This document shows, piece by piece, positions 1 through 64,000 of a DNA stretch of 64,000 nucleotides. The notes beneath the pieces were generated by a model that was given only the letters and a program-made list of their open reading frames with translations, was not told the origin of the DNA and made no database searches. The DNA is from a virus: IMG/VR virus record IMGVR_UViG_3300046471_000128, positions 1-64,000 of that record. One strand, 5' to 3'. Position numbers and translations under genes: made by a program. Numbering within the stretch: position 1 is the first letter of the stretch; each line of letters starts with the position of its first letter.

Positions 1-107
1 GTCTTGAGGCGCTCTGACCAGACGCGGCCCAGGCGGAAGGTGTTGAAAACAGAAACGCCGTCGAGCCCTTCGGCCGGCGGCGCAAATTCGATCACATGTT
101 GTTCCAT
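1..107 (-). CDS. partial gene, unknown (N-terminal 35 codons only)
   Basis: Reading frame begins at ATG 107 behind a GAGGCA ribosome-binding site and runs off the left edge of the window. The visible N-terminus (MEQHVIEFAPPAEG...FNTFRLG) contains NTFRLG-x-x-W, which recalls the start of ASCH-like domains, but too little is present to assign a function. It is the first gene downstream of recA and is separated from it by a promoter-like element. Confidence 0.55.
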   Translation of the reverse strand, partial: MEQHVIEFAPPAEGLDGVSVFNTFRLGRVWSERLK

Positions 108-138
108 CGTTGCCTCACTATTGGTTCACCTGCAACCA

Positions 139-161
139 AGTATAGTAAGGCGCGATGCTTA
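139..161 (-). promoter_or_regulatory. promoter/operator-like element downstream of recA
   Basis: On the minus strand it reads TAAG...CTTACTATACT, a variant of the element found throughout this genome (TTAC followed by a -10-like TATACT). The recA stop codon TAA lies inside it. The half-site spacing is longer than in the main class (AAGT-N8-ACTT). It would drive or regulate the clipped gene at the left edge. Confidence 0.4.
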
Positions 162-1220
162 GGCTGCAGCAGCCGGTGCGGGCGGTGCCGCGACTGCCGG
201 ATAGTGCGCCGGGTAGAGGACGTTCAACAGAACCGGCTTGAGGCCGGCCTTGTCGATCATGTCGGCGAGCTGACCCGGCGGGTAGCTGCTACCGTTCACC
301 CACTCGATGCGGCCGGTGGAAAGCTTTTTGAGCTTGCCCACATTGACCGCATGATCCAGCAGCGAGAGCGTCAGATTGACCGCCGTCATCCCGTCATCCT
401 GGAACTGCAGGCGCAGATCGACCTCTTGACGCGGACGCGAGAGCTTGTTCTTCTTCGTCTCGACGCCCATCAGCTGTCCGACGATCTCATCCTTGCCGTT
501 GACCTTGGCGCGAACGAACTTCTTGCCAAGGGCGAGGCGCATCGTCGCGTAGAACTCGAACGACGAGCCGCCCGGCGTGGTCGTAGGATCACCGTAGACG
601 ACGCCCGGCTTCGTGCGAATCTGGTTCAGGTAGACGATGGTCAGGTTGAACTCCGCCGCCTTCTGGTTGACCGCCTTGATCGTCGTCGAGGACACGCGGG
701 CGAGCGCCGTGGTGTCGTTCATCGAGTATTCGCCGATGCCCTTCTCCCACACGGACTTCGGGATCATCGCGGCGACCGAATCGAACACGCACACGATCGG
801 CGCGAGCGCATCGAGCTTCTTGCTCTTGCGAATCGCCTCTGCCGCCTGCAGGGCCATCGTGTTCGATTCCTCCCATGTCGGCGGGCGCTTGTAGATGAAG
901 AACGGGAAGTTCGGATTCAGGCCGCTGCGCTCAGCGAACGGCTGCTGGAACGTCAGTTCGTGGTCCATGAACATCGCGACGCCACCGGCTTTCTGCGCGG
1001 CGACCATGATCTGCGTGGCAAGCCACGTCTTGCCCGAACTCGACGGCCCGAAGATTTCAACGATACGCCCGATCGGGATACCGCCATTCTTCGGATCGCC
1101 CGTGAGAATCTCGTTCAGCGGCTCGTAGCCGGTGTCAATGTAGCCCGGCACCTCCAGCTCGTCGTCATTGGCGCCCACTGCGCCCATGATTGCTTTTGCC
1201 AGATCGTCTACTGCACTCAT
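159..1220 (-). CDS. recA-like: RecA-like recombinase
   Basis: 353 aa. Walker A GPSSSGKT lies near residue 58 after the RecA-like segment GYIDTGYEPLNEIL. A Walker B-like VCVFDSV and a YLNQIRTK segment typical of RecA-fold ATPases follow. Expected to form filaments on ssDNA and promote strand exchange during phage recombination-dependent replication. The last residues are an Ala/Pro-rich tail. The start has an AGGAGT ribosome-binding site. It follows the 5'-3' exonuclease on the same strand with a 24-nt gap, so the two are probably co-transcribed. Bacterial-type RecA versus UvsX-like cannot be resolved by eye. Confidence 0.9.
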   Translation of the reverse strand: MSAVDDLAKAIMGAVGANDDELEVPGYIDTGYEPLNEILTGDPKNGGIPIGRIVEIFGPSSSGKTWLATQIMVAAQKAGGVAMFMDHELTFQQPFAERSGLNPNFPFFIYKRPPTWEESNTMALQAAEAIRKSKKLDALAPIVCVFDSVAAMIPKSVWEKGIGEYSMNDTTALARVSSTTIKAVNQKAAEFNLTIVYLNQIRTKPGVVYGDPTTTPGGSSFEFYATMRLALGKKFVRAKVNGKDEIVGQLMGVETKKNKLSRPRQEVDLRLQFQDDGMTAVNLTLSLLDHAVNVGKLKKLSTGRIEWVNGSSYPPGQLADMIDKAGLKPVLLNVLYPAHYPAVAAPPAPAAAA

Positions 1221-1244
1221 GTGTTACTCCTAGTTTGTGGATGC

Positions 1245-2183
1245 TTACGCTGCTGCGCGGGTTTGGCGCGCGGCCCAGCGTTCGCGAAACGGTTTCAAAA
1301 TGTGATCCCACTCGCGCAGAATCGAGTTGAAGACGAGGCGTTCACACAGCGCGCGAAAGGCTGTTTCGTTGAGCGCGCCTTGCGTGATCGTCGACTTGGC
1401 GGGGTCCGGGTGCGGCTGATCGAGCAGGTTCATCAACTGCATGTTCCTGTCCCAATTGCGCCGCGACTCGCCCTTCCAGAGCTCGACGTGTTTCTTGAGC
1501 TTCGGCACGAACTCGCCCGAGTCGCACATCGCCCGGAACTTCTCCATCGAGCGGAACTGCGCCATGAATTCGGGCGCCCCGGTCTTGCCGATGCCGCCCG
1601 CTGGCGGAATGTCGTCGGTCGAATCCCCGATCAGCGCCTTGCCTTCGATGTATTCGCGCGGGCTGAAGTAGCCGGTCTTCTCGAAGAAGTCCTGCAGGTT
1701 GACGTGGATGCCCGCCTTGCGCGGGTCGAACCACCGGCAGCGCTCGTTGACGAGTTGCAGCCAGTCGGAGTCGCCCGTGACGAGCAGCACTTCGTCCTTC
1801 GCGGTGAGGCGCGGCACGAAGTAGCCCGCGAGGTCATCGGCTTCGAGCGCGCTGTTGACCATCTGCGGCACGCCGAGCAGGTCGAGCGCTTTCTTGATCC
1901 AGGGCACCTGCGCTTCGTATGCCGCGCGGTCTGCCGCCTTCACCGGATCGACCAGCGCGTCCTTGCGCTTGACCTTGTAGCCGGGGTGAATCGCGTAGCG
2001 GTGATCCGCCCTCCCATCCCATAGGACCAGCAGCTGCCAGCCCGGGTAGTCGCGACACAGTGCCCCGACCGTGCGCAGAAACCCGAAGATGGCTTGTGTC
2101 TGGAATGTGCCGACGGTCAGCTTGGTCGCGGCGTGCGAGGCCCGCCCTACTGAATTCGCGTCGATCAAAATAGTGGAAGTCAT
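1245..2183 (-). CDS. 5'-3' exonuclease, FEN/T5-exonuclease type
   Basis: 312 aa. N-terminal ILIDAN, then EADDLAGY, VTGDSDWLQLV and IGDSTDDIPPAGGIG form the acidic metal-binding series of FEN-like nucleases plus the helix-hairpin-helix region. Likely removes RNA primers and flaps or resects ends, providing substrate for the adjacent RecA-like and ssDNA-binding proteins. The ATG has an AGAGGG ribosome-binding site just after the U-tract of a terminator-like hairpin, so its expression may be set by read-through. Confidence 0.88.
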   Translation of the reverse strand: MTSTILIDANSVGRASHAATKLTVGTFQTQAIFGFLRTVGALCRDYPGWQLLVLWDGRADHRYAIHPGYKVKRKDALVDPVKAADRAAYEAQVPWIKKALDLLGVPQMVNSALEADDLAGYFVPRLTAKDEVLLVTGDSDWLQLVNERCRWFDPRKAGIHVNLQDFFEKTGYFSPREYIEGKALIGDSTDDIPPAGGIGKTGAPEFMAQFRSMEKFRAMCDSGEFVPKLKKHVELWKGESRRNWDRNMQLMNLLDQPHPDPAKSTITQGALNETAFRALCERLVFNSILREWDHILKPFRERWAARQTRAAA

Positions 2184-2195
2184 CGAACCCTCTGA

Positions 2196-2230
2196 ATAAA
2201 AAGCGGCAGGGTGTGAGCCCCGCCGCTTTC
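2196..2230 (-). terminator. terminator-like hairpin in the exonuclease leader
   Basis: On the minus strand GCGGC...GCCGC closes a hairpin followed by TTTTTATT. It follows the stop of the ssDNA-binding-like gene, and the U-tract ends about 15 nt before the exonuclease ATG. Could be a true terminator or an attenuator. Confidence 0.7.
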
Positions 2231-2250
2231 GTTGTCACATCAGGCTTCGA

Positions 2251-3285
2251 TTACAGGCCCGCGAGCAGAGCGTCGAGCTCCGGGTCACCCGTGCCGGCGG
2301 CTGCTGCCGGTGCGGGTGCTGCAACTGCTGCCGGGGCCACCGCGGCGGCGGGAGCCACCTGAGCAACCGCGACGGGCTGCGCGGCGACCGGTGCGGTAGC
2401 CACTGCTGCGACCGCCGCCGGTGCAACTTCGACCGGGGCAACGGCCACCGCTGCGACAGCGGCCGGAGCCACCGTTGCTGCGGCTGCAGCGTTTGCGAGC
2501 GCGCCGATGTCGAGCGTCTCATCGACTTCCCACGCCGGCGGCGCAGGCTGCGCTGCATACGGGCTTGCGACCGCGCCCGCTGCCGGTGCGTAGCCCAGCG
2601 TCGGGGTGTTCGACGGCGGCGGCAGACCTGCTACCGAACGCACCGAAGCCAGCGCGCGCTGTTGTGCTTGCTCGTTTTCCTGCAGCACGTAGGCGTCGAG
2701 GTCGCACAGCTTCGTGAGCGCATCGGCCGGAACCGGCTTCGAGGCACCTGCGATCTGCACGCTGTAGGCCGTGTCCAGCCCAGCGCCCGACTTCTCGACA
2801 ATGATGTCGTTGCCGGTGTTCGGGTCGAGCATGTTGGGCCATTCGTCGAACAGGCTGATGATGCCGCCCACGCCCTTCTTGCCGTTGAACACCGTCGGCG
2901 CGACTTCGAGAATCTGCGGCACCGTCGGCTGCGGGCCGTCGAGCTCGAGGACGTTGAGCAGCACGCGACCGCTCGACTTCGCTTCCTCGACGCGCTTTTT
3001 CATCACATCGTCGGTGGACATCTGGATGCCCTGCGCAACCGCGTCGCACACTTCGCACGGACGGCCGAAGGTCTTGTCGGTGCAGATGTAGACCGCCTTC
3101 ACCTGACCGGCTGCGTCCTTGATGAAGTGCTGACCGAAGTCATGGAAGAACGTCGGGTCACCGTTCTTGCGCCAGCCCGGGAGAATCCGGTAGCGGTTGC
3201 GGCCGGCCTTCGGCTTGATCGTCTTCTGGCCGCCCGTTTGGGCTTTGCGCTTTGCGAGGAGGTCCATCAGGCTTTGAGTCGTCAT
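2251..3285 (-). CDS. ssDNA-binding protein-like (gp32-like), Ala/Pro/Val-rich tail
   Basis: 344 aa. The N-terminal ~210 residues form a compact domain with a cysteine cluster (YICTDKTFGRPCEVCDAV, near residue 70) reminiscent of the zinc-binding region of T4 gp32-like proteins. Residues ~235-330 are low-complexity Ala/Val/Pro, and the acidic tip DPELDALLAGL resembles the C-terminal protein-interaction tails of SSBs. It sits between the polymerase and the exonuclease/recombinase. The ssDNA-binding role is inferred from layout and context; sequence identity to any SSB family was not verified. Confidence 0.6.
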   Translation of the reverse strand: MTTQSLMDLLAKRKAQTGGQKTIKPKAGRNRYRILPGWRKNGDPTFFHDFGQHFIKDAAGQVKAVYICTDKTFGRPCEVCDAVAQGIQMSTDDVMKKRVEEAKSSGRVLLNVLELDGPQPTVPQILEVAPTVFNGKKGVGGIISLFDEWPNMLDPNTGNDIIVEKSGAGLDTAYSVQIAGASKPVPADALTKLCDLDAYVLQENEQAQQRALASVRSVAGLPPPSNTPTLGYAPAAGAVASPYAAQPAPPAWEVDETLDIGALANAAAAATVAPAAVAAVAVAPVEVAPAAVAAVATAPVAAQPVAVAQVAPAAAVAPAAVAAPAPAAAAGTGDPELDALLAGL

Positions 3286-3372
3286 AGTTTTGTTCCGTAA
3301 GTGGTTGGTTAGTCACAGGTTTGCGGGCGATCCTTTGCGTGTCTGTGTGCATCGTTTCGCCCTGCATCATCA

Positions 3373-3395
3373 ATTATAGTAATTGCTGACTTATC
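3373..3395 (-). promoter_or_regulatory. promoter plus AAGT-N8-ACT operator element
   Basis: Minus strand: ATAAGTCAGCAATTACTAT followed by AAT. The half sites AAGT and ACTA are 8 nt apart and TTAC abuts a perfect TATAAT. Lies upstream of the ssDNA-binding-like gene, in the gap after the coiled-coil gene. Confidence 0.65.
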
Positions 3396-3421
3396 CTATG
3401 CGTTAAAGATTGAAGATCCTG

Positions 3422-4087
3422 TCAGGCAGCTTGACGACGTGCCGCTTCGGCGGCGAGCGCGGCTTCACGGCCCGACTGCACCGCGTTCTCAGCACCCTGT
3501 GCGGCTTGGATCCGAAGCTGGCCCTCACGCTCGCGACGGCGATCGACGCTGATCTGCACGATCATGTCCTTGCGCTGCATGTAGGCTTCACGCGCGTCGT
3601 TCGCGATGTCGTAGAGCGCACGCGCCTCGATCACCTGCGTGTGGGCCTTGATGTAGCGCGGATCGCTCTTGACCGCGTTCTCCACCACCTTCTCGGTGAC
3701 CTTCGTGCCGTCCTCGAGGAATTTCTTGCGCCAGGCCGAGTCCAGCTGCGATTCGGTCACCTCGGCGGCGAGCTTGCTCTTGTCCCACTGCCGGCGAGCC
3801 TGCGCGGCTTGCTGGGCGTAGTGCACGAACATCGGCGCCTGGCTGATCACCGCGTCGTCCAGGTCGTTCGGGTTGACGGCCAGATCCTTCTTCAGCTGCG
3901 CCACATCGACGAACACCTTCAGGCCCGAGGCGGTGGGCTCTGGCGCTTTGGCGGCGGGCGCCGCGTTCGCCGTGTTGGTCGCGACGACGGCGGTTGCCGG
4001 TGTCTCGATCCGATGCGCGACCGTCGGCGTGTTCAGGTCACCGACCAGTGCGGCCATTTCTTCGACGGAGAGGGTATCGTTGCTCAT
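3422..4087 (-). CDS. conserved-looking replication-region protein, unknown
   Basis: 221 aa from ATG 4087, chosen because it has AAGGAACACTC upstream; a longer frame upstream has no ribosome-binding site. Residues 1-80 are Ala/Thr-rich and probably disordered. Residues ~80-221 are mostly helical and charged, ending in Glu/Ala/Arg-rich sequence compatible with a coiled coil. No catalytic motif is seen. It lies between polymerase and ssDNA-binding-like gene, so a replication accessory role is possible but not shown. Confidence 0.7.
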   Translation of the reverse strand: MSNDTLSVEEMAALVGDLNTPTVAHRIETPATAVVATNTANAAPAAKAPEPTASGLKVFVDVAQLKKDLAVNPNDLDDAVISQAPMFVHYAQQAAQARRQWDKSKLAAEVTESQLDSAWRKKFLEDGTKVTEKVVENAVKSDPRYIKAHTQVIEARALYDIANDAREAYMQRKDMIVQISVDRRREREGQLRIQAAQGAENAVQSGREAALAAEAARRQAA

Positions 4088-4097
4088 GAGTGTTCCT

Positions 4098-7000
4098 TTA
4101 GTTGATGAGGTCGGCCACTTTCGCGGCCACAGTTTGCAAAATCGAATACTTGCCCGGGTCGTGGAAGATTTGACCCGGGTTGATGCCAAAAACGATCGAT
4201 GCGTCGAGCTTCGGATCGAAGATCACCTTGCCCGCGAGCTCCGTGCTGCCGCCCTTCACACCCGGCGCGAAGAAGCGCGCGGCGTTGCTCCCGAGCGTCA
4301 CGACCACCGGCGGCTTGAGGATCTCAAGCTCGCGCTTCAGATACTCGCCACAGTTGTTAAGTTGTTCATTCGTGAGCGTTTTCTGGTCGCGCGGCTTGCC
4401 GCTCTTCACCAGCGTCGTGAAGTAGCCGTCCTGTGCAGAGAGGCCCGCTTCCTTCAGCGCGTTGATGACGAGCTTCGCGTTGTCGCCCTCCAAGAGCCTG
4501 CCCGCCTTCTCCTCCTGCCAGTTCGGGTTGTCCGACACAACCATGAACTTCGGCGTCTTCCCGATGCGGGGCATCGGGTGACAGCCGCCCTTGAGCGAGC
4601 ACTTGTCGCATGAGGTCGCTTCCTCTGCGATGCGCACCAGTTGCAGCAAGGCGAGCTTCTCAGCGTTGAGCGATCTGTCAGCTTTCACAGTATCGACCGT
4701 GAAACCCGGCAGTAGCTCGATGCGTGACTTGAGCCGATCAGGGTGCATCGCAGGCACTTTGTCGCCCTCGCACTCGGCGAACGCCCCGATCACGATCAGC
4801 TTGTCCTTGACCGACTGGTTGATGTGGCGCCCGGTGTAGTCCGCAGCCTTCAGCGCCGCGTCCAGGTCCGTGCGGTTCTCGAATGGCTTGCCCCACTTCG
4901 TGCGCGCGTCTACGATATAACCCGCTGCCTTCTCGGATAAACCCTTGAGCGCCTGGAACGGGGCGTAGAGCTTGTCCTCGCCCACGATCTCAACCCGGGC
5001 GCTTGACCGGTTTATATCGGGCGGCAACACCTGCATATTCATGCGCCGGGCATCCATCACGAGAGGCTCGCGCTTCTCTTCTTTGTCAATTTCAGTGAGC
5101 GACGCCGCGAAGAACTCGGCCGGATAGTTGACCTTCAGCCACATCGTCCACCAGCTGATCACCGCATACTCGACGGAGTGTGATTTGTTGAAGGCGTAGC
5201 CTGCGAACACCTCGATCTTGTCGAACAGTGCGTTGGCCGAGCCTTCAGTCATGCCCGAGTGCGACACGCAACCGGCCACCCACTTGTCGCGCATTTCGGC
5301 CATCTTCTCCTTGTCCTTCTTGCCCATTGCTTTCCGCAAATGGTCGGCGCCCGCGAACGTGAAGCCCGCCAAGTCCCGCGCGATCTGCATCACCTGCTCC
5401 TGATACACGATCACCCCGTAGGTGTCCTTGAGCGCGGGGGCCATGTTCGGGTGCTCGTAATACGGTGACTTGGCGCCCTGCTTGATTGCCACATAGTCGT
5501 CGCACAGGCCCGCGTCGAGCGGACCCGGGCGGTAGAGTGCGACCACGGCGACCAGATCGTCGAATGTCACGGTGCCCGCGAGCGCCATTTCGCGCAGCAA
5601 GCGCCGCATGCCCGGTGACTCGAACTGGAACACACCCGTGGTGTCGCCCCGCCCGAATGCCTCCAGCACACGCTTGTCGTCGAGCGGCAGCCGCAGGAAG
5701 TCGACCGCACGTCCGTGCCGCTCCTTGATGTAGGTCGAGGCGAGCTTCATCACGTCGAGGTTGGTCAGACCCAAGATGTCCATCTTGATCAGCCCGAAGT
5801 CCTCGACCGTGCGCTTATCCCAATTGCACACCGGCCCGCCCGTGCGGGTTTCGACCACGGCCCGGTTGATGATCGGCTCGCCCGCGACGATCACACCAGC
5901 GGCGTGCTGCCCGAGCCCGCGCGCCGCGCCTTCGAGGTTCACCATGTGTTTCCAGAGGCCCGGGTAGGTGCCTTTGAACTTGTCGATCTCCGGCACCACT
6001 GCGGCGGACTCCTCGAGCGAGAGCGCGACCCCGTGCTGCTTCTCCATCTGCTTCGAGCAGGCGTAGTCGAACGGGTTGAGCTCGTGGACCCGGCTCGTGT
6101 CACGCATCACGCCCGCGGCGCCCATCGTGTTGTAGTTCGAGACGCCTGCGACGTTCTCGCGCCCGAAGTGCTCGGCGATGTAGTCGATCACCTCGTGTCG
6201 GCGCTTACTCATGAAGTCGAGGTCGGCGTCGGGCAAGTCGAGACGCTCCGGATTGATGAAGCGCTCGAACAGCAGGTTGAAGCGGATCGGATCGACGTCG
6301 GTGATTCCCATCAGGTAGGCGACGAGGGAACCGCCAACGCTCCCACGGCCGGGACCGACCAAAATTCCGTTGTCCTTACTCCATTGCACGATGTGCTGCA
6401 CCAGCAGGAAGTAGCCGGAGAACCCCATGTTGCGCAGCGTGTCGAGCTCGTAGGCAAGCCGCGCTTTGTATTCAGGCAGGTCGGCGGCGGCAGGCTGGTG
6501 CCCGAGCACGGGCGCGGCGAACCGCAACGCCCATCCCTTCGCGACCTCGGCGCAGAGCGCCTTGAACTCGTCGGGTGCCATCTTCGGCAGGCTCGGCTCG
6601 AGCTTCTTGAACGCGTAGGTGCAGGAGTCTACGAGCGCCTGGTTGCCGTCGATGATGAGCTTGGCCGGTAGACCCTGTGCGACGCACGCCTTCACCATGT
6701 CGGCGGGCGGCTTGATGCAGTAGTCGCGCACGTAGGGCTTGTTCAGCCACCGGTCGGTCATCTTGTTGTTGCCGATGATCGCGCGCAGCACGTCGAGCGA
6801 GTCCGCTTCGTCGGGCGTCGCATAGAGCGCGGGCCAGGTGCCGATCGGCGTAGCGATGAAGCGACCGAGGCAGTGCCACGCGAGGTCATTCAGACGCTTG
6901 TGCAGCGGCGTGCCGCCGGGCACGAATTCCACGTAGAAGTGCTTGCCGAAGTGTTCGCTGAGACGATACGCGATCTCCTCCCAACGTTTGTGGTGGAACA

Positions 7001-7442
7001 GGCCGTAGAAGTCGCCCGTCGAGATCGCACACCCTTCCAGCTGAAGGATATCTTCCAGCCCCACCCGGGAGTGGTAGTAGAAGTATTCCGGTGAGTTGCC
7101 CTTGGAGAGCAGCTTCATCAGCGAGCGCAGGCCCGCGTCCGTCTGCGCGTAGACCTTCAGCGTGATCAAAGGATTGGGCTTGTCCTCGTGCGTTTCGCCC
7201 TTCTTCGGCTTGCGGTAGGTCGGATCATCGACCACGCGCACGGTGCAGCCGATGATCGGCTTGATGCCCGCTTTCTTCGCCTTGTCGCTGAACGCGACCA
7301 TGTTGGAGATGGTCATGTTGTCGACTAAGGCGACCGACTCATAACCGAGTTCCTTCGCCTTGTCGACCAGTTTGCCGACCTGCAGCGTGGATTCCCCCAT
7401 CGAGAAATCGCTCCGCGCGGCCAGGAGGTGTTTAATGTTCAT
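4098..7442 (-). CDS. dnaE-like: DNA polymerase III alpha subunit fused to uracil-DNA glycosylase-like domain
   Basis: 1114 aa. Residues 1-~75 are a PHP domain (HLLAARSDFS...LVDN...IKPIIGC) in which the canonical HxHS is replaced by AARS, suggesting a degenerate phosphoesterase site. The C-family polymerase core has GPGRGSVGGSLVAYLMGI, PDADLDF and GLIKMDILGL, giving the three catalytic aspartates. From about residue 935 the usual alpha C-terminus is replaced by a family-4-type UDG-like domain: CDKCSLKGGC, SDNPNWQEE, NNCGEYLKRELEILKPP, TLGSNAARFF and NPGQIFHDP. The cysteines fit the Fe-S ligands of that family. SPO1-type phage polymerases also carry a UDG-like domain, but on a PolA-type enzyme. 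First gene of the right-to-left replication run after the 204-aa gene. Confidence 0.92.
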   Translation of the reverse strand: MNIKHLLAARSDFSMGESTLQVGKLVDKAKELGYESVALVDNMTISNMVAFSDKAKKAGIKPIIGCTVRVVDDPTYRKPKKGETHEDKPNPLITLKVYAQTDAGLRSLMKLLSKGNSPEYFYYHSRVGLEDILQLEGCAISTGDFYGLFHHKRWEEIAYRLSEHFGKHFYVEFVPGGTPLHKRLNDLAWHCLGRFIATPIGTWPALYATPDEADSLDVLRAIIGNNKMTDRWLNKPYVRDYCIKPPADMVKACVAQGLPAKLIIDGNQALVDSCTYAFKKLEPSLPKMAPDEFKALCAEVAKGWALRFAAPVLGHQPAAADLPEYKARLAYELDTLRNMGFSGYFLLVQHIVQWSKDNGILVGPGRGSVGGSLVAYLMGITDVDPIRFNLLFERFINPERLDLPDADLDFMSKRRHEVIDYIAEHFGRENVAGVSNYNTMGAAGVMRDTSRVHELNPFDYACSKQMEKQHGVALSLEESAAVVPEIDKFKGTYPGLWKHMVNLEGAARGLGQHAAGVIVAGEPIINRAVVETRTGGPVCNWDKRTVEDFGLIKMDILGLTNLDVMKLASTYIKERHGRAVDFLRLPLDDKRVLEAFGRGDTTGVFQFESPGMRRLLREMALAGTVTFDDLVAVVALYRPGPLDAGLCDDYVAIKQGAKSPYYEHPNMAPALKDTYGVIVYQEQVMQIARDLAGFTFAGADHLRKAMGKKDKEKMAEMRDKWVAGCVSHSGMTEGSANALFDKIEVFAGYAFNKSHSVEYAVISWWTMWLKVNYPAEFFAASLTEIDKEEKREPLVMDARRMNMQVLPPDINRSSARVEIVGEDKLYAPFQALKGLSEKAAGYIVDARTKWGKPFENRTDLDAALKAADYTGRHINQSVKDKLIVIGAFAECEGDKVPAMHPDRLKSRIELLPGFTVDTVKADRSLNAEKLALLQLVRIAEEATSCDKCSLKGGCHPMPRIGKTPKFMVVSDNPNWQEEKAGRLLEGDNAKLVINALKEAGLSAQDGYFTTLVKSGKPRDQKTLTNEQLNNCGEYLKRELEILKPPVVVTLGSNAARFFAPGVKGGSTELAGKVIFDPKLDASIVFGINPGQIFHDPGKYSILQTVAAKVADLIN

Positions 7443-7466
7443 GCGCCCTTTCCCTTATGTGTGACG

Positions 7467-8081
7467 TCAATTTTTCCCGACGATGCTTGGCGCGCGAATG
7501 ATGCGGTTACCCGCCGCCGTCGCGAGCCGCAGCGCGGGCAGGACCGCGGCGACGACCGACACGCGCGAGAACGCGGTGCCTTCGCCCCAGCCAAACTCCT
7601 TGATGTAGCGCTCGCGCAGTTCAGCCTTCGTGAAGCCGCCGGCAAGCAGGCCCTCACCCGCCAGCTGGAGCCAGCGTGGCGTGGTGGTGTCAAATGGGTT
7701 GCGGTCGTTGGCGAGGCTGTAGCGCGCCTTCACGTCCGCGCCGCGCGTGAGCAGCGGCTTGAGGATCTTGGCGGCGTTCACCGGGAGCCGATCGAGCGTG
7801 CTTTGCATGTGGGCATCGACCGAGAGGTTCACGCTGAGCGCGGCACGCGCGGGCGCCGCAATGGTGGTTTCGACGGTGGTCGCGGGGAGCGATTGGGCGA
7901 TCACGACTTTTGCCGTGCGCTCAAGCTGCGCCAGGTTGCCGCTCACGTCCATCTTGTCGGAGAGCGACACGAGCAACTGGTGGCAGGCCGGCACGCACTG
8001 CTCGCGGCTTGTGCACGATACGCAGGCGGGCGAAGACGCGACGAACACCGAGGGCAAGCCAAAGCAGCTTGGGTGGGTCAT
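7467..8081 (-). CDS. cysteine-cluster protein, unknown
   Basis: 204 aa. The N-terminus carries five cysteines (C6, then ACVSCTSREQCVPAC) spaced like a metal or Fe-S site. The remainder is helical with a conserved-looking segment FTKAELRERYIKEFGWGEG near residue 155. Its start overlaps the stop of the sigma-like gene (TAATG), so the two are translationally coupled. No function assigned. A different Cys-cluster protein is encoded at 21512-22189. Confidence 0.7.
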   Translation of the reverse strand: MTHPSCFGLPSVFVASSPACVSCTSREQCVPACHQLLVSLSDKMDVSGNLAQLERTAKVVIAQSLPATTVETTIAAPARAALSVNLSVDAHMQSTLDRLPVNAAKILKPLLTRGADVKARYSLANDRNPFDTTTPRWLQLAGEGLLAGGFTKAELRERYIKEFGWGEGTAFSRVSVVAAVLPALRLATAAGNRIIRAPSIVGKN

Positions 8082-8728
8082 TACAGTGTCACCCCGTAGA
8101 TGCGCTCCAGCTCGGCCTTGACGCCCGCCTTGTTCGTGATTTCGAGGAAGTTGAAAATCACGTTCAGGTTGATATTCACGATCCGCTTCATGCCGCGCGC
8201 GTTGTGCGCCTCGACAAAGACGAGCAGCTCCGGCGTGTGATGCACCAGCAGCGCGACGACGCGCTTGGCGGTGGGCGACAGGCGGCGGGCCGCGCGGTGG
8301 CTCTCCTGACGCGCCTGCAGAATCTCTTCAGGCGAATCGTGGGCATCGTCCTCCTCGTGGCCGAAGTCGCAGAATTCGAGTGCGTCGCCCGATTCATCGC
8401 CCAGCGGCCCGGTGAGCTCCTCGACGCTGACCATGCCGAGCGTGTGCCGCTCATCGATCTGGCGCTCGGCCCACTTGTTGAAGTTGTTCCAGCACGAGCG
8501 CCCGTAATACGCGCCAAAGCTGAACCCGGTGCTCGGATCGTATTTGCTCTGGCACATGACGAAGCTCTCGCACATGAACTGGAACACGTCCTCATACGGC
8601 AGGGTCACCCCTGCCTCCAGCAACCGGCCCCAGCCGCGCTTTGCGAGTTTGTGCAGCATCCCGGTGTGGTCCTCGAAACGGGTCGAGGTGGACTTTTTGA
8701 CGATTGAGGCTTGGGCCGATTGCAGCAT
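8081..8728 (-). CDS. sigma-70 region-2-like protein (candidate phage sigma factor)
   Basis: 215 aa from ATG 8728, preceded by CAGGAATC; the longer frame would overlap the upstream stop. YEDVFQFMCESFVMCQSKYDP...FSFGAYYGRSCWNNFNKW matches the layout of sigma region 2.2-2.4 (acidic D-Q core-binding helix, then FDP-G-FS-YA). A short acidic linker and a C-terminal helical segment (RRLSPTAKRVVALLVHH...) could be a degenerate region 4. It lies between the AAA+ ATPase and a small Cys-rich gene. It could recognise the unusual TTACTATAAT promoters; that link is speculation. Confidence 0.6.
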   Translation of the reverse strand: MLQSAQASIVKKSTSTRFEDHTGMLHKLAKRGWGRLLEAGVTLPYEDVFQFMCESFVMCQSKYDPSTGFSFGAYYGRSCWNNFNKWAERQIDERHTLGMVSVEELTGPLGDESGDALEFCDFGHEEDDAHDSPEEILQARQESHRAARRLSPTAKRVVALLVHHTPELLVFVEAHNARGMKRIVNINLNVIFNFLEITNKAGVKAELERIYGVTL

Positions 8729-8741
8729 GATGATTCCTGGA

Positions 8742-9950
8742 TTAACCGAAAACGCGGGATGCAACGCCATCGACGACCACGCGATCGACGGCGGACAGCT
8801 TGTTGATGAAGGAGAGGGTCAGACCGGCGCGCCAGCTGCCCTTGCGAAGACCGATGTCGGCCGCGTCGATCAGGCAGCGCGGGCTGATGGTCGAGGAGAC
8901 TTCCTTGTTCTTGTAGGAATCGCGAATGCGATTGGCGAAGTCGACCAGCTTGTCGGCGTGCTCGCGCTTGACCTTCGCGCGGTTCACCAGAATCGCCGAC
9001 TCGAGCTCAGGCTTCATGTAGGTCGCCTCAAGCACCATGCCGAAACGGTCGTAGTTCGCGGCGTTCTGGATCTGCGTGCCCTGATACAGACCGGACTCGT
9101 CACCGGACCCGTTCGTGTTCCCGGTCGCGACGAAGCGGAAATTGTCGTGCGGCTTCACGACACGCCACTCTTCGGGCGCGTCTTTAATAACCAGTGACTT
9201 ACCCGGTTCGAGGATCGGTTGATACACCGCGAGCACCGCCGGCAGCCCGAAGTCGTATTCGTCGGCGAGGTAAGTCCAGCCGTTGCGCATCGCGAGCGGG
9301 AGCAGGCCCGGCTGAAACTCGGTCTGTCCGCCGCGCACGACCCACTGGCCCAGCACATGCGATTCTTCGGTGCCGATCGAGTGCTGAACCCGGATCACCG
9401 GGCGCCCGGTGCGCGCCGTGATCTGCTCGATCAGGGTGGTCTTGCCGGTTCCTGCGTGACCCCAGACGTAGAGGTTTTTCTTCAGTTCGAGCGCCATCAG
9501 GGCGTTCTTCAGGTTGTCGATGTCGAAGATGAAGCCCGGGTCCACTTCGGGCACCATTTCGGCGTGACGGGGCGAGGAGAAGATCGTCACCGGAATCACT
9601 TCCTTGCGCCCGTTCAGCGCCGCTGCGACGGGCTTTCCCGCTCCGTCAAGCAACCCGAACACTTCGTGGAGCGCGCCCGTCGTCTTGCCTTCAGGGTTCA
9701 GCGCGAGCACGTTGGCGGGCATCGCCCCGCCGGCGGCGTTCACCGTGAGCGGTGCGACAGCACCGGCGCGCTTCTTGAGTTCGGCTTCGGTCGCAAGACG
9801 TGCACGCTCGGACATCACCGGCTCGCCGGGATGCTTCGCCTGGTAGTCAGCGAGCGTCATTTCCGGGTGGGCGTCCTTCAGGTGCAGCACGATGGCGTGG
9901 GTCAGGGCACCGCATTCGGCGCAGGTGATTTTCGCGTCCAGATTGCTCAT
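8742..9950 (-). CDS. MoxR/CobS-like AAA+ ATPase with N-terminal zinc-finger-like segment
   Basis: 402 aa from ATG 9950 behind GGAGGATTTC. Residues ~5-45 (ITCAECGALTHAIVLHLKDAHPEMTLADYQAKHP) resemble a Ros/MucR-type C2H2 finger. The ATPase follows: Walker A WGHAGTGKTTL, Walker B-like YLADEYDFG, sensor-1-like FVATGNTNGSG and an arginine-rich C-terminal lid, as in cobaltochelatase CobS/MoxR proteins. Its partner, a VWA/CobT-like protein, is the next gene upstream. Such pairs remodel target proteins; no cobalamin pathway genes are near, so chelatase activity is unlikely. Confidence 0.8.
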   Translation of the reverse strand: MSNLDAKITCAECGALTHAIVLHLKDAHPEMTLADYQAKHPGEPVMSERARLATEAELKKRAGAVAPLTVNAAGGAMPANVLALNPEGKTTGALHEVFGLLDGAGKPVAAALNGRKEVIPVTIFSSPRHAEMVPEVDPGFIFDIDNLKNALMALELKKNLYVWGHAGTGKTTLIEQITARTGRPVIRVQHSIGTEESHVLGQWVVRGGQTEFQPGLLPLAMRNGWTYLADEYDFGLPAVLAVYQPILEPGKSLVIKDAPEEWRVVKPHDNFRFVATGNTNGSGDESGLYQGTQIQNAANYDRFGMVLEATYMKPELESAILVNRAKVKREHADKLVDFANRIRDSYKNKEVSSTISPRCLIDAADIGLRKGSWRAGLTLSFINKLSAVDRVVVDGVASRVFG

Positions 9951-10006
9951 GAAATCCTCCGTGTTCAACACGACAAATTGAAATTAGCAGATAACCAACA
10001 AGACGA

Positions 10007-10052
10007 ATTATGAGGTCATCTGCTTGGCGTGCGCAAGTAACGCCTTACTTAG
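10007..10052 (-). promoter_or_regulatory. promoter for the AAA+ gene overlapped by operator
   Basis: Minus strand -35 TTGCGC (10031-10036), 18-nt spacer, -10 CATAAT (10007-10012). The palindrome CTAAGTAAGGCGTTACTT (AAGT-N8-ACTT) overlaps the -35, so a bound factor would block polymerase. Confidence 0.55.
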
Positions 10053-10065
10053 TTTGCAGGATCTT

Positions 10066-12312
10066 TCAAACGACCAGAAGCTTGTGGAGTTCATGCATCA
10101 CCAGCGTCGGCAGATCCGCCACGTTCTGCATCACAATCGCGCGCTTGTAGAACTGCTTCACCGAGTCATCGATGATGCCGAGCGCTACCACGTCGGTGCC
10201 GCGCGCTTCGATCTGTTTGACCACTTCGATCAGGTGATTGTTGAGGGTTTGGCTTAAGCCCTCGCACGCCGGCTTCCCGTCCGAGAGCACCATCAGGACT
10301 TTGCGCGCGGCGCGCTGCTGCGAGAGGCGACGGTGCGCGATCTGGACCGACTCGCCATCGACGTTCTCATCCAGCAGCCCGTTGTCCTCACCCGCCAGCA
10401 GCGCGAAGCGCCGACGAGTGTCGGGCGTCAGGCGCTCGCTGAACGCCTTCACGATCGCGATATTGAGCGCCCTGCTCCGCGAGTAGTTGAAGCGATGCTC
10501 GCGCATTTCGTCATACATGGCGCGGTAGGTGTCGCCCGTGAAGTCCTTCGTGCTGAACGCCAGCACCTCATTGGGGATGCCGAGGTTGTCAAGGACGGCC
10601 GACAGCGCATACGCCGTGTAGGCGGCGACGCGAATCTTGCGCTGCGCCCACATCGACCCGGATGCATCGACCAGCAGCGACACCGCCACGTCCTTCGTCT
10701 TGTTGACCTGCTTCTGCCGGAACACGTCTTCGCGGCCCGTCAGCACCCGGGCGAGTGACGCGCCGTGCAGCTTCCCGCGTTTGTGCCCACCGGTCCAGAC
10801 CGACGCTGAGCGCGCAGAGATCGCGCGCTGGAGATCCTTCTGCAGCGGGCCGATCATGTGGTCGACCTCCTTCTGCATGGCGGTCACCCGATTCTGATCG
10901 AACCCTTCGGGCGCTTCCATCGTGTAGATCGCGTCCTCGTCGCGGGTGAAAACCGAGTAGTCGGATTCCTTGGTCGCAGCGACGGCGTTCTTCGTGAGCG
11001 CGGCCGCAGCTGCGTCGTCAAAGTCTGTCATGCCCGCGTCCTCGAGCTCCTGGTTGAAGTCCCGCTCGTCGTTCGGATCGCGCGGCTCGTCGTTACCCTC
11101 GCTCGGGTTACCGCCGCCAGGTGCGCTGCCCTTGCCCGATTCCGGCGCATCAGCCTCCCCTGCCCCACCCTGCTCGTCGTCGCCGTCGGCCGCGGTGTCA
11201 CCTGTGTCGCCTTCGGTTTCACCGCCCGTGTCGCCACCGGCCATCCCATCGCCCGGCTGGTCGTCGCTGTCGTCCTCATCGTCGCTATCATCCGATGCAC
11301 CACCCGACATTTCAGGAGCGGGTGCGCTGTCGTCCTCGTCGTCGAGCTCTTCCTCGTCGTCAGCGTCCGCAGCGGGCTCGGGCGTCGGCTCAGCGTCGCC
11401 CTCGTCCTGCTCTTCTGCCGGCGCTTCGGGTTCGGGCGTCGGCTCGGGTTGCGCTTCCGGCTCCTGAACTTCCTCACCTTGGGGCGGTTCGCTGCCGTCT
11501 AGGTTGGGCATGCCGCCCGGCGTGAGCGGCGGCTCGTCGTCTTCCGGCGCGCTGGGCGGTTCATTGCTGGGCGCGCTGCTGTTCGGCTCTTCATCGCTCG
11601 GCGGCGACGGTTCGTCGGACGGTGTGCTGGGCGGTGCGGGCGGCGTCGGGGCGCTCGGCGGCGCTGCGGGCACCGGCGGCTTCTTCGGTTCGAGACGCTT
11701 CTTTGCCTCGACCGCGACCTTGAGCCCGTCGTCCGAGCTCTTCACGTTTCGGATCATTGCCGGGAAGTCTTTGCCCAGACGATCGGTGACGTCCTTCATG
11801 AGCTCCCACTTATCGCCCATGTAGTCGGCGAAGGCGGGCTGACCCGCCCAAGCACGAATGGCGACGACCATCAGAATTGCAGCCGAATGCTCGGGCTGCT
11901 CTTTCAACTGCGTGTCGATCCACTCGGTCAGGAAGAACCCGTGCATCTTGGTCAGGTTCGCGCCGCAGCCCGGGAAGTGCTCGCCCATGCGGCGCTCGAC
12001 GAAGGTGTCCTCGATCATGTTGTGCAGCGAGTGGACCTTCAGCTTCTCGGCTTTCAGGACCACCTTCTGATCGGTGAACAGGACGTGCCCGACTTCGTGG
12101 TCGAGGAACCCCTGCGTCGCGTCGAGCAGGAAGTCATCGGCGTCGTCCGGGATGTAGGGCAGGTTGACCTTCTCGATCGCCATCGTCCGACGATTGTAGG
12201 AAACATAAGCTTGGCTCCCCTGTTGGGTAACCTTCACCTTGCGCTGAGTAAGCATCGGCACGATCTTGGTGATCGCTTCGCGCAGGATCAAGACCCGATT
12301 GTTGACGTGCAT
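10066..12312 (-). CDS. VWA-domain protein, CobT-like partner of the AAA+ ATPase
   Basis: 748 aa. N-terminal ~210 residues include HEVGHVLFTDQK, an HExxH-like helix seen in CobT-type proteins. Residues ~220-430 are an extreme low-complexity Pro/Glu/Asp/Ser linker. The C-terminal ~250 residues form a von Willebrand A domain with MIDAS-like DASGSM, then VLMVLSDGKPAC. Together with the downstream MoxR/CobS-like ATPase it probably forms an ATP-driven complex acting on a host or phage target. The start has a GGGGTGAC site. The Asp/Glu-rich tract is near the base-composition extreme for this window. Confidence 0.82.
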   Translation of the reverse strand: MHVNNRVLILREAITKIVPMLTQRKVKVTQQGSQAYVSYNRRTMAIEKVNLPYIPDDADDFLLDATQGFLDHEVGHVLFTDQKVVLKAEKLKVHSLHNMIEDTFVERRMGEHFPGCGANLTKMHGFFLTEWIDTQLKEQPEHSAAILMVVAIRAWAGQPAFADYMGDKWELMKDVTDRLGKDFPAMIRNVKSSDDGLKVAVEAKKRLEPKKPPVPAAPPSAPTPPAPPSTPSDEPSPPSDEEPNSSAPSNEPPSAPEDDEPPLTPGGMPNLDGSEPPQGEEVQEPEAQPEPTPEPEAPAEEQDEGDAEPTPEPAADADDEEELDDEDDSAPAPEMSGGASDDSDDEDDSDDQPGDGMAGGDTGGETEGDTGDTAADGDDEQGGAGEADAPESGKGSAPGGGNPSEGNDEPRDPNDERDFNQELEDAGMTDFDDAAAAALTKNAVAATKESDYSVFTRDEDAIYTMEAPEGFDQNRVTAMQKEVDHMIGPLQKDLQRAISARSASVWTGGHKRGKLHGASLARVLTGREDVFRQKQVNKTKDVAVSLLVDASGSMWAQRKIRVAAYTAYALSAVLDNLGIPNEVLAFSTKDFTGDTYRAMYDEMREHRFNYSRSRALNIAIVKAFSERLTPDTRRRFALLAGEDNGLLDENVDGESVQIAHRRLSQQRAARKVLMVLSDGKPACEGLSQTLNNHLIEVVKQIEARGTDVVALGIIDDSVKQFYKRAIVMQNVADLPTLVMHELHKLLVV

Positions 12313-12368
12313 TTTGTCACCCCGTTGATTAAAAACGACAGAATTGATCGATACCTACATTCTGCTGA

Positions 12369-12623
12369 TCAATTCTTGGAGTGACGCGACGCGCTTTCAA
12401 AAAGTAACGCCGCGCTAAACTTCTCGGCAGCGTCCCTGTGCAACACGATGGTCGACGGCCCCGCAACGTTTTCGTTCACGACGACCTGGCCGAAGATCGG
12501 GTGCTCGGCAAGCGTCGTCACCACGGAACCCGTGTCCAGTGTGCCAATCGTTGATTCAGCCTGGGCGAGAAGGTTGATGATCTGCTCGTGGCTAGCGGCG
12601 ACGATGGTGAAATTCTGCAGCAT
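12369..12623 (-). CDS. small protein, unknown (first gene of the left minus-strand unit)
   Basis: 84 aa, start with ACGAGGAGTTG upstream. Mixed alpha/beta composition, no recognised motif. As the promoter-proximal gene facing the divergently transcribed HTH regulator, it may be an immediate-early or lytic-switch gene; this is inference from position. Confidence 0.65.
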   Translation of the reverse strand: MLQNFTIVAASHEQIINLLAQAESTIGTLDTGSVVTTLAEHPIFGQVVVNENVAGPSTIVLHRDAAEKFSAALLFESASRHSKN

Positions 12624-12665
12624 GCGGACAACTCCTCGTTGGTGTATTGTTAGAGAGCGATCTAC

Positions 12666-12687
12666 GTAAGCTCTAACTTATATTATA
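12666..12687 (-). promoter_or_regulatory. leftward promoter with overlapping operator in the switch region
   Basis: Minus strand -10 TATAAT (12682-12687) is followed at once by ATAAGTTAGAGCTTAC, i.e. AAGT-N8-ACGT. The -35 is weak. The operator covers the likely transcription start of the minus unit that begins with the 84-aa gene, the expected place for repressor control. Confidence 0.55.
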
Positions 12688-12787
12688 GACCGCACATAAG
12701 AATCCGTAACGAATTGTCACACATTTGTTTAGTCGATGAGCCGATAGAAAGCCAGGTAATTCCTGCTCGGCAAGCATTTTTCGTCGC

Positions 12788-12793
12788 TATAAT
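12788..12793 (+). promoter_or_regulatory. -10 box of the candidate repressor promoter
   Basis: TATAAT followed by GGGTAAC, about 80 nt upstream of the HTH gene start. The -35 is poor, so activation or a non-housekeeping sigma is possible. Confidence 0.45.
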
Positions 12794-12870
12794 GGGTAAC
12801 AGAACAATCAAGTCAGCGCTAACTAATCATCGCTGCTCTAATACGTGGGTCAAATTACTGGGGGTTCGCC

Positions 12871-13344
12871 ATGTCATCACAAAGACAACACAAGCGCATA
12901 AGCGTCGCAGAATACCTAAGCGGGGCCATCGGCCTAACCGGCAAGCTTCAGCGAGAGATCGCGAACGAAGTCGGCTATGACAATCCGAACGTCATAACGC
13001 TGTTCAAGCAAGGCAAAACCAAGCTTCCGGTCAACAAAGTCCCAGCAATGGCAAAGGCGCTCGGCGTCGATCAAGCCAACCTGCTTCGGATCGTGATGAG
13101 CGAATACATGCCGGAAACGTGGGAGGTCCTCTCGGCAGTCATAGGCGACCGCATCATGTCGGAAGACGAAAGAGCCCTCCTAGAGATGGTGAAGAAGGAA
13201 ACACACGGCTTAGGTGTCAGCATGGAAGACCCGGAGCTGGTGACCGCTCTACGTGAGGTGCTCGCGGCACATGCAAAGAAAACACAAGCTGGCATCGCGC
13301 GAGGCACGGCATCTGTAAAGCGCGGTCGCCCGTCAGAATCCTGA
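12871..13344 (+). CDS. XRE-like helix-turn-helix regulator, candidate prophage repressor
   Basis: 157 aa. Residues ~20-70 read as a HTH domain: LQREIANEVGYDNPNVITLFKQGKTKLPVNKVPAMAKALGV. The remainder is helical with a basic C-terminus (KRGRP). It is transcribed divergently from the large minus-strand unit, with operators in between, and ends at a strong terminator, so it is a single-gene unit as expected for a repressor. It is a candidate for binding the dispersed AAGT-N8-ACTT palindromes, but that is not shown by sequence alone. Confidence 0.78.
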   Translation: MSSQRQHKRISVAEYLSGAIGLTGKLQREIANEVGYDNPNVITLFKQGKTKLPVNKVPAMAKALGVDQANLLRIVMSEYMPETWEVLSAVIGDRIMSEDERALLEMVKKETHGLGVSMEDPELVTALREVLAAHAKKTQAGIARGTASVKRGRPSES

Positions 13345-13368
13345 GTAGGTTGCTATGCCAATAACTTG

Positions 13369-13397
13369 AACCCCGCCTAGCTGCGGGGTTTTCTTTT
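13369..13397 (+). terminator. rho-independent terminator after the HTH gene
   Basis: CCCCGC-ctagct-GCGGGG stem followed by TTTTCTTTTT, 25 nt after the stop codon. Confidence 0.85.
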
Positions 13398-13697
13398 TGC
13401 CTTTCTCCTTAGCTGCAACGCTCCTCTCATCCCAAGCTTCCCATCCTGCGACCTTTCGAGCTCGCCAGTATCAAAGCTTTTATGCTCCCAGCAGTGCTTG
13501 GTTGGCAGCTCCTTCTGCTACGTCTCTTCTGAGCTTGCTTCCTCCGCTAAAAGCATGCAATGAAGCTTGGGTGCAACGTTGCAGCCTAGCTATCCAAGCT
13601 AGATCGCGCTGTCCTTGACTACAGTCGTTCATTGGTTAAAAGAACGATCCGCTGCTCCCTTTTTTCCTACTTCGCATGCCACGCACTTTCGTTCGTA
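13398..13697. other. non-coding region with scattered AAGCTT-like motifs
   Basis: No convincing gene. Contains AAGCTT at 13434, 13474 and 13563, with related GAGCTT at 13531 and AAGCTA at 13595, in a pyrimidine-rich background of lower GC than the phage genes. It lies between the regulator and the partition locus and could be part of a centromere or incompatibility region; nothing firmer can be said. Confidence 0.35.
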
Positions 13698-13727
13698 GGT
13701 ATGTTGGTATCAAGATACCAACATACC
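13698..13727. repeat. perfect 14-bp inverted repeat upstream of parA (candidate parS/operator)
   Basis: GGTATGTTGGTATC, 2-nt spacer, GATACCAACATACC. A further GATACC follows at 13730, so the unit GGTATC/GATACC occurs several times in about 40 bp. It is 125 bp upstream of the parA start, the usual position for a centromere and autoregulation site bound by a ribbon-helix-helix partition protein. Confidence 0.6.
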
Positions 13728-13853
13728 TTGATACCTTGTGTGGAAACTGAGTTGCACGCCTAGGACGTAGCTCCAAATCCTCATAATTCACTTGAAGTGT
13801 GGGCCGCTACCCTTTAATCTACGCAGCAAACCACACGTTCAATCGAGGCTTCT

Positions 13854-14510
13854 ATGGCCGTAATTATGGTAGGAACAGAGAAGGGAGGCGTCGGCAAATC
13901 TACCTTCACACAAAATTTGGCAGCGATCCGGGCATCACTCAAGCGAACAGTCGCCGTATTCGACCTCGACGGGCAAAACAGCACCGCGAAGTGGGCCGCG
14001 CGCCGTGCTAACGATCCGGCGCTACCGCAGGTCCACGTCGAGCGGTGGGAACCGCGCAAGCCAATCACGAAGCAGGAATTCGCCGAGGTGCTCGATCGTC
14101 TCACCGATCAGTATCAAGACGTTTTCATCGACGTCGGCGGCAAGGACTCGGACGGCTTCCGCTTCGGCTTGGCCGTCGCTGAGAAGGTGCTCGCGCCGCT
14201 GATCCCGTCGCAGATGGACCTCGACACGGTGCCCGATCTACACGCGCTGGTCGGCAGCTACAAGCGCCAGATCGACATTCGCGTGGTGCTCAATCAGGCC
14301 GATCCGCGCAAGCGCTTCACCAAGTCGATGATTAAGCAGTTGGAGCCGTTCGAAGACAAGCTGCCGGTCCTGACGAAGCTGGTCGCGACGCGCGAAACCT
14401 ACAAGTTCGCCAATGCGCAGGGGAGAGCGGTGTCGGAGCTCTCGGGCCGGGATTGGGATAGCGCCGCGGCCAACGAAATGAAAGACCTTTACCTTGGAGT
14501 GTTTTCATGA
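13854..14510 (+). CDS. parA: ParA-type partition ATPase
   Basis: 218 aa. Deviant Walker A KGGVGKST at residue ~10, then AVFDLDGQNSTAKWA and VFIDVGGKDSD as the A' and B motifs. The short length with no N-terminal DNA-binding domain fits type Ib plasmid ParA proteins. Segregates the plasmid prophage at cell division. Start has GAGG upstream; the stop overlaps the start of the RHH partner (ATGA). Confidence 0.9.
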   Translation: MAVIMVGTEKGGVGKSTFTQNLAAIRASLKRTVAVFDLDGQNSTAKWAARRANDPALPQVHVERWEPRKPITKQEFAEVLDRLTDQYQDVFIDVGGKDSDGFRFGLAVAEKVLAPLIPSQMDLDTVPDLHALVGSYKRQIDIRVVLNQADPRKRFTKSMIKQLEPFEDKLPVLTKLVATRETYKFANAQGRAVSELSGRDWDSAAANEMKDLYLGVFS

Positions 14511-14878
14511 ACAAAGACCCGATGAGCGCGCCGAAAAGCAAAGCGTGGCTCGACAGCCTGAACGCAGAGACGGCAGCCATTGACGAGCCGGAAGCTCCAG
14601 CTCAGACGGGCGAGATCAAGGACGAAGCATCTGAGCCGGTGGTCGTTGCAGAGAGGAGGGCGCCGGTTCGCCTGGGCAAAGGCGTTGACCTGCAGGCCAT
14701 CCGCGCGGCGCTGCCGAAGAAAGAGACGCCGGTGCAGCAGCCGGTTCGCATTCCGCCAGCGCTGAAGGAGGATCTGAATCTGCTGTGCTTCGCGCTCGGC
14801 AAGACCAAGAACGATTTCATCGCCGAGGCCGTCGCGAAGGAAGTCGCGCGCGAGAAGAAGCGCCTGGGCATGGACTGA
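14507..14878 (+). CDS. parB-like: ribbon-helix-helix partition partner (ParB-like, type Ib)
   Basis: 123 aa. The N-terminal ~75 residues are charged and flexible. Residues ~80-120 form a ribbon-helix-helix: VRIPPALKEDLNLLCFALG...FIAEAVAKEV. It is translationally coupled to parA. It likely binds the palindrome at 13698-13727 and stimulates ParA ATPase activity. Confidence 0.8.
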   Translation: MNKDPMSAPKSKAWLDSLNAETAAIDEPEAPAQTGEIKDEASEPVVVAERRAPVRLGKGVDLQAIRAALPKKETPVQQPVRIPPALKEDLNLLCFALGKTKNDFIAEAVAKEVAREKKRLGMD

Positions 14879-14916
14879 TCACCCCTTTGCAGACTGCTTT
14901 TTACAGACTTGGCGTA

Positions 14917-15318
14917 TTGGGAGGTTTCCCGGGTTAGCTGAACTGGGAGAAATCCCGGGTAATGGAAGAGTAGGGAGAAGTTGTTCACAGCCTACTCACG
15001 CGTGGTTTGTAGACGTTCGTAAACGTTTGTATACGGCTCAGAGCCTTACCCAGCATGGGTTTGCGGGCAGGTATTGGGAGAGATTCCGGGTTAATTGGGT
15101 GGGCGGCCGGTCGAAGTAGGAGGGCGACCGGTCACGCATTGGGAGAAAAGCCGGTCCAAGTGCTGTTATGCACAGGGCCTGCGACCCGGAAATCCTCCCA
15201 GTAACCCGGAAATCCTCCCATTCGACCGGAATTCCTCCCAGTGACAAAGGAGAAAAGGGGGTGCAAAATCCGATCACTCCCAATAAGCCGCTCCCGCGAA
15301 ACCGGAATTCCTCCCAAT
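14917..15318. repeat. oriV: iteron array: plasmid replication origin
   Basis: About ten copies of a ~20-21-bp iteron, consensus TTGGGAGRNWTYCCGGGTTA. Plus orientation at 14917, 14942, 15074, 15095 (degenerate), 15116 (degenerate) and 15139. Inverted copies at 15183, 15203, 15223 and 15297. Three inverted copies are spaced exactly 20 bp; the last overlaps the Rep ATG, pointing to autorepression. DnaA-box-like TTGTTCACA lies at 14981 and a consensus-matching TTATGCACA at 15166. Confidence 0.9.
15166..15174 (+). promoter_or_regulatory. DnaA box in the origin
   Basis: TTATGCACA, a full match to TTATNCACA, between the two oppositely oriented iteron groups. Confidence 0.7.
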
Positions 15319-16060
15319 GAAGCTCAAGCACGCCACCCCTGGGCTGAGTCTCGTTGATCGGCACGTCTCCATGCACAACGATCTGCTGGTCGCCTCGCAT
15401 GGGCTCAAGACGCTTGCCGAGCAGCGCATCGTCAAGTCGTGCGCGGCGAAGATCGACAGTGTGCGCCTGGACAGTCACAACCGATACAAGGTTCGACTCA
15501 CGGCCAAGGAATACGCCGAGACATTCAACCTCGATCCCACGACCGCCTACGAGCAACTGAAGTCGGGCGTTGAGGGGCTCGCGGAGCGATGGATCACCTG
15601 GACCGAGCCGGTTCAGCGCGGTGCGATCGCATCCCACAAGGATCGGTGGGTGAGCGGGGCGACTTACGTGGACAGGGCAGGGTGGGTGGAGCTGCGCTTC
15701 TCGCCGGAAGCGACGCCGTATCTGATGGTGCTGCGAGGCAATCACACGACCTATCTCTTGCGCCAGGCGTCGGAGCTTCGCTCGATCTACTCGTGGCGGC
15801 TGCTCGAGCTCCTCATGCAGTTCAAAGACACCGGCTGGCGGCAGATGCCGATCAAGGACTTCCTGCACGCGATGGACGCGAAGCCGAGTCATCTGCAGAA
15901 CTTCAAGGACGCCCGCAAACAGATCATCGAGGTTGCCGTGAAGGAGCTGCAGGAGAAAGACGGATGGGACATTACGTGGTCGCCGATTAAGGAAGGCCGC
16001 AAGGTGACGGACATTCGGTTCGAATTCCGGCGGAATCCCCAAGGCACGCTGCCGCTCTGA
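15317..16060 (+). CDS. repA: Rep_3-type replication initiator
   Basis: 247 aa. Two winged-helix domains of iteron-binding initiators are visible: N-terminal HNDLLVASHGLKTLAEQRIVKSCAAKI...RLTAKEYAETFNLDPTTAYEQLKSG and C-terminal LRSIYSWRLLELLMQFKDTGWRQMPIKDFLHAMD. The linking strand GWVELRFSPEATPYL is typical of this family. Starts plasmid replication at the adjacent iterons. The iteron over its start codon implies self-control of copy number. Confidence 0.9.
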   Translation: MKLKHATPGLSLVDRHVSMHNDLLVASHGLKTLAEQRIVKSCAAKIDSVRLDSHNRYKVRLTAKEYAETFNLDPTTAYEQLKSGVEGLAERWITWTEPVQRGAIASHKDRWVSGATYVDRAGWVELRFSPEATPYLMVLRGNHTTYLLRQASELRSIYSWRLLELLMQFKDTGWRQMPIKDFLHAMDAKPSHLQNFKDARKQIIEVAVKELQEKDGWDITWSPIKEGRKVTDIRFEFRRNPQGTLPL

Positions 16061-16093
16061 TGCAACTAACTGTCAACCCCGAACGAATCGGAC

Positions 16094-16102
16094 TTATCCA
16101 CA
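16094..16102 (+). promoter_or_regulatory. perfect DnaA box downstream of rep
   Basis: TTATCCACA, the strict consensus, in the 76-nt gap between rep and the next gene; followed by AGCTGTGGGTAAGG. Confidence 0.7.
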
Positions 16103-16136
16103 AAAGCTGTGGGTAAGGCTGTGGAGAGAGTCAGCA

Positions 16137-16352
16137 ATGAAAGTCGACCTCAAAGAGTGGACGATTCAGTCTTGGCCTGAAAAGAAAGGACATTTTTGGC
16201 ACGGGTGGGTCGAGGTCGAGCGCGGCCCGTGGGGAGAAATCGATTTGGGGCAGATCTTCCATTTCACCGACATCGGATACTTCGACACCGAGGCCGCGGC
16301 CGCCGAGCGCGGGATCGCGTGGGCGCAAGCCTGGCTGGATTCCAACTTCTGA
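16137..16352 (+). CDS. small accessory protein, unknown
   Basis: 71 aa, Trp-rich (WTIQSWPEKKGHFWHGWVEVERGPWGE), ending in an amphipathic helix rich in Ala and aromatic residues. Preceded by GGAGAG. No motif recognised. First of a run of small plus-strand genes behind rep, probably expressed in the prophage-plasmid state. Confidence 0.6.
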   Translation: MKVDLKEWTIQSWPEKKGHFWHGWVEVERGPWGEIDLGQIFHFTDIGYFDTEAAAAERGIAWAQAWLDSNF

Positions 16353-16359
16353 TAGAAAA

Positions 16360-16581
16360 ATGATAAACGAAGCCTATACCTATGCCGACATCACCGATTC
16401 GGTCACGAAGGAAATCAGCATTTTGATGACTGAGGCCCGTGGCGAAGCGACGCTTGAGGAGAAAGCCCGGAAGCAACACTATGCGGCCGGCGTCTACCTG
16501 GCGTGGCGCGCGATTGTTGGCTTTACGTATGAAGACGAGGATGCGGAGCAGCTCAAGGCCATGCTCAAACTAGTGAGCTGA
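16360..16581 (+). CDS. small accessory protein, unknown
   Basis: 73 aa, mostly helical, with RKQHYAAGVYLAWRAIVGFTYED near the middle. 7 nt after the preceding gene. No function seen. Confidence 0.6.
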   Translation: MINEAYTYADITDSVTKEISILMTEARGEATLEEKARKQHYAAGVYLAWRAIVGFTYEDEDAEQLKAMLKLVS

Positions 16582-16583
16582 CC

Positions 16584-16883
16584 GTGCTGATCCACGCCAC
16601 ACCCATGCGACAGCGCGGCAAGGCGCTCGATCAATTCGACATCCAGCGTGCGCCCGGTGTGCGTGGCGACATGGTCATCGGTCAGGAAAAATCCACGGCG
16701 CTTAACCGCTACACCAACATTGCCCGCTTTCAGAGCGGACTCGTCGGGAATCCGCAGCCGCTCCCGCCACTGCATGACGCAGCGCTGTCTTGGATGGGGC
16801 CGCTCGGGTTCGTCCTGAGTGGCGTTGAGTTTATCGACAGCACCGCCTACGCGCAGTCCTGGTGGTGCCGGCCAAGTTCGTAA
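16584..16883 (+). CDS. small accessory protein, unknown
   Basis: 99 aa, 2-nt gap to the upstream gene, so coupled. Contains ALDQFDIQRAPGVRGDM and a hydrophobic segment WMGPLGFVLSGVEFIDS. No known domain recognised. Confidence 0.5.
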   Translation: MLIHATPMRQRGKALDQFDIQRAPGVRGDMVIGQEKSTALNRYTNIARFQSGLVGNPQPLPPLHDAALSWMGPLGFVLSGVEFIDSTAYAQSWWCRPSS

Positions 16884-16903
16884 ACCGAGCAACGGAGAGG
16901 CAA

Positions 16904-17161
16904 ATGACTGAAGAAAAAAAAGGTTTTTGGAAACACATGGGGCCAGCGCTGCTGACCGCAGCGGTCGGGGCGCTCGTAGCCGCAGGGCCGGCGATCATTT
17001 ATGCAATCAGCAACGCCCAGCGAAAGGAGGCCGAAAAGGGAATCGACGACATCTATGCCGCCAACCCATATGATCCGACCCGCTTCGAGCAGGCGTGCAT
17101 CGATCACAGCGCGACTCTTGCCACGCGAGAGGCGCTGCACAACGGATGGAAACCGGACTAG
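16904..17161 (+). CDS. small membrane protein, unknown
   Basis: 85 aa from ATG 16904, chosen for its ACGGAGAGGCAA site; an upstream ATG overlaps the preceding gene. One transmembrane segment near residues 13-35 (MGPALLTAAVGALVAAGPAIIYA), with a short charged C-terminal domain facing one side. Could be an exclusion or immunity protein by position only. Confidence 0.6.
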   Translation: MTEEKKGFWKHMGPALLTAAVGALVAAGPAIIYAISNAQRKEAEKGIDDIYAANPYDPTRFEQACIDHSATLATREALHNGWKPD

Positions 17162-17302
17162 GCCTTCACTGCTTACCCCGATTTGCACGGAACGATTTAA
17201 TGCAGGATTTCGATGAAAGCCGACCGCACCACGAGCCATGATTATTCTTTTGAAACAGGGCGGGCCGACGCCTATCTTTCAGACTAGCAGTGGAGGGATA
17301 CG

Positions 17303-17818
17303 ATGTGGATCGCTATTGGTGACCTCGTTCTCAAGATCGTTGGATTTTTTACGAACGAGAAAAATCGGCTTGATGCGTCACGACGTGAGGAATTGGATCG
17401 AGCAGCTGACTTTTTGGAACGGATTGCTGTAGCGCTCCAAGAGGCCGCAGACGCCTTTTCGTCGAGCAAGAAGTTGCCATCGAGCCAGATTATGGAATTG
17501 GATCGGTATCTCCACTACCAAGCCGTTGATCCTACCGTCGCTCGCGTTTTTGTTGACGCGCAGGTCCAGAAGGAACTGGAGCAGGCACTCGACATGGCGC
17601 TGTTGGCGGACAGATTGCTCTCCTTTTCGGACGAGCGCGCGGGCGCCGATCGTCTCTTGTTCCCGCTGTCGCTCGATGCGAAAGAGACAAATCCGGCGAA
17701 AATGATGACGCCCGTGCAGGTCGAGATCTTCATAGCCGACCAATTGCGCAAAGTCGAAGAGGCGTCGGGCCTCTACCGGGCGGCGGCACAACGCCTCCGC
17801 GTCACCCGGGTCGACTAA
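17303..17818 (+). CDS. helical accessory protein, unknown
   Basis: 171 aa. Starts with a weakly hydrophobic segment (MWIAIGDLVLKIVGFF), then a long charged helical region compatible with coiled coil. No catalytic motif. Preceded by GGAGGGATACG. Function unknown; base composition is slightly lower in GC than the replication genes, as for the whole accessory block. Confidence 0.65.
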   Translation: MWIAIGDLVLKIVGFFTNEKNRLDASRREELDRAADFLERIAVALQEAADAFSSSKKLPSSQIMELDRYLHYQAVDPTVARVFVDAQVQKELEQALDMALLADRLLSFSDERAGADRLLFPLSLDAKETNPAKMMTPVQVEIFIADQLRKVEEASGLYRAAAQRLRVTRVD

Positions 17819-18071
17819 ACAGGGCCCGACCAAGAGTTCGATAAACTCTATTCTGGAAAGCGGCGCGTGCATTGGTGCCGGCCGGGGTAGCCTTGAACTC
17901 CCCGAAATGATCGTCTATATTAATGTCCGTCCCGTTTCGTCATGGAGGGTTCTTGAGACTTTTCGGAGCTGGGGTTTGCAGAAGCTCCTTCGGGAGCTTC
18001 TGTCGTTTCTAGGGCTTGCTGGTGGTGCCGGCCCGCGATGAGCCCAAGTCGCAGGCTGCATCGGAAGAACG
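17819..18071. other. intergenic region with terminator
   Basis: No gene recognised. Holds a strong hairpin at 17979-18002 and two copies of a GGTGCCGGCC repeat. Confidence 0.5.
17979..18009 (+). terminator. rho-independent terminator with UUCG loop
   Basis: CAGAAGCTCC-TTCG-GGAGCTTCTG followed by TCGTTTCT. Ten perfect base pairs closed by a TTCG tetraloop. Confidence 0.75.
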
Positions 18072-18296
18072 ATGGTCAACGAACAGGACTACGTGGGCGT
18101 CCACGCCGATGCGAAAACCGTCTACGTGCTGATCGCCTCGCGCGAAAAGTTTGACGACATTCCGCTGCCGGTCCAGGAGCGCGATGACCGCGTCCACGGC
18201 AACGGCCTCGTGCTGTCGAAGATGCTCGTCACGCCCGAGCTTTGGGTGGTCTTCCAGCACTGGCTCGAGGATTTGGACCCCACGAAAAACGAGTGA
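18072..18296 (+). CDS. small protein, unknown
   Basis: 74 aa, beta-rich N-terminus (YVGVHADAKTVYVLIASREKF) then a helical C-terminus with WVVFQHWLEDLDP. Last plus-strand gene of the accessory block, before a bidirectional terminator. Confidence 0.6.
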   Translation: MVNEQDYVGVHADAKTVYVLIASREKFDDIPLPVQERDDRVHGNGLVLSKMLVTPELWVVFQHWLEDLDPTKNE

Positions 18297-18333
18297 TAAA
18301 TAATATTATGTAAAGTCCTACGTGCCAAACAAA

Positions 18334-18360
18334 GCCCGCCACTCGGGGCGGGCCTGTTTC
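18334..18360. terminator. bidirectional terminator between convergent genes
   Basis: GCCCGCC-actcgg-GGCGGGC followed by CTGTTTC on plus; CAAA on the other side gives U residues for the minus strand. Separates the plus-strand 74-aa gene from the minus-strand membrane genes. Confidence 0.65.
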
Positions 18361-18367
18361 AGCGCGC

Positions 18368-18532
18368 TCAGAAGCGCCAGAGCGTGAATCCCACCGCGAT
18401 TGCCAGCAACACAGAGGCGGCAGTAACCGCGCTGATTCCGATCAAGCGGACCATATGCTGTCCGTTGCGATAAGTAATATCGTTCAGCCTATCGGCTTGG
18501 TGATGCACCCGCTGCATGTATTCGTATTTCAT
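18368..18532 (-). CDS. 54-aa single-pass membrane protein, unknown
   Basis: Short frame starting at ATG 18532 behind GAGGGACGGC: MKYEYMQRVHHQ...ending FTLWRF. One transmembrane helix at residues ~30-51 (LIGISAVTAASVLLAIAVGF). N-terminal half charged. It follows another membrane protein gene with a 9-nt gap, so the two probably work together. Confidence 0.6.
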   Translation of the reverse strand: MKYEYMQRVHHQADRLNDITYRNGQHMVRLIGISAVTAASVLLAIAVGFTLWRF

Positions 18533-18541
18533 AGCCGTCCC

Positions 18542-19003
18542 TCAACTCGTAACGCCATGAACAATTGCTGTCAATGGCAATGTTAGCACGCACAGCGCCG
18601 CAGAAGCGCTGAACGCCGGATAGGTCAGAATCCAGGGCCACCAGAGCTTCGGCGGCGTTGCGGGAGCCGCGACTGGCGAGACTGCACCTGCTGCCGCCAC
18701 CAGCGCGGAAACGAACGCCATGAGCATCAATAGGATCGTGTAGACCAGCAGCGACGTGCCCGGATGCTTGATCGAAAACTTCAGAATTTCCACCAGTGCG
18801 GAAACGACCCAACCGACGCTCACGAACCCGAGCTGTCCGTCGCGAAACGGCGCGGTGTAGCTGATCGCCTGAGTTCCCTTTTGGATCGCTTTGAGCAGGT
18901 GCATGAGGCCCATCGCGGCCAGAGGAAAAAACGCCCCGATCAGCACATTGCTTAGAACCCATCCTCCCCAATCAATGACCTTGATCCAGGTATCGTCGTC
19001 CAA
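18542..19003 (-). CDS. multi-pass membrane protein, unknown
   Basis: 153 aa with about four hydrophobic segments (VLSNVLIGAFFPLAAMGLM, LGFVSVGWVVSALVEIL, LLVYTILLMLMAFVSALVA, WILTYPAFSASAALCVLTL). One nucleotide after the preceding gene. May be a superinfection-exclusion or membrane-stress protein; no direct evidence. Confidence 0.65.
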   Translation of the reverse strand: MDDDTWIKVIDWGGWVLSNVLIGAFFPLAAMGLMHLLKAIQKGTQAISYTAPFRDGQLGFVSVGWVVSALVEILKFSIKHPGTSLLVYTILLMLMAFVSALVAAAGAVSPVAAPATPPKLWWPWILTYPAFSASAALCVLTLPLTAIVHGVTS

Positions 19004-19004
19004 A

Positions 19005-19406
19005 TCAGCGCTCCAAAGCCATGTTCAGGTCGCGCACGAAGCTCACGGCTTCCACCCGCGTGTCGATCCAAACCATGCGGTCATAGAGCGCCTGCAGATC
19101 GGCGAAGCTACGACCTAATGTGACTTCGCTGACGCTATTTTCAAGACCAAACAGCGGAGCTGCTTGCCCGCTTTCGAGATATTCCCAGAACACGTAGTCC
19201 AGGCGCAGGTGCCGTGGCTGGGCCCGGATGATGTCGCGCGCGAACTCGCTCGCGGGCGAGCGCAGCGCTTCCTTCCAACCGAGGATGGTCGTGTGATCGA
19301 GCGTGCCGTGCGTGTCGAGGGTATAAAGCACCGCTTGCTTACGGGTGTTCGATAGCGGGGCCAGCAAGGCGCGCAGGTCGCCAAGCGTGAAAATCTTGTA
19401 GGTCAT
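19005..19406 (-). CDS. hypothetical protein heading the membrane-gene unit
   Basis: 133 aa from ATG 19406 behind GGAGAAGAGGCAC. Helical, with a basic N-terminal part and acidic, aromatic-rich C-terminus (YDRMVWIDTRVEAVSFVRDL). No motif recognised. The gap upstream contains GGATAAT on the minus strand as a possible -10. Confidence 0.6.
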   Translation of the reverse strand: MTYKIFTLGDLRALLAPLSNTRKQAVLYTLDTHGTLDHTTILGWKEALRSPASEFARDIIRAQPRHLRLDYVFWEYLESGQAAPLFGLENSVSEVTLGRSFADLQALYDRMVWIDTRVEAVSFVRDLNMALER

Positions 19407-19476
19407 GTGCCTCTTCTCCAATTATCCGCACATGATACGGCCCCGGTTTACCCCGTGTCGAGTGGCGATCCAACGC

Positions 19477-19502
19477 AAAAAGCCCGGCGGGCAGCCGGGC
19501 TT
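19477..19502 (-). terminator. rho-independent terminator at the end of the ligase-side unit
   Basis: Minus strand: AGCCCGGC-tgccc-GCCGGGCT followed by TTTTGC. Ends the operon that runs from the ligase through two small genes. Confidence 0.85.
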
Positions 19503-19519
19503 CGGTGGAGTGTGAGAGG

Positions 19520-19867
19520 TCAGTCGTGCGCGTAGTGCAGGAGCACGTTCGGGTCAATGCTCGCTTGTGGTTCGAGGTGCGCGGGCCACGCGACCGAAAG
19601 CAGCGCCCTGTCCCACCAGCGAAGCGTGAGCAGGACATCGGCCCGCTCGTTGATGACGCGGTAGGTCGGGAGCCACTGACCCATAGTGTCAAAGCGCAGC
19701 ACCGAGAACTTGCGGCTTGCGTGCGTCACCCACGAGAACGTCTTGTCGTGGCCCGCGCGCATCAGAAAGGTTTCGGGGTCGTCGCGAAGCGCGTCCGCGA
19801 TGGCCTTCACGGTGGGCTGCGCGAGCGTGAGCGCGACCAGTGCGCGCTCGATCAGTCGGAGCTTCAT
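19520..19867 (-). CDS. hypothetical protein in the ligase operon
   Basis: 115 aa from ATG 19867, whose ATGA overlaps the stop of the upstream gene; the long frame upstream of that is out-of-frame shadow. Sequence has KLRLIERALVALTLAQPTVKAIADALRDD then a beta-rich aromatic region. No function assigned. Confidence 0.65.
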   Translation of the reverse strand: MKLRLIERALVALTLAQPTVKAIADALRDDPETFLMRAGHDKTFSWVTHASRKFSVLRFDTMGQWLPTYRVINERADVLLTLRWWDRALLSVAWPAHLEPQASIDPNVLLHYAHD

Positions 19868-20088
19868 CACGCGGCCGTCTCCTGTTGTTTGCGATACTGC
19901 GCCGCCTGGGCGCCCTGCATGGCGAGCGTTGCGGTCATGATCCCGGAGAACGCGATGATCGACAGGAGCGGCACCTCCATGTTGTTCGCATCGATCATGC
20001 GGCACCCGCCGGCGCCGTCGAAGTTGATCTGCGAGCGCCACGGGAACGGCGACGATGCGCGGATCACGGGCAGGGTCAGGTGTTCCAT
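19867..20088 (-). CDS. small protein with one hydrophobic segment
   Basis: 73 aa, hydrophobic stretch VPLLSIIAFSGIMTATLAM near residues 39-57 followed by a charged tail. Overlaps neighbours tightly on both sides (1-4 nt), supporting operon membership. Unknown role. Confidence 0.6.
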   Translation of the reverse strand: MEHLTLPVIRASSPFPWRSQINFDGAGGCRMIDANNMEVPLLSIIAFSGIMTATLAMQGAQAAQYRKQQETAA

Positions 20089-20089
20089 C

Positions 20090-21490
20090 TCAGGCTCCCT
20101 TTACCGCGGCGTCGAACTGCGCGATGACTTGCTCGAGGCTGTCCGCTTCGGTCTTGTCGGTGCGGTAGCTGGTCTCGACCATGCGCGGCAGAAACAGCGA
20201 ATGCAGCGGACTGCTGTCGCCCGGCTTCATCACGCAGTTCGCCCGCACTGCAATGATGCGACCGATGAAGTCACTGCCGTTCGCATCGACCTGATCGCGC
20301 AGTGCCTCGTTTTTCACGGTCACATCGACGCGCAGCTGGCCGCAGGCACTCTCGCAGGTGAATGCCCCAGCGCGGCCCTCGTTCTTCGTGCCCGCGCGGC
20401 CCTCGGCGATGGCGACGATCTTCAGATCGACGTCCACCTCGAGCTTCAACTTGATCTGTTCCTTGCTCGTGCCGTCCTTCCAGATCGCGGCACCGTTCTT
20501 GATGATGGTGCCCTCCTTGCCTTTCGCCAGGAGCTCGCGGTAGTGAGCCATCGTTTCCTCGAGCGACGTCACCATGCGCGTTGGGATTAGTTGGATCAAC
20601 GGCTCCCCTGTCAGCAACCGGGTGCCCGTCATCATGCCCACGAGCAGCGCCTTCAGACGCTCGCGGTAGCCGACTTCATACTTGCCCTTCGGCACGACCG
20701 CGCTGAGCGGGATTTGATCCCATGCGAAGAATCGGGGCACTTCGTTGGCTTCGAACGCGCCACCCGCTGCGACCCGGTTCAGAATGCCGTTGCTGATCTC
20801 GCGCGGGGCGACTGCGCCATCGACGTAGACGAGCATTTCGCCGTGCGTCTGCGTGCCGCCCGGGAACATGGCGCGCACATGATCGACGAACACGCCGAAC
20901 GCTTCGAGCGGGAACGGCGAGCCCTGACGGCTGGTAATGCGCACGACGCCACCCTCTTCCCGGTCGATGTTCATGAACATGCCGTCGGCCTTCTCCTGCG
21001 AGATCACACCGTCGGCCCACGTCCAGTCGTCGAGCTTTGCGTCCTTCAAGAGCGCGCAGCGCATGTAGGGGAACTCGCGGATCAGCCCCTTCCACGCCTT
21101 GTTGACCGTCGACTCGGAAAAGCCTGCCCGCAGATCCTTCCGGATGATCCGCTTGAAGAGCTCGGCCGACTGCGGCGTGAGGAAGGTCATCAGGCGTTGC
21201 ACCTCGTCGCGCGCGTCGTTGCCGGTGAGCTCGCGCTTCGCCAGCTTGTCGAGCGTCTCCCAGATCGGCGCGTTTTCGAACGTGTTGGCGCCCGGTGCTG
21301 CGCCCTCCACGCGATCGGGCACCTGCTGCATGCCGTAGGTGACGAGCGGGTCGAGCGCGGACACCAGCGTGCGCTTGAACGTCTCGAAGGCGAGGAACTG
21401 CTTCACCATCGCCTGCTTGTCATTCTTGCTCGGGGTCGCCGCGATCTTCTCGATCGCGTTGAATGCCTGGCAGGATGTCATATGAGTCAT
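20090..21490 (-). CDS. ATP-dependent DNA ligase
   Basis: 466 aa. Adenylation motif I is SQEKADGMFMNID (Lys nucleophile near residue 165), then GEMLVYVDG (motif III), KEGTIIKNG (motif IV) and KLKLEVDVDLKIVAIAEG (motif V region). Length and N-terminal helical domain resemble T4-type ligases. Joins Okazaki fragments and recombination nicks. The ATG at 21490 lies inside an AAGT-N8-ACT operator site; an in-frame ATG at 21481 is the alternative start. Confidence 0.9.
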   Translation of the reverse strand: MTHMTSCQAFNAIEKIAATPSKNDKQAMVKQFLAFETFKRTLVSALDPLVTYGMQQVPDRVEGAAPGANTFENAPIWETLDKLAKRELTGNDARDEVQRLMTFLTPQSAELFKRIIRKDLRAGFSESTVNKAWKGLIREFPYMRCALLKDAKLDDWTWADGVISQEKADGMFMNIDREEGGVVRITSRQGSPFPLEAFGVFVDHVRAMFPGGTQTHGEMLVYVDGAVAPREISNGILNRVAAGGAFEANEVPRFFAWDQIPLSAVVPKGKYEVGYRERLKALLVGMMTGTRLLTGEPLIQLIPTRMVTSLEETMAHYRELLAKGKEGTIIKNGAAIWKDGTSKEQIKLKLEVDVDLKIVAIAEGRAGTKNEGRAGAFTCESACGQLRVDVTVKNEALRDQVDANGSDFIGRIIAVRANCVMKPGDSSPLHSLFLPRMVETSYRTDKTEADSLEQVIAQFDAAVKGA

Positions 21491-21503
21491 AGGTTACTTA
21501 TCC
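21485..21503 (-). promoter_or_regulatory. operator element over the ligase start
   Basis: Minus strand GATAAGTAACCTATGACTC: AAGT-N8-ACTC. Covers the ligase ATG; no adjacent -10 box. Confidence 0.55.
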
Positions 21504-21511
21504 TTGAAGAG

Positions 21512-22189
21512 TTAGGTTTGGGTTTGTGCTGCACGCAGACGACGCGCCATTTCAAGCGGCGACTCCCCTGCGCGAATCGTGATCGGGGCAACGGCCACGG
21601 GTGCGGCCACCGGCTTGCTGACCGGGGGTGGCGGCACGGGCGCGACAGCGGCCGGTGCCGGGATAACGGCCGCAGCCTGACGGTTAGTTGCATTCTGGTT
21701 CTTCTTCACGGCGGCGTTCAGCGCGGCCGCATAGATGTTGCCGTCGAAGACCGGCGCGGCGGCTTTCTTCTCGACCATCGGGCTCATCGGCCGCAGCCCT
21801 GCCTTCGGTGCGGGGATCGCCGACGCACCGGTCGCATACTTGTCGCGTCGATACGAGGACTTCGATGGGGCGACCCATGCCGACTGCTGGGCGACCACGG
21901 CGGAGCCCTTCACGCGCTCGACGAAATAGATTGCCTGACCTTTGAGCTGCTCTTCCTCGCGCATGCCCACCGCGGCACAGGTGCCCCGGCGAATCGCGGT
22001 GTGGCAATCGCCGTAGAGCGTCTGCATCGAGGCGTCGCTCTTGCGGTCGATGATGTATTGGCACATCGCATACGGCTTGGTCGACTGCAGGTCCGCGCAC
22101 TGCGTGTAATAGGCGTTGCGCTTGCCGTCTGCAGAGACGGACGGCGGCAGGATTGCTGCCGGTGCTGCGACGGTGGTTTCGGTGCTCAT
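21512..22189 (-). CDS. cysteine-containing protein with Ala/Pro tail, unknown
   Basis: 225 aa. Residues ~25-75 hold four cysteines in a spaced cluster (YTQCADL, AMCQYII, YGDCHTA, RGTCAAV), suggesting a metal site. The C-terminal half is Pro/Ala/Val-rich with a final helical segment MARRLRAAQ. Directly upstream of the ligase. No family recognised. Confidence 0.65.
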   Translation of the reverse strand: MSTETTVAAPAAILPPSVSADGKRNAYYTQCADLQSTKPYAMCQYIIDRKSDASMQTLYGDCHTAIRRGTCAAVGMREEEQLKGQAIYFVERVKGSAVVAQQSAWVAPSKSSYRRDKYATGASAIPAPKAGLRPMSPMVEKKAAAPVFDGNIYAAALNAAVKKNQNATNRQAAAVIPAPAAVAPVPPPPVSKPVAAPVAVAPITIRAGESPLEMARRLRAAQTQT

Positions 22190-22198
22190 CGCTCTCTC

Positions 22199-22675
22199 CT
22201 ACCAAGTGCCCCATTCGGGCAAGGATTCTTCAGATTTGGGTGCGGGCGGTTTCGCTTTGCCCTTGATGCTATTTTCGGGATCAACCTCTGGCGCGGGATC
22301 GGAGGTCACACCGAAGTTCGCTGAATCCAGCTTCGCTACGATCGTCGATGCCTTACCACTGCCGAACGCCGTCCGGAGCACGTCGCAAAAATCGTCGTAG
22401 CTTTTAAGCGGACACACCTCGGTGTCCCACTCCTGATAGCCACGTTTCTTTTTCTCGCGCACTTTCTTGATCGCTCCGGCCTCTGCCGTCGTCTGGGTCG
22501 TGGCGTCCTGCACGTCGATCGTCCCGCCCATGAGCACGGCATCCCGGCCCGACGTGAACGAGCCGTATTGGAAGACCACGACCACGGCGTTGTTATGCTG
22601 GATCTCCCAAACCTGATATGCCTTCGTGCCGCCCGTGTGGTGTGAAAAGCGGCGGCGGATTTGAAACCCGGCCAT
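22199..22675 (-). CDS. WGR-domain-like protein
   Basis: 158 aa. The pattern KAYQVWEIQ...VVVVFQYGSFTSGRD...AEAGAIKKVREKKKRGYQEW matches the layout of WGR domains (beta strands, W/Y-G-x-x-G turn, then helix ending in K-x-x-K-G-Y). The C-terminus is a Pro/Lys/Glu-rich tail. WGR domains bind nucleic acid or nucleotides in PARPs and some ligase- or polymerase-linked bacterial proteins, consistent with its place between primase and ligase. Function inferred. Confidence 0.55.
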   Translation of the reverse strand: MAGFQIRRRFSHHTGGTKAYQVWEIQHNNAVVVVFQYGSFTSGRDAVLMGGTIDVQDATTQTTAEAGAIKKVREKKKRGYQEWDTEVCPLKSYDDFCDVLRTAFGSGKASTIVAKLDSANFGVTSDPAPEVDPENSIKGKAKPPAPKSEESLPEWGTW

Positions 22676-22707
22676 TCGACCCTCCCAAAATTGTGCTGTT
22701 ACCTATC

Positions 22708-22730
22708 ATTATAGTAACGCATCACTTATC
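22708..22730 (-). promoter_or_regulatory. promoter plus operator downstream of primase
   Basis: Minus strand GATAAGTGATGCGTTACTAT then AAT: AAGT-N8-ACTA with perfect TATAAT (22708-22713). The primase stop codon TAA is inside the element. Would transcribe the WGR/ligase unit. Confidence 0.65.
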
Positions 22731-23829
22731 TATTCATCATTCTGCGTTTCATTCGAATCTCTGCCCCGGTCTTCCTGCTCAATGCAGTCGCCTGGTAGAA
22801 GGCCGCGCGCACGACTTCGGCCGGCACTTCGTTCGGATCACACCCGGGCGGCAGCATCGCGACGCGCACCCGAAAGCCGTTGGAGGCAAGCATCATCCCG
22901 GCCTCGACCGCATCGTCGGTCGCCTGAATTTCACCGTCCCACATCATGGTGATCTCCTCGACGCCGCGCTCCTTGAGGGTCATGAACTTGGCGAGCTGGC
23001 TGTTCTCGCTACCGGAGCTCAGGTGCTTGCCAAAGGTGCCCACCGGCACCACGTCGCGCAAGTCCTGGTCGCCGTCGAGCGCGATCTTGGTGGCGGCGAC
23101 GTCGAATGCGCCCTCACCCACGACGATACGTTTCGTGTCTCGGACGTTCAGCCCGTTGAACAGATGCACACCCGAGCCATCGATGCCCGGCGGGAACAGG
23201 TATTTCTTCTCGGCGGTGCCCGCGACATCGCGCCCCTGAAACGTTGCGACGCGGCCGTCCAGGTCATAGACCGGGATCAGAATGCGCCGGCCGTAGTCCT
23301 GAAACTGCCAGCCCCGCTCAGTCTGGTAGCGAAAATAGGAGCCCTTCGGGCAGTAGCCCAGATGGAAATACGCGGCCAGGTCCGAGCCGATCCCGCGGTT
23401 CTCCAGATACGGAATGTTCTGACCGTTGTGCGGCAGCTCGATGTGCTGCGGGAGCGCCCATGCAGCGGGCGTGTTCTCAACCTTGGCAGAGACGCGTCGC
23501 GCGGGTCGCCAACCCATTTCTTTCGCGAAGATGCGAATGTGTTCGACCACCGCGCCCGCGCGCGGCTTGCCGAGGTGGGCTGCGATGAACCGATATTTCG
23601 TGAAGATCCGCTCGTCGGCCGGGTGTGAGCCGCCGAAGCAGTTGCCCACGCCCGTCTCGGCGCCCATGTAGACCTTCCAGTCATGATTGCCGCACACCGG
23701 GCACTCGCGAACGTTGAGTTGCTGGCCCGACCGTCCGTGCGTCTCCCGGTAGGAGATGCCTTCGCGGTCGAGGTAAGCCGCCATGTCCACCCGATCGAGC
23801 AATTCGTTCAGATCGTCAGCCATGCTCAC
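22726..23829 (-). CDS. DnaG-like primase
   Basis: 367 aa. N-terminal zinc-binding region (RECPVCGNHDWK...GVGNCFGGSHP), then a TOPRIM domain with VVGEGAFDVAA and ITMMWDGEIQATDDA as the acidic motifs. Synthesises primers for the DnaB-like helicase two genes upstream. The frame opens with GTG at 23829, overlapping the previous stop (GTGA); ATG 23823 is an alternative start. Shorter than bacterial DnaG: no clear helicase-interaction domain. Confidence 0.88.
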   Translation of the reverse strand: MSMADDLNELLDRVDMAAYLDREGISYRETHGRSGQQLNVRECPVCGNHDWKVYMGAETGVGNCFGGSHPADERIFTKYRFIAAHLGKPRAGAVVEHIRIFAKEMGWRPARRVSAKVENTPAAWALPQHIELPHNGQNIPYLENRGIGSDLAAYFHLGYCPKGSYFRYQTERGWQFQDYGRRILIPVYDLDGRVATFQGRDVAGTAEKKYLFPPGIDGSGVHLFNGLNVRDTKRIVVGEGAFDVAATKIALDGDQDLRDVVPVGTFGKHLSSGSENSQLAKFMTLKERGVEEITMMWDGEIQATDDAVEAGMMLASNGFRVRVAMLPPGCDPNEVPAEVVRAAFYQATALSRKTGAEIRMKRRMMNR

Positions 23830-24191
23830 TCGTCAAACCATGCCACCAACGGCACGCGCTTCGATGCCATCGAACCTGACACGACCTGTTTGATCCAGCT
23901 CCACGCGGCGCGACGCGCAAGACTGAAGCGACGGCTCAGACGCATCTGCAAGACGACCTCCGTGCCGTTGGCTTTGAGGCCCGCCCTCGTGTCATCGCTC
24001 AGATCCGCCCACGACACGCCATCCACGAAAACGAAGTCATAAGACCCCGCGCCGCGCAGGTATTCGGCTGTCGCCTTCGCCCCGATTGCGAAATATTCGT
24101 CGCCGTCGATACCATGACGCTTTGCAAAAGCCGACGCGTCGCGATGGCCGTGAGCGACGATTGCCAAATAACGAAAACGTTCCTTCTTCAT
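23826..24191 (-). CDS. hypothetical protein between helicase and primase
   Basis: 121 aa from ATG 24191, with TTAAGGAGC upstream. Alpha/beta pattern: YLAIVAHGHRDASAFAKRHG then YDFVFVDGVSWADLSDDTRAGL, like a small Rossmann-type fold. No catalytic assignment. Coupled to primase by overlapping stop and start. Confidence 0.65.
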   Translation of the reverse strand: MKKERFRYLAIVAHGHRDASAFAKRHGIDGDEYFAIGAKATAEYLRGAGSYDFVFVDGVSWADLSDDTRAGLKANGTEVVLQMRLSRRFSLARRAAWSWIKQVVSGSMASKRVPLVAWFDE

Positions 24192-24201
24192 TGCTTGCTC
24201 C

Positions 24202-25587
24202 TTAAACGAATCCGAGCACACGGGTGATGAACTTCATCCGGTCCAGTGCTTGCTCGATCTCGACGGTGAATTCACCGCCTTGGTTACGGGATGCGGCGAA
24301 GTAGAGGCGAGCTCTGCCTGCCGCGCGTTCTTCATCTGTGCGGTTGATCGAGATCACGATGTCGGCGATCCGAATCTTGTTGAAGTCGTCCGCGACGTTC
24401 TCGGCCTTGATGATGTTGAGCGACGCGCCCGAGCGCTGTGCCTGGGTGGCGGAGAGCACCGCGAACCCTTCGGACTGTGCGAGCCCGCGCAGGTCCACGT
24501 AGACCGACTTCGAATTCTCGACCGCCGAATCGGTGTGGCGCTCCGGGCTCATCAGGTCGGCGTAGTCGACGATCACCAGATCGAAAATCATGCCTTGCGT
24601 CTTGTAGCGCTCGATCAGCCGACGCAGCGAGGACGCCTTGAGCGTGCCCGAGGGGAACTCCTCGATGATGAACTTGGCACCCGTGCCATCCGGGCGCTGG
24701 GCCTTCGCGACGAACTCTTTCACCTTCGCGGCGATGTCGTGCGTGTGGTGGTCCATCTCCATCATCGCTTGCTGGGCGACGTTCGCATCCATCCGGTCAG
24801 CGATCACTTCGTGGCCCACTTCGAGGGTCGCGTAGAGCACGTTGTGGCCGGCGGCCCACGCGTTCACACCGAAGCCGATCAGCGCGGTGGTCTTCCCGGC
24901 TTTGGCCGCGCCCAGCAGCACCGAGAGCTCTTTGCGGCCCCAGCCACGGTGATACAGCAGGTTGTCGAGCGGCGCGTAGCCGGTGCTGATGCCCTGCGGC
25001 GGCAGCTTGCCCGAGGCGCGGTCGAGCCGGATGCCCGTGCGCGCGGCGATCATTTCACCGTAGTCGTAGCCGCCGCCCGTTTCGTTCTTGCCCACGTTCA
25101 GCGCTTCGCGCATGACGGACTCGATGCCGTCGAAGTTCTTCTTGTCGAGGTGGTTGATCGCCTTATACATCGCGTCGTGCACCGCCTGGTGCTTGGCGAA
25201 GGTGGCGACCTGATCGACCACGAACTCGCGATCGGAAATGTCGACCTCGAAGAGCTCCTTCAGGCGCCCGATCGACGCCACTGCGAGGGTCTTCGGCAAC
25301 ACCTTGGCGTCAATGTCCTCACGGATCAGAATCGCGTAGATGCCGAGCCCCGAAGGCGCCTTCTTGTATTTTCCGTAGTAGCGCAGCGCCACGCCCACCA
25401 GATACGACTCGAGCTCCGACTCGAAGTAAGCGGTCTGGAGCAGTCCGTCGACCAACTGGTTGAACGTGGTGTCGCGCAGGGTCAGGGCGGCGATGCGGGC
25501 CTGGAACTCGCCGTCGAAGTTGAACTTTTCAACGGCGGGTTCGGTGGCGGCCGGCACGACGCTCAGGGCGGGTGCGGCGGCCGTCAT
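24202..25587 (-). CDS. dnaB-like: DnaB-like replicative helicase
   Basis: 461 aa from ATG 25587. Walker A LGAAKAGKTTALIGF near residue 225, Walker B DLVIVDYADLM, then LSATQAQRSG (switch Gln) and an arginine-finger region, as in RecA-fold DnaB helicases. The N-terminal ~190 residues are helical. Forms the replisome core with the primase and C-family polymerase encoded in this window. A GTG one codon earlier overlaps the upstream stop. Confidence 0.9.
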   Translation of the reverse strand: MTAAAPALSVVPAATEPAVEKFNFDGEFQARIAALTLRDTTFNQLVDGLLQTAYFESELESYLVGVALRYYGKYKKAPSGLGIYAILIREDIDAKVLPKTLAVASIGRLKELFEVDISDREFVVDQVATFAKHQAVHDAMYKAINHLDKKNFDGIESVMREALNVGKNETGGGYDYGEMIAARTGIRLDRASGKLPPQGISTGYAPLDNLLYHRGWGRKELSVLLGAAKAGKTTALIGFGVNAWAAGHNVLYATLEVGHEVIADRMDANVAQQAMMEMDHHTHDIAAKVKEFVAKAQRPDGTGAKFIIEEFPSGTLKASSLRRLIERYKTQGMIFDLVIVDYADLMSPERHTDSAVENSKSVYVDLRGLAQSEGFAVLSATQAQRSGASLNIIKAENVADDFNKIRIADIVISINRTDEERAAGRARLYFAASRNQGGEFTVEIEQALDRMKFITRVLGFV

Positions 25588-26042
25588 CACTGCACCGTCG
25601 AGGTTGAAAGGCGCTTGAGCTCGGCGAAGCCTTCGTCGTCACGGGTCGTGTCAGTGATGTCGCGACGGACCTGCTCGCCCCAGAACTGCTCGATGGCGCT
25701 CTTGTAGAACACCCGCAGGATGGTTCCTTCGCGCGTCGGGTCCGGGTGCTTCGTCTTGAGCGTGATCGTGAACTTGTCGCGGCCGGTGATGACGCCTTCG
25801 AACACGTCGCCACCGCCCGAGGTGATGATCGTCACGCGCTGACCGTTCTGCTGCATCGCCTTGAGAATCACGTCATGCCCGCCCGTGTTCGGGCGCTGCG
25901 GCGTCACGGTGCGGTTCGTCGTATAGGAGCGCTCTTGCGGGCGCACGGCGGTTGACGGGCGGTCGCTGTATTCCTGGCTGGTGCGCAGGGTGCGGCGACC
26001 AAAGGCGAGTTGTTCTTGGCGGGCTTGTTCGGGGGTAGTCAC
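25587..26042 (-). CDS. Hfq/Sm-like protein with disordered N-terminus
   Basis: 151 aa, GTG start at 26042 behind CCGGAGATTTACCT. Residues ~1-55 are Arg/Thr/Gln/Pro-rich. Residues ~56-120 match the Sm1/Sm2 layout of Hfq: LKAMQQNGQRVTIITSGGGDVFEGVITGRDKF, then ITLK and VFYKSAIEQFWGEQ, equivalent to the YKHAIS motif. An insertion (KTKHPDPTREGT) separates the motifs. It precedes dnaB and overlaps it by 1 nt. Phage-borne Hfq-like proteins are uncommon; RNA binding is inferred. Confidence 0.65.
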   Translation of the reverse strand: MTTPEQARQEQLAFGRRTLRTSQEYSDRPSTAVRPQERSYTTNRTVTPQRPNTGGHDVILKAMQQNGQRVTIITSGGGDVFEGVITGRDKFTITLKTKHPDPTREGTILRVFYKSAIEQFWGEQVRRDITDTTRDDEGFAELKRLSTSTVQ

Positions 26043-26090
26043 AGGTAAATCTCCGGGTTGAATTGAGGTGCTACAAACTGCATGTTACCA

Positions 26091-26113
26091 ATTATAGTAA
26101 TGGCTGACTTATC
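26091..26113 (-). promoter_or_regulatory. promoter plus operator before the Hfq-like/dnaB/primase unit
   Basis: Minus strand GATAAGTCAGCCATTACTAT then AAT. Perfect TATAAT (26091-26096), AAGT-N8-ACTA, immediately after the stop codon of the 229-aa gene. Confidence 0.65.
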
Positions 26114-26803
26114 TTAACGAATCACGAAACGCTTTGCCTGAGCAACGACCGCCGGGCCGAACGCCTCAGTGGCGATTGCGTCATCCAGGACATCCTCTTG
26201 CAGCAGGCGGGCGAGCAGCATCGCGCGGTTGCCACCACGGGTCTTGACCTGCTCGATCTGCCAGCGGCGATAGGCAATCTGGTCGGGGTGTTTCTGGTCG
26301 TTTTGGATCCGGAACCGGTCATGCTTCGCCAGCTGGGTGACGCTCTTGCACTGGTTGAGCCAGGCATCGCGCACGTCGAGCACGATCTCTTCTGCGTAAA
26401 GTTGGTTCGGACGCGGGAACACGCCCCAGCCGCGCTCACAGAATCGCTTCATGATGAAGTCCAGCGCGAACTCGTAGCGGCACCCGATCGCATCGAACGC
26501 TTGCCGGGCCCGCCACATCGCGGTCAGCTCTCGGGAGTCGAATAACCGCTCGACGTCAAAGCCTTTCGTCTTGTCGAGCGTGCGGGTGTCTTTCTGGCGA
26601 GCGTATTCGCGGTGCAGCGACAGCCGGTATTCATCAGCGAACAGGTAGGTGGCTTGCACCGGATGCAGATGCCTCGTGTCGAACCACTTGCGGGTAAAAA
26701 GCAGCGACTCGGCTACCCGCAGCGTAGGCGTGACGCGGGAGAGCGCCAGCATCTCGCAGTCCGCGACCGTCAGTTCACTGCCGTAAAAGGTGGGTTGGAT
26801 CAC
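26114..26803 (-). CDS. hypothetical protein, replication block
   Basis: 229 aa. Highly charged and aromatic, largely helical, with Arg-rich segments (FDVERLFDSRELTAMWRARQAFD) and a pyrimidine-tract-independent C-terminus. No catalytic signature recognised. Its own promoter element lies upstream at 26852-26868 and an operator lies just after its stop, so it forms a one-gene unit. Confidence 0.7.
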   Translation of the reverse strand: MIQPTFYGSELTVADCEMLALSRVTPTLRVAESLLFTRKWFDTRHLHPVQATYLFADEYRLSLHREYARQKDTRTLDKTKGFDVERLFDSRELTAMWRARQAFDAIGCRYEFALDFIMKRFCERGWGVFPRPNQLYAEEIVLDVRDAWLNQCKSVTQLAKHDRFRIQNDQKHPDQIAYRRWQIEQVKTRGGNRAMLLARLLQEDVLDDAIATEAFGPAVVAQAKRFVIR

Positions 26804-26851
26804 TTGGGGCTTTCCTCACATTCCCTAATTAGAAATAAGCTTACCCTTACC

Positions 26852-26868
26852 ATTATAGTAAGAAGTTA
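26852..26868 (-). promoter_or_regulatory. promoter element of the 229-aa gene
   Basis: Minus strand TTAACTTCTTACTATAATG: same TTACTATAAT core as the other elements, with the distal AAGT half-site absent. Confidence 0.55.
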
Positions 26869-26886
26869 AAAAGGTTTAGATATAGA

Positions 26887-26922
26887 GGGAAGTGGTTCCG
26901 AGCCCCAAGTGTTCCACTTCCC
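26887..26922 (-). terminator. hairpin after phoH, weak terminator
   Basis: GGGAAGTGG and CCACTTCCC pair across an 18-nt loop, then TCTATATC...CTTTTT on the minus strand, 14 nt after the phoH stop. Confidence 0.5.
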
Positions 26923-26935
26923 CTCTTCCTCTACA

Positions 26936-27691
26936 TCACGCGGTCCGGGGAAGTTCCGGCTCAACAGGCTTCGAATAGCTCTGAAGAATCTCCTGAATGA
27001 CACCGTGGCGCACCACGTCAGCCTGCGCGAAGCGCACATGACCCACGGTGGGAATCCAGGTCACACGCTCGACCGCGTCGGCGAGGCCCGACTTTCCGCG
27101 AATGTCCACCTGCTCGGTGTCGCCGTTGATGATGAGCCGGGAGCCTTCACCGATGCGGGTGAGGAACATCTTCATCTGCTCGGGCGTGGTGTTCTGTGCT
27201 TCGTCGAGTATGACGATCGCATTGCGGAAAGTGCGCCCGCGCATGTAGGCAAGCGGTGCGCCTTCGATGTTGCCCATGCGGACGTGATACTCGTAGGCGC
27301 CGGTGCCGAGGCGCTCGATGAGCACCTCCTTGAACGGCACGAGGTAGTGGGCGAACTTCTCCTCCATCTCGCCAGGCAGAAAGCCGAGGCTCTCGCCGGC
27401 TTCGACCGCGGGCCGCGTCACGATGATCTTCTCGATCTGCTTCTCGCGCAGCGCATCAGCAGCAAGGGACGCGCAGACCCACGTCTTACCCGTTCCTGCC
27501 GGGCCCGTTGCAAAGGTGATGACCTTGCCCTTGATGGACGCGATGTAGCGGCTCTGCGCGTCGGTGCGCGCTTTGACCGGCTCATAGCACGGTCGCACCA
27601 CCTTCCCCTGTGCCTCGTAGTCGTTGACGGGCATGTCGCCCCGTTGCTTCGTGTCGCGCGCGGCGGCGCGCTTGGTCTGCTGCTTTGCCAT
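26936..27691 (-). CDS. phoH-like: PhoH-like ATPase
   Basis: 251 aa. Walker A FATGPAGTGKTWVC near residue 65, then VTRPAVEAGE, YMRGRTFRNAIVILDEAQNTT (Walker B) and GDTEQVDI, the standard PhoH series, covering almost the whole protein. N-terminal 35 residues are Lys/Arg-rich. PhoH-like proteins are frequent in phages; an RNA helicase or RNase-linked role is proposed in the literature but unsettled. Its ribosome-binding site AGGA lies in the arm of a leader hairpin (27702-27738). Confidence 0.9.
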   Translation of the reverse strand: MAKQQTKRAAARDTKQRGDMPVNDYEAQGKVVRPCYEPVKARTDAQSRYIASIKGKVITFATGPAGTGKTWVCASLAADALREKQIEKIIVTRPAVEAGESLGFLPGEMEEKFAHYLVPFKEVLIERLGTGAYEYHVRMGNIEGAPLAYMRGRTFRNAIVILDEAQNTTPEQMKMFLTRIGEGSRLIINGDTEQVDIRGKSGLADAVERVTWIPTVGHVRFAQADVVRHGVIQEILQSYSKPVEPELPRTA

Positions 27692-27701
27692 CTGTTGAAG
27701 T

Positions 27702-27738
27702 CCTGATAGAGCCGAAGGGGTGATTCAACTCTATCAGG
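27702..27738 (-). promoter_or_regulatory. leader hairpin covering the phoH ribosome-binding site
   Basis: Perfect 10-bp inverted repeat CCTGATAGAG...CTCTATCAGG with a 17-nt loop, ending 10 nt before the phoH ATG. The Shine-Dalgarno-like AGGA overlaps the right arm, so folding could reduce translation. Confidence 0.5.
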
Positions 27739-27746
27739 ATCGGCGC

Positions 27747-27768
27747 GATAAGTCATCGCTGACTTATT
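27747..27768. promoter_or_regulatory. perfectly symmetrical operator between phosphoesterase and phoH
   Basis: ATAAGTCA-tcgc-TGACTTAT: the best palindrome of the AAGT-N8-ACTT family, 8 bp each side, located just after the phosphoesterase stop. Confidence 0.65.
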
Positions 27769-27779
27769 ACTATTTCGCC

Positions 27780-29081
27780 TCAGACGATCAGCGCCTTGAC
27801 AACCGAGTGGTCCAGCTCAGCGGCCTCCCGGTAATACCACTGGCCGCCCGCCACCGCGAAGTCGGTCACCGCCACGTAGTCGAAGTTGGTCGCGCGGGTG
27901 GCCGTGTCGACGTTCACCAGCACGAAGCCGTTGTGCCAGCGCTCGCCCTCGCAGTAGGAGGCACTCCGCTTGTGGCCGCTGCCGAGCTGGTGCCACTCGT
28001 AGGCGCCGTAGATCGGCGAGAAGTGGCTCCAGACCTGGTGCCGGTGGTGATGGCCGTTCACGCCCGGCAGGCCCATGTTGCGCGCGTGCGGGAAGTGATG
28101 GCAGAGCACCGTGTCGTAGTAGACCTTGTAGTTGTTCGCCAGCTCGCGCTCGAAGTCGCGCTTGGTGAAGGCCGCCAGGTCCGCCTTTGCGACGTAGTTG
28201 ATCTGGAACTGGTCAAGGCCCAGCAGCTTGCTCACGGTCATGCCATGCAGGTCGGAGAGCACCGAGCGCAGCGCGGGCGTGGCGTCGGCGAGCTGGCGCA
28301 GCAGGCGCGCCTCGTGGTTGCCCTCGATGAAGTCGATCTGGGCGCCCGGACAGGCGCGGCGCAGCGGCCCGAGGATCTTCTCGTGCGTGAAGCGAATCCG
28401 GCCGGTGACGTCCCACTCGCGCGGATCGACGCCGTATTTGCCGAATTCGGGCAAGTCGAAGATGTCGCCGTTGAGCACGATCACGTCCGGCTGCACCCGC
28501 TTGGCCGTGTCGATCAGCACGCGCAGGTAGAACAGGTCGATCTCCTTGTCGTGCAGGTCCGAGCACACGAGGATGGTCTTGAAGCGCCCGCCTGCGTCGC
28601 GCACGTAACGCTCACCCCAGCTGCGGCGCTCGTCGGCGACCTTGCGGTAGTGGTCCGTGCTGACGTGCTTGGCGATATTGCGCTCGTGCTGGTGCTGCTG
28701 GCGCGAGAGCTTCAGTTGCGCCTGGCGCGCGAACTCATTGAAGGTGCCGAAGTGCTGGGACCAGACCGACTCGGCAAGGCGCCCTTCGCGGCGGAAGAAG
28801 TCACGCGAGATCGCCCGGTCGGCGTTGAGCAGCGCAAAGCGGCGCAGCTCCTCGATACATTGGGCGGCGCTTGCCTGGGTGATGCGATCGGTGTTCTCGG
28901 ACATCGGCAGCTCGACGCCGTTGCGATTAATCACCTTGCCGGCGTATTCCCGGGTGCGGCGCAGTGCGACGGCGCGGTTCTTGACCGTCTGCACCGAAAG
29001 CCCGAGCTCGGCCGCCACGTCCTGTAGGGTCGGGAACTGCTTGAGGTTGTTGAACGTCCTGACGAAATGGTCGTGCTGCAT
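27780..29081 (-). CDS. calcineurin-like metallophosphoesterase with N-terminal HTH
   Basis: 433 aa from ATG 29081. Residues ~10-45 read as a helix-turn-helix (LQDVAAELGLSVQTVKNRAVAL). The C-terminal ~270 residues carry the metallophosphoesterase motifs CSDLHD, NGDIFDL, EGNHEARL, CHHFP and GHHHRHQ. DNA- or nucleotide-directed phosphodiesterase activity is likely; substrate unknown. Lies between phoH and the lysis genes. The HTH could target the enzyme to DNA or regulate transcription. Confidence 0.82.
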   Translation of the reverse strand: MQHDHFVRTFNNLKQFPTLQDVAAELGLSVQTVKNRAVALRRTREYAGKVINRNGVELPMSENTDRITQASAAQCIEELRRFALLNADRAISRDFFRREGRLAESVWSQHFGTFNEFARQAQLKLSRQQHQHERNIAKHVSTDHYRKVADERRSWGERYVRDAGGRFKTILVCSDLHDKEIDLFYLRVLIDTAKRVQPDVIVLNGDIFDLPEFGKYGVDPREWDVTGRIRFTHEKILGPLRRACPGAQIDFIEGNHEARLLRQLADATPALRSVLSDLHGMTVSKLLGLDQFQINYVAKADLAAFTKRDFERELANNYKVYYDTVLCHHFPHARNMGLPGVNGHHHRHQVWSHFSPIYGAYEWHQLGSGHKRSASYCEGERWHNGFVLVNVDTATRATNFDYVAVTDFAVAGGQWYYREAAELDHSVVKALIV

Positions 29082-29110
29082 GCGGGGGTCTTCCTGCAGT
29101 AGAAATGGAA

Positions 29111-29130
29111 ACGGCCCCATGTGGGGCCGT
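29111..29130 (-). terminator. hairpin at the end of the lysis unit
   Basis: ACGGCCCCA-tg-TGGGGCCGT followed on the minus strand by TTTCCATTTC, directly after the spanin stop. A short U-run makes it a moderate terminator. Confidence 0.55.
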
Positions 29131-29135
29131 GGCGG

Positions 29136-29723
29136 TTACTTGCCGTTTGCCGGCTCTTCGATCCCGAGCCGTCTGCGCTGCTGCGCCTGGAACTCTTCAA
29201 CCGAATCGACCAGTGCGTCGTGGCGCGCGGCGAGCTCCAGGTAGAGCCGGGTCAGGTCTTGGTCGGCGTCGACGAAGTCGGTAAAGCAAAGGGCTGGAGC
29301 GGCGTCGCTTTCTTCATCCCCGCTGCCGGCGGGATGAAAAGCGGTTCCTTGACGACTGGCGTTGAGCATGCGCACAGTGCCAACGTCGAGACTAAAGCCG
29401 CAGCTGTTGCCAGCAGGATTCGTTTCATCGGGGTGGTTCTCCGTAGGGGTGGCAGGGGTCTGCCGCTTGATCTGCGCGGCGACGCGCTTCTTGATCTGGG
29501 CCTTGTTCGAATCGATGGCGGCCGCGGTCACGGCGACCTTCTGCTCGACCTTGACGCTCGCGTCCTGGGCTTTAGCGACGCTCATGGCGTTCTGCTGCGC
29601 GACGACGTGCTCGGCCTTCACCTCGCCCTTGAGCGCGCTGGTGGCCGCGTGGTAGGTGCCCGTCTCGAAGCCGAGTGCGAACAGAACCAGCGCGAAAATG
29701 ATCTGCAGAATGACGGTCTTCAT
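29136..29723 (-). CDS. Rz: inner-membrane spanin (Rz-like)
   Basis: 195 aa from ATG 29723, overlapping the endolysin stop. N-terminal signal-anchor (MKTVILQIIFALVLFALGF), then a charged coiled-coil periplasmic part (VKAEHVVAQQNAMSVAKAQD, then KVEQKVAVTAAAIDSNKAQI). With the o-spanin nested in another frame, it fuses inner and outer membranes at the end of lysis. Confidence 0.82.
   Translation of the reverse strand: MKTVILQIIFALVLFALGFETGTYHAATSALKGEVKAEHVVAQQNAMSVAKAQDASVKVEQKVAVTAAAIDSNKAQIKKRVAAQIKRQTPATPTENHPDETNPAGNSCGFSLDVGTVRMLNASRQGTAFHPAGSGDEESDAAPALCFTDFVDADQDLTRLYLELAARHDALVDSVEEFQAQQRRRLGIEEPANGK
29252..29428 (-). CDS. Rz1: outer-membrane spanin lipoprotein (Rz1-like), nested in Rz
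   Basis: 58-aa frame wholly inside Rz in another reading frame: signal peptide MKRILLATAAALVSTLALC with a lipobox LCAC, mature start at the second Cys, then a Pro-rich tail (PLFIPPAAG...PTSSTPTKT). Short, proline-rich lipoproteins nested in Rz are the standard o-spanin arrangement. Start preceded by a weak GGAGAACCACC. Confidence 0.82.
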   Translation of the reverse strand: MKRILLATAAALVSTLALCACSTPVVKEPLFIPPAAGMKKATPLQPFALPTSSTPTKT

Positions 29724-30334
29724 TTCGGGTCCATGAAGGTGTAGCGCTGGCGCCGGTCGAACCAGATCGAGCGCACGTAGCCGCGGTTGATTTGATAGAA
29801 GCTCTGGCCGTAGCCCTTCACGGCGGTCTTCGCTTTGAGGCTCGTCAACTCGACGTTGCCGAACCACTTGCCCGGGTTGCAGCCCTTGGTCGCCTGGCAG
29901 ACGTGGCGATCGTTGATCAGGCCACCGAGGCCGCCGTTGTAGGCGGAAAAGGCGAACTGGAGCCGGTCTTCGGGCGTGTCGGCGAACTTGATCGAGTTGA
30001 AGAGGTTGCGGTCGTAGGCGACGAGCGCGCCGAGCTGCATCTTCGGATCGAACCGGTCTTCCCACTTCCAGTTCTTGAGCGACTTGTCCCAGCCCTTCGC
30101 CGCCTCGAAGTTGTTGAACTTCGGGGTGACGGTCAGCTGCCCGAGGCCGAACCCGTATTCCCGGCTCGTTTTAAGCTCGGTCTTGGGGTTCCAGCAGCGC
30201 GGGGAGGTCAGCGACACGCACGTCTCTTGCTCGACCTGTGCGGCAAGCGTCGAGGGTGCGGGCATCGCGGGCCAGAGCGCGGTGATCTGCGCAGCCAGCA
30301 CCGGGATGTAGAGCGAAGCGAGCTTAGGCAGCAT
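29720..30334 (-). CDS. lytic transglycosylase-type endolysin, possibly with signal anchor
   Basis: 204 aa from ATG 30334. A mildly hydrophobic N-terminus (LASLYIPVLAAQITALWPAM) may act as a signal-arrest-release segment. SLT-like features follow: AAQVEQETC with the catalytic Glu, YGFGLGQLTVT and FAFSAYNGG. Cleaves peptidoglycan during lysis. It lies between the small membrane proteins and the spanins. Confidence 0.78.
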   Translation of the reverse strand: MLPKLASLYIPVLAAQITALWPAMPAPSTLAAQVEQETCVSLTSPRCWNPKTELKTSREYGFGLGQLTVTPKFNNFEAAKGWDKSLKNWKWEDRFDPKMQLGALVAYDRNLFNSIKFADTPEDRLQFAFSAYNGGLGGLINDRHVCQATKGCNPGKWFGNVELTSLKAKTAVKGYGQSFYQINRGYVRSIWFDRRQRYTFMDPK

Positions 30335-30647
30335 GGCCGGCAGCGGCCTGAATCCAGGCAACCATCGAATGCACGATGAGGCCCATGAAGCCGAGGACGG
30401 TAGCGAAAACGATAGCGGCTGAGATTGGCGACTGCCCCGCTTGGTAGATGAGAAAGCCCATCTTGACGTGCGGCAGGATCAGCAGGCGCAGCGAGTGCGC
30501 GACCGCGACGATGGCGACAACGATTGCCACCGCGTAGCCGAGGCTGAAGAGCACTGGCACATCGGTGCAGAGCACGATGAGCGCCGGGATCAGCATGATG
30601 ATCAGGCGGTCGTCGAGCAGGGTCTTGAGGGTTTGGATGAAGCGCAT
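30324..30647 (-). CDS. holin candidate, multi-pass membrane protein
   Basis: 107 aa from ATG 30647. Three to four hydrophobic segments (LIIMLIPALIVLCTDVPVLFSLGYAVAIVVAIVAV, VKMGFLIYQAGQSPIS, AAIVFATVLGFMGLIVHSMVAWI). Directly upstream of the endolysin with an 11-nt overlap, which is the expected holin position. Confidence 0.6.
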   Translation of the reverse strand: MRFIQTLKTLLDDRLIIMLIPALIVLCTDVPVLFSLGYAVAIVVAIVAVAHSLRLLILPHVKMGFLIYQAGQSPISAAIVFATVLGFMGLIVHSMVAWIQAAAGHAA

Positions 30648-30651
30648 GGGA

Positions 30652-30981
30652 TTAGCCTTTGACTCGGGAGTAGACGAAGACAGCGGCGGCACCGGTCACC
30701 ACGGCGCGCAGGAGGTTGCTGAGCAGGCCCGACCAGAAGTTCTTGCCCATCCCGTCAAGCCACGCGAGAAACTTGTCCATGCGCGCGTGCTGGATCATGT
30801 GCTCGGCCGGCGACTGATCGCCGAAGTAGGACTCGAGCTCCTTCCGCACGTCCTTGACGATGCTGTCGCGAAGCGCATCGTCGCGCTCGCGCAGCTTCAG
30901 GCCCATCTCTTCAACGGTCGCCTTGGCAACTTCGCGGGCGATGGTCATCAGGTTCTCCTGGTCTTTCGGGTCGAAACTCAT
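30652..30981 (-). CDS. small protein with C-terminal membrane helix, lysis region
   Basis: 109 aa from ATG 30981. Charged helical N-terminal ~80 residues (EVAKATVEEMGLKLRERDDALRDSIV) and one C-terminal transmembrane segment (LLSNLLRAVVTGAAAVFVY). Could be a second holin, an antiholin or a regulator; its context is lysis. 4 nt before the holin candidate. Confidence 0.55.
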   Translation of the reverse strand: MSFDPKDQENLMTIAREVAKATVEEMGLKLRERDDALRDSIVKDVRKELESYFGDQSPAEHMIQHARMDKFLAWLDGMGKNFWSGLLSNLLRAVVTGAAAVFVYSRVKG

Positions 30982-31045
30982 GCCGTCGCTCTCTCGCGGA
31001 ATGGTGTGAAGAGGCGATGTTAACAACCTTGCACCGCCTCTGTCC

Positions 31046-31063
31046 AGTTACCGCTTACTTATT
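31046..31063 (-). promoter_or_regulatory. operator before the lysis unit
   Basis: Minus strand AATAAGTAAGCGGTAACT: AAGT-N8-ACTG, immediately after the stop of the 112-aa gene. No strong -10 attached. Confidence 0.5.
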
Positions 31064-31402
31064 TCAGACGTCCGCCTGCACCTTGCCGCCGGCGAACAGG
31101 TAGCGCGCGCCGCCAAACGCGTAGGTGAGGTTCGTCTTCTCGGCGTCGGCCGGTTCGGACGCCACCAGTTGCTTTTCGACGAAGCTGAATGCGTTTTCCT
31201 TGTCTCCCGGCAGGCCCGCCACCGTGATGTGGACCGGCATACCGACCATCTGCTTGCCCGCCGCTTTCGCGTCGCTCGACACGTAGCTGTGCACCGCGGC
31301 GGTCACCGTCTGACCGATCTTGTCGAGCGTGACGCTTTGGACGACGTGGTGGGCGACAACGACGCCGGTCGCGTCCTGGGTGATTTCTTTGCTGATTGCC
31401 AT
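31064..31402 (-). CDS. hypothetical virion-region protein
   Basis: 112 aa from ATG 31402 behind ACAGGAGCC. Beta-rich, Val/Ala/Gly-rich small protein (GVVVAHHVVQSVTLDKIGQTVTAAV). Stands between lysis and tail-fibre genes as its own small unit with operators on both sides. Could be a structural decoration or adhesin component; no evidence. Confidence 0.65.
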   Translation of the reverse strand: MAISKEITQDATGVVVAHHVVQSVTLDKIGQTVTAAVHSYVSSDAKAAGKQMVGMPVHITVAGLPGDKENAFSFVEKQLVASEPADAEKTNLTYAFGGARYLFAGGKVQADV

Positions 31403-31461
31403 GTATGGCTCCTGTGAATGTGAGAAGGTGGAGGGCTGTCGGAATGATCGCCTCTCCACCC

Positions 31462-31487
31462 ATTATAGTAAGTCGTCGGTTACTTAT
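31462..31487 (-). promoter_or_regulatory. promoter element with long-spaced half-sites
   Basis: Minus strand ATAAGTAACCGACGACTTAC then TATAAT (31462-31467). Half-sites are 12 nt apart rather than 8. Directly after the stop of the 181-aa gene, driving the 112-aa gene. Confidence 0.6.
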
Positions 31488-32033
31488 CTACGCCTTAGAG
31501 AAAAGGCGCGCGATGCCTTTGAAGACGTTCGGCGTGAAGCAGATCGGCACGCGCCACTGCGGACCCCACGGCGCGCTCCTCCACTTGGCGTCGCCCTGCT
31601 CGTCGAGTCCGTCGAAGTAGTTCCACGCCTTCCAGCCGAGCTTCCACTGTCCGAATGCGCCGTTGTAACTGACACACCAGAGGCGGCCGTCACGGGTCCG
31701 CGCATGGAAGTTCGTGTAGTTGGCGCCGCTTTCGAACTTGGTCACGATCCATTCAGCGGGGTCGAACGTCTGCCCGAGCGGCCAATAGGCGAAGCCATAA
31801 GCAGGATTGCGCCAGAGCCACTTCGTGCGGTTCCACCAGCGGGAGCCGCTCGGATCGAAGCCCGGGTAGCCGTCGCGCGTGCCGGCGTCGAGCGGTGCAT
31901 CGAAGGTCTGGAACCACGCGAGCCAGTTCGGTAGGTAGCCGTCGTTCTTGCAAAAGAGCGCGACGATTGGCGCGAGCACCATCGCGAGCGCCGTAAACAG
32001 CAGGTTGACGAGGGTCAGGAAGGCGTAGGTCAT
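31488..32033 (-). CDS. membrane-anchored protein near the tail fibre, unknown
   Basis: 181 aa. N-terminal transmembrane helix (FLTLVNLLFTALAMVLAPIVALF) then a Trp/aromatic-rich globular part (WWNRTKWLWRNPAYGFAYWPLG). Appears related to small membrane proteins often found beside tail-fibre and lysis genes. Coupled by ATGA to the upstream gene. Function unknown. Confidence 0.6.
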   Translation of the reverse strand: MTYAFLTLVNLLFTALAMVLAPIVALFCKNDGYLPNWLAWFQTFDAPLDAGTRDGYPGFDPSGSRWWNRTKWLWRNPAYGFAYWPLGQTFDPAEWIVTKFESGANYTNFHARTRDGRLWCVSYNGAFGQWKLGWKAWNYFDGLDEQGDAKWRSAPWGPQWRVPICFTPNVFKGIARLFSKA

Positions 32034-32494
32034 GCGGGAACTCCTTGTGGAATGACTTCCATCGGTTTAAGGATGGCGGCGAACGTGTTCGGGTCGTAGC
32101 GCCACGCTTCCGGCCAGCCGAGAGCCGCCGCGACTGCTTCGGAGCAGAACCATTTGTTCTTGTCGCCCTCCTCCCGCCGCCACACGAAGCCGAGCAAGCC
32201 CAGCACGTCATACGGTTCGCCATTGTGCTGCTCGAACCAGGCGAGCGCGGCGGTCTGCTCCGCGGACGTGAGACGCAACTCGCGCACGTCCCAGTCTGCC
32301 GGGTCCAGCTCGAGCTCGACCTGGCGCACGCCGTGATCGAGATAGGCCGAGGACCAGCAGATCGACTTGCCGTCGGGAGTCTCGCCCACGACCAGCTCGC
32401 AGTGGCTATAGGGTCCATCAGTCCACCACTTCGTCATGACACCCAGCCAGCCCTTGACGCCCGGATGCCGCCCTTTGAAAAACGCTACCTTCAT
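32030..32494 (-). CDS. permuted NlpC/P60 (papain-like, YiiX-type) protein
   Basis: 154 aa from ATG 32494 behind GACAGGAG. The order fits permuted papain-like enzymes: the histidine in YSHCELVV comes first, the cysteine in WFCSEAVAAALG comes later, with YDVLGLLGF between. Likely amidase, peptidase or lipase activity on cell-wall or lipid substrates. Position between fibre and lysis genes allows a role in infection or lysis. Confidence 0.65.
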   Translation of the reverse strand: MKVAFFKGRHPGVKGWLGVMTKWWTDGPYSHCELVVGETPDGKSICWSSAYLDHGVRQVELELDPADWDVRELRLTSAEQTAALAWFEQHNGEPYDVLGLLGFVWRREEGDKNKWFCSEAVAAALGWPEAWRYDPNTFAAILKPMEVIPQGVPA

Positions 32495-32505
32495 CACTGC
32501 TCCTG

Positions 32506-32991
32506 TCACTGAATGGTTGCTGCCACGGCCTCGATGGAGGCCATGATGTCGTCAAACGCGGACTGCGCCGCGGTCGCTTCGGATGCGGCGAGAACTTCGT
32601 ATTTGCGCATCCGGAGCGCGCCGAGTGCCGAGAGCGCCGCATTTAAGCCGGCGGCTTGTGCGAGGATCAGGTCCGCGGCCTGCTGGTTGGTCTTGCCGGC
32701 CGGCACCGCGAAGCCTGCCACCCAAGGGCCGGGATCGCCGGTATACCCGGCGTCTTTGAAGGCTTGTGCTGCGGTCTGTCGCGACAGGTATTCCTGCTGA
32801 AAGCGGGTCCAGTTCGAGTAGATCTCGGCGACCCGCGCGTCGATTGCCACCGGACAGACGTTCTGCAGATACCCGAGCCAGGCCGGGTCGGTGTCGGCGA
32901 CGAGCGTGCTCGTGCCGTCATCTGCCATCGCCCACACCTTGTGGGCGTCCACCTGGCTGGTTGTCGGGTCGATGGCCTTCAGATACTTCAT
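32506..32991 (-). CDS. tail-fibre-associated protein (assembly/chaperone-like)
   Basis: 161 aa directly downstream of the long tail fibre, overlapping it by 4 nt. N-terminal AIDPTTSQVDAHKVWAMADDGT, middle with W-x-R-FQ-x-EYLSRQTAAQAF, then helices. Position and layout suggest a fibre-assembly or C-terminal cap protein; no clear family. Confidence 0.5.
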   Translation of the reverse strand: MKYLKAIDPTTSQVDAHKVWAMADDGTSTLVADTDPAWLGYLQNVCPVAIDARVAEIYSNWTRFQQEYLSRQTAAQAFKDAGYTGDPGPWVAGFAVPAGKTNQQAADLILAQAAGLNAALSALGALRMRKYEVLAASEATAAQSAFDDIMASIEAVAATIQ

Positions 32992-35900
32992 GCTGCTGCT
33001 CCTTCAAGTGCTGCAATGCGCGCGAGTGCGCTGTCGAGTTTGGCGGTCAGCATCTTTACCGCCTTCACCAGCGGATCGACCAGATCGGTCTTGTCCGCGA
33101 CTTCCTTGACCGCTTCGATCAGCGGGGCCACGAGGTCGGTGTAGGCGACGCCGAGGTAGTCTTCCTTACCTTGGCCCGCGCCCTGCTTGGTCACGGCGTC
33201 AGGGAAATGCGGCTGGATTTCCTGCGCGATCACGCCGTAGTGCTGCTCACCGCTCGCCTTGTAGGTGTAGCTCACGCCACGAATCTGACGAATCTTGGCG
33301 AGCGAGCCCTTGAGCGTTTTGATTTTCTTCTTCAGGCGCTTGTCCGAGCCGTTCGTGCCTACCCCGCCCGGCGAGATCGTGAAGCGGCCATACTCAACGG
33401 TGTTGCCGTTATTCACCGAACGCAGCACCCAACCGCCCGAGCCCGAGCCGGCGTTCACGGCAAGCATCCCTTCCCCGCCGCCATTCGAGTCGTTCCAACC
33501 CAGCGCTGCGCCTTGAGAGCTGCAATTAGCTCCCTGAACCGCGCGGAGGCTGTAGACGTTCACGAAATTCATGTAGGCGTTGTTGTTGACGTTGACCTGA
33601 TTCGTGAAGACCGAAGCGCCGTAGCAGGTGATACCGCCATTGACCACCAGGCCGCCGGTGATAGTGCCGCCGGACACATTGAGTTTCGCGTTCGGATCGA
33701 AGTTCCAGGTGCCGTAGACATAGCCGCCGAGGCCAGAACGCAAAATATCGGCGTTGTTGAACGTCCACGCGTTGGCCTGATTCGCGACGTGGAAGACGAT
33801 CGTCGGCTGCGTGCTCCCCGAGCCGCCTTCGTAGGCGTCGATCGCCGCAAGATGGCGACCACCCCAGCGCGTCCAGCGAACGCCGCCATAGGCAGAGGTC
33901 GCGTTGGCCGCGTCAATCTGAAGGGCATAGTTGCGGTTGTTATTCCAATCAACGAACGCACCGCCCATGTCGCCGGTCGTGCGGAAGGCCCCGCTTGAGG
34001 TGCTGCCTGACAACTGGCTAAAGACGGTGCTCCGCGCGGTGAGAGCGCCCGCATCGGTAAGGTTTACGTTGATTGCGTTGTTGGCACTGTTGACAAACTG
34101 CACTTCGCCGATGTTCGTGGCCCGCATGAACGGCGTGTAGGAGCCGGCCTTCATGAGCAGGCGGTAGCTAGTGGAGCCAACCGCCGCCAGCGTCACATCG
34201 CCGGTGAACGCATGCCCCGCGCTCGCGTAGTAATCCAGGCGCCCTTGACCGACTGTCGCGCTGCCGCCCGTCGAAATAATTCGACTGTCGTAATCGCTGC
34301 CGGTGCCCGAACTGTGGAAGTCGAGGAACGGCGTCATCGAGCTCGTCAGCGAGCCGAGCTCGATGTAGCTGGTAACCGCCAGCCCGTTGCTCACCGTCAC
34401 GAGGCCGGACGATCGCGCGATCTGGACTGGCGCGCTTTGCCAAGTTCCAGCATCGTTGTAGCGGTCGATGCTGAAGTCGGCGCCCGCGTTCGCGCTTTCG
34501 GTCGTCTGGTTCGCGCCCACCGTCCAACGGGTCACGCCGGCCGACGCGAGCTTCACGCCCTTGTAAGACGACGCGACGCCGTTGATGGTCACAAAATCCT
34601 GCACAGAGGCGTTGCCATTCACTTGCAGCACGTTCGTGTTGTCGTCCGTCGTCGTGCCGATGAGGACGCGACCGCCCCACGGCGCGAGCGCAACATTCTT
34701 TTTCGCCGTGTTGCCGGTGTTGTAGGCTTCGATCGACAAGCCGCCCGTGTAGGCCGATGGCGAGATCGATCCGACCGTGCTGTTGGCCGAGCTTGTGAGC
34801 GAAGCGGCGCCAGCGGCCGTGATGGTGCCCGCTACTTGCAGCTTGTTCGTGCCGTCGTCCGTCGCCGAGCCAATCAGCACCCGACCGCCATAGGTCAGGC
34901 GCATGACGAGGGTCTGATTCGCGTCACTCGCGGCATCGTTCGACGCCGAGTTCAGGTAGAAGTCGAGGTATTCCTTACCCCACGTTCCGGCGTTGAAGCC
35001 CGCGCGCAACGAAGCGACGAGGCGGTTTCCGAGGTCACTGCCCGACCCGAAGGTGCTATGAAAACGCAGCTTCGACTCGCGGCTGATCGCGCCGCTCGCT
35101 GCCCGGACGGCCAACTGAGCAGTCGTCACGCTCGGCGTGGTGTCGATCAGGGTTGCGCCCGTGATGGTCCCGCCGAGTGCCTTGTCGAACGGCGTGAGGT
35201 TGCCTGTATCCCACGGCGTGTAGCCGCCGAAGGTCGGGCGTTGCGAAAGCCCGAGCACGCCCGTCGAGCGCGTGATGGAGAGCGGCGAATCGATCCAGGT
35301 GCCTGTGTCGTCGTAGCGGTTCACGACCAGATTCGAGCCGGCATTGCTGCCCGACTCTGCACTGGCGCTGGCTGTGAACTCCCAGCGGTTCGAACCGGCC
35401 GTCTTCATATACAGCGAGCGGCCCGCGCCTGCTGCGCCGTCAACGTTGAATGCGCCACCGGTCGTGATGCTGCCGCTCGCCTTGGCAGTGCCCGCCACCT
35501 GCAGGAGGTTCGTGCCGTCGTCGGTCGAGGTGCCCACCATGACGCGGCCACCGCCGGTCATCAGCTGCATCGTCGTGAGCGCGACGCCACCACCGGCCGG
35601 ACGCGTGATCACCAGCGCGTTCTGCGAGGCCGAGTAGGTGTCGTCAATCGAGCGGATCGCGAAGCTGTTCGACGACGCGTGCAGGATTTCCCAATACTTT
35701 TCGTCGGTGGCCGCGCCCTCGCGCGTCAGATACATCGACGTCTGACCGGTGCCCGAGCCGTTCGAGGCTACGAGCGCCTTTTGTGCAGCGACGCCCTTCA
35801 GCACGCCATTGACCTGCAGCTTGCTATAGCCGTCGTCGGTGGTGGTGCCGACCAGCAGCTTGCCATTCAGGTGGTTGAGCGCGGTGCCGTCGTTGTAAAT

Positions 35901-38285
35901 ATTCCACTTGCCCGTGCCGGCGGCAACCTGCCCACGGAACCCATAGACCGAGCCGGGTCCAGTAATGTCCTTCGCGTTAAAGGCTGTGTAAGCCGTCACT
36001 GTCGCGGCGGCACCGATGGTCGGCGGGTTTGCGAGGAAGCCGACGAGGTTGCCGCAAGTGAATGCAGCGTCCTTCATCTTCGGCGTCGAAGCATAGGCGA
36101 CGGCTACGCCGGTCGAAGTTTCGTTAAATTCAGCGTTGAACTGGATGCCGTAGTTGGTCGTGCCGGTGCCCAGATGCGTGCCGCGCAGGTAAGCCATCAC
36201 GTTGACCGACGTGCTGCCGCCAATCGACATATAGCCATCGGGATTCAAGCCGATGCCATAGGCGCTCCATGTGCCCGGCGCAGCGGTCGTGTCATTGGCG
36301 AGCTGGATCGTGCCGCTGTCGACGAGTAGACGCGTATTCTTCGCGCTCGCGCTCGCGTCGCGGAACTGAATCGTCGGCTGAAAAGAATCGATCGATAGAC
36401 CGCCACCCGTGCCCGAGAGCGTATCCATCACACGCAGCGTCGGCGCGTTGAGCACCGCCCACGTTGCGCCGTTCGGGTTGATCTGCATCGCCGAGACGCC
36501 ATCATCGACGCTGGTGCCGACGACAACCTTGCCCGAGCCGTTCACGTAAATCTTGCCTGCAACCGTTCCGCTTGCGTTACGCCCGAAGAGCCCGAGCGTG
36601 CCGGTGCCGTCCGCGTTAGCGTAGCCGTAGACGTCTGCCGCGCTCTGGCCGGCGAGCACGTCGGAGGTGACCGACGCCCACCGGAACGTCGTGAAACCGA
36701 TGGTGGTTTGCGACGCGGGCGGCGTGGCGAGCACCACTTGTCCGTTCGTGATCACCTGATAGGGCTGGAATCCGGCCGAGTTGCGCGCAATCCCGATACG
36801 GTAGTTCGTGCCGAGCGTCTTGCCGCTCGTGCTCGCCGGGTCACCCACCCACAGGTCACCCGCCATCGTGTCACCATCCTTCGACACTGGGTTGCCGATC
36901 GTCGCGGCCACCTGGTCGGCGTGCGCGGCACTAGCCGCCGCATTCGTCTCGCTCGTCTTCGAATTGGTTTCGGAAGTCTTCGAATTCGTCTCGCTGGTTT
37001 TCGCGGCATTTTGCGAAGCGAGGGCGGCTGCGGCGGAAGTCGACGCAGCGGTGGCCGAACCTGCGGCGGCAGTCTGGGAAGCGGAGGCGGCGTTTTGCGA
37101 AGTGAGCGCAGCAGCGGCCGAAGTCGAGGCGGCCGAAGCCGATCCCGAGGCTGCGCTTGCGCTGACCGTCGCATTGGCGGCCATGTTCTCCGAGGTCAGA
37201 TCAACGTCTTGCCAGCCGGTGCTGGTGTAGACGCGCATCTGCTTGGTGGTCGAATTAAAGTATTCTGAGCCGATCGTGAGCGCAGCGTTGTTGTTGTCCT
37301 TTACCGGGTCCGACGTCTTGTTGCCGAGATAGAGCGCGTTCAGCGTAACGAGGATGCCCTGCACCGTCGCGCGGTCGGCCGCAGCCGAGCTCGCAGACCC
37401 GGAGGCCGCGGTGGCGGAAGCGGCCGCATTCGTCTCGGACGTTTTCGAATTCGTTTCGCTGGTCTTCGAATTGGTTTCGCTCGTCTTTGCCGCGTTCTGG
37501 CTGACAAGGGAAGCCGCCGCGCTCGAAGCGGAGGCAGTCGCGGAACTCGCGGCCGCGGTCTTGCTCGAAGCGGCATTCGTTTCGCTGGTTGCCGCGTTGG
37601 TCGCCGATGTGGCGGCGGCGTTCTGGCTGGCAAGGGCCGCCGAGGCGCTTCCCGAGGCGGCCGTGGCCGAACTTGCGGCAGCGGTGGCGCTACCGGCCGC
37701 TGCGGTCTTGCTGCTCGCGGAGTTGGTTTCGCTGGTCTTCGAATTCGTTTCCGACGTCTTCGAGTTCGTCTCGCTCGTCTTCGCGGCATTCTGGCTGGCA
37801 AGCGCGGCTGCGGCGCTTGTGGCGGAATTCGTTTCGCTGGTCTTCGAAGCGGTCTGCGAGGCCGCTGCAGCATCGCGCGCGGTCACTGCCGACGCGAGGC
37901 TCGCGTGGATATCGTCGACCGAGGCGACCAGACCCGTCGGGCTCACCTCCGACATGAGCGCCTGGATCTTATACATCGTGTTGGTCCAGATCGCGGCCGT
38001 GCCGACGTCGCCCTGCGAGATCAGCGGCAGCCCATCGGGCACCGTGAAGTCGGTCGCGAACACACCGTTCGCCATCGCGCCGCTCGAGCCCTGGTAGGCG
38101 CCGGTGAGCTGGACGACCGTGTTCACGCCGTCAAAGGCCGCGTCCTGAGCCACGATGTAAGGCACAAGGTCCGGCGTCGTCATAAAGACGCTGTTCTTGA
38201 GAATGCGATACGCCACATTCGTGCCAATTACCGTCACCGTTTGACTGCCGTTGGTGACGGTGCAGACCTGCTTCAATTGTGCCAT
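32988..38285 (-). CDS. long tail fibre with C-terminal S74 intramolecular chaperone
   Basis: 1765 aa. Residues ~140-470 are a long Ala/Ser/Thr-rich stalk built of repeats of ASQNAAKTSETNS type. The mid-region carries at least five copies of a VxVGTxTDDGxxxLQVxG module, spaced over about 800 residues. The C-terminus is a peptidase S74 chaperone: NGSDKRLKKKIKTLKGSLAKI...HYGVIAQEIQPHFPDAV...LIEAVKEV, with Ser-Asp as the self-cleavage dyad. Binds host receptors as a trimer. Low-complexity and repeats make it prone to recombination. Confidence 0.88.
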   Translation of the reverse strand: MAQLKQVCTVTNGSQTVTVIGTNVAYRILKNSVFMTTPDLVPYIVAQDAAFDGVNTVVQLTGAYQGSSGAMANGVFATDFTVPDGLPLISQGDVGTAAIWTNTMYKIQALMSEVSPTGLVASVDDIHASLASAVTARDAAAASQTASKTSETNSATSAAAALASQNAAKTSETNSKTSETNSKTSETNSASSKTAAAGSATAAASSATAASGSASAALASQNAAATSATNAATSETNAASSKTAAASSATASASSAAASLVSQNAAKTSETNSKTSETNSKTSETNAAASATAASGSASSAAADRATVQGILVTLNALYLGNKTSDPVKDNNNAALTIGSEYFNSTTKQMRVYTSTGWQDVDLTSENMAANATVSASAASGSASAASTSAAAALTSQNAASASQTAAAGSATAASTSAAAALASQNAAKTSETNSKTSETNSKTSETNAAASAAHADQVAATIGNPVSKDGDTMAGDLWVGDPASTSGKTLGTNYRIGIARNSAGFQPYQVITNGQVVLATPPASQTTIGFTTFRWASVTSDVLAGQSAADVYGYANADGTGTLGLFGRNASGTVAGKIYVNGSGKVVVGTSVDDGVSAMQINPNGATWAVLNAPTLRVMDTLSGTGGGLSIDSFQPTIQFRDASASAKNTRLLVDSGTIQLANDTTAAPGTWSAYGIGLNPDGYMSIGGSTSVNVMAYLRGTHLGTGTTNYGIQFNAEFNETSTGVAVAYASTPKMKDAAFTCGNLVGFLANPPTIGAAATVTAYTAFNAKDITGPGSVYGFRGQVAAGTGKWNIYNDGTALNHLNGKLLVGTTTDDGYSKLQVNGVLKGVAAQKALVASNGSGTGQTSMYLTREGAATDEKYWEILHASSNSFAIRSIDDTYSASQNALVITRPAGGGVALTTMQLMTGGGRVMVGTSTDDGTNLLQVAGTAKASGSITTGGAFNVDGAAGAGRSLYMKTAGSNRWEFTASASAESGSNAGSNLVVNRYDDTGTWIDSPLSITRSTGVLGLSQRPTFGGYTPWDTGNLTPFDKALGGTITGATLIDTTPSVTTAQLAVRAASGAISRESKLRFHSTFGSGSDLGNRLVASLRAGFNAGTWGKEYLDFYLNSASNDAASDANQTLVMRLTYGGRVLIGSATDDGTNKLQVAGTITAAGAASLTSSANSTVGSISPSAYTGGLSIEAYNTGNTAKKNVALAPWGGRVLIGTTTDDNTNVLQVNGNASVQDFVTINGVASSYKGVKLASAGVTRWTVGANQTTESANAGADFSIDRYNDAGTWQSAPVQIARSSGLVTVSNGLAVTSYIELGSLTSSMTPFLDFHSSGTGSDYDSRIISTGGSATVGQGRLDYYASAGHAFTGDVTLAAVGSTSYRLLMKAGSYTPFMRATNIGEVQFVNSANNAINVNLTDAGALTARSTVFSQLSGSTSSGAFRTTGDMGGAFVDWNNNRNYALQIDAANATSAYGGVRWTRWGGRHLAAIDAYEGGSGSTQPTIVFHVANQANAWTFNNADILRSGLGGYVYGTWNFDPNAKLNVSGGTITGGLVVNGGITCYGASVFTNQVNVNNNAYMNFVNVYSLRAVQGANCSSQGAALGWNDSNGGGEGMLAVNAGSGSGGWVLRSVNNGNTVEYGRFTISPGGVGTNGSDKRLKKKIKTLKGSLAKIRQIRGVSYTYKASGEQHYGVIAQEIQPHFPDAVTKQGAGQGKEDYLGVAYTDLVAPLIEAVKEVADKTDLVDPLVKAVKMLTAKLDSALARIAALEGAAA

Positions 38286-38320
38286 GCGAGAACCCTTGTC
38301 CTAGAGACGTGTCGGGTTCG

Positions 38321-38344
38321 ATTATAAGTAACGGGTCACTTATC
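38321..38344 (-). promoter_or_regulatory. promoter plus operator for the tail fibre
   Basis: Minus strand ATAAGTGACCCGTTACTTAT then AAT; full AAGT-N8-ACTT palindrome with TATAAT (38321-38326). The tail-fibre ATG is 35 nt downstream. Confidence 0.7.
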
Positions 38345-38356
38345 CGCAATGGAAAG

Positions 38357-38545
38357 TCAAGGCTTCGGATGGCGCTCCTTGATCGCCTGGCAGTGCTCGA
38401 TCCATGCCTCGGTTGCGGCCGGCAGCGCGATTCCCTGCTCTTTCAGCGCCGCGAACCCTTTCATCAGCGCGTCCAGCTGGTCGCCGATCGCCATGTAGTC
38501 GGCCGCGCGCCGGGGCGCGACGTCAATCTTGTGGTGGATCTTCAT
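38357..38545 (-). CDS. small protein at the end of the tail operon
   Basis: 62 aa from ATG 38545, overlapping the upstream stop (ATGA). Helical: DVAPRRAADYMAIGDQLDAL and EQGIALPAATEAWIEHCQ. The longer upstream frame is not supported. Unknown function. Confidence 0.6.
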   Translation of the reverse strand: MKIHHKIDVAPRRAADYMAIGDQLDALMKGFAALKEQGIALPAATEAWIEHCQAIKERHPKP

Positions 38546-38916
38546 GCTTGCGTGACCTCGAAAGTGGCGTCGAGCATCGGCCAGGCGGAGACTTTCACCT
38601 GGTAGGTGCCGGCGTGGCTGAAGGAAAGCTCGCAAGAGTCGTCCGTGCAGGCGTGATCGGTCCCGTCGAGTGTGATCGTGCACGGCACCGGTAGGTTTTG
38701 CAGCTCCATGCCCTTGAGCGTGGCGGTGTTCGCCGGCCGCTCAACGATTGCCCCGCCCTGCACGTAGTGGGTTTCCGGCGCGCCGGCGCCCGTCAGCACA
38801 GAGCCGCCTTCCGGCGCGACCTGATATTCGAGCATGAAGGCCGGCACGCTCCCGTAGAACTGGATACGTCCGCCGGCGTCGGCCACCACGTATTGCGTCT
38901 GGATCTGATCACTCAT
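38542..38916 (-). CDS. small tail-tip-associated protein, unknown
   Basis: 124 aa, beta-rich, with YVVADAGGRIQFYGSVP at the start and an Ig-like C-terminal half (CTITLDGTDHAC...GTYQVKVSAWPM). Coupled to the tip protein by ATGA. Possibly a virion decoration; not established. Confidence 0.6.
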   Translation of the reverse strand: MSDQIQTQYVVADAGGRIQFYGSVPAFMLEYQVAPEGGSVLTGAGAPETHYVQGGAIVERPANTATLKGMELQNLPVPCTITLDGTDHACTDDSCELSFSHAGTYQVKVSAWPMLDATFEVTQA

Positions 38917-41900
38917 CGTTTTGCCTCAAAAATGGCTGTCTGAACATTGCTCACGCCCGATCCGCTCGCCTGGATGTTCACCGCGTAGGCGCCGTTCATG
39001 CCGGTGATGCGCATGAAGGAGCAGGCTCGGTCGCCCCGGTCGTTGCCGATCACGACCTGCTGGCCGTTGACCGTGACTGATGCCTGACCGCTCTGGTTCG
39101 CGCCCGTGCTGGAGTTGTAAAGCCCCAGGTTGGCCGAAATGAACACCAGCACGTCGCCGCCCGACGCGTAGTAGGTAGGCACACCCGTGCCACCCCACGA
39201 CGCCATCGTCGAGACTGCATTCGGGCCGATGCGCAGCGTGTCGATCTGGGCCTGTCCGATGTGCGCGGTGTTGATCGCGGCATACGCGATCTTTGCCGAG
39301 TTGATCTGCGCGTCGCCGATCATCGCGTTGGCAATCGACGCGTCACCGATGAGCGCGTTGCTGATGATGACCCGCGGCTGACCGTTGACCACGCCGATCG
39401 TGAACGGCTGAATGCCCGGGTAGCCGGGAATCCACACCGAGAAGCGCTGCGCGTGGACCGCGAACTCGCTGACGATGCCGCCGTTGATCGGATAGGACGC
39501 GAGGCCGAAGCCCGAGATCAGGCCGTTGTTGTCGATCTTGACCGTGTATTGCGCGTTCAGGCCGTTGAGGCTCGACTGCTGCGTGCTGATCGAGGCCGTA
39601 TGGCTGCCGAGCGTCGAGTTGATCTGCGTAATGGAGCTCGCATTGGCGCTGTCGCCGGCCGCGCGCGCATTGATCTCGGTCTGCACGTTCGCGTTGGTCG
39701 TGCCGAGCGACGCGTTGACGCTATCGATGCGGGTCGAAAGTGCCCCGTCCGCGTTCGCGCGCGCCGTCTGCTCGGTGCTGATCGCCGCCATTGCCGGCTG
39801 AACCTGCGAGGCCGGGCGCCATTCGATGTCCGTGTAATACCAGCGATTCTTGTCGTTGTTCGAACTGGCGCCGAAGTCGATCATCACGTAGAGCTCGGCG
39901 GTCGTGTAGCCGTCAGGGATCGTGACGTTGCCCGCCATCCGGGTCCAGGTTGACGTTGCAGCCTGCGTGGCCGCGAAAACCCACGTATCGGACTTGCCCG
40001 CGCCCGTGAGGTGCAGCCCGATGCTGATCGGCACAGCGGCGACGGGCGTTGCCGCGCGCATCTCCAGGTAATGCGTTTGCCCGCCCGAAACCGGCACGGT
40101 GCGCGTCGTGTAGCTGTTGTCCCGGATGTTCTGGCGGAAGACGTAAGCGGCCGGCGCGCCGAGCGGGACGTCGCCCGTCGTGCCGCCCACTGCGGTGTTG
40201 TTGGTCCAGCCCGTCGTCAGGCCGCCGGCGGCGACCGGGTTCGCGCACAGGTTGGTCGCGTCAAAGCCGAAGCTCGCCGCCACCGTATTGATCTGCGTTG
40301 CGAGCGCCGAGTCGGCGGAGGTGCGCGCGCTTGCCTCTTGCTGCACCGCTGCGGTGTTGTTGCCCGTATTCGCGGCGAGCGTGTCGATGCGCGTGGAGAG
40401 CGCCGTGTCTGCGGTCGTGCGGGCGCTCACCTCGCTCGTGATCGCCGCGGTGTTGCCGTTCGTGGTCGCGAGCAGCGTGTCAATCCGCGTGCTGAGCGCG
40501 CCGTCCGCGTTCGCGCGCGCCGTGGTTTCGGTCTGAATCGCCGCGGTGTTGCCGTTGCTCTGTGCGACCACCGTGTCGATGCGGGTGCCAAGCGCCGAGT
40601 CGGCCGTGGTCCGGGCCGTCGTCTCACTCTGGATGGCCGCGCCGTTCGAGTTCGTCGCCGCCGACACCGTGTTGATCTGCGTGGCGAGGCTGTCGGTAGC
40701 GTTCTTGCGCGTGGTGGCCTCATTCGTGATCGCGGTCGTGAGCGAGGCGTTGAGCGCGTTCGCCGTGGCCGTCAGCGTGTCGGACGTATTCTTCAGACGG
40801 TTGTTCACCGAGCCGATGATCGTGTCCGGCGCGTCCACCAGGTCAATGCGTGTCTTGAGCGCCGGGATCAGCTGCGAGTCCTTGAGCACGCCCTCGGCGA
40901 TCGCCTCGACGTCCAGAAACGGCGTGTGGACGTGGATCTCGTTGGTCGGGATCGTCTCGTCCAGCCCGAACGCGTCATACGGCACGATCGTGATGTAGTA
41001 GTCCGCGTTGAACATCAGGCCCGAGAGCAGCACGGTTGTGTCCGGGCCGTCGTAGGCGGGTGTGGCCGGCGCGCCGACGTCGCCCGACCAGCGCAGCATG
41101 ATGCGCGCGCCCGCGTAGTCCGGGTCGTCGCTGTGGGTAAAGCTGACCGTGATGGACTCGAAGTTCGCGTTCGTCGCTGCCGTCAGCACGGTCGGCGGCG
41201 GGTTGTAGCAGTCGAGCACGGCTGCCTTGCCGACGTTGCCGAACTGGTCGCGCACGGCGATCTCAAACACAAGCTCCCGATGCAGGCCGTCGACGAAGTT
41301 CTTCTCGTAGGTGTAGATATACGAGTTGTCCGTCGTGTGCTCGGTGCGCAGGAGCCTCTGGTCCTTTGTGCCGTAGTTGGGCTTCGCGTAGACGCGGATC
41401 TCGTAGTCGAGAAAGTGCGGGTCGCGCGCGCCCGTGTCGGCGCCGTTCGGCTCGCTGCCGAATTCGAACGAGGCCGTCACCGAGTTGTAGCGCCAGAAGA
41501 GCTTGCAGTCGCGCCCGGCCCAGAGGTAATCGGCGCCCGAGACGACGGCGGTCGAGAGCGCCGTCACCGTGCCGACCACCTTGTAGCTCACCATCGGCGA
41601 CTGGTCGTAAGACGAATCCTTGCCCCAGATGTCGAACGCCTGCACTTTGATGGTCAGCTGGTCACCCTTTTGCACGCCCGGGACGATAAAGCTCGTGTCG
41701 GCCTTGACCGTGCCTGTCAGGTTGAATGCGCCGCCATTCTTCTGAACGAAGACCTTCGCGCCCGCGTAGTTGCCGGCGACCGGCTGCGCCCACGTCGTGC
41801 GCACCTGCGAGAGGATCTGCGCGCCCTGCACGTAGGTTTCCTCATACGCGCTTACGTTCTGCACGACGCCGATCGCCGCCTGCGACGGGTCGAGCATGGG

Positions 41901-44750
41901 CGGCGTGAGGGTATCCGCCACATCCTTGTAGCTCGACAGGTCGTAGACCTCGGCCACGTATTCGAGCGCCTTGATCGCGCGCGTCATGTCGGTCGAGCCG
42001 AGCGTGATGTCCGTGATGCGGAAGGACTTCTTGACCTTCTCCGTCTCGCCGAACATGTAGTTCGTGAACTGATCGGGCACAAAGCCAAGGGGGCTGCGCA
42101 GCGTGAGCGTGTCGGTGTCGCCCACGGCAAGCGTCACATCGTGGTCCTCGATCACGTCGGTGTCCCAGAACGTGATCGGCTGGCCGGCGGCGAAGCCGTT
42201 GGCCGAATCGACGTAGACGCCATCGCCTACGACCGCCGTGATGCCCGCCTCAACGCCGTTTGCGTTGCGCACGCGGCGCACGCGCATCGTGGTCGGCGTG
42301 CCCGGGATCGCGAGGAAGTTATCCCCCACGGACGTGACCGTGCCCGTGCCGCGGTTGGCGGTGTTCGCGAGCAGCAGCAGCTTGTAGGTCTTGCCGGCCG
42401 CCATCGTGACCGTCTTGTCGAGCTTGATGACCGACGCGGAGCTGCCGCCGGCAAGGCGCCCGGAATACGCCCACGCCGGCTGATCGTGCTGCACGAGCAC
42501 CACATCGCCCGCTGCGCACGCGAGCGCCTCGATGGGCGACTGCCATTCAGCGGTCTGCGTGAGGTAGCGGTTGATGTTGAGCTGGAGCGCGCCCTCTTTG
42601 TATGCGCGCTGAATGTCGACCACGCCGTAGGCGGTGATGGCCGCGGCATTCTGCGGGCGACCTTCGAGCGCGGCCGATGCGTCGGCCACCTTCACCGTCT
42701 TCGACTTGTAGTCGTCGTCCTTGTCCGAGAACGTCACGTCCACTTCGGTCGCGCGGTCGGTGCGGCTCATCCAGCTTTGCTTGAACGTGCCCTCGACGAT
42801 GTTGCCCATGCCGAACATCATCACGGGGTCGCTCGCGCGCTCGATGATGACCGAGTAGCGCGTGCCGACCGGCACGAGCTGAGCGTGGCCCGTGCGTGCG
42901 ATGTATTGGCAGGCGTCCCAGATGTTCATGTTCGTGTCGAACACGCCGTCGTAGGTCAGCCCGTTTGCATCGCAGTGCTCGGCCAGATCGAAGAAGGCGT
43001 CGCGGTTCAGGCGGCTCGTGTCGATGCCGCCGCCGTAGCGCCAGTGCGTGAGCGCGTCCCACAGCACCCAGGCCGGATTGTTGTTCGCCTTGTCGACCTG
43101 GCTGATGACGCCGCTTGAGCGCGTGAAGGTCGGGATGACGCGCCCGCCGTTGATGAAGGTGACCGACGGCACGCCCGAAATCTGGTCGTCCATCTTCACG
43201 CGAATCGCGAGCAGCGCCGTGTGGTTGTAGCCGACACCCTCGTAGAGGATCTCGTTCACGTCACCCACGTAGCAGTCGGAGCTCGCGGTCGTGCTCGTGT
43301 CGGTGGTGATCTTCGTGCCGTGCGTGTTGGCCGAATAGTCGATGTAGTTCGGGTTGCGGCGCACGCGCACTTCATACTTGCCGAGCGTGAGCTGCGGCGA
43401 GAGATAGCTGCGGCGCACGGTCGACTGGAGCTTCTCTGTCACTACGAGCGCGGCGCTGCCGGCGGGCACGGTGACGGCCACCGACACGGTGCCCGCTTTC
43501 GAGACCGGCCACTTGCTCACCTGCTGGCCCACGTAGCTGCCGTATTTCGCCATGACCGCGGCGCGCACGGTGTCGAGCACTATGCCGTTATCGGTCGAGA
43601 TATTCAGGTCCGTGATGACCTGCGTGGCGTCCCACTGGTAGTTCTCGCTGTCGTAGAGCGTGCCGGGCACGTTCCCCACGCCGATGCTCGTGATAGGCGT
43701 CACGCGCGCGTTGACGTAGCGCGGCGCGGAGTTGGTGAACGGCGTCCAATCGCTGCTGCCCACCAGCCGGTAATCGGCTTCGAGCGCCACCGAGTTGTTC
43801 TCGAAGCTGCCGCTTTTCGTGCTGACGGAATACAGGCCGCTCGGGAAGTTGAAGTCCACCCGCACGGCCTCGACGTTGCCCTGCGTGGCAAACGTAAGGT
43901 AGCTGCCGTCCTTGGGCAGCTTCACTTGCTTCGAGTAGGGCGTGATGACGGAGCTGAACCAGTCGATCGGCGCCTGCATCGGGTCGCCAAGCCGGGTCTG
44001 CACCGAGACTTCCGAGAATTCGGAGAGGTCGCGGTCATTGATCTTGATGCCCGAGATGGACGCGATCGGCCCCTCCCCGGCATTGATCAACATGTAGAGG
44101 ATCTGGTTGTTGCCGTCGGCTTCGGTATGGACGCCGATTACGTTGCCGGCGGTGCGGAACGTGCCGTAGGCGACCGGCGTCGGGATCATTTCCGCCGCGG
44201 TGTTCTTCGCGCCGTCGGCGCCGTAGGTGGAGCTGGCAGCCAGGCCGCTATTGGTGTTGACGGTGGCGACCGCCGGCGGCAGCACTGCGTTGAGCAGCAT
44301 GGAGCCGGCGATCGTGACGGCGGCGGCCACACCCGCCTGCACCATCGCGAAGGTGGTGCCCAGGCCCGCGGCGGCCGCTGCCGACGCACTGGCCGCACCC
44401 GTATAGGCGGCCGCTGCCAGCCCGCCCGTGTAGACCGAGGCGACCGCAATCGCGATCATCCCGACGATCCGGAAGATGCCCTTGCCACCGCCGCCCTGCG
44501 GGACCGGGCAGATCACGATGAAATCGTTGGGCTGAAGACGCGTCTTGGCGAAGCGCTCGCGATCGATAGCGAGGCCGTTGAGCGACACAACCACATCGGT
44601 CGCTTCGCCCAGCGGCAGATAGCGATCAAGCGTGTAGGTCTTGCGCCACTTCCATTGCTCCTCGCGCACGTCGCGCATCGGCTCGAACGGGTTGGTGATC
44701 CGTCGAACCTTCACAAACTCCGCCGCCTTCTTACCCTTCGATGTATTCAT
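38913..44750 (-). CDS. J: central tail-tip/host-specificity protein: gpI-like and gpJ-like fused
   Basis: 1945 aa, far longer than lambda J (1132). Residues ~50-90 look like a beta-grasp ubiquitin-like fold (VVVSLNGLAIDRERFAKTRL...VICPVPQGGGG). A Gly/Ala hydrophobic segment ~95-165 resembles lambda gpI. The central part is J-like, with GEGPIASISGIKINDRDLS and TPVAYGTFRTAGNVIG. Then fibronectin-III-like repeats. A C-terminal stalk has repeats of ARTTADTALSTRIDTLAANT type. Forms the baseplate hub and contacts the receptor. Follows the NlpC/P60 gene with a short overlap, in the lambda order. Confidence 0.85.
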   Translation of the reverse strand: MNTSKGKKAAEFVKVRRITNPFEPMRDVREEQWKWRKTYTLDRYLPLGEATDVVVSLNGLAIDRERFAKTRLQPNDFIVICPVPQGGGGKGIFRIVGMIAIAVASVYTGGLAAAAYTGAASASAAAAAGLGTTFAMVQAGVAAAVTIAGSMLLNAVLPPAVATVNTNSGLAASSTYGADGAKNTAAEMIPTPVAYGTFRTAGNVIGVHTEADGNNQILYMLINAGEGPIASISGIKINDRDLSEFSEVSVQTRLGDPMQAPIDWFSSVITPYSKQVKLPKDGSYLTFATQGNVEAVRVDFNFPSGLYSVSTKSGSFENNSVALEADYRLVGSSDWTPFTNSAPRYVNARVTPITSIGVGNVPGTLYDSENYQWDATQVITDLNISTDNGIVLDTVRAAVMAKYGSYVGQQVSKWPVSKAGTVSVAVTVPAGSAALVVTEKLQSTVRRSYLSPQLTLGKYEVRVRRNPNYIDYSANTHGTKITTDTSTTASSDCYVGDVNEILYEGVGYNHTALLAIRVKMDDQISGVPSVTFINGGRVIPTFTRSSGVISQVDKANNNPAWVLWDALTHWRYGGGIDTSRLNRDAFFDLAEHCDANGLTYDGVFDTNMNIWDACQYIARTGHAQLVPVGTRYSVIIERASDPVMMFGMGNIVEGTFKQSWMSRTDRATEVDVTFSDKDDDYKSKTVKVADASAALEGRPQNAAAITAYGVVDIQRAYKEGALQLNINRYLTQTAEWQSPIEALACAAGDVVLVQHDQPAWAYSGRLAGGSSASVIKLDKTVTMAAGKTYKLLLLANTANRGTGTVTSVGDNFLAIPGTPTTMRVRRVRNANGVEAGITAVVGDGVYVDSANGFAAGQPITFWDTDVIEDHDVTLAVGDTDTLTLRSPLGFVPDQFTNYMFGETEKVKKSFRITDITLGSTDMTRAIKALEYVAEVYDLSSYKDVADTLTPPMLDPSQAAIGVVQNVSAYEETYVQGAQILSQVRTTWAQPVAGNYAGAKVFVQKNGGAFNLTGTVKADTSFIVPGVQKGDQLTIKVQAFDIWGKDSSYDQSPMVSYKVVGTVTALSTAVVSGADYLWAGRDCKLFWRYNSVTASFEFGSEPNGADTGARDPHFLDYEIRVYAKPNYGTKDQRLLRTEHTTDNSYIYTYEKNFVDGLHRELVFEIAVRDQFGNVGKAAVLDCYNPPPTVLTAATNANFESITVSFTHSDDPDYAGARIMLRWSGDVGAPATPAYDGPDTTVLLSGLMFNADYYITIVPYDAFGLDETIPTNEIHVHTPFLDVEAIAEGVLKDSQLIPALKTRIDLVDAPDTIIGSVNNRLKNTSDTLTATANALNASLTTAITNEATTRKNATDSLATQINTVSAATNSNGAAIQSETTARTTADSALGTRIDTVVAQSNGNTAAIQTETTARANADGALSTRIDTLLATTNGNTAAITSEVSARTTADTALSTRIDTLAANTGNNTAAVQQEASARTSADSALATQINTVAASFGFDATNLCANPVAAGGLTTGWTNNTAVGGTTGDVPLGAPAAYVFRQNIRDNSYTTRTVPVSGGQTHYLEMRAATPVAAVPISIGLHLTGAGKSDTWVFAATQAATSTWTRMAGNVTIPDGYTTAELYVMIDFGASSNNDKNRWYYTDIEWRPASQVQPAMAAISTEQTARANADGALSTRIDSVNASLGTTNANVQTEINARAAGDSANASSITQINSTLGSHTASISTQQSSLNGLNAQYTVKIDNNGLISGFGLASYPINGGIVSEFAVHAQRFSVWIPGYPGIQPFTIGVVNGQPRVIISNALIGDASIANAMIGDAQINSAKIAYAAINTAHIGQAQIDTLRIGPNAVSTMASWGGTGVPTYYASGGDVLVFISANLGLYNSSTGANQSGQASVTVNGQQVVIGNDRGDRACSFMRITGMNGAYAVNIQASGSGVSNVQTAIFEAKR

Positions 44751-45123
44751 AGAACCCGTCGATCCGTTTTTCCCACTCCGAGAGCCGCTCGACCGTCACG
44801 CCGCCCGATGGCTCCCACGCATGAATGAATAACCCGTTACTCACCGTATAGCCGACATGACACACCTCGCGGCCGATCTTGAAGAAGATCATCGAGCCGA
44901 TCTTCGGGCCCGGCAGCCGGCGCCAGAACTCGCGCGAGGTAATCATCAGCGCGTGCGTCGCGCCGCTGTCGTTCGGCGTTTTATAGTCAGGCACAACCTG
45001 GCCCGTCGCGCGGTGGATCAGAAACTTGACGAGGCCGTAACAATCGAACTCGTCGGGGCCGCGGCCGCCGCGTTTGAACGGCGTGCCGATCAGGTCAACG
45101 TAGGTAACGGGTGACTTATCCAT
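44731..45123 (-). CDS. K: tail-tip NlpC/P60 peptidase (gpK-like)
   Basis: 130 aa. Catalytic Cys in EFDCYGLVKFL and His in CHVGYTVSNG define an NlpC/P60 fold. No JAB domain is present, unlike lambda gpK. Digests peptidoglycan locally at DNA entry. The first seven codons lie inside an AAGT-N8-ACC operator site (45103-45121). Confidence 0.82.
   Translation of the reverse strand: MDKSPVTYVDLIGTPFKRGGRGPDEFDCYGLVKFLIHRATGQVVPDYKTPNDSGATHALMITSREFWRRLPGPKIGSMIFFKIGREVCHVGYTVSNGLFIHAWEPSGGVTVERLSEWEKRIDGFYEYIEG
45103..45121 (-). promoter_or_regulatory. operator element embedded in the gpK start
   Basis: Minus strand GGATAAGTCACCCGTTACC within codons 1-7 of the NlpC gene, overlapping its ATG. No -10 box adjoins, which argues that the palindrome itself is the functional unit. 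Confidence 0.55.
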
Positions 45124-45124
45124 T

Positions 45125-45760
45125 TTACGCTACGACGAGGTTGCTTGAAACCAGATTTGGCGAGCCGCCGAAGTTGATGACGTTGTTGTGGGCGCGGCAC
45201 CCCATCGCGCCGCCGAGCGTGCGGTCGCAGCTCGCGAGGCTACCGTTGTAGCGGCAGGTGCGCGCGTCCTTGTAGACCCACTGGCAGAAGTCGCGCCGTT
45301 GCAGGCGGCGCGGGAACTGCTTGGTGAGCGCATTCTCGGCACCGAGCGTCCACGAGGCGACGTAGTTGTCCACCGCCCCCGTGACGATGACGAAGTGCTC
45401 CTCGACGTCGGGCGCCTCGTTGAGGCCGCCGGCCTGACACACGCGAATCGTCACCGGAAAGTCGGTGCCGCCGTCGTGGTCGTTCATCAGCTTGATGAGC
45501 GCGCCCGCGTAGTCGATGAGCGACACGGTGATCTGCGGCGCGCTGCCGGCCACCGTCTTGAGGTCCAGCGAGAACTGCATCGGCTCGTAGGTGATGCCCT
45601 GCCGCACGACCGACTCGGTGTTGTTCACGAGGTAACGCGTTTCGGTCACGGCGCCCGTGGTCGGATCGATCACCCCCATGTCGAGGAAGGCGAGATAGGG
45701 AACGTCAGAACCGATCCGGTTCTTCTCGATGATGCTGGCAACGGAGATTTGAGCGGGCAT
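45125..45760 (-). CDS. L: minor tail protein L-like
   Basis: 211 aa. Cysteines in RVCQAGG, DFCQWV, ARTCRYN, ASCDRT and MGCRAHN, the C-terminal four being of the kind that bind an Fe-S cluster in lambda gpL. Beta-rich N-terminal two thirds. Lies between M- and K-like genes as in lambda. Confidence 0.75.
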   Translation of the reverse strand: MPAQISVASIIEKNRIGSDVPYLAFLDMGVIDPTTGAVTETRYLVNNTESVVRQGITYEPMQFSLDLKTVAGSAPQITVSLIDYAGALIKLMNDHDGGTDFPVTIRVCQAGGLNEAPDVEEHFVIVTGAVDNYVASWTLGAENALTKQFPRRLQRRDFCQWVYKDARTCRYNGSLASCDRTLGGAMGCRAHNNVINFGGSPNLVSSNLVVA

Positions 45761-46129
45761 TTAAGCCTCCTGCAACTTGAAGGTGACGGACCAGAGCGCT
45801 ACGCCGCCCGCGCCCGAGTAGGCCCACTGCAGCGTGGAGTCCTCGGTGAAGCGCACGAGCACGAGATCCTTCGAGACGGGGTGCGTGAAGTTGAAGATCG
45901 CACTGCCCCCGTGCATGGCGTCGAAGTGCGCATCGACGGCGGCGCGCTGGGCGTCGCTGAAGTCGGTGAACCCGCAGGTGAACGTGCGCCGCGGCTTGCG
46001 CGTGTGCTTCGGGCGCGAGACGACGTAGCCGCCGTCCATCTTGGCGACCATCGCGGGGTTTTCTTTCTCCTGCTGGAATTTGCTCGAGTCCAGCAGGTCG
46101 TTGAGTGGCAAATAGCTGTAGGTGGTCAT
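45761..46129 (-). CDS. M: minor tail protein M-like
   Basis: 122 aa. Phe/Tyr-rich beta protein (RRTFTCGFTDFSDAQRAAVDAHFDAMHG) of the size and place of lambda gpM. Start overlaps the tape-measure stop (ATGA). Confidence 0.7.
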   Translation of the reverse strand: MTTYSYLPLNDLLDSSKFQQEKENPAMVAKMDGGYVVSRPKHTRKPRRTFTCGFTDFSDAQRAAVDAHFDAMHGGSAIFNFTHPVSKDLVLVRFTEDSTLQWAYSGAGGVALWSVTFKLQEA

Positions 46130-49100
46130 TTCAGTGCGCCTTTCATACCGTCGCGGAAGGAACCCGGCTGGCTTGCCGCGGTGAGCACAACGTCAAGGAT
46201 CATCTTCTGGCCGTCAAAGCGCGGCGACCCCTGCTGCTGACCCTGCACGCTCTGGCCGGTCTGGTTGATAACGTTCACGACTACGCCGCCGGCGCCGCCC
46301 GACTGCTGCTGTTGCTGGCCGCCGGTGATCGTCACGGGAATGCTGCGGCCGTCGGGCAACGGCACGAACGCCTCGTTCATCGAGCCTTCGCCGTAGACCG
46401 CGACCTGCGGGCTGTCGGCGATGCCGCCGTTCGCATACTTGCGCAGCGACATCGGGCCGAACTCGGTCATGATCCCGCCGTCGGCGAACTTGTATTGGCT
46501 GCTCATCTGGCCGCCGGTGTAGTTCCAGTTGCCGAGCGTGTTGGTGCCGCCCTGCACGCCCATCAGCGTCGACGGCGCCTGCATCGAGGCGGTCTGCGAG
46601 AGCATGCCCTCGGTGGCCGAACCGGCGCCACCGAAGTAGGCCGACGCGAGCGCGCCCGCGATCGAGCCGAGCGCACCGCCGATGCCACCGCCACCGCCCG
46701 AGGTTGCCTGGATCTGCGAGAGCGCGGCCGCGGCGTATTGCGCAGCCTGCCCGAGCGTCATCAGGGAGTTTTGGGTGGTCGTCTCGGTGGTCTGCACGAC
46801 CATCAGGTTTTTCACGTTGTCTTCGAGGGTCGTGCTGTAGTGCTCGCCCGCGCCGAAGAGCTTCGTGAACATGCCCCCGACTGCATCGAGCGGACCCTTG
46901 AGCATCGCGGGGAGCGCGCTGCCGGCGCCCTCGGCGGCCGCGGTTGTGCCGCGCCCCTCGTTCTTGCCGTTGCCGCCGATTACCCCGACGAAACCCTTTG
47001 TGAGTCCGTCGAACATCTGCTGCAGGCCCCCGCCCATGCTCTTCTGGAGCGAAATCTTCAGCATGTCGGTGGCGATGCCTTCGAGCAGCTTGCCGAACTG
47101 CATCTTGCCGGTGGTCACCATCGAGACGAAGGTGTCGATGGTCGAGTTGGCCCAGCCGGTCGAGGCGTTCTCCATCTGATTGGTGGTGTCGCCCCACTTC
47201 TGCGCCAATTGCTCCATCGGCGTTTCCATCTTCTTGAGCCAGCTCGCGTGCTCAACCGCACGGCGCTGTTCAATGATAGCTTGCTCGACATCAACCTTGC
47301 CGCCGAGCTTGCGCACCGCGTCGAGCCTTGCAGCGTCTTCCTTCTCCCACGCCTCGCGGGCAATGCGGAACTCCTCCTCCAGCTGGTCCCGCTTGTTCTG
47401 GATCAGCTGCGCGTTGATGGCGGCGGTGTCCTTGCCAAGCCCGCGCGTGTAGTCGACCAGATCCTTCGTCGGCGCGACCAGCAAGAGCTTGCGTTCTTCC
47501 TCGGTGATGCTCGCGACCGCCTTCGCCGCGTTAAGCCCCGTGACGTGGATCTTGTCGAGGTAGTTGAGCATTCGCTCGTTATTGGCGCCGGGCTTGGTCG
47601 TGTAGTCGCCCGAGGCAAGCAGGTCCAGCGAGCGCTTGAGCTCGTCCTCGGCCGGTGCGAGCTTCTTCTTGATCTGCGCGAGCTGCTCCTTCGCCTTGGT
47701 GACGATTTCGAGCGCCGTCTTGTCGTCGATGAGCTCCTGGACCCTCGGGTCGCTCATGCTCGGGCTGGACTTGCCACCGCCCTTGCCGTGCGTGACGTAA
47801 TCGAGCTGGCCGGCGTCGACCATCTCCTTCACCTGGAGCTCGACGCCCTTGCGAAGTTGCTCGTAGTCGGTCGCGCCCGTCTGGATCTGACGCAGCTGCT
47901 CGGTGGCGCCCGCCAACTGCACCTTGACGTGATCGAGGCTCTTTTCGAGGAAGTCGGTCGGCGCCGCGGTGTGGCCGCCGTTGTTCTTTGGCGCGACGAA
48001 CTCGTTCGGCGCGGCGAGCGCGACGCCCTGCCCCTGTGCGTTGGCGATCTCGTCGGTCAGGCGCTTTTGCTCGCGCGCGGCGGCGATAGCCTGCGCCTGA
48101 GCTTCCTTGCCCGTGCCGAACCCTGCGGCAATCGCTGCGTTGATCCTGTCGCGGCTGGCCGTGAGCACCTTCACGCGCTCATCGGTCGCGGTGATCTGCG
48201 CGGCGTGGTTGTCGGCCGTCAGTTGCTTTTGCAGCGCGATGTATTCGGCCGAGTCCTTCTTCATGCCGGCGGTGCGCTTCTCGAACGCCTGCTGGCGCTC
48301 AGCGTTGAGCTTCGACGAGTTCGCCGTGATGTTCGAGAGCGCGGCTTCCGAGTCCTGCTCGTATTTGCTCGCGAACTTGTTGGCGTTGAGCGCCGCGTTC
48401 TGCTGGTCAACCGCACCCTGCGCCTGGTCGCGCGCAGCCTTCATGTCGCTGGCGCCCTTCTGCAGCAGCGCGATCTTTGCGCGCATCGCCTTGATCTCGG
48501 GGTCGTCCTCGCCCCGCGCGCCAATAAACTCGCCCTGCTCGTTGGCGCCCGACTTGCGCTGATTGATCTGCGACTCGAGGAGCGAAATCTCAGCCTGCTT
48601 GTTCTTCAGTGTGTCGTTGAGGTTGTCAACGGTCTTCTGGCTCGCGTCGCCCTTGGCGATGATGTTCTTGATGTTCGCGGCGTCGGCGGCGGCCTGCGCG
48701 GCGGCGCGCGCGTGGTCGCGATACTTGTCCCACAGCGCGATGCCGCCGATGATCGCCAGCGAGACGAGCCCGATCCAGCCACCCAGCGCGTTGAACGCGA
48801 ACTGCAGGCCCATGATGCCGGTCTTGAGCGCCGCCGCGCCGAAGGTCATCTCCGTCATGTTGGCGATCGCGCGGCGCTCGGCGGCGATCTTGGCAGCCAG
48901 TGCGGCGTTCGCTTCGACGAGCGCGGCGTTTCCTGCGCTGGTCGCGACGTTGAGCTCCTGCTGGGCAGCGGTAGCGGCCGTCTCTTCGGCAATCGCCTGG
49001 CGCAGCAGGTTGTTTCGCTCGGTGAGCGCGACGGCTTCCTTCTCGAGCAGCGCGATTTCAGCCCGGAACGACACCAGCCCGCGCTCCATCTCTTCGGTGA

Positions 49101-50601
49101 GGCGCGCCTGCGCGGCATACTCTGCGGCGGTGGCTGAGTTCGACGCCATGCCCATCTGGGCGCGCTTGTATTGCTCGGCGAGCAGCGCTGCGCTGTAGCC
49201 CGCTTCGGCGGCCGTGAGCTCCTCGAAGAGAGCGATCTTCGCGGCGAGCACTTTCGCGTTGCCCTCGATCTCCTTCTGGTATTCCGCCTGGCGCGCGGCG
49301 TCGATCGCGGCGTAGCGCTTGTCGTTGGCGACCATGAGTTGCTGGTTCGCCGCGATTTCGCGGGCGAGCGCTTCCTGTCGCAATTCGCTTTCCATCGCGA
49401 TCGAGTCGCGGCGCGCCTGGTCGGCGGCGAGGATCTGCTCGGTCACCGAGAGCTTCTTGGCGGCCACCACGCCCTCTGAGGCAATCGCATTCGCCGCATA
49501 CTCGCGGTAAGCGGTCACGATGCCCGCGAGCGCGTTACGCGTGCCATTCAGCCAGCTCGCGACCACCGTCACGCTGAAGGCGGCGAGCACGACCTTGCCG
49601 AGCTCAAGCAGCTGCGGCAGGTATTCCTGCAGCGTGGTGCGTCCCTCATGGAAGAGGCCAATCATCGAGACGAACTGGTCGCTTAGGCCCTTGGCCCACT
49701 CGTGCGCCTGGGGCGTGCCGAAAAGCCCCATGATGTCGTTGAGCTCGTCCTTGGTCGCCTTGAAGAAGCCGGAATCGGCCACGTCCATCTTGAACAAGTC
49801 CCAGCGCGTGTTCAGCTTTTCGAGCGTCCCGAGCCACGTCTGCATCTGCGCCGCGCCCGCGCCCGCCGAGTCGTTGGCGAACACCGCGAGCATCTTCTTG
49901 ATCGCCATTTCGGACGACACGGTGCCTTTGGAGATCGCCTTGGTGAGCTCGCCCATCGTCATGCCCATGCCCGTCGCCATCGCTTGCGCGGCGCCCGGCA
50001 CGGCCTGGGAAAGCTGCATGCGCAGTTCTTGCAGCGAGACGACGCCCTTGCCGGCCATCTGCTGAATGGCGAGCGACGCGCTCTTCAACTGTTCGGAGCC
50101 ACCGCCGTATTTCGCCACTTCATTGAGCAGCGCCGTCATCGAGCCCTTCATCGGGTCGATGCCGACCGTCTTGAACTTGACGAAGGTGTCGGTGAGCGCC
50201 TGGAGCTTGAACGGAACGTTCTGCTCAAGGTTCAGGATGAAATTCTTGCCGAGTGTCGCGTCGGCGGCGCGCCCCGCGTCGGTAGCCGCCGACGAGAGCC
50301 CCTTCAACACGACCTGAAGCTTCTCGATCTCGCCCGAGGTTTCGAGGATGGCTTTCGGGAGCGACAGGAAGACGCTATCGAGGTCCATCAGGGCGAACTT
50401 CACTGCCCCGATGGTGGTCACCCACTGGTGGAAGGTGACACCGGCCGAGTTGATCTTCGTCTCGATCGCCTTGACCGCCTGGCCGGTGCTCTCGAATTGT
50501 GCTTCGAGGGCCTTGAGCTGCGCGGAGCTTGCCTGCGCGGTGACCCGGAAGCCCGAGTCGTCAAGGATCAGGTTATAGCCAATGTTCTCGAGGGTGCTCA
50601 T
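46126..50601 (-). CDS. H: tail tape-measure protein
   Basis: 1491 aa. N-terminal domain with SAQLKALEAQFESTGQ and a tape-measure-family stretch (YGGGSEQLKSASLAIQQMAGKGVVSLQELRMQLSQ). A membrane-like segment (AALKTGIMGLQFAFNALGGWIGLVSLAIIGGIALW) lies near residue 600. Long Ala/Glu/Lys coiled coils follow, with a Gly-rich C-terminal region. Sets tail length: 1491 aa predicts a tail of roughly 200 nm at ~0.15 nm per residue. Directly follows the G/GT chaperones, as in lambda. Confidence 0.9.
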   Translation of the reverse strand: MSTLENIGYNLILDDSGFRVTAQASSAQLKALEAQFESTGQAVKAIETKINSAGVTFHQWVTTIGAVKFALMDLDSVFLSLPKAILETSGEIEKLQVVLKGLSSAATDAGRAADATLGKNFILNLEQNVPFKLQALTDTFVKFKTVGIDPMKGSMTALLNEVAKYGGGSEQLKSASLAIQQMAGKGVVSLQELRMQLSQAVPGAAQAMATGMGMTMGELTKAISKGTVSSEMAIKKMLAVFANDSAGAGAAQMQTWLGTLEKLNTRWDLFKMDVADSGFFKATKDELNDIMGLFGTPQAHEWAKGLSDQFVSMIGLFHEGRTTLQEYLPQLLELGKVVLAAFSVTVVASWLNGTRNALAGIVTAYREYAANAIASEGVVAAKKLSVTEQILAADQARRDSIAMESELRQEALAREIAANQQLMVANDKRYAAIDAARQAEYQKEIEGNAKVLAAKIALFEELTAAEAGYSAALLAEQYKRAQMGMASNSATAAEYAAQARLTEEMERGLVSFRAEIALLEKEAVALTERNNLLRQAIAEETAATAAQQELNVATSAGNAALVEANAALAAKIAAERRAIANMTEMTFGAAALKTGIMGLQFAFNALGGWIGLVSLAIIGGIALWDKYRDHARAAAQAAADAANIKNIIAKGDASQKTVDNLNDTLKNKQAEISLLESQINQRKSGANEQGEFIGARGEDDPEIKAMRAKIALLQKGASDMKAARDQAQGAVDQQNAALNANKFASKYEQDSEAALSNITANSSKLNAERQQAFEKRTAGMKKDSAEYIALQKQLTADNHAAQITATDERVKVLTASRDRINAAIAAGFGTGKEAQAQAIAAAREQKRLTDEIANAQGQGVALAAPNEFVAPKNNGGHTAAPTDFLEKSLDHVKVQLAGATEQLRQIQTGATDYEQLRKGVELQVKEMVDAGQLDYVTHGKGGGKSSPSMSDPRVQELIDDKTALEIVTKAKEQLAQIKKKLAPAEDELKRSLDLLASGDYTTKPGANNERMLNYLDKIHVTGLNAAKAVASITEEERKLLLVAPTKDLVDYTRGLGKDTAAINAQLIQNKRDQLEEEFRIAREAWEKEDAARLDAVRKLGGKVDVEQAIIEQRRAVEHASWLKKMETPMEQLAQKWGDTTNQMENASTGWANSTIDTFVSMVTTGKMQFGKLLEGIATDMLKISLQKSMGGGLQQMFDGLTKGFVGVIGGNGKNEGRGTTAAAEGAGSALPAMLKGPLDAVGGMFTKLFGAGEHYSTTLEDNVKNLMVVQTTETTTQNSLMTLGQAAQYAAAALSQIQATSGGGGGIGGALGSIAGALASAYFGGAGSATEGMLSQTASMQAPSTLMGVQGGTNTLGNWNYTGGQMSSQYKFADGGIMTEFGPMSLRKYANGGIADSPQVAVYGEGSMNEAFVPLPDGRSIPVTITGGQQQQQSGGAGGVVVNVINQTGQSVQGQQQGSPRFDGQKMILDVVLTAASQPGSFRDGMKGALK

Positions 50602-50611
50602 CTTCGTCCTG

Positions 50612-50962
50612 TTACTCGGTTGGACGGGCCACCATCGCCTTCAGCTCTGCGAAGCCCGCTTCGTCTCGCTCCGCCTTCAGCGGGTCGATCACTTCATCTT
50701 TGGCCGGGAAAACCTCGGCTCGGAGCTTGGCTTCGTATGCCTGGCAGGCTTCGCCGCTCTGCCGGTTTACGTGCAACATCAGGGCACGGAGATCAGTCTC
50801 CGCGAGCAGCCGGTTGATGTTGCGGTTGAGGGTCCAGAAAGCGCGAATGGGAAGCTGCATCACTTCCCAATAGGTCATGCCGTAGTGCAGCTGGACCCGG
50901 GTAAAGATCAGCCCGAAGTCGAGTTCTTCGGGCTTTGCCTCACCAGCTGCGGTTACTTTTTT
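50612..50962 (-). CDS. GT: T part of the tail assembly chaperone, expressed by -1 frameshift (gpGT)
   Basis: The G gene ends with codons GAA-AAA-AAG-TAA, i.e. the slippery heptamer A-AAA-AAG at the last two sense codons. Slipping back one nucleotide gives GTA at 50956 and an open frame of 114 codons that joins the frame MTYWEVMQLP...VARPTE. The fusion would be about 231 aa, close to lambda gpGT. No separate ribosome-binding site is seen for the internal ATG at 50878. Confidence 0.82.
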   Translation of the reverse strand, partial: KKVTAAGEAKPEELDFGLIFTRVQLHYGMTYWEVMQLPIRAFWTLNRNINRLLAETDLRALMLHVNRQSGEACQAYEAKLRAEVFPAKDEVIDPLKAERDEAGFAELKAMVARPTE

Positions 50963-51306
50963 TCGTCACCCTCGGCGCCGGCCGACGCGTCTTTCGCGTC
51001 GGGATCGAACATGCCGCGAATGAACGCGGTCAGGATGCCGAGCTTCTCGAGCGGCAGCTTGTTGAGCACGTCTTCCGGCACCTCCGGCACCGCGCGCTTG
51101 ATCGAGGCGATCATTTCGGCGAGTTGGATCTTCGGATCGGTCACCCCTTCGAGGCGCTCGGCCGCGAGGTTCGTTTCGATGAAGTCCTCGACATTCATTT
51201 CGCGCACGTCATATGAGACACCGCCCAGCGTGATCTGGCGTTGCGGGGCCTTCGTCGGCAGCGTGTCGAGGTTCAGAATCTTGATGTTTCCGGCATTCTT
51301 GGTCAT
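50953..51306 (-). CDS. G: tail assembly chaperone G-like
   Basis: 117 aa. Beta-rich N-terminus (ITLGGVSYDVREMNVEDFIETNLAAERLEG) then helices and an acidic Lys-rich tail ending DEKK. Sits between the major tail protein and the tape measure. Ends at the A-AAA-AAG slippery site that yields gpGT. Confidence 0.85.
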   Translation of the reverse strand: MTKNAGNIKILNLDTLPTKAPQRQITLGGVSYDVREMNVEDFIETNLAAERLEGVTDPKIQLAEMIASIKRAVPEVPEDVLNKLPLEKLGILTAFIRGMFDPDAKDASAGAEGDEKK

Positions 51307-51325
51307 GGTGTTCTCGATGTAGGCA

Positions 51326-51344
51326 GGCCGGCATTACGCCGGCC
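51326..51344 (-). terminator. GC-rich hairpin in the G leader
   Basis: GGCCGGC-attac-GCCGGCC, perfect 7-bp stem without a U-tract, 20 nt before the G start codon. May lower expression of G relative to the abundant major tail protein, by partial termination or RNA end protection. Confidence 0.4.
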
Positions 51345-51350
51345 TTGATA

Positions 51351-51368
51351 TGTCACCCGTAACTCATC
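51351..51368 (-). promoter_or_regulatory. degenerate operator after the major tail gene
   Basis: Minus strand GATGAGTTACGGGTGACA: GAGT-N8-ACAT, a weak family member, between the major tail stop and the leader hairpin of G. Confidence 0.4.
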
Positions 51369-51381
51369 TACGGGGCAGAAC

Positions 51382-51897
51382 TTACGGCGTCGGGGCGCCG
51401 CCAATACCGAACAGCTCCTTCGTGGCCGGGTCCGGGTAACCGGTGAAGGTCACGTCGAAGATCCGTTCCTTTTCGACTTCGTAGGCGAAGTTCATGCCGC
51501 CCGACGTCGCCGCCAAGGGAATCACGAAGTCTTCGCTGTAGTCGGTCGCGTCCTTGCCGATCGGGTGCAGGCGCAGCTCGCCCGCGATCGACAGCAAGTC
51601 CACGCCGATGCCCGAGGTCACGATCGCCTTCTTGTCGCTGCCCGTGCCCGTGATCGACGCGCCCGGCATCGTTGCCACCAGGTTGTCCAGCGTGGTTTCA
51701 GCCAACGGCACCTTCACCGACACGTCGCGGGACATGATGATTTCGTTGACGGTCGACTTGCCGAACTGGTCGATGTTGACCTTGTGGGTCTGCGTCGCCA
51801 CGGTCACCTGAACGCCACCTTGTGTGTAACCCAGGTCCACGCCCTTGTAGAAGACGGCGCACACGCCCAACTTCACGTTTTTTGTATCGCTTGCCAC
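51382..51897 (-). CDS. V: major tail protein (tube), V-like
   Basis: 171 aa. Beta-sandwich-type sequence (TQGGVQVTVATQTHKVNIDQFG...VKVPLAETTLDNL) with the conserved-looking end MNFAYEVEKERIFDVTFTGYPDPATKELFGIG. Forms the tail tube by hexamer stacking. It is flanked by operator elements on both sides, giving it a separate transcription window. Confidence 0.82.
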   Translation of the reverse strand: MASDTKNVKLGVCAVFYKGVDLGYTQGGVQVTVATQTHKVNIDQFGKSTVNEIIMSRDVSVKVPLAETTLDNLVATMPGASITGTGSDKKAIVTSGIGVDLLSIAGELRLHPIGKDATDYSEDFVIPLAATSGGMNFAYEVEKERIFDVTFTGYPDPATKELFGIGGAPTP

Positions 51898-51930
51898 TCA
51901 AAACTCCTTTGCAAAGAGGTCAGCGGCTAC

Positions 51931-51952
51931 AGTAAGTAACCGGTGCCTTATC
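51931..51952 (-). promoter_or_regulatory. operator before the major tail gene
   Basis: Minus strand ATAAGGCACCGGTTACTTAC: AAGG-N8-ACTT, right after the stop of the tail-terminator gene. The sequence after TTAC (TTACTGTAG) is a poor -10. Confidence 0.5.
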
Positions 51953-52333
51953 TTACGGGAGGACGAACGCGCAGTCAATGTTCGCCACGAACTCCACCAT
52001 GCCAGCGGGCGGGATCGGGTAGCCCACCGGCAGCGTGCGCGGGCGCAGATACTTGATGAGCATCGGACCGACCTGCGACTCCAGCGTGATCGTGAGCACC
52101 TGCATGGCTGCGTCGATCTGCGCCTTGGTCGCGGTGTAGCCCTTGCCGCGCGCGACGAGCGCGAACTCGGCCTTGTAATAGCCCGGCAGCTCGTAGTTGA
52201 TCCGGGTGCCCTTGTAGCTCGCCTTGAGCAAAAGCCCGGCGTCGCCCGCGCGCATTTCGTTGATGAAAATCGTCTTGCCCTTCACGCCACAGCCATTCTG
52301 CTCGAGGAGCGTGGCAATCGGTTCGAGATCCAT
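51953..52333 (-). CDS. tail terminator/completion-like protein (U-like position)
   Basis: 126 aa with MDLEPIATLLEQNGCGVKGKTIFINEMRAG and a beta-rich core. Position between the HK97 gp10-like and tube genes fits the tail terminator. The assignment rests on synteny. Confidence 0.6.
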   Translation of the reverse strand: MDLEPIATLLEQNGCGVKGKTIFINEMRAGDAGLLLKASYKGTRINYELPGYYKAEFALVARGKGYTATKAQIDAAMQVLTITLESQVGPMLIKYLRPRTLPVGYPIPPAGMVEFVANIDCAFVLP

Positions 52334-52792
52334 TTACGTCGACTCCTTCACAATCTGTTTCACACGCTTGCCCATTTCACCGATCCGGGTGTTCATTGCG
52401 CGCTCCATGAACTTGCCGCCCACCTTGCCCGAGCCGCCGTCTTTCGCGATCGACCCTTCGTCGAGGTTGAAGGCGCCCGTGCCGTAGGGTGCGAGCGCCT
52501 CGTGCATGACCCGCGCGTATTCGACCACCGGCTTGCCTTCCTTGTCGATGGCGCTCGGGTCCACCTGCACGGTCACCTGCACGCGGTTGTTGATGCCGCC
52601 GCGGTCCTCGACCACCTGGATCGCCTCTTCGAGATCGCCGTCCTTGTAAGGCGCGTTCTCGCGCGCGAGCCCGGCGATCGTGTCGCCCTCCTCCCGCATC
52701 ACGCCCAGAATGCGGCGCGCGGCGACGTCGCCCATCCGGTTGACCTTCAGCGCGAGCAGCTCCGGGTTGAAGTTGTTCTTGACTAGACCCAC
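52334..52792 (-). CDS. HK97 gp10-like head-tail/tail component
   Basis: 152 aa with a GTG start at 52792 (GGGGG ribosome-binding site, 10-nt overlap with the upstream gene). The longer ATG-based frame upstream is a shadow of the previous gene. LARENAPYKDGDLEEAIQVV and EYARVMHEALAPYGTG are typical of HK97 gp10-type proteins. Confidence 0.72.
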   Translation of the reverse strand: MGLVKNNFNPELLALKVNRMGDVAARRILGVMREEGDTIAGLARENAPYKDGDLEEAIQVVEDRGGINNRVQVTVQVDPSAIDKEGKPVVEYARVMHEALAPYGTGAFNLDEGSIAKDGGSGKVGGKFMERAMNTRIGEMGKRVKQIVKEST

Positions 52793-53127
52793 GGCGAACC
52801 CCCGACGAGATAGTGATCGAGGACGCCCGACGTGTTGAACTGTGGCGTGATCGCAACGATGCGCAGTTCGATCCCCGCCACCGTCAGCTTGTCGCCGAGC
52901 TTCGCCGCGCTTTTGGCGGTCAGCATCAGCTCCGCGGTGATCGCGAGATCCTCGGCGTGCGTCTGCGAGCCGGAGAGTTGCGCGCGCGAGTTGGTCGCCT
53001 GGGCGGCCGACTTCAACTCGACGATGGAGCACCCCTCGCGAACTGGCATACCCGGCTGATCCTCGCCGTAAAGGTTGCGCCCGGTGTTGGGCGCGATCCA
53101 GCAGAACATGTTGGGCTTGAACATCAC
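52783..53127 (-). CDS. head-closure/adaptor-like protein
   Basis: 114 aa, beta-barrel-like composition (GREGC...KLTVAGIELRIVAITPQFN) and the right length for head-tail joining (head-closure) proteins. Assignment by position between connector and gp10-like genes. Confidence 0.55.
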   Translation of the reverse strand: MMFKPNMFCWIAPNTGRNLYGEDQPGMPVREGCSIVELKSAAQATNSRAQLSGSQTHAEDLAITAELMLTAKSAAKLGDKLTVAGIELRIVAITPQFNTSGVLDHYLVGGSPWV

Positions 53128-53862
53128 TTACTCCGGTCGCACGAGCGTCGCGCTCGAGTTCGGGTGGAACACCTCGTCGCGCAGCGACAGGTAAGACGGG
53201 TGCGCGTCGCCCGTGAGCGATACCCGCTGCCCGTGGCCCTCGTGCGCGGGGTCCGGGTAACGCACCTCAAGCGTGGTCACACCCTCTGCTGCGGCGGCGC
53301 GCACCACCGCGTCGGCGTAGAGGCCCTGCAGCGCGCCCTTGACGGTCGCCGCGGCGAACACCGACGCCTTCCACTTGCGGCCGGCCACGTCAAACTGATG
53401 GTAGCTGATCGGCTCGCGCGTCTCGGCGATGCGGGCCGCCTCCACCGCGGCGCTGTAGCGGCGGCGCGAGGTCTGCATCAGCATGTCCACACGCAGCGAA
53501 AAGTCGCGCAGGCGCTTGACGGCCGTGATTACGTCCCGGTGCATGGCCGCGGCGAGCGTGCCGAGTGCGGCGGCCCGCTGGGCGTGCGCGTCGTTCATCA
53601 GGAGCTCGCCCAACGCGTCGCTGGCAGCGGGCGCGGCGTTCGCGAGCAGGTCGACGATGGCCGAGTCCATCAGGCCCGCGATCGTCGTGAGCACGTTGCC
53701 TTGCAGCTGCATCATCGCGGCGGTGGTCTGCGCGCGGGCGTGCGGGCCGGTCGGGCCGCGCCCGGACATGGCGTCGGCCGTCATCGCGGTGAGTGCGAGC
53801 AGGAAGGCGCGGTAGTGCGCCTCGACGGCCTGGCCGACCGTATCGATCAGGTGGTTTTTCAT
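53128..53862 (-). CDS. minor head-region protein, unknown
   Basis: 244 aa, strongly helical and Ala-rich, with a C-terminal beta part containing PDPAHEGHGQRVSLTG. Placed in the head-completion block. Could be a minor capsid or head-injection protein; no firm family. Confidence 0.6.
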   Translation of the reverse strand: MKNHLIDTVGQAVEAHYRAFLLALTAMTADAMSGRGPTGPHARAQTTAAMMQLQGNVLTTIAGLMDSAIVDLLANAAPAASDALGELLMNDAHAQRAAALGTLAAAMHRDVITAVKRLRDFSLRVDMLMQTSRRRYSAAVEAARIAETREPISYHQFDVAGRKWKASVFAAATVKGALQGLYADAVVRAAAAEGVTTLEVRYPDPAHEGHGQRVSLTGDAHPSYLSLRDEVFHPNSSATLVRPE

Positions 53863-54647
53863 GTGCGGGAAAGCCGAATGCGTTTGACGACGTAGCGGCC
53901 GAGCTCGTGCATGGCGCGTGCGCAGATCAGCTGGCGTGCCGGGCGCACCTGGCCGAACATGGTGGTCGAGCCGCCGACGGTTTCGGAGACGATGCCCTGC
54001 GCGCGCTTGGCGAGCACCGGGTCACCGCCGAGCAGGTCGTCCGCCTCCATGATCTGGGCGCGCTCGACCGCCTGGCGAAAGTCGATCGGCAGCGTCAGGT
54101 ATTGCGCCTGAGTCATCTGGATGATCGAGTAGAGGCCGAACTCGGGCTGGATGTAGTTCTGCCAGTCCTGCGACCAGCGGTAGCGGTAGGACATCTGGCC
54201 GATGTTCAGCCGCGCCTGGATGAGTGCGGCGACCCGCTCGTCACGCGAGGCGTTGCCCCACGACGGCAGATTCGGGATGTCGAGCGCGATGAGCTCGGCC
54301 TTGTTGATGGTCTGGAATGAGTTGGTGCCGGGCACGAGCGGCTCGCTCGCCTCGATCACGTAGTTCTGGATCAGCAGGCGCGAGCCCGCGTCCGTCTTTG
54401 CCAGCACTTCGACCGTGCGCAGCGCGCGCATCGAACCGGCAGGCAGCGCGTTTTCACCGGCCCCCACCAGGATCGACACGGGGGCGCCGCCCGGGTCCAG
54501 CCACGGCACCGGAATCGTGTCGATCAGCACGGTGCCGTCTTCGTCGAGCACGCGGTAGCTCGCCGAGGATGGCGTGAACGCGTTGCCCGAACTGTCCACG
54601 AACGGGATCGTCACGGTGACGTCTGCCCCGGCGAGATACTTTTCCAT
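53859..54647 (-). CDS. head-tail connector protein with N-terminal beta domain
   Basis: 262 aa. The N-terminal ~110 residues form an Ig-like beta domain (YRVLDEDGTVLIDTIPVPWLDPGG). The C-terminal ~140 residues are helical (DERVAALIQARLNIGQMSYRY...RAMHELGRYVVKRIR), as in connector/adaptor proteins. 4-nt overlap with the downstream gene. Confidence 0.6.
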   Translation of the reverse strand: MEKYLAGADVTVTIPFVDSSGNAFTPSSASYRVLDEDGTVLIDTIPVPWLDPGGAPVSILVGAGENALPAGSMRALRTVEVLAKTDAGSRLLIQNYVIEASEPLVPGTNSFQTINKAELIALDIPNLPSWGNASRDERVAALIQARLNIGQMSYRYRWSQDWQNYIQPEFGLYSIIQMTQAQYLTLPIDFRQAVERAQIMEADDLLGGDPVLAKRAQGIVSETVGGSTTMFGQVRPARQLICARAMHELGRYVVKRIRLSRT

Positions 54648-54650
54648 GCT

Positions 54651-55097
54651 TTACTCCGCAGCTTGCGTGGTGACGGCAGCCTCGGCAGGCGCAGCGGGTG
54701 CGACCGGTGCGACTTCAACCGGCGCCTGGGCAGCGAGGATCAACGCGATCAGGTCAGCGATGCCGCTTGCCTTTACGCCCAGCGGGTCGCCCACCACGCG
54801 CAGCGCCTTGATGCCACCCGTGCCGGCGATCTCTTCGAGCTCATCCTGCGTATAGGCGGCGCGCGGGGCCGGCGCGGGTTCTTCACCTTGCACCTGCATT
54901 GGCGTGCACTTGCTGTCGAGGTCCTGCTGTGAGGCGCTCGGGTTCGTGCCGTCGAGCTGCTCGATCTGCACGATGTTCGCAAGGCGCGACGCCTCGCGCG
55001 GCAGCACATCGGCGATCGATGTGCCGTCAGCGAACTCGACGCCGCCGAAGTTGCCCGTGTAGGTTTCCCAGCCGGCCTGAATCATTCGAATCTTCAT
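54651..55097 (-). CDS. head-region protein with C-terminal SAP/Rho-N-like helices
   Basis: 148 aa. N-terminal half beta-rich with GGVEFADGTSIADVLPREASRLANI; a second half has YTQDELEEIAGTGGIKALRVVG...GIADLIALILAAQ, similar to SAP/Rho-N helix-extended-helix motifs, then an Ala/Pro tail. Translated just after the U-tract of a terminator-like hairpin (ATG about 15 nt downstream). Confidence 0.6.
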   Translation of the reverse strand: MKIRMIQAGWETYTGNFGGVEFADGTSIADVLPREASRLANIVQIEQLDGTNPSASQQDLDSKCTPMQVQGEEPAPAPRAAYTQDELEEIAGTGGIKALRVVGDPLGVKASGIADLIALILAAQAPVEVAPVAPAAPAEAAVTTQAAE

Positions 55098-55112
55098 ATC
55101 GTTCTCTCATGG

Positions 55113-55143
55113 AAAAAGGGCATGAACCGAAGTCCATGCCCTT
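55113..55143 (-). terminator. terminator-like hairpin after the capsid gene
   Basis: Minus strand AAGGGCATG...CATGCCCTT with a 10-nt loop, then TTTTTCC. Isolates the major capsid gene; the U-tract ends about 15 nt before the next start codon. Confidence 0.75.
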
Positions 55144-55156
55144 CATTTTAAAGCAG

Positions 55157-55178
55157 AATAAGTCACGGATGACTTATT
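55157..55178. promoter_or_regulatory. symmetrical operator after the capsid gene
   Basis: AATAAGTCA-cgga-TGACTTATT: perfect 9-bp arms of the AAGT-N8-ACTT family, between the capsid stop and the terminator hairpin. No -10. Confidence 0.65.
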
Positions 55179-55185
55179 GTCCGCC

Positions 55186-56088
55186 TTAAACGTTGGTGAT
55201 GCCGCGCAGACGTGCCAGCGAGCGCGTGGACTTCAGCGCCGAGCCGCAATACCACTTCACGCGGATACGGTCGGCGTCCTTGTTCTGGACCGTGCCGATG
55301 TCTTCCACGCGGATGCCCGCGTCCTTGCCGCCCCACAGACCGTGGAAGCCGTCGAGCTCGTTCAGGCGAACCGCGTAGACCGAGCACGTATTCAGATTCG
55401 TGCCCATGTCTTCGTCACCTGCGAGCCAGTCGTTGCGCAGAATCGGAATCCCGTTGTGGCCGAGCACTGCCTGGCCGAAGTTGGGGATCTCGATCATCGC
55501 CGGCTGGATGCCGCCGGTTGCATACAGCAACGAGCGATATGCGCGAATCGTGCCCGCGCGCATCACGAACGCGTCAGCGCCGTTGATCACCGCGTCGGCC
55601 AGTTGGTCGAGCATGTTCAGCGTGAGCGCTGAACCGTTCACACCCGCGTCGAGCGTCATCGGGGCCGACACCAGCTGCGGCAGGCCGTCGAATTCCTTCG
55701 TGTTCACGGAGCTGTTGCCCTGTGCGATGGTCTTCTTGAACTTGCGTGCGACTGCCTTGGCCTTCAGACCGATCTGCGTTGCGCGCTGATCGTTCGTGTC
55801 CGACTCGGTTTCTTGCAGGAACTTGTCGACGTCCACGTCACCCGCGAGGATGCGCAGCTTCGACACGACTTCCGTGAACGTGCCGGCCGATTCGTTCACC
55901 GTGTCGTTCGGCGACAGGAAGTCGGCGTCCGGCAGGGTGTTTTCACGGTCATACACATACGCTTTGCCGTTGATACCCACGAACGGCAGAAGGGCGAAGA
56001 GCTCATCCTTTTCGATGATTTCCTCGATGACGCCGGCGACCAGCTGGTTATTACTCAGCTTGTCCGCTTCGACTTGCAGCAATGGCAT
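55186..56088 (-). CDS. major capsid protein, HK97 fold
   Basis: 300 aa. Beginning with helix-rich LSNNQLVAGVIEEIIEKDELFALLPF, then PDADFLSPNDTVNESAGTFTEVVSKLRILAGDVDVDKFL (E-loop/P-domain-like) and TGGIQPAMIEIPNFGQAVLGHNG, as in capsid proteins preceded by a separate scaffold. Builds the icosahedral shell. Operator/promoter at 56114-56136 and operator plus terminator downstream make it its own transcription unit. Confidence 0.85.
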   Translation of the reverse strand: MPLLQVEADKLSNNQLVAGVIEEIIEKDELFALLPFVGINGKAYVYDRENTLPDADFLSPNDTVNESAGTFTEVVSKLRILAGDVDVDKFLQETESDTNDQRATQIGLKAKAVARKFKKTIAQGNSSVNTKEFDGLPQLVSAPMTLDAGVNGSALTLNMLDQLADAVINGADAFVMRAGTIRAYRSLLYATGGIQPAMIEIPNFGQAVLGHNGIPILRNDWLAGDEDMGTNLNTCSVYAVRLNELDGFHGLWGGKDAGIRVEDIGTVQNKDADRIRVKWYCGSALKSTRSLARLRGITNV

Positions 56089-56113
56089 GGCTTTTTCCTT
56101 TCGAAAGAATCGG

Positions 56114-56136
56114 GATATAGTAACCCGTCACTTACT
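56114..56136 (-). promoter_or_regulatory. promoter plus operator for the major capsid gene
   Basis: Minus strand GTAAGTGACGGGTTACTATA then TC: AAGT-N8-ACTA with the -10-like TATATC (56114-56119). Confidence 0.6.
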
Positions 56137-56173
56137 TTATCAGGAAGGTGACGGGTTTACAAGCAAAACAGCC

Positions 56174-57058
56174 TTACTTCAGGCCCGCCTTAGCCAGCCC
56201 TGCGGCGATCTTCGAGCGACCCGTGCCGACGGTTGCCGAGTTGGGCTTCGCGCCCGGCACCGAGGCCGCGTTCGTGATCGAACCGGCGCCCGCTTTGAGC
56301 TTCGACTTGCGCAGGGTGTCCTTGTCCGGGTCCAGCTCGACCAGCTTCTCGATCGCGGCTTCGAACGCGAGCGGCTCGCCCTTGCTATCGACCAGCACGT
56401 TGCGGTCTTTCGAACCCGCAGGCTTGTCGAACGCGACGACCCCACCGTCCTTGAACTCGAAGTGGCTACCGTAGACCCGGCGGGCCTTAGCAACAGAGAG
56501 AGTGAGCTCCTCGGCGATGAACTTGGAGGTGCCAAAGGCGTTGCCCACCGTCAGTTCTGCGATCTGCGAAGCCAGCTCGACTACACGCTGCTCGGCGGCG
56601 CTCTTGCCGTCGCGTTCAGCCTGCAGTTCCTTGCCGTGTTGCTCGACCATCTGGGCCTTCAACGAGTCCCATTGGCCCTTCGCTTCCAGCTGCGCGATTT
56701 CGGCGTCTTTCTTTGCCTGCACCAGCGCTCGCAGTTCCTTCGGGTCCAGACCATCGAATTCCTTCAGGCGAGCATTCGCTTGCTCGAGCTGAGTGGCGGT
56801 GGCCCTGAGCTTGTCCTTCTTATCCATCACTTCGCGCAGCAACGCGGCCTCTTCGTCGCTCGGCTTCTTGCCGCGAACACGCTCGGCCTCGGCGCGTTCA
56901 GCTTCAGCGCGCTCAGCCTCCTTGGCTGCCGCCGCAAGTTTCGCCGCTTCGTCGTCACCGCCCGACGCGCCGCCTACGCCACCGCCACCAGAGCCGCCTT
57001 CGCCCTCGGGTGCCATGTAGCCGCCGCGCATCATCAAATGCATCAGGAACTTGTTCAT
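56174..57058 (-). CDS. capsid scaffolding protein
   Basis: 294 aa. Highly charged Glu/Lys/Ala coiled coil over most of its length (EAERVRGKKPSDEEAALLREVM...LKEFDGLDPKELRALVQAKKD) with a Gly-rich N-terminus. Typical composition and position (portal, scaffold, capsid) for a scaffold that leaves before DNA packaging. C-terminal basic tail could bind the capsid protein. Confidence 0.78.
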   Translation of the reverse strand: MNKFLMHLMMRGGYMAPEGEGGSGGGGVGGASGGDDEAAKLAAAAKEAERAEAERAEAERVRGKKPSDEEAALLREVMDKKDKLRATATQLEQANARLKEFDGLDPKELRALVQAKKDAEIAQLEAKGQWDSLKAQMVEQHGKELQAERDGKSAAEQRVVELASQIAELTVGNAFGTSKFIAEELTLSVAKARRVYGSHFEFKDGGVVAFDKPAGSKDRNVLVDSKGEPLAFEAAIEKLVELDPDKDTLRKSKLKAGAGSITNAASVPGAKPNSATVGTGRSKIAAGLAKAGLK

Positions 57059-57134
57059 CTCTTTGCTGCCTTTACGTGTGAGCGTTCTCTCGCTCGGGTT
57101 GTGTCAGTGAGGCCGTTCACTTGGCCCGGTCGTG

Positions 57135-58700
57135 TTACGTGGACTTCAACATCTGATTCGCGACGGTTTTGCCACCCATCTTCTGAATCTCGGCGCTAGA
57201 CATAGGCGACTGTCCCGCGCCAGGTGCAGCCAGTGCGTCCACCGGCGGCCAGCTTTTCAACTCGCCTTTCATCTTCGTGATCAGGTCTTCCTTGAGCATC
57301 GGGAAGAGCTTGTCGATCACCGAGTCCATCTGCTGACGACGCACGCCCTCGGGCGCTTCAATCATCGCGAGGCGCGCGGCGATATCGAACTCGTCATACA
57401 GCCCGCGAACATCGAAGTTCTTCGGGTAGGCGACCATCTGCTTCGTCACGTCGGTGGCGGTCGCATCGGGCGCCGTGTCAATCGGCTGGCCGTTGTAGAG
57501 CGCGACCAGTTGACAGAGCTTGCGTTCGACCTGTTCCAGCGCGTCGGCCTTGGCCGCCAGCAACGAATTCACTCGCTCGAAGTCGTATGCCTTTGCCACG
57601 CCGGAGCTGTTGTCGATGCCCTGCGAGTTGTCTTCCTTGGTGCGCTCGCCGGCGAGGCCGATCGAGTGGTAAATCTCGTTGATGATCTTGGAGATCACCT
57701 TGACGATCAGGTCCGCCTGCTTGACGTCCGGACTGATGAACCCGGGTTTGTCGCCGCCCGAGGCGTCGTAGGTGAAAATCCGCTTGGTGCCCATCTCCAC
57801 CAGCTTGTCGTGCGCCTCGTCGCCGGCGGTGAGTGCCTGCGCGGGGATCACCAGCTGGCTGAAGGTCTGGTCCTGAATGATCGCGTCGAGGTTCGACAGG
57901 TAGTTCGCGACCGCGCGGTCCAGATACGCGGCGTCGGCGATCAGCGCGGGCGACGTGTAGGGGTCGTCGGAGATCACGTTGTCGGCGGCGAACACCGGCA
58001 CCACGCCCAGCCCGTGCACGATCGGATCGTTCACGACGATGGTCTTCTTGCCCTTCGAATCCACATCGACCTGGAACATCTGCGAGAAATCGCGCGTCCA
58101 CAGGCGGTAGCGGTCGATCAGCTTGCCGCTTGACTCCATCGGGTCGGCGTCATCGCGTGCCGTCTCGTAGATCAGAATCCACTGCAGCTTCGCCAGGTCG
58201 TCATAGCTCATGTCGAGCACATGCTGGGGCTTGACGATGTAGGCGTAGACGCGCGCGTCGGCGGCCTTCTCGTCGGCCTTGGTGGTGATGTCGGCGGTCT
58301 TCGTCGAATCGACCACGATCCACGGCCGGCCGTAGGTTGACGCTCGGTTGCTCACGCGCTTCATGAAGTCGTCGATGGGCGACTCATTGAGTGTGGCGCG
58401 CTTCCAGAAGCTCTTGATGCACTCGGGCGCGTCGTCGTTGCGCTTGATGTCGATCTTGAACACGTATTTGTCCAACAGATCGACCACTTCGCGCGTGTGA
58501 TTGAAGCGGTAGGCCCGCTGCAGCCGATGGCGATACTCCTGCTCGCCCTCTTTCACGTATTTGTGCAGGTTTTGCTTAAACCACGCCCGGCCACCCTCGT
58601 AAGTGGATTCCAGGAAGTCCCAATGCGCTTCCATCTCGGCAAACACCGGGTGGCGACGCTTGATGAACTGTTCGAGCTTCTTCTGCTGACTGAGTGCCAT
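57135..58700 (-). CDS. portal protein, DUF4055-like
   Basis: 521 aa from ATG 58700 (MALSQQKK), chosen because the longer frame has a terminator hairpin and its T-tract in front. Sequence starts with FIKRRHPVFAEMEAHWDFLES and includes GVVPVFAADN and a long C-terminal helical domain (FERVNSLLAAKADALEQVERKL). Dodecameric DNA channel of the capsid. Gene order and size support the call. Confidence 0.82.
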   Translation of the reverse strand: MALSQQKKLEQFIKRRHPVFAEMEAHWDFLESTYEGGRAWFKQNLHKYVKEGEQEYRHRLQRAYRFNHTREVVDLLDKYVFKIDIKRNDDAPECIKSFWKRATLNESPIDDFMKRVSNRASTYGRPWIVVDSTKTADITTKADEKAADARVYAYIVKPQHVLDMSYDDLAKLQWILIYETARDDADPMESSGKLIDRYRLWTRDFSQMFQVDVDSKGKKTIVVNDPIVHGLGVVPVFAADNVISDDPYTSPALIADAAYLDRAVANYLSNLDAIIQDQTFSQLVIPAQALTAGDEAHDKLVEMGTKRIFTYDASGGDKPGFISPDVKQADLIVKVISKIINEIYHSIGLAGERTKEDNSQGIDNSSGVAKAYDFERVNSLLAAKADALEQVERKLCQLVALYNGQPIDTAPDATATDVTKQMVAYPKNFDVRGLYDEFDIAARLAMIEAPEGVRRQQMDSVIDKLFPMLKEDLITKMKGELKSWPPVDALAAPGAGQSPMSSAEIQKMGGKTVANQMLKST

Positions 58701-58715
58701 ATATGCCTGTGCGTG

Positions 58716-58740
58716 AAAAACAGGTGACAAAGTCACCTGT
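58716..58740 (-). terminator. terminator-like hairpin between terL and portal, fused to an operator
   Basis: ACAGGTGAC-aaa-GTCACCTGT with TTTTT following on the minus strand. Its right arm shares bases with the palindrome at 58730-58746, so an operator and terminator are superimposed. Portal ATG 16 nt downstream. Confidence 0.72.
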
Positions 58741-58746
58741 TACTTA
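58730..58746. promoter_or_regulatory. operator overlapping the terL-portal terminator
   Basis: Plus strand AAGTCACCTGTTACTTA: AAGT-N8-ACTT. Just after the terL stop codon; a protein bound here would cover the hairpin. Confidence 0.55.
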
Positions 58747-58754
58747 TTTTAAGA

Positions 58755-60041
58755 TCAAATGGATACGCCTGCAATCGTTACTTCGCGCACCGGGAACATG
58801 TATTGGATCGGGTAGCCGAGCGCATCGCCCATGTGATCCACGCCCATGCTCTTGTCGACCTCGCGGCCGCCCTCCTCATAAATCGTCTGTTCGAGCGCGC
58901 GGATCACCTCCTTGCACGGCTTGTTGACCTTCAGCTTGATCTTGCCGTCGGCCGCGCGCAGCATGCGGTTCACCGCGTTCACCCGGTCAGCCACTGGCGG
59001 GTGCTTCTTGTGATAGACGATGTGCTTGAAGCCCTTTTCCTTGAAGATGTCCAGGTCCGACTCGCCGCGTGCGTGCTGGCGATAGCCGCCGGCCGGGTCA
59101 GGGAAGATCGTCGTGCGCTTCATGAGCTTCCAGTAGAGGCGCTCGAGCTCGTTGCTGACCTCCTCGGTGTTCGAGGACTTGAGCGACAGCTCGTGCACCA
59201 CCCACACCTCGCCGTTTTCCTGCGGCTGCAAGATGCAGGAGCTCATCGGGTCGATGTTAAAGTCCTGCCCCACCCAGATCGGCAGGGCCGGATTGAACGG
59301 GAAGTCGCCAACGTGCGTCTTCCGGTCGAACGGGTAATAGACCCGGCCGCTCATCGTCTCGAACGAAGCCTCAAATTCCTGCTTGAACGACTTCTCGTCC
59401 ATGTCGGCGCGCGCAGCCTCGATTTCAGAGGCCGGGATGAACGGCGACGTGATGGTCGGGAACTGCCAGCTCTTCCAGCGGCCGAGGATCTGGTTCTTCG
59501 GGTCCTGCCCGAGCGCATACAGGTCGTAGAGGAAGTTGTAGGACTTCGGCGTGCCGATGAAGAGAGCGTGGCCGCCGGTTGACGCGAGCGTCGGGCGCAG
59601 CACCTTCTTCCAGGCTTCCGGGTTGATGTCCTGCACCTCGTCCATGACGAGAAAGTGCACGCCCACGCCGCGCAGCGAGTCAGGGTTGTCCGCGCCCTTC
59701 AGTTCGATCCGGGTGCCGTTGACCAGGATGATCGTGAGGGTCGTCTCGTTGACCTTTCGAATCCAGCGCTTTGGGATCGACGCGAGCAGGTCCGGCCACA
59801 TGATCTGCTTTGCCATCCGGTAAGACGGCGCCACATACCACACGAGGCGCTTGGGCACTTTCGCGTATTTGATGAGCGAGACTTTGGCGAGGACCGTTTT
59901 GCCCCAGCGTCGCCCCGCCACGACCACGCGAAAGCGGTGCGGCGAGCGAAACACCTCCATCTGCTTCGGATGGAGGAAAATCGTCTGCAACTCACTCGCG
60001 ATCGCCGAGATGGTCGGCAGTCCGGGCTCACGCAGGCGCAT
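58755..60041 (-). CDS. terL: terminase large subunit
   Basis: 428 aa from ATG 60041 behind GAGGACG, a 14-nt overlap with terS. ATPase Walker A AGRRWGKT near residue 42 and Walker B HFLVMDEVQD. RNase H-type nuclease aspartates in VGQDFNIDP, FPDPAGG and DHMGDALGYPI. Packages DNA into the procapsid and cuts it. The enzyme type alone does not show whether packaging is cos or pac. Confidence 0.9.
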   Translation of the reverse strand: MRLREPGLPTISAIASELQTIFLHPKQMEVFRSPHRFRVVVAGRRWGKTVLAKVSLIKYAKVPKRLVWYVAPSYRMAKQIMWPDLLASIPKRWIRKVNETTLTIILVNGTRIELKGADNPDSLRGVGVHFLVMDEVQDINPEAWKKVLRPTLASTGGHALFIGTPKSYNFLYDLYALGQDPKNQILGRWKSWQFPTITSPFIPASEIEAARADMDEKSFKQEFEASFETMSGRVYYPFDRKTHVGDFPFNPALPIWVGQDFNIDPMSSCILQPQENGEVWVVHELSLKSSNTEEVSNELERLYWKLMKRTTIFPDPAGGYRQHARGESDLDIFKEKGFKHIVYHKKHPPVADRVNAVNRMLRAADGKIKLKVNKPCKEVIRALEQTIYEEGGREVDKSMGVDHMGDALGYPIQYMFPVREVTIAGVSI

Positions 60042-60696
60042 CGTCGTCCTCGTCGTCGAGGCTGCCCTCACCCGGGCCCGGCAGCGCCGCCATCACCTCC
60101 GCGTCGCCCATGTCGAGGCCGGAGTCTTCCTGACGCTGCTGCATCTCGAGGATCTGGTCCGCGGTCATCTCCTGGATGCCCAGCTCCGGAAGCTCGTCTT
60201 CGTCGTTCTTCTCGCCGTCGGCGATGCCCAGCAGGATGAAGCGCTCCTCGCGCAGCGTGGAGAGCGCCTCGGCCGCGAGCTTGAGCGTCTTGATCTCGTT
60301 CTGGACGGTGGCGAACGGGCGCTTGGTCTGCTGCGCCTCGAGCAACTGCTTCTGGATCAGCCCCGCGATCACCTTCGCCGCGTTGTAATGCGACTCCTTC
60401 GTCTCGCGAATCCGCCCGGCAATCACGCCCGCGTCGCCCGTGAGTTGCTGGTGCACCTGCTGTTGAACCGCGGCATGCACTTGGGCGCGTTTAGAGCCCT
60501 TCTCAGCGCCCGCCTTCGCGAACATGAAGCTCAGCGCGCGCGGGGTGCGGTGGAAGCGCTTGGAGAGGTCGTCAAGCGTCACCTCGCCCGATTCCCAGAG
60601 CGCGATGATCTCCGCCTTCTGCTTCTCGGTGAGCGACTTGCTGCCGACCGTGCGACCCCCGCCTTTCTTCGGGGGCGTCTTCGTCTGTTCCGTCAC
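60028..60696 (-). CDS. terS: terminase small subunit
   Basis: 222 aa starting with GTG at 60696. Helix-turn-helix near residues 15-50 (TEKQKAEIIALWESGEVTLDDLSKRFHRTPRALSFMF) as in DNA-recognition subunits. Long helices and an acidic C-terminus (DDEDDDAPA). A terminator-like hairpin ends about 15 nt before the GTG. Confidence 0.8.
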   Translation of the reverse strand: MTEQTKTPPKKGGGRTVGSKSLTEKQKAEIIALWESGEVTLDDLSKRFHRTPRALSFMFAKAGAEKGSKRAQVHAAVQQQVHQQLTGDAGVIAGRIRETKESHYNAAKVIAGLIQKQLLEAQQTKRPFATVQNEIKTLKLAAEALSTLREERFILLGIADGEKNDEDELPELGIQEMTADQILEMQQRQEDSGLDMGDAEVMAALPGPGEGSLDDEDDDAPA

Positions 60697-60710
60697 GATT
60701 CGATTCCCGC

Positions 60711-60743
60711 AAAAAAAATGGGGCAGCCGTGTCGGTCTGCCCC
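60711..60743 (-). terminator. terminator-like hairpin in the terS leader
   Basis: Minus strand GGGGCAG-accgacacgg-CTGCCCC then ATTTTTTTT. It precedes the terS start by 15 nt, so terS either depends on read-through or uses a promoter overlapping the hairpin. Confidence 0.7.
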
Positions 60744-60793
60744 TTGGAGGTGTTGCTTGAGGAGCAAACTATAACCCGGCCGCAGCCTTGTGT

Positions 60794-60813
60794 AAATAAC
60801 CCATAACTTATTT
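60794..60813 (-). promoter_or_regulatory. operator upstream of terS
   Basis: Minus strand AAATAAGTTATGGGTTATTT: AAGT-N8-ATTT, related to the main class. Confidence 0.45.
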
Positions 60814-60902
60814 TGTGGGCCAGTCTTTCCCACCCGCGTCCTGCTACTCATGCTTCATCGTCCTTTTCCCGAGCCGGGGTCTACCTGACAGAAACCTTAC
60901 TT

Positions 60903-61004
60903 ACTTATCACTTTTTGGGGGTTCCCATAGTTTTTAAAATGTAATTAGTAGTTGTTTTTAAAAAAGGGGATATATATAGAGGGAACCCCCAAAAAGTGAT
61001 AAGT
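60903..61004. repeat. perfect 24-bp inverted repeat with AT-rich loop upstream of the terminase genes
   Basis: Left arm 60903-60926 begins ACTTATCAC and ends GGGGGTTCCC; right arm 60981-61004 begins GGGAACCCCC and ends GTGATAAGT. The 54-nt loop is very AT-rich. Each outer end carries an operator half-site (ACTTATC/GATAAGT). Not followed by a U-tract, so it is not a simple terminator. Confidence 0.85.
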
Positions 61005-61032
61005 GGTAAAAACTACAAAATTTGCTTACTTT

Positions 61033-61470
61033 TTAATCAAAAACGATCTCTTCGAGAGAAATCTCCGGCTCGGGAAAAGAAAGCTCCGGGAGAGAAACCA
61101 GCTGCGGCTCGGGTAAGTTATGGCTTAGTTCCTGAGCCTCGACTTCCACAGTGACCTGCGGCTCGGGAAGAATTTCGGCCGAACCCACCGCGGCTCCCGG
61201 ACCCGGTGCCGGCCGACCGGTGCCGCCGACCACGGCCCGTCCGAGATCCGTCGGCCGAACCAGACGTCGCAGGCGGCCGCGCCGGTGCTCGGCGAAGCTG
61301 CGGTCGATCAGACCGTGCCGCTCGATCGCGCGCAGGCTGAACTGCAGGCTCTCCTTGGTCGTCTTGTAGGTGAGGCGCTCAAGAAGCTGGTCGAGGTCAA
61401 CCGCGGCGCCCTCAGAGGCCCCGGCGACGACCACCTTCATGATCTCGATCTGCTTGATGGTCAGATTCAT
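61033..61470 (-). CDS. winged-helix-like DNA-binding protein, unknown target
   Basis: 145 aa from ATG 61470, which overlaps the upstream stop (ATGA). Residues ~1-75 fit a MarR-like wHTH (LTIKQIEIMKVVVAGASEG...LQFSLRAIERHGLI...LRRLVRPTDLG). The rest is a Pro/Glu-rich tail (LPEPQVTVEVEAQEL...LPELSFPEPEISLEEI). Could be a late-gene regulator acting on the control region just downstream. Confidence 0.62.
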   Translation of the reverse strand: MNLTIKQIEIMKVVVAGASEGAAVDLDQLLERLTYKTTKESLQFSLRAIERHGLIDRSFAEHRRGRLRRLVRPTDLGRAVVGGTGRPAPGPGAAVGSAEILPEPQVTVEVEAQELSHNLPEPQLVSLPELSFPEPEISLEEIVFD

Positions 61471-61688
61471 CGCGGCCGGCAGCACCAGAAGTGATCGCCC
61501 TGCTCCGAGTGCGCGAGCGCCCGGCTGACCGTCGCGTATTCGTCCGCGCTGGGCGTGCGCACCCAGATCACGAAGTCATAGGCGCGGCCGCGGGCCTGGT
61601 CGGCCTCGTCGATCGATTCCATCGTCCAGGGCGAGAGGGCGCCCTTCGTGCCCACGATAGCGAGCGTCTTGGCGGTCGTCTTGATCAT
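61467..61688 (-). CDS. small alpha/beta protein, unknown
   Basis: 73 aa, overlapping neighbours by 4 nt on both sides. KTLAIVGTKGALSPWTMES...YDFVIWVRTPSADEYATVSRALAHSEQGDHFW suggests a small Rossmann-like strand-helix-strand. No family assigned. Confidence 0.6.
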   Translation of the reverse strand: MIKTTAKTLAIVGTKGALSPWTMESIDEADQARGRAYDFVIWVRTPSADEYATVSRALAHSEQGDHFWCCRPR

Positions 61689-62674
61689 GCTGTCTCCTGA
61701 GTGGCGAGTAAGTCGAGGCGCAACGGTTCGTCGACGCCTTGGTTTTCGAAAGCGGCGAGCGGGATGCGCGCCGGCAGCGGGCGCATCGCCTGTGTGTTCG
61801 GATCCCAGTCGGGGTTGGTCCAGGCGGCATACACGGTCGCGCCGAACACGAGCTGCTGGGTCTGTTTGAGGAGATACCCGAGCTCCATCGTCTCGACGCG
61901 GCTGGTGCCGTTTAGCCGGTTGTCGCCCGACTTCTCCATCGAGCTGTTGCGGTAATAGAAGGCTCGGAGCTCCTTCAACGTGTGCTCGCGCAGGTAATCG
62001 GGCATCGCCTCGATCTCCGCCTTGATCGCCACGTAGTCGTAGGCCGGGCTCTTGAAGTGGCGCGCGAAGAACGCCAGGCCCGACTCGAACGCCGGCGCCG
62101 ACTTCGGCTTCACGAAGCGCATGCCGGCCTTGATCGAGAACGGGTTGTAGCGGCTCATCGAGCTGCGGCTCTCCACATACCGGAAGCCCATCAGCCGGTA
62201 GCCGATGTTCTTGAAGCGGTAGGCAATGCCGCCGCCCCGATACATCGTGTCGAGCACCGTGCGTGAGGACAGGATCAGGTTCTTGTTGATCCAGGCCATG
62301 CGCTGCACGTTGATGAGACGCGTGTCGCGGCCGTTCTGGTTCGGCCGCATGTGCGGGAACACCTGATTGCGCCCGGAATCGAGCGGCTTGGGCACCGTGA
62401 ACACCATCACGCCGATCGTGAGCGGCGGATTCTCGCCGTCGTCGATCACCAGGCGCACGTAGCGCGGGCCGATGCCGTTCTGGCTCGCCTTGTAGTGGAG
62501 CTCATGCAAGAGCTGCCAGTCCTCCAGCGTGCCGCGCTCGACATACATGTGCTTCACGAGCGACAGGGGGCGCGTGCCGGCCGCCGGGTCACGCCAGGCG
62601 ATGATCGGGCTGTCCGGATCGTCCGAGGCCGTGATCGGCCCGGCAAGGTTCAGGGCGGAGGCCGGCGCGTTCAT
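61685..62674 (-). CDS. GNAT-fold-like protein next to an ABC ATPase (possible Mom-like)
   Basis: 329 aa from ATG 62674. LLHELHYKASQNGIG...LTIGVMVFTVPKP...RLINVQRMAWINKNLILSSRTVLDTMYRGGGIAYRFKNIGYRLMGFRYVESRSSMSRYNPFSIKAGM has the strand-turn-Gly-rich-helix layout expected for GNAT-like acyltransferases, including Mom-type DNA base modifiers. Coupled to thioredoxin and the ABC ATPase. Assignment is by pattern and context only, and no acyl-donor motif was proved. Confidence 0.4.
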   Translation of the reverse strand: MNAPASALNLAGPITASDDPDSPIIAWRDPAAGTRPLSLVKHMYVERGTLEDWQLLHELHYKASQNGIGPRYVRLVIDDGENPPLTIGVMVFTVPKPLDSGRNQVFPHMRPNQNGRDTRLINVQRMAWINKNLILSSRTVLDTMYRGGGIAYRFKNIGYRLMGFRYVESRSSMSRYNPFSIKAGMRFVKPKSAPAFESGLAFFARHFKSPAYDYVAIKAEIEAMPDYLREHTLKELRAFYYRNSSMEKSGDNRLNGTSRVETMELGYLLKQTQQLVFGATVYAAWTNPDWDPNTQAMRPLPARIPLAAFENQGVDEPLRLDLLATQETA

Positions 62675-63000
62675 TCGAAATCCAGCCCGTCGGTGATGAC
62701 GTAGTTGGCCGCGAGCCACTCCTTGATCTGCGCCTTGGTGCGTGCCCCGACGAACTGGCTCCTGACGACGGTGTTCTGGAGCACCCGCACGTTCGGCACG
62801 TTGCGCACGCCAAGCGTCTGCAGCTCGGCTTCCGAGAAGTCGGTCACGCAAAGCTCGTGGTAGCCGAAGCCATAGTCGGCCTTGAGCGCCTGGAGCGCGG
62901 GCTTCACCACCTTGCAGGGGCCGCACCACGGCGCCGTGAAGATCACGACCTGCGGGCGGTGGGAGGAATCAACGAGTGCTGCGTCGTATTGCGGTTTCAT
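62671..63000 (-). CDS. thioredoxin-like protein
   Basis: 109 aa. Active site FTAPWCGPCKVVKP near residues 20-33, preceded by VVIF strand and followed by a cis-Pro-like VRNVPNVRVLQ segment. Could reduce a phage enzyme (e.g. nucleotide metabolism or the neighbour's disulfides), or act as a processivity factor as in T7; the polymerase here is a different family. Overlaps both neighbours. Confidence 0.85.
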   Translation of the reverse strand: MKPQYDAALVDSSHRPQVVIFTAPWCGPCKVVKPALQALKADYGFGYHELCVTDFSEAELQTLGVRNVPNVRVLQNTVVRSQFVGARTKAQIKEWLAANYVITDGLDFE

Positions 63001-63716
63001 CAGGCCATCCGTTTCAAAAGTTCAAATGCTTCGTCGCGAGTCATCGCGCGATGCCCCTCTGCCGCGTCAGCAAGCTCGCGGTGGGCTTCGATGCGTAACT
63101 TCTCCCGGTAACGCTTCTCGATGTAGAGAGACGGCTGGAGGTCTTCCACGAGGTCGAGGTGGGTCGTTGCGACGATCACCGTCGCATTGACCTTGCGGGC
63201 GGTCTTCTGCAGCGCGAACGCGATCACCTTGGCGGCGGTCCGGTCAAGCACCGCCATGAACTCGTCGGCGACCCAGACGTCGGCCTGGCTCTCGATGGCT
63301 TTGGCGAGCTTGAAGCGGTAGCGCTGGCCGTCAGAGAGCTCGCCGGGCTTACGAATGAAGAGGTAGGCGTCGTTGAGGCCGGCGATCGACAGGAGGCGAA
63401 TCGCGTCGTTGGTCGAGGTGCCGATCTGGTCGATCAGCGGCAGGTCGGGGTCGAGCGCCACCTCGTCGAGGTTGGCGACCTTCTGCCCTTCGGCAGCCAT
63501 CTGGTGCGCGAGCTCGCGCAGGAGCAGCGACTTGCCCGAGCCCGACTGGCCGGTGATGTAGACGACATCGCCCCGCACCACGTCGAGGTCGAGCTTGTCG
63601 AAGATCACGAATTCCTTGTCGTCCAGGCCCAGGCCGAACGCTTCAGCGACTTCGACGACGCGCTGGCTGCGGGCCACGCGCGTGTGGAATCGCTTGTCGA
63701 TGGTGTAGATGCTCAT
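63000..63716 (-). CDS. single-domain ABC-type ATPase (soluble)
   Basis: 238 aa. Walker A ITGQSGSGKSLLL near residue 55, Q-loop region, signature LSDGQRYRFKLAKAI, Walker B VWVADEFMAVLD and H-loop ATTHLDL. No transmembrane partner is encoded nearby, so it is probably not a transporter subunit. It is coupled to thioredoxin and the GNAT-like gene. Confidence 0.82.
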   Translation of the reverse strand: MSIYTIDKRFHTRVARSQRVVEVAEAFGLGLDDKEFVIFDKLDLDVVRGDVVYITGQSGSGKSLLLRELAHQMAAEGQKVANLDEVALDPDLPLIDQIGTSTNDAIRLLSIAGLNDAYLFIRKPGELSDGQRYRFKLAKAIESQADVWVADEFMAVLDRTAAKVIAFALQKTARKVNATVIVATTHLDLVEDLQPSLYIEKRYREKLRIEAHRELADAAEGHRAMTRDEAFELLKRMA

Positions 63717-64000
63717 GCTGGGTATGTCGGGTAGTGGCTATTGAGGCGGGAGAACCAGTCCCAGTAGCCGAGGTTGTCTTGCCAGAAGGCGCACAGGCCG
63801 TTTGCCGTGAGCGTGGTGAAGTCCTCTTCCGTGCTGGAGTTCTCCAGCCCGTAGACCCAATGGATCGCGTGCAGGCACTCGTGCAGGAAGGTGTTCGCGA
63901 GCTTCTGGGGCGTCATGCCGGGCTGCAGTCGGATGCGCTGGCCGATCGTGTTGCAGTGGCCGAACTCACGGTTGCCCTCGGCGTCGTGCTGGCTCATCAG
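63713..64000 (-). CDS. HExxH putative metalloprotein, probably clipped at the window edge
   Basis: At least 94 aa; an ATG exists 3 nt inside the edge (63997), but no ribosome-binding site is visible, so the true start may lie outside. HECLHAIHWVYG gives an HExxH zinc motif with a following helix. A Cys (FGHC) and conserved-looking IRLQPGMTPQKLANTFLHE precede it. Overlaps the ABC ATPase start by 4 nt. SprT-like or other small phage peptidases are possible. Confidence 0.6.
   Translation of the reverse strand: MMSQHDAEGNREFGHCNTIGQRIRLQPGMTPQKLANTFLHECLHAIHWVYGLENSSTEEDFTTLTANGLCAFWQDNLGYWDWFSRLNSHYPTYPA

Follow-up and report, generated by a model that had tools for sequence, protein, structure and literature searches.

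Sequence comparison places the long palindrome in front of the small terminase subunit gene terS (site 1) in a family of long, AT-rich dyads, which are present in two to three copies per genome and lie between gene modules in phages and phage-plasmids of the SSU5 supergroup. The dyads are probably protein-bound DNA sites, such as lytic replication origins or operators, rather than packaging cut sites. Site 1 (60903–61004, minus strand) was studied in a window comprising the first 64 kb of a virus record of 107,509 bp.

The ends of the record overlap by 127 bp, giving a circle of 107,382 bp. The terminase and its neighbours match those of SSU5, pHCM2-type plasmids, Pseudomonas nickie-type phages and Rhizobium phages; SSU5-like elements form a large group of phage-plasmids, some with antibiotic-resistance genes (PMC9600943). 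The genome itself looks like a phage-plasmid of the SSU5 supergroup, with plasmid replication and partition loci away from the dyads. This assignment follows from the presence of a RepA-like gene accompanied by iteron-like repeats and of a ParA gene preceded by a palindrome. The maintenance block (13697–16060) consists of a parS-like palindrome with 15-bp arms (13697–13728), the parA gene (13854–14510, plus strand), an Arc-like gene, iteron-like repeats (14914–15320) representing the presumed plasmid origin and, just downstream of them, the RepA-like gene (15317–16060, plus strand). A role of the dyads as plasmid oriV or parS was rejected, the iterons and the parA palindrome both mapping elsewhere. 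The sop centromere of phage-plasmid N15 consists of several inverted repeats dispersed across the genome, and the dyads offer an analogy to this arrangement; unlike the sop repeats, they occur also in Rhizobium phages, and the genome studied here has a palindrome of its own next to parA.

The arms of site 1, ACTTATCACTTTTTGGGGGTTCCC (60903–60926) and GGGAACCCCCAAAAAGTGATAAGT (60981–61004), are complementary at 24 of 24 positions and enclose a 54-nt centre that is 81% AT. A sequence-only reading of the window had described this perfect inverted repeat correctly, along with its GATAAGT half-sites, which are found as ACTTATC/GATAAGT at the start or end of each arm, and the runs of A/T and G/C, present within each arm as TTTTTGGGGG. 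Read in the sense of terS, the outer box is ACTTATC and the inner box is TTCCCTCTATATATA. Site 1 is the longest perfect inverted repeat of the whole record, the runner-up being 15 bp long. When the 336-nt leader containing the site was dinucleotide-shuffled 2000 times, no arm longer than 13 bp arose, and the predicted single-stranded DNA fold has a z-score of −7.6. An ordinary terminator had rightly been dismissed, given the 24-bp arms, the 54-nt loop and the missing U-tract: no T-run follows either arm on either strand. Intrinsic termination at site 1 was also rejected for want of a GC stem of ordinary length and of any match in a scan for terminator-like structures. The dyad is bracketed by a separate 15-bp perfect inverted repeat (CTTTTCCCGAGCCGG, 60863–60877 and 61065–61079), one arm of which falls within the phrog_900 gene, in its LPEP-repeat 3′ end.

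Annotation of the terminase genes bears out the proposed location of the repeat between these genes and the upstream operon. The large subunit (58755–60071, minus strand) was assigned by annotation and homologues, and the small, DNA-binding subunit (phrog_867; 60028–60696, minus strand) by position. On the minus strand, the leader runs from the phrog_900 gene (61033–61485) through 28 nt to the dyad and then, after about 107 nt, to a promoter, a hairpin with a T8 run and terS. Site 1 thus lies 28 nt past the phrog_900 stop codon and about 207 nt before terS. The sigma-70-like promoter, TTTACA-N17-TATAGT (60768–60796, minus strand), is kept in close relatives, and so is the terminator-like hairpin just before terS, GGGGCAG..CTGCCCC followed by ATTTTTTTT (60711–60743, minus strand), which was judged by eye and is beyond the loop limit of the terminator scan. 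The late operon may be attenuated through this promoter and hairpin independently of the dyad, and the stretch 60711–60796 is possibly an attenuated late promoter controlled by antitermination. A sigma-70 promoter inside the dyad was considered and rejected as not general: the TTG..TATATA spacing, determined by eye, is 18–19 bp in the query clade versus 14–15 bp elsewhere.

The sequence-only reading had proposed looking for the repeat upstream of terS in relatives, and it is found there. In close relatives the dyad occupies the matching position with a span of about 102–106 nt. A dyad significant at p ≤ 0.01 was detected between the phrog_900 gene and terS in 34 of 68 related loci, a set that includes related sequences, so the loci are not independent. 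In an alignment of nine sequences, 12 of the 24 arm pairs are invariant and 9 have changed on both sides, as in ACTTATC/GATAAGT of this genome versus ACTTGTC/GACAAGT elsewhere. The shuffled mean of such two-sided changes is 4.1, and none of 500 shuffles reached 9. The exact arm of site 1 had no match in viral contigs, and a search of this genome allowing 3 mismatches returned no copy besides site 1 itself. An inserted MITE-like mobile element, as inverted repeats at both ends of an AT-rich stretch could suggest, is highly improbable: the sequence has diverged and covaries at a fixed position across the supergroup, and no further copy of site 1 turned up in this genome at up to 3 mismatches. 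Likewise, dyads that hold fixed syntenic positions and have covarying arms contradict a MITE or transposon.

Site 2 (26796–26916, minus strand) is weaker and less symmetric, with arms at 26801–26811 and 26901–26911 (CACTTGGGGCT/AGCCCCAAGTG). Sites 1 and 2 have ACTT..TTCCCTCTATAT in common; the copies share the inner box, and the outer box only loosely. Each of three close relatives (G005, G006 and G007) has two same-strand occurrences of the motif ACTTG...TTCCCTC(T)TATATNTA; the genome studied here has the pair as well, but with ACTTATC at site 1. The two same-strand copies are 30–34 kb apart in all four genomes. The SSU5-type palindrome, searched for as a pattern, appeared first twice per contig and then three times per genome: PhiR41_1 has three, at 13.4, 45.6 and 75.1 kb, pHCM2 has three, and Cyrano has two, which together with one spanning its record ends make three. 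A blastn search with a 70-nt SSU5-type query gave matches at 3483 places, spread over 738 plasmid records, with the palindrome hit on both strands; among the matches listed, there were mostly 3–6 per plasmid record (both strands counted) and none lay beneath an annotated gene. Enterobacteriaceae SSU5-like plasmids typically carry three copies. A related second site is present in two Rhizobium phage lineages, sometimes as one half only, and site 2 is likewise reduced to one half in some relatives (L252–L254; RHX66). The centre is 70–80% AT in most dyads.

Two further observations were made in these genomes. The record IMGVR_UViG_3300046694_000296 (215,656 bp; loci L006 and L011) holds two different phages of the group, about 107 kb each and apparently joined, and appears to be a chimeric assembly or a cointegrate. 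Dispersed AAACAA(A/G)TTGTTT palindromes, possibly repressor operators, are located at about +92.6 and +93.1 kb from terS in PhiR41_1 and Cyrano, and the same motif is present in the SSU5 terS leader.

The copies are intergenic and lie about 10–40 nt past a stop codon. Site 2 separates a phoH-like gene from the phrog_2500–helicase–primase module, and its right arm runs into the GTG start of the phrog_2500 gene (26114–26803, minus strand). Downstream in this genome follow phrog_2500, a DnaB-like replicative helicase (24202–25590, minus strand), a primase and a ligase; in Cyrano and SSU5, site 2 precedes the equivalent phrog_2500, DnaB and primase genes. In RHEph10, the site is shifted upstream by one short operon and is found directly ahead of the block's phoH gene. 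Site 3 of Cyrano comes after a methyltransferase gene. The protein encoded between phrog_2500 and the helicase (25587–26042) gave a sub-threshold Hfq-like match (E = 2.2e-4). The phrog_900 gene, conserved beside site 1 and always upstream of it, encodes an N-terminal winged helix-turn-helix domain predicted with confidence (pLDDT above 90 for residues 1–80; MarR/PadR/AF1382 folds), and its product is a candidate dyad-binding protein. The AlphaFold model of phrog_2500 was poor (pLDDT 67) and Foldseek gave no fold match for it. Judged by position only, phrog_2500 (at site 2) and phrog_900 (at site 1) are the candidates for an initiator, and an origin-binding role of phrog_2500 is a guess.

The location of site 1 had led the earlier reading to suggest a cos or pac site or a replication origin. 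The cos part of this suggestion is weakened by the presence of two to three copies per genome, one of them heading the replication module; the origin part is, tentatively, the leading explanation. In lambda-type phages, cosN/cosB is partly symmetric DNA upstream of terS, to which site 1 is analogous in placement, but the dyads are multi-copy and their symmetry is much longer. A packaging site recognised by the terminase, of cos or pac type, is accordingly regarded as improbable. It would account for the position upstream of terS and for the SSU5 record, which begins and ends inside the terS-proximal palindrome, with the Cyrano start one base away; however, an assembly break may explain the ends in SSU5, whose record may in turn have guided the start in Cyrano. 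A published TerL tree also speaks for cos, as it groups Nickievirus psageB1 with 3′ cos phages (PMC8537276). Against it, PhageTerm called Nickievirus Nican01 as ‘DTR (long)’ (PMC11256456), and T5-like phages are among the distant TerL homologues, at about 27% identity. A cos site is expected once per genome length and a repeated one would fragment the genome; cos was downgraded because the palindrome is multi-copy.

If the symmetry were selected as a transcript hairpin, G·U pairs should outnumber A·C mismatches. The first mismatch count across the dyads gave 63 GT, 59 AC and 204 others. In a stricter count the numbers were 18, 8 and 34, the GT excess being confined to related enterobacterial copies, with 4 versus 4 elsewhere. 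The mismatches reveal no general tolerance of G·U, which tends to favour symmetry at the level of DNA rather than RNA. An RNA element, that is, a 3′-UTR or intercistronic hairpin serving as an RNase III site, mRNA stabiliser or unusual terminator, appears unlikely. The dyads do follow stop codons closely when read with transcription, their predicted fold is strong and G·U exceeds A·C in the enterobacterial copies; nevertheless, the excess is not general, a U-tract is absent and the arm of site 2 runs into the next start codon. No Rfam family reached its gathering threshold with the dyad, and the sub-threshold matches were to microRNA hairpins only.

Among DNA-level functions, an operator or module boundary is possible, at a likelihood we consider rather low. 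Under this explanation, a DNA-binding protein of the phage, such as the phrog_900 product, would bind the half-sites ahead of the late and replication operons and switch or insulate transcription of these operons. Every copy lies between transcription units, a conserved winged helix-turn-helix protein is encoded beside site 1, and a promoter is located downstream of it. The sites of one genome have half-sites in common that differ from lineage to lineage, a pattern to be expected of half-sites that follow a trans-acting factor. On the other hand, arms of 24–80 bp and spans of 100–200 bp are larger than those of ordinary operators, and the arms covary outside the conserved boxes too. The enterobacterial spacing or span varies over 51–57 bp in 1-bp steps, which fits poorly with a single rigid dimer; the site 1 promoter is about 107 bp from the dyad, and phrog_900 is found also in relatives with no detectable dyad.

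The best reading, which we hold tentatively and at less than even confidence, is that the dyads are lytic-cycle replication origins. A phage DNA-binding protein would bind the half-sites, the AT-rich centre would open or be remodelled at the bound dyad, and lytic replication would start both at the copy heading the helicase–primase module and at the copy near terS, in a two-site manner like that of oriL/oriR of Bacillus phage SPP1. The AT-rich centre, the copy at the helicase–primase module and the SPP1 precedent rank the origin slightly above the operator. As far as architecture goes, the dyads have the features of an origin: an AT-rich centre, flanking repeated or inverted boxes and proximity to replication genes. 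Their presence in Rhizobium phages suggests a lytic-cycle role, if those phages are virulent. Of 10 genomes, 8 showed a GC-skew upswing at site 1, a count confounded by genes shared between them, and the skew does not decide between the readings. Points against the origin are the absence of a clear upswing at sites 2 and 3, the 34 of 68 relatives with no significant site 1 dyad, the halved site 2 of some relatives and the uninformative phrog_2500 model.

In the long oriL palindrome of HSV-1, inverted protein boxes lie on either side of an AT-rich centre. The dyads resemble it in architecture; the virus and its proteins are unrelated, and the likeness is an analogy only. Another parallel is SPP1, which has two separated origins, one of them at a replication operon, both recognised by one protein, G38P; the operon encodes this origin-binding protein together with the helicase loader and helicase (PMC3485210). 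In SPP1, however, oriL is located within gene 38, at 12 kb from the other origin (PMC3485210), whereas the dyads are intergenic, about 30 kb apart and present in two to three copies, and no G38P-like initiator was found among the neighbours examined.

What is new here is that the terS-proximal repeat is not unique: as judged by its sequence, it is one of a small family of DNA dyads evolving in concert, for which we infer a mechanism. The multi-copy finding corrects an understandable but doubtful view, namely that the palindrome next to terS is cos. In the open literature on SSU5 ends, packaging or palindromes, seen mostly in less than full text, no description of the dyad was found, and the literature searched yielded no description of how SSU5-like elements start lytic replication or switch between modules. 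A broader proposal, which we regard as doubtful, is that two to three cruciform-capable dyads with arms evolving in concert would act as shared control points, starting lytic replication at the helicase module and terS and perhaps linking the formation of concatemers with packaging or late transcription. A conserved, multi-copy and easily deleted element that heads the late and replication modules makes the question of lytic replication start and module switching in SSU5-like elements directly testable.
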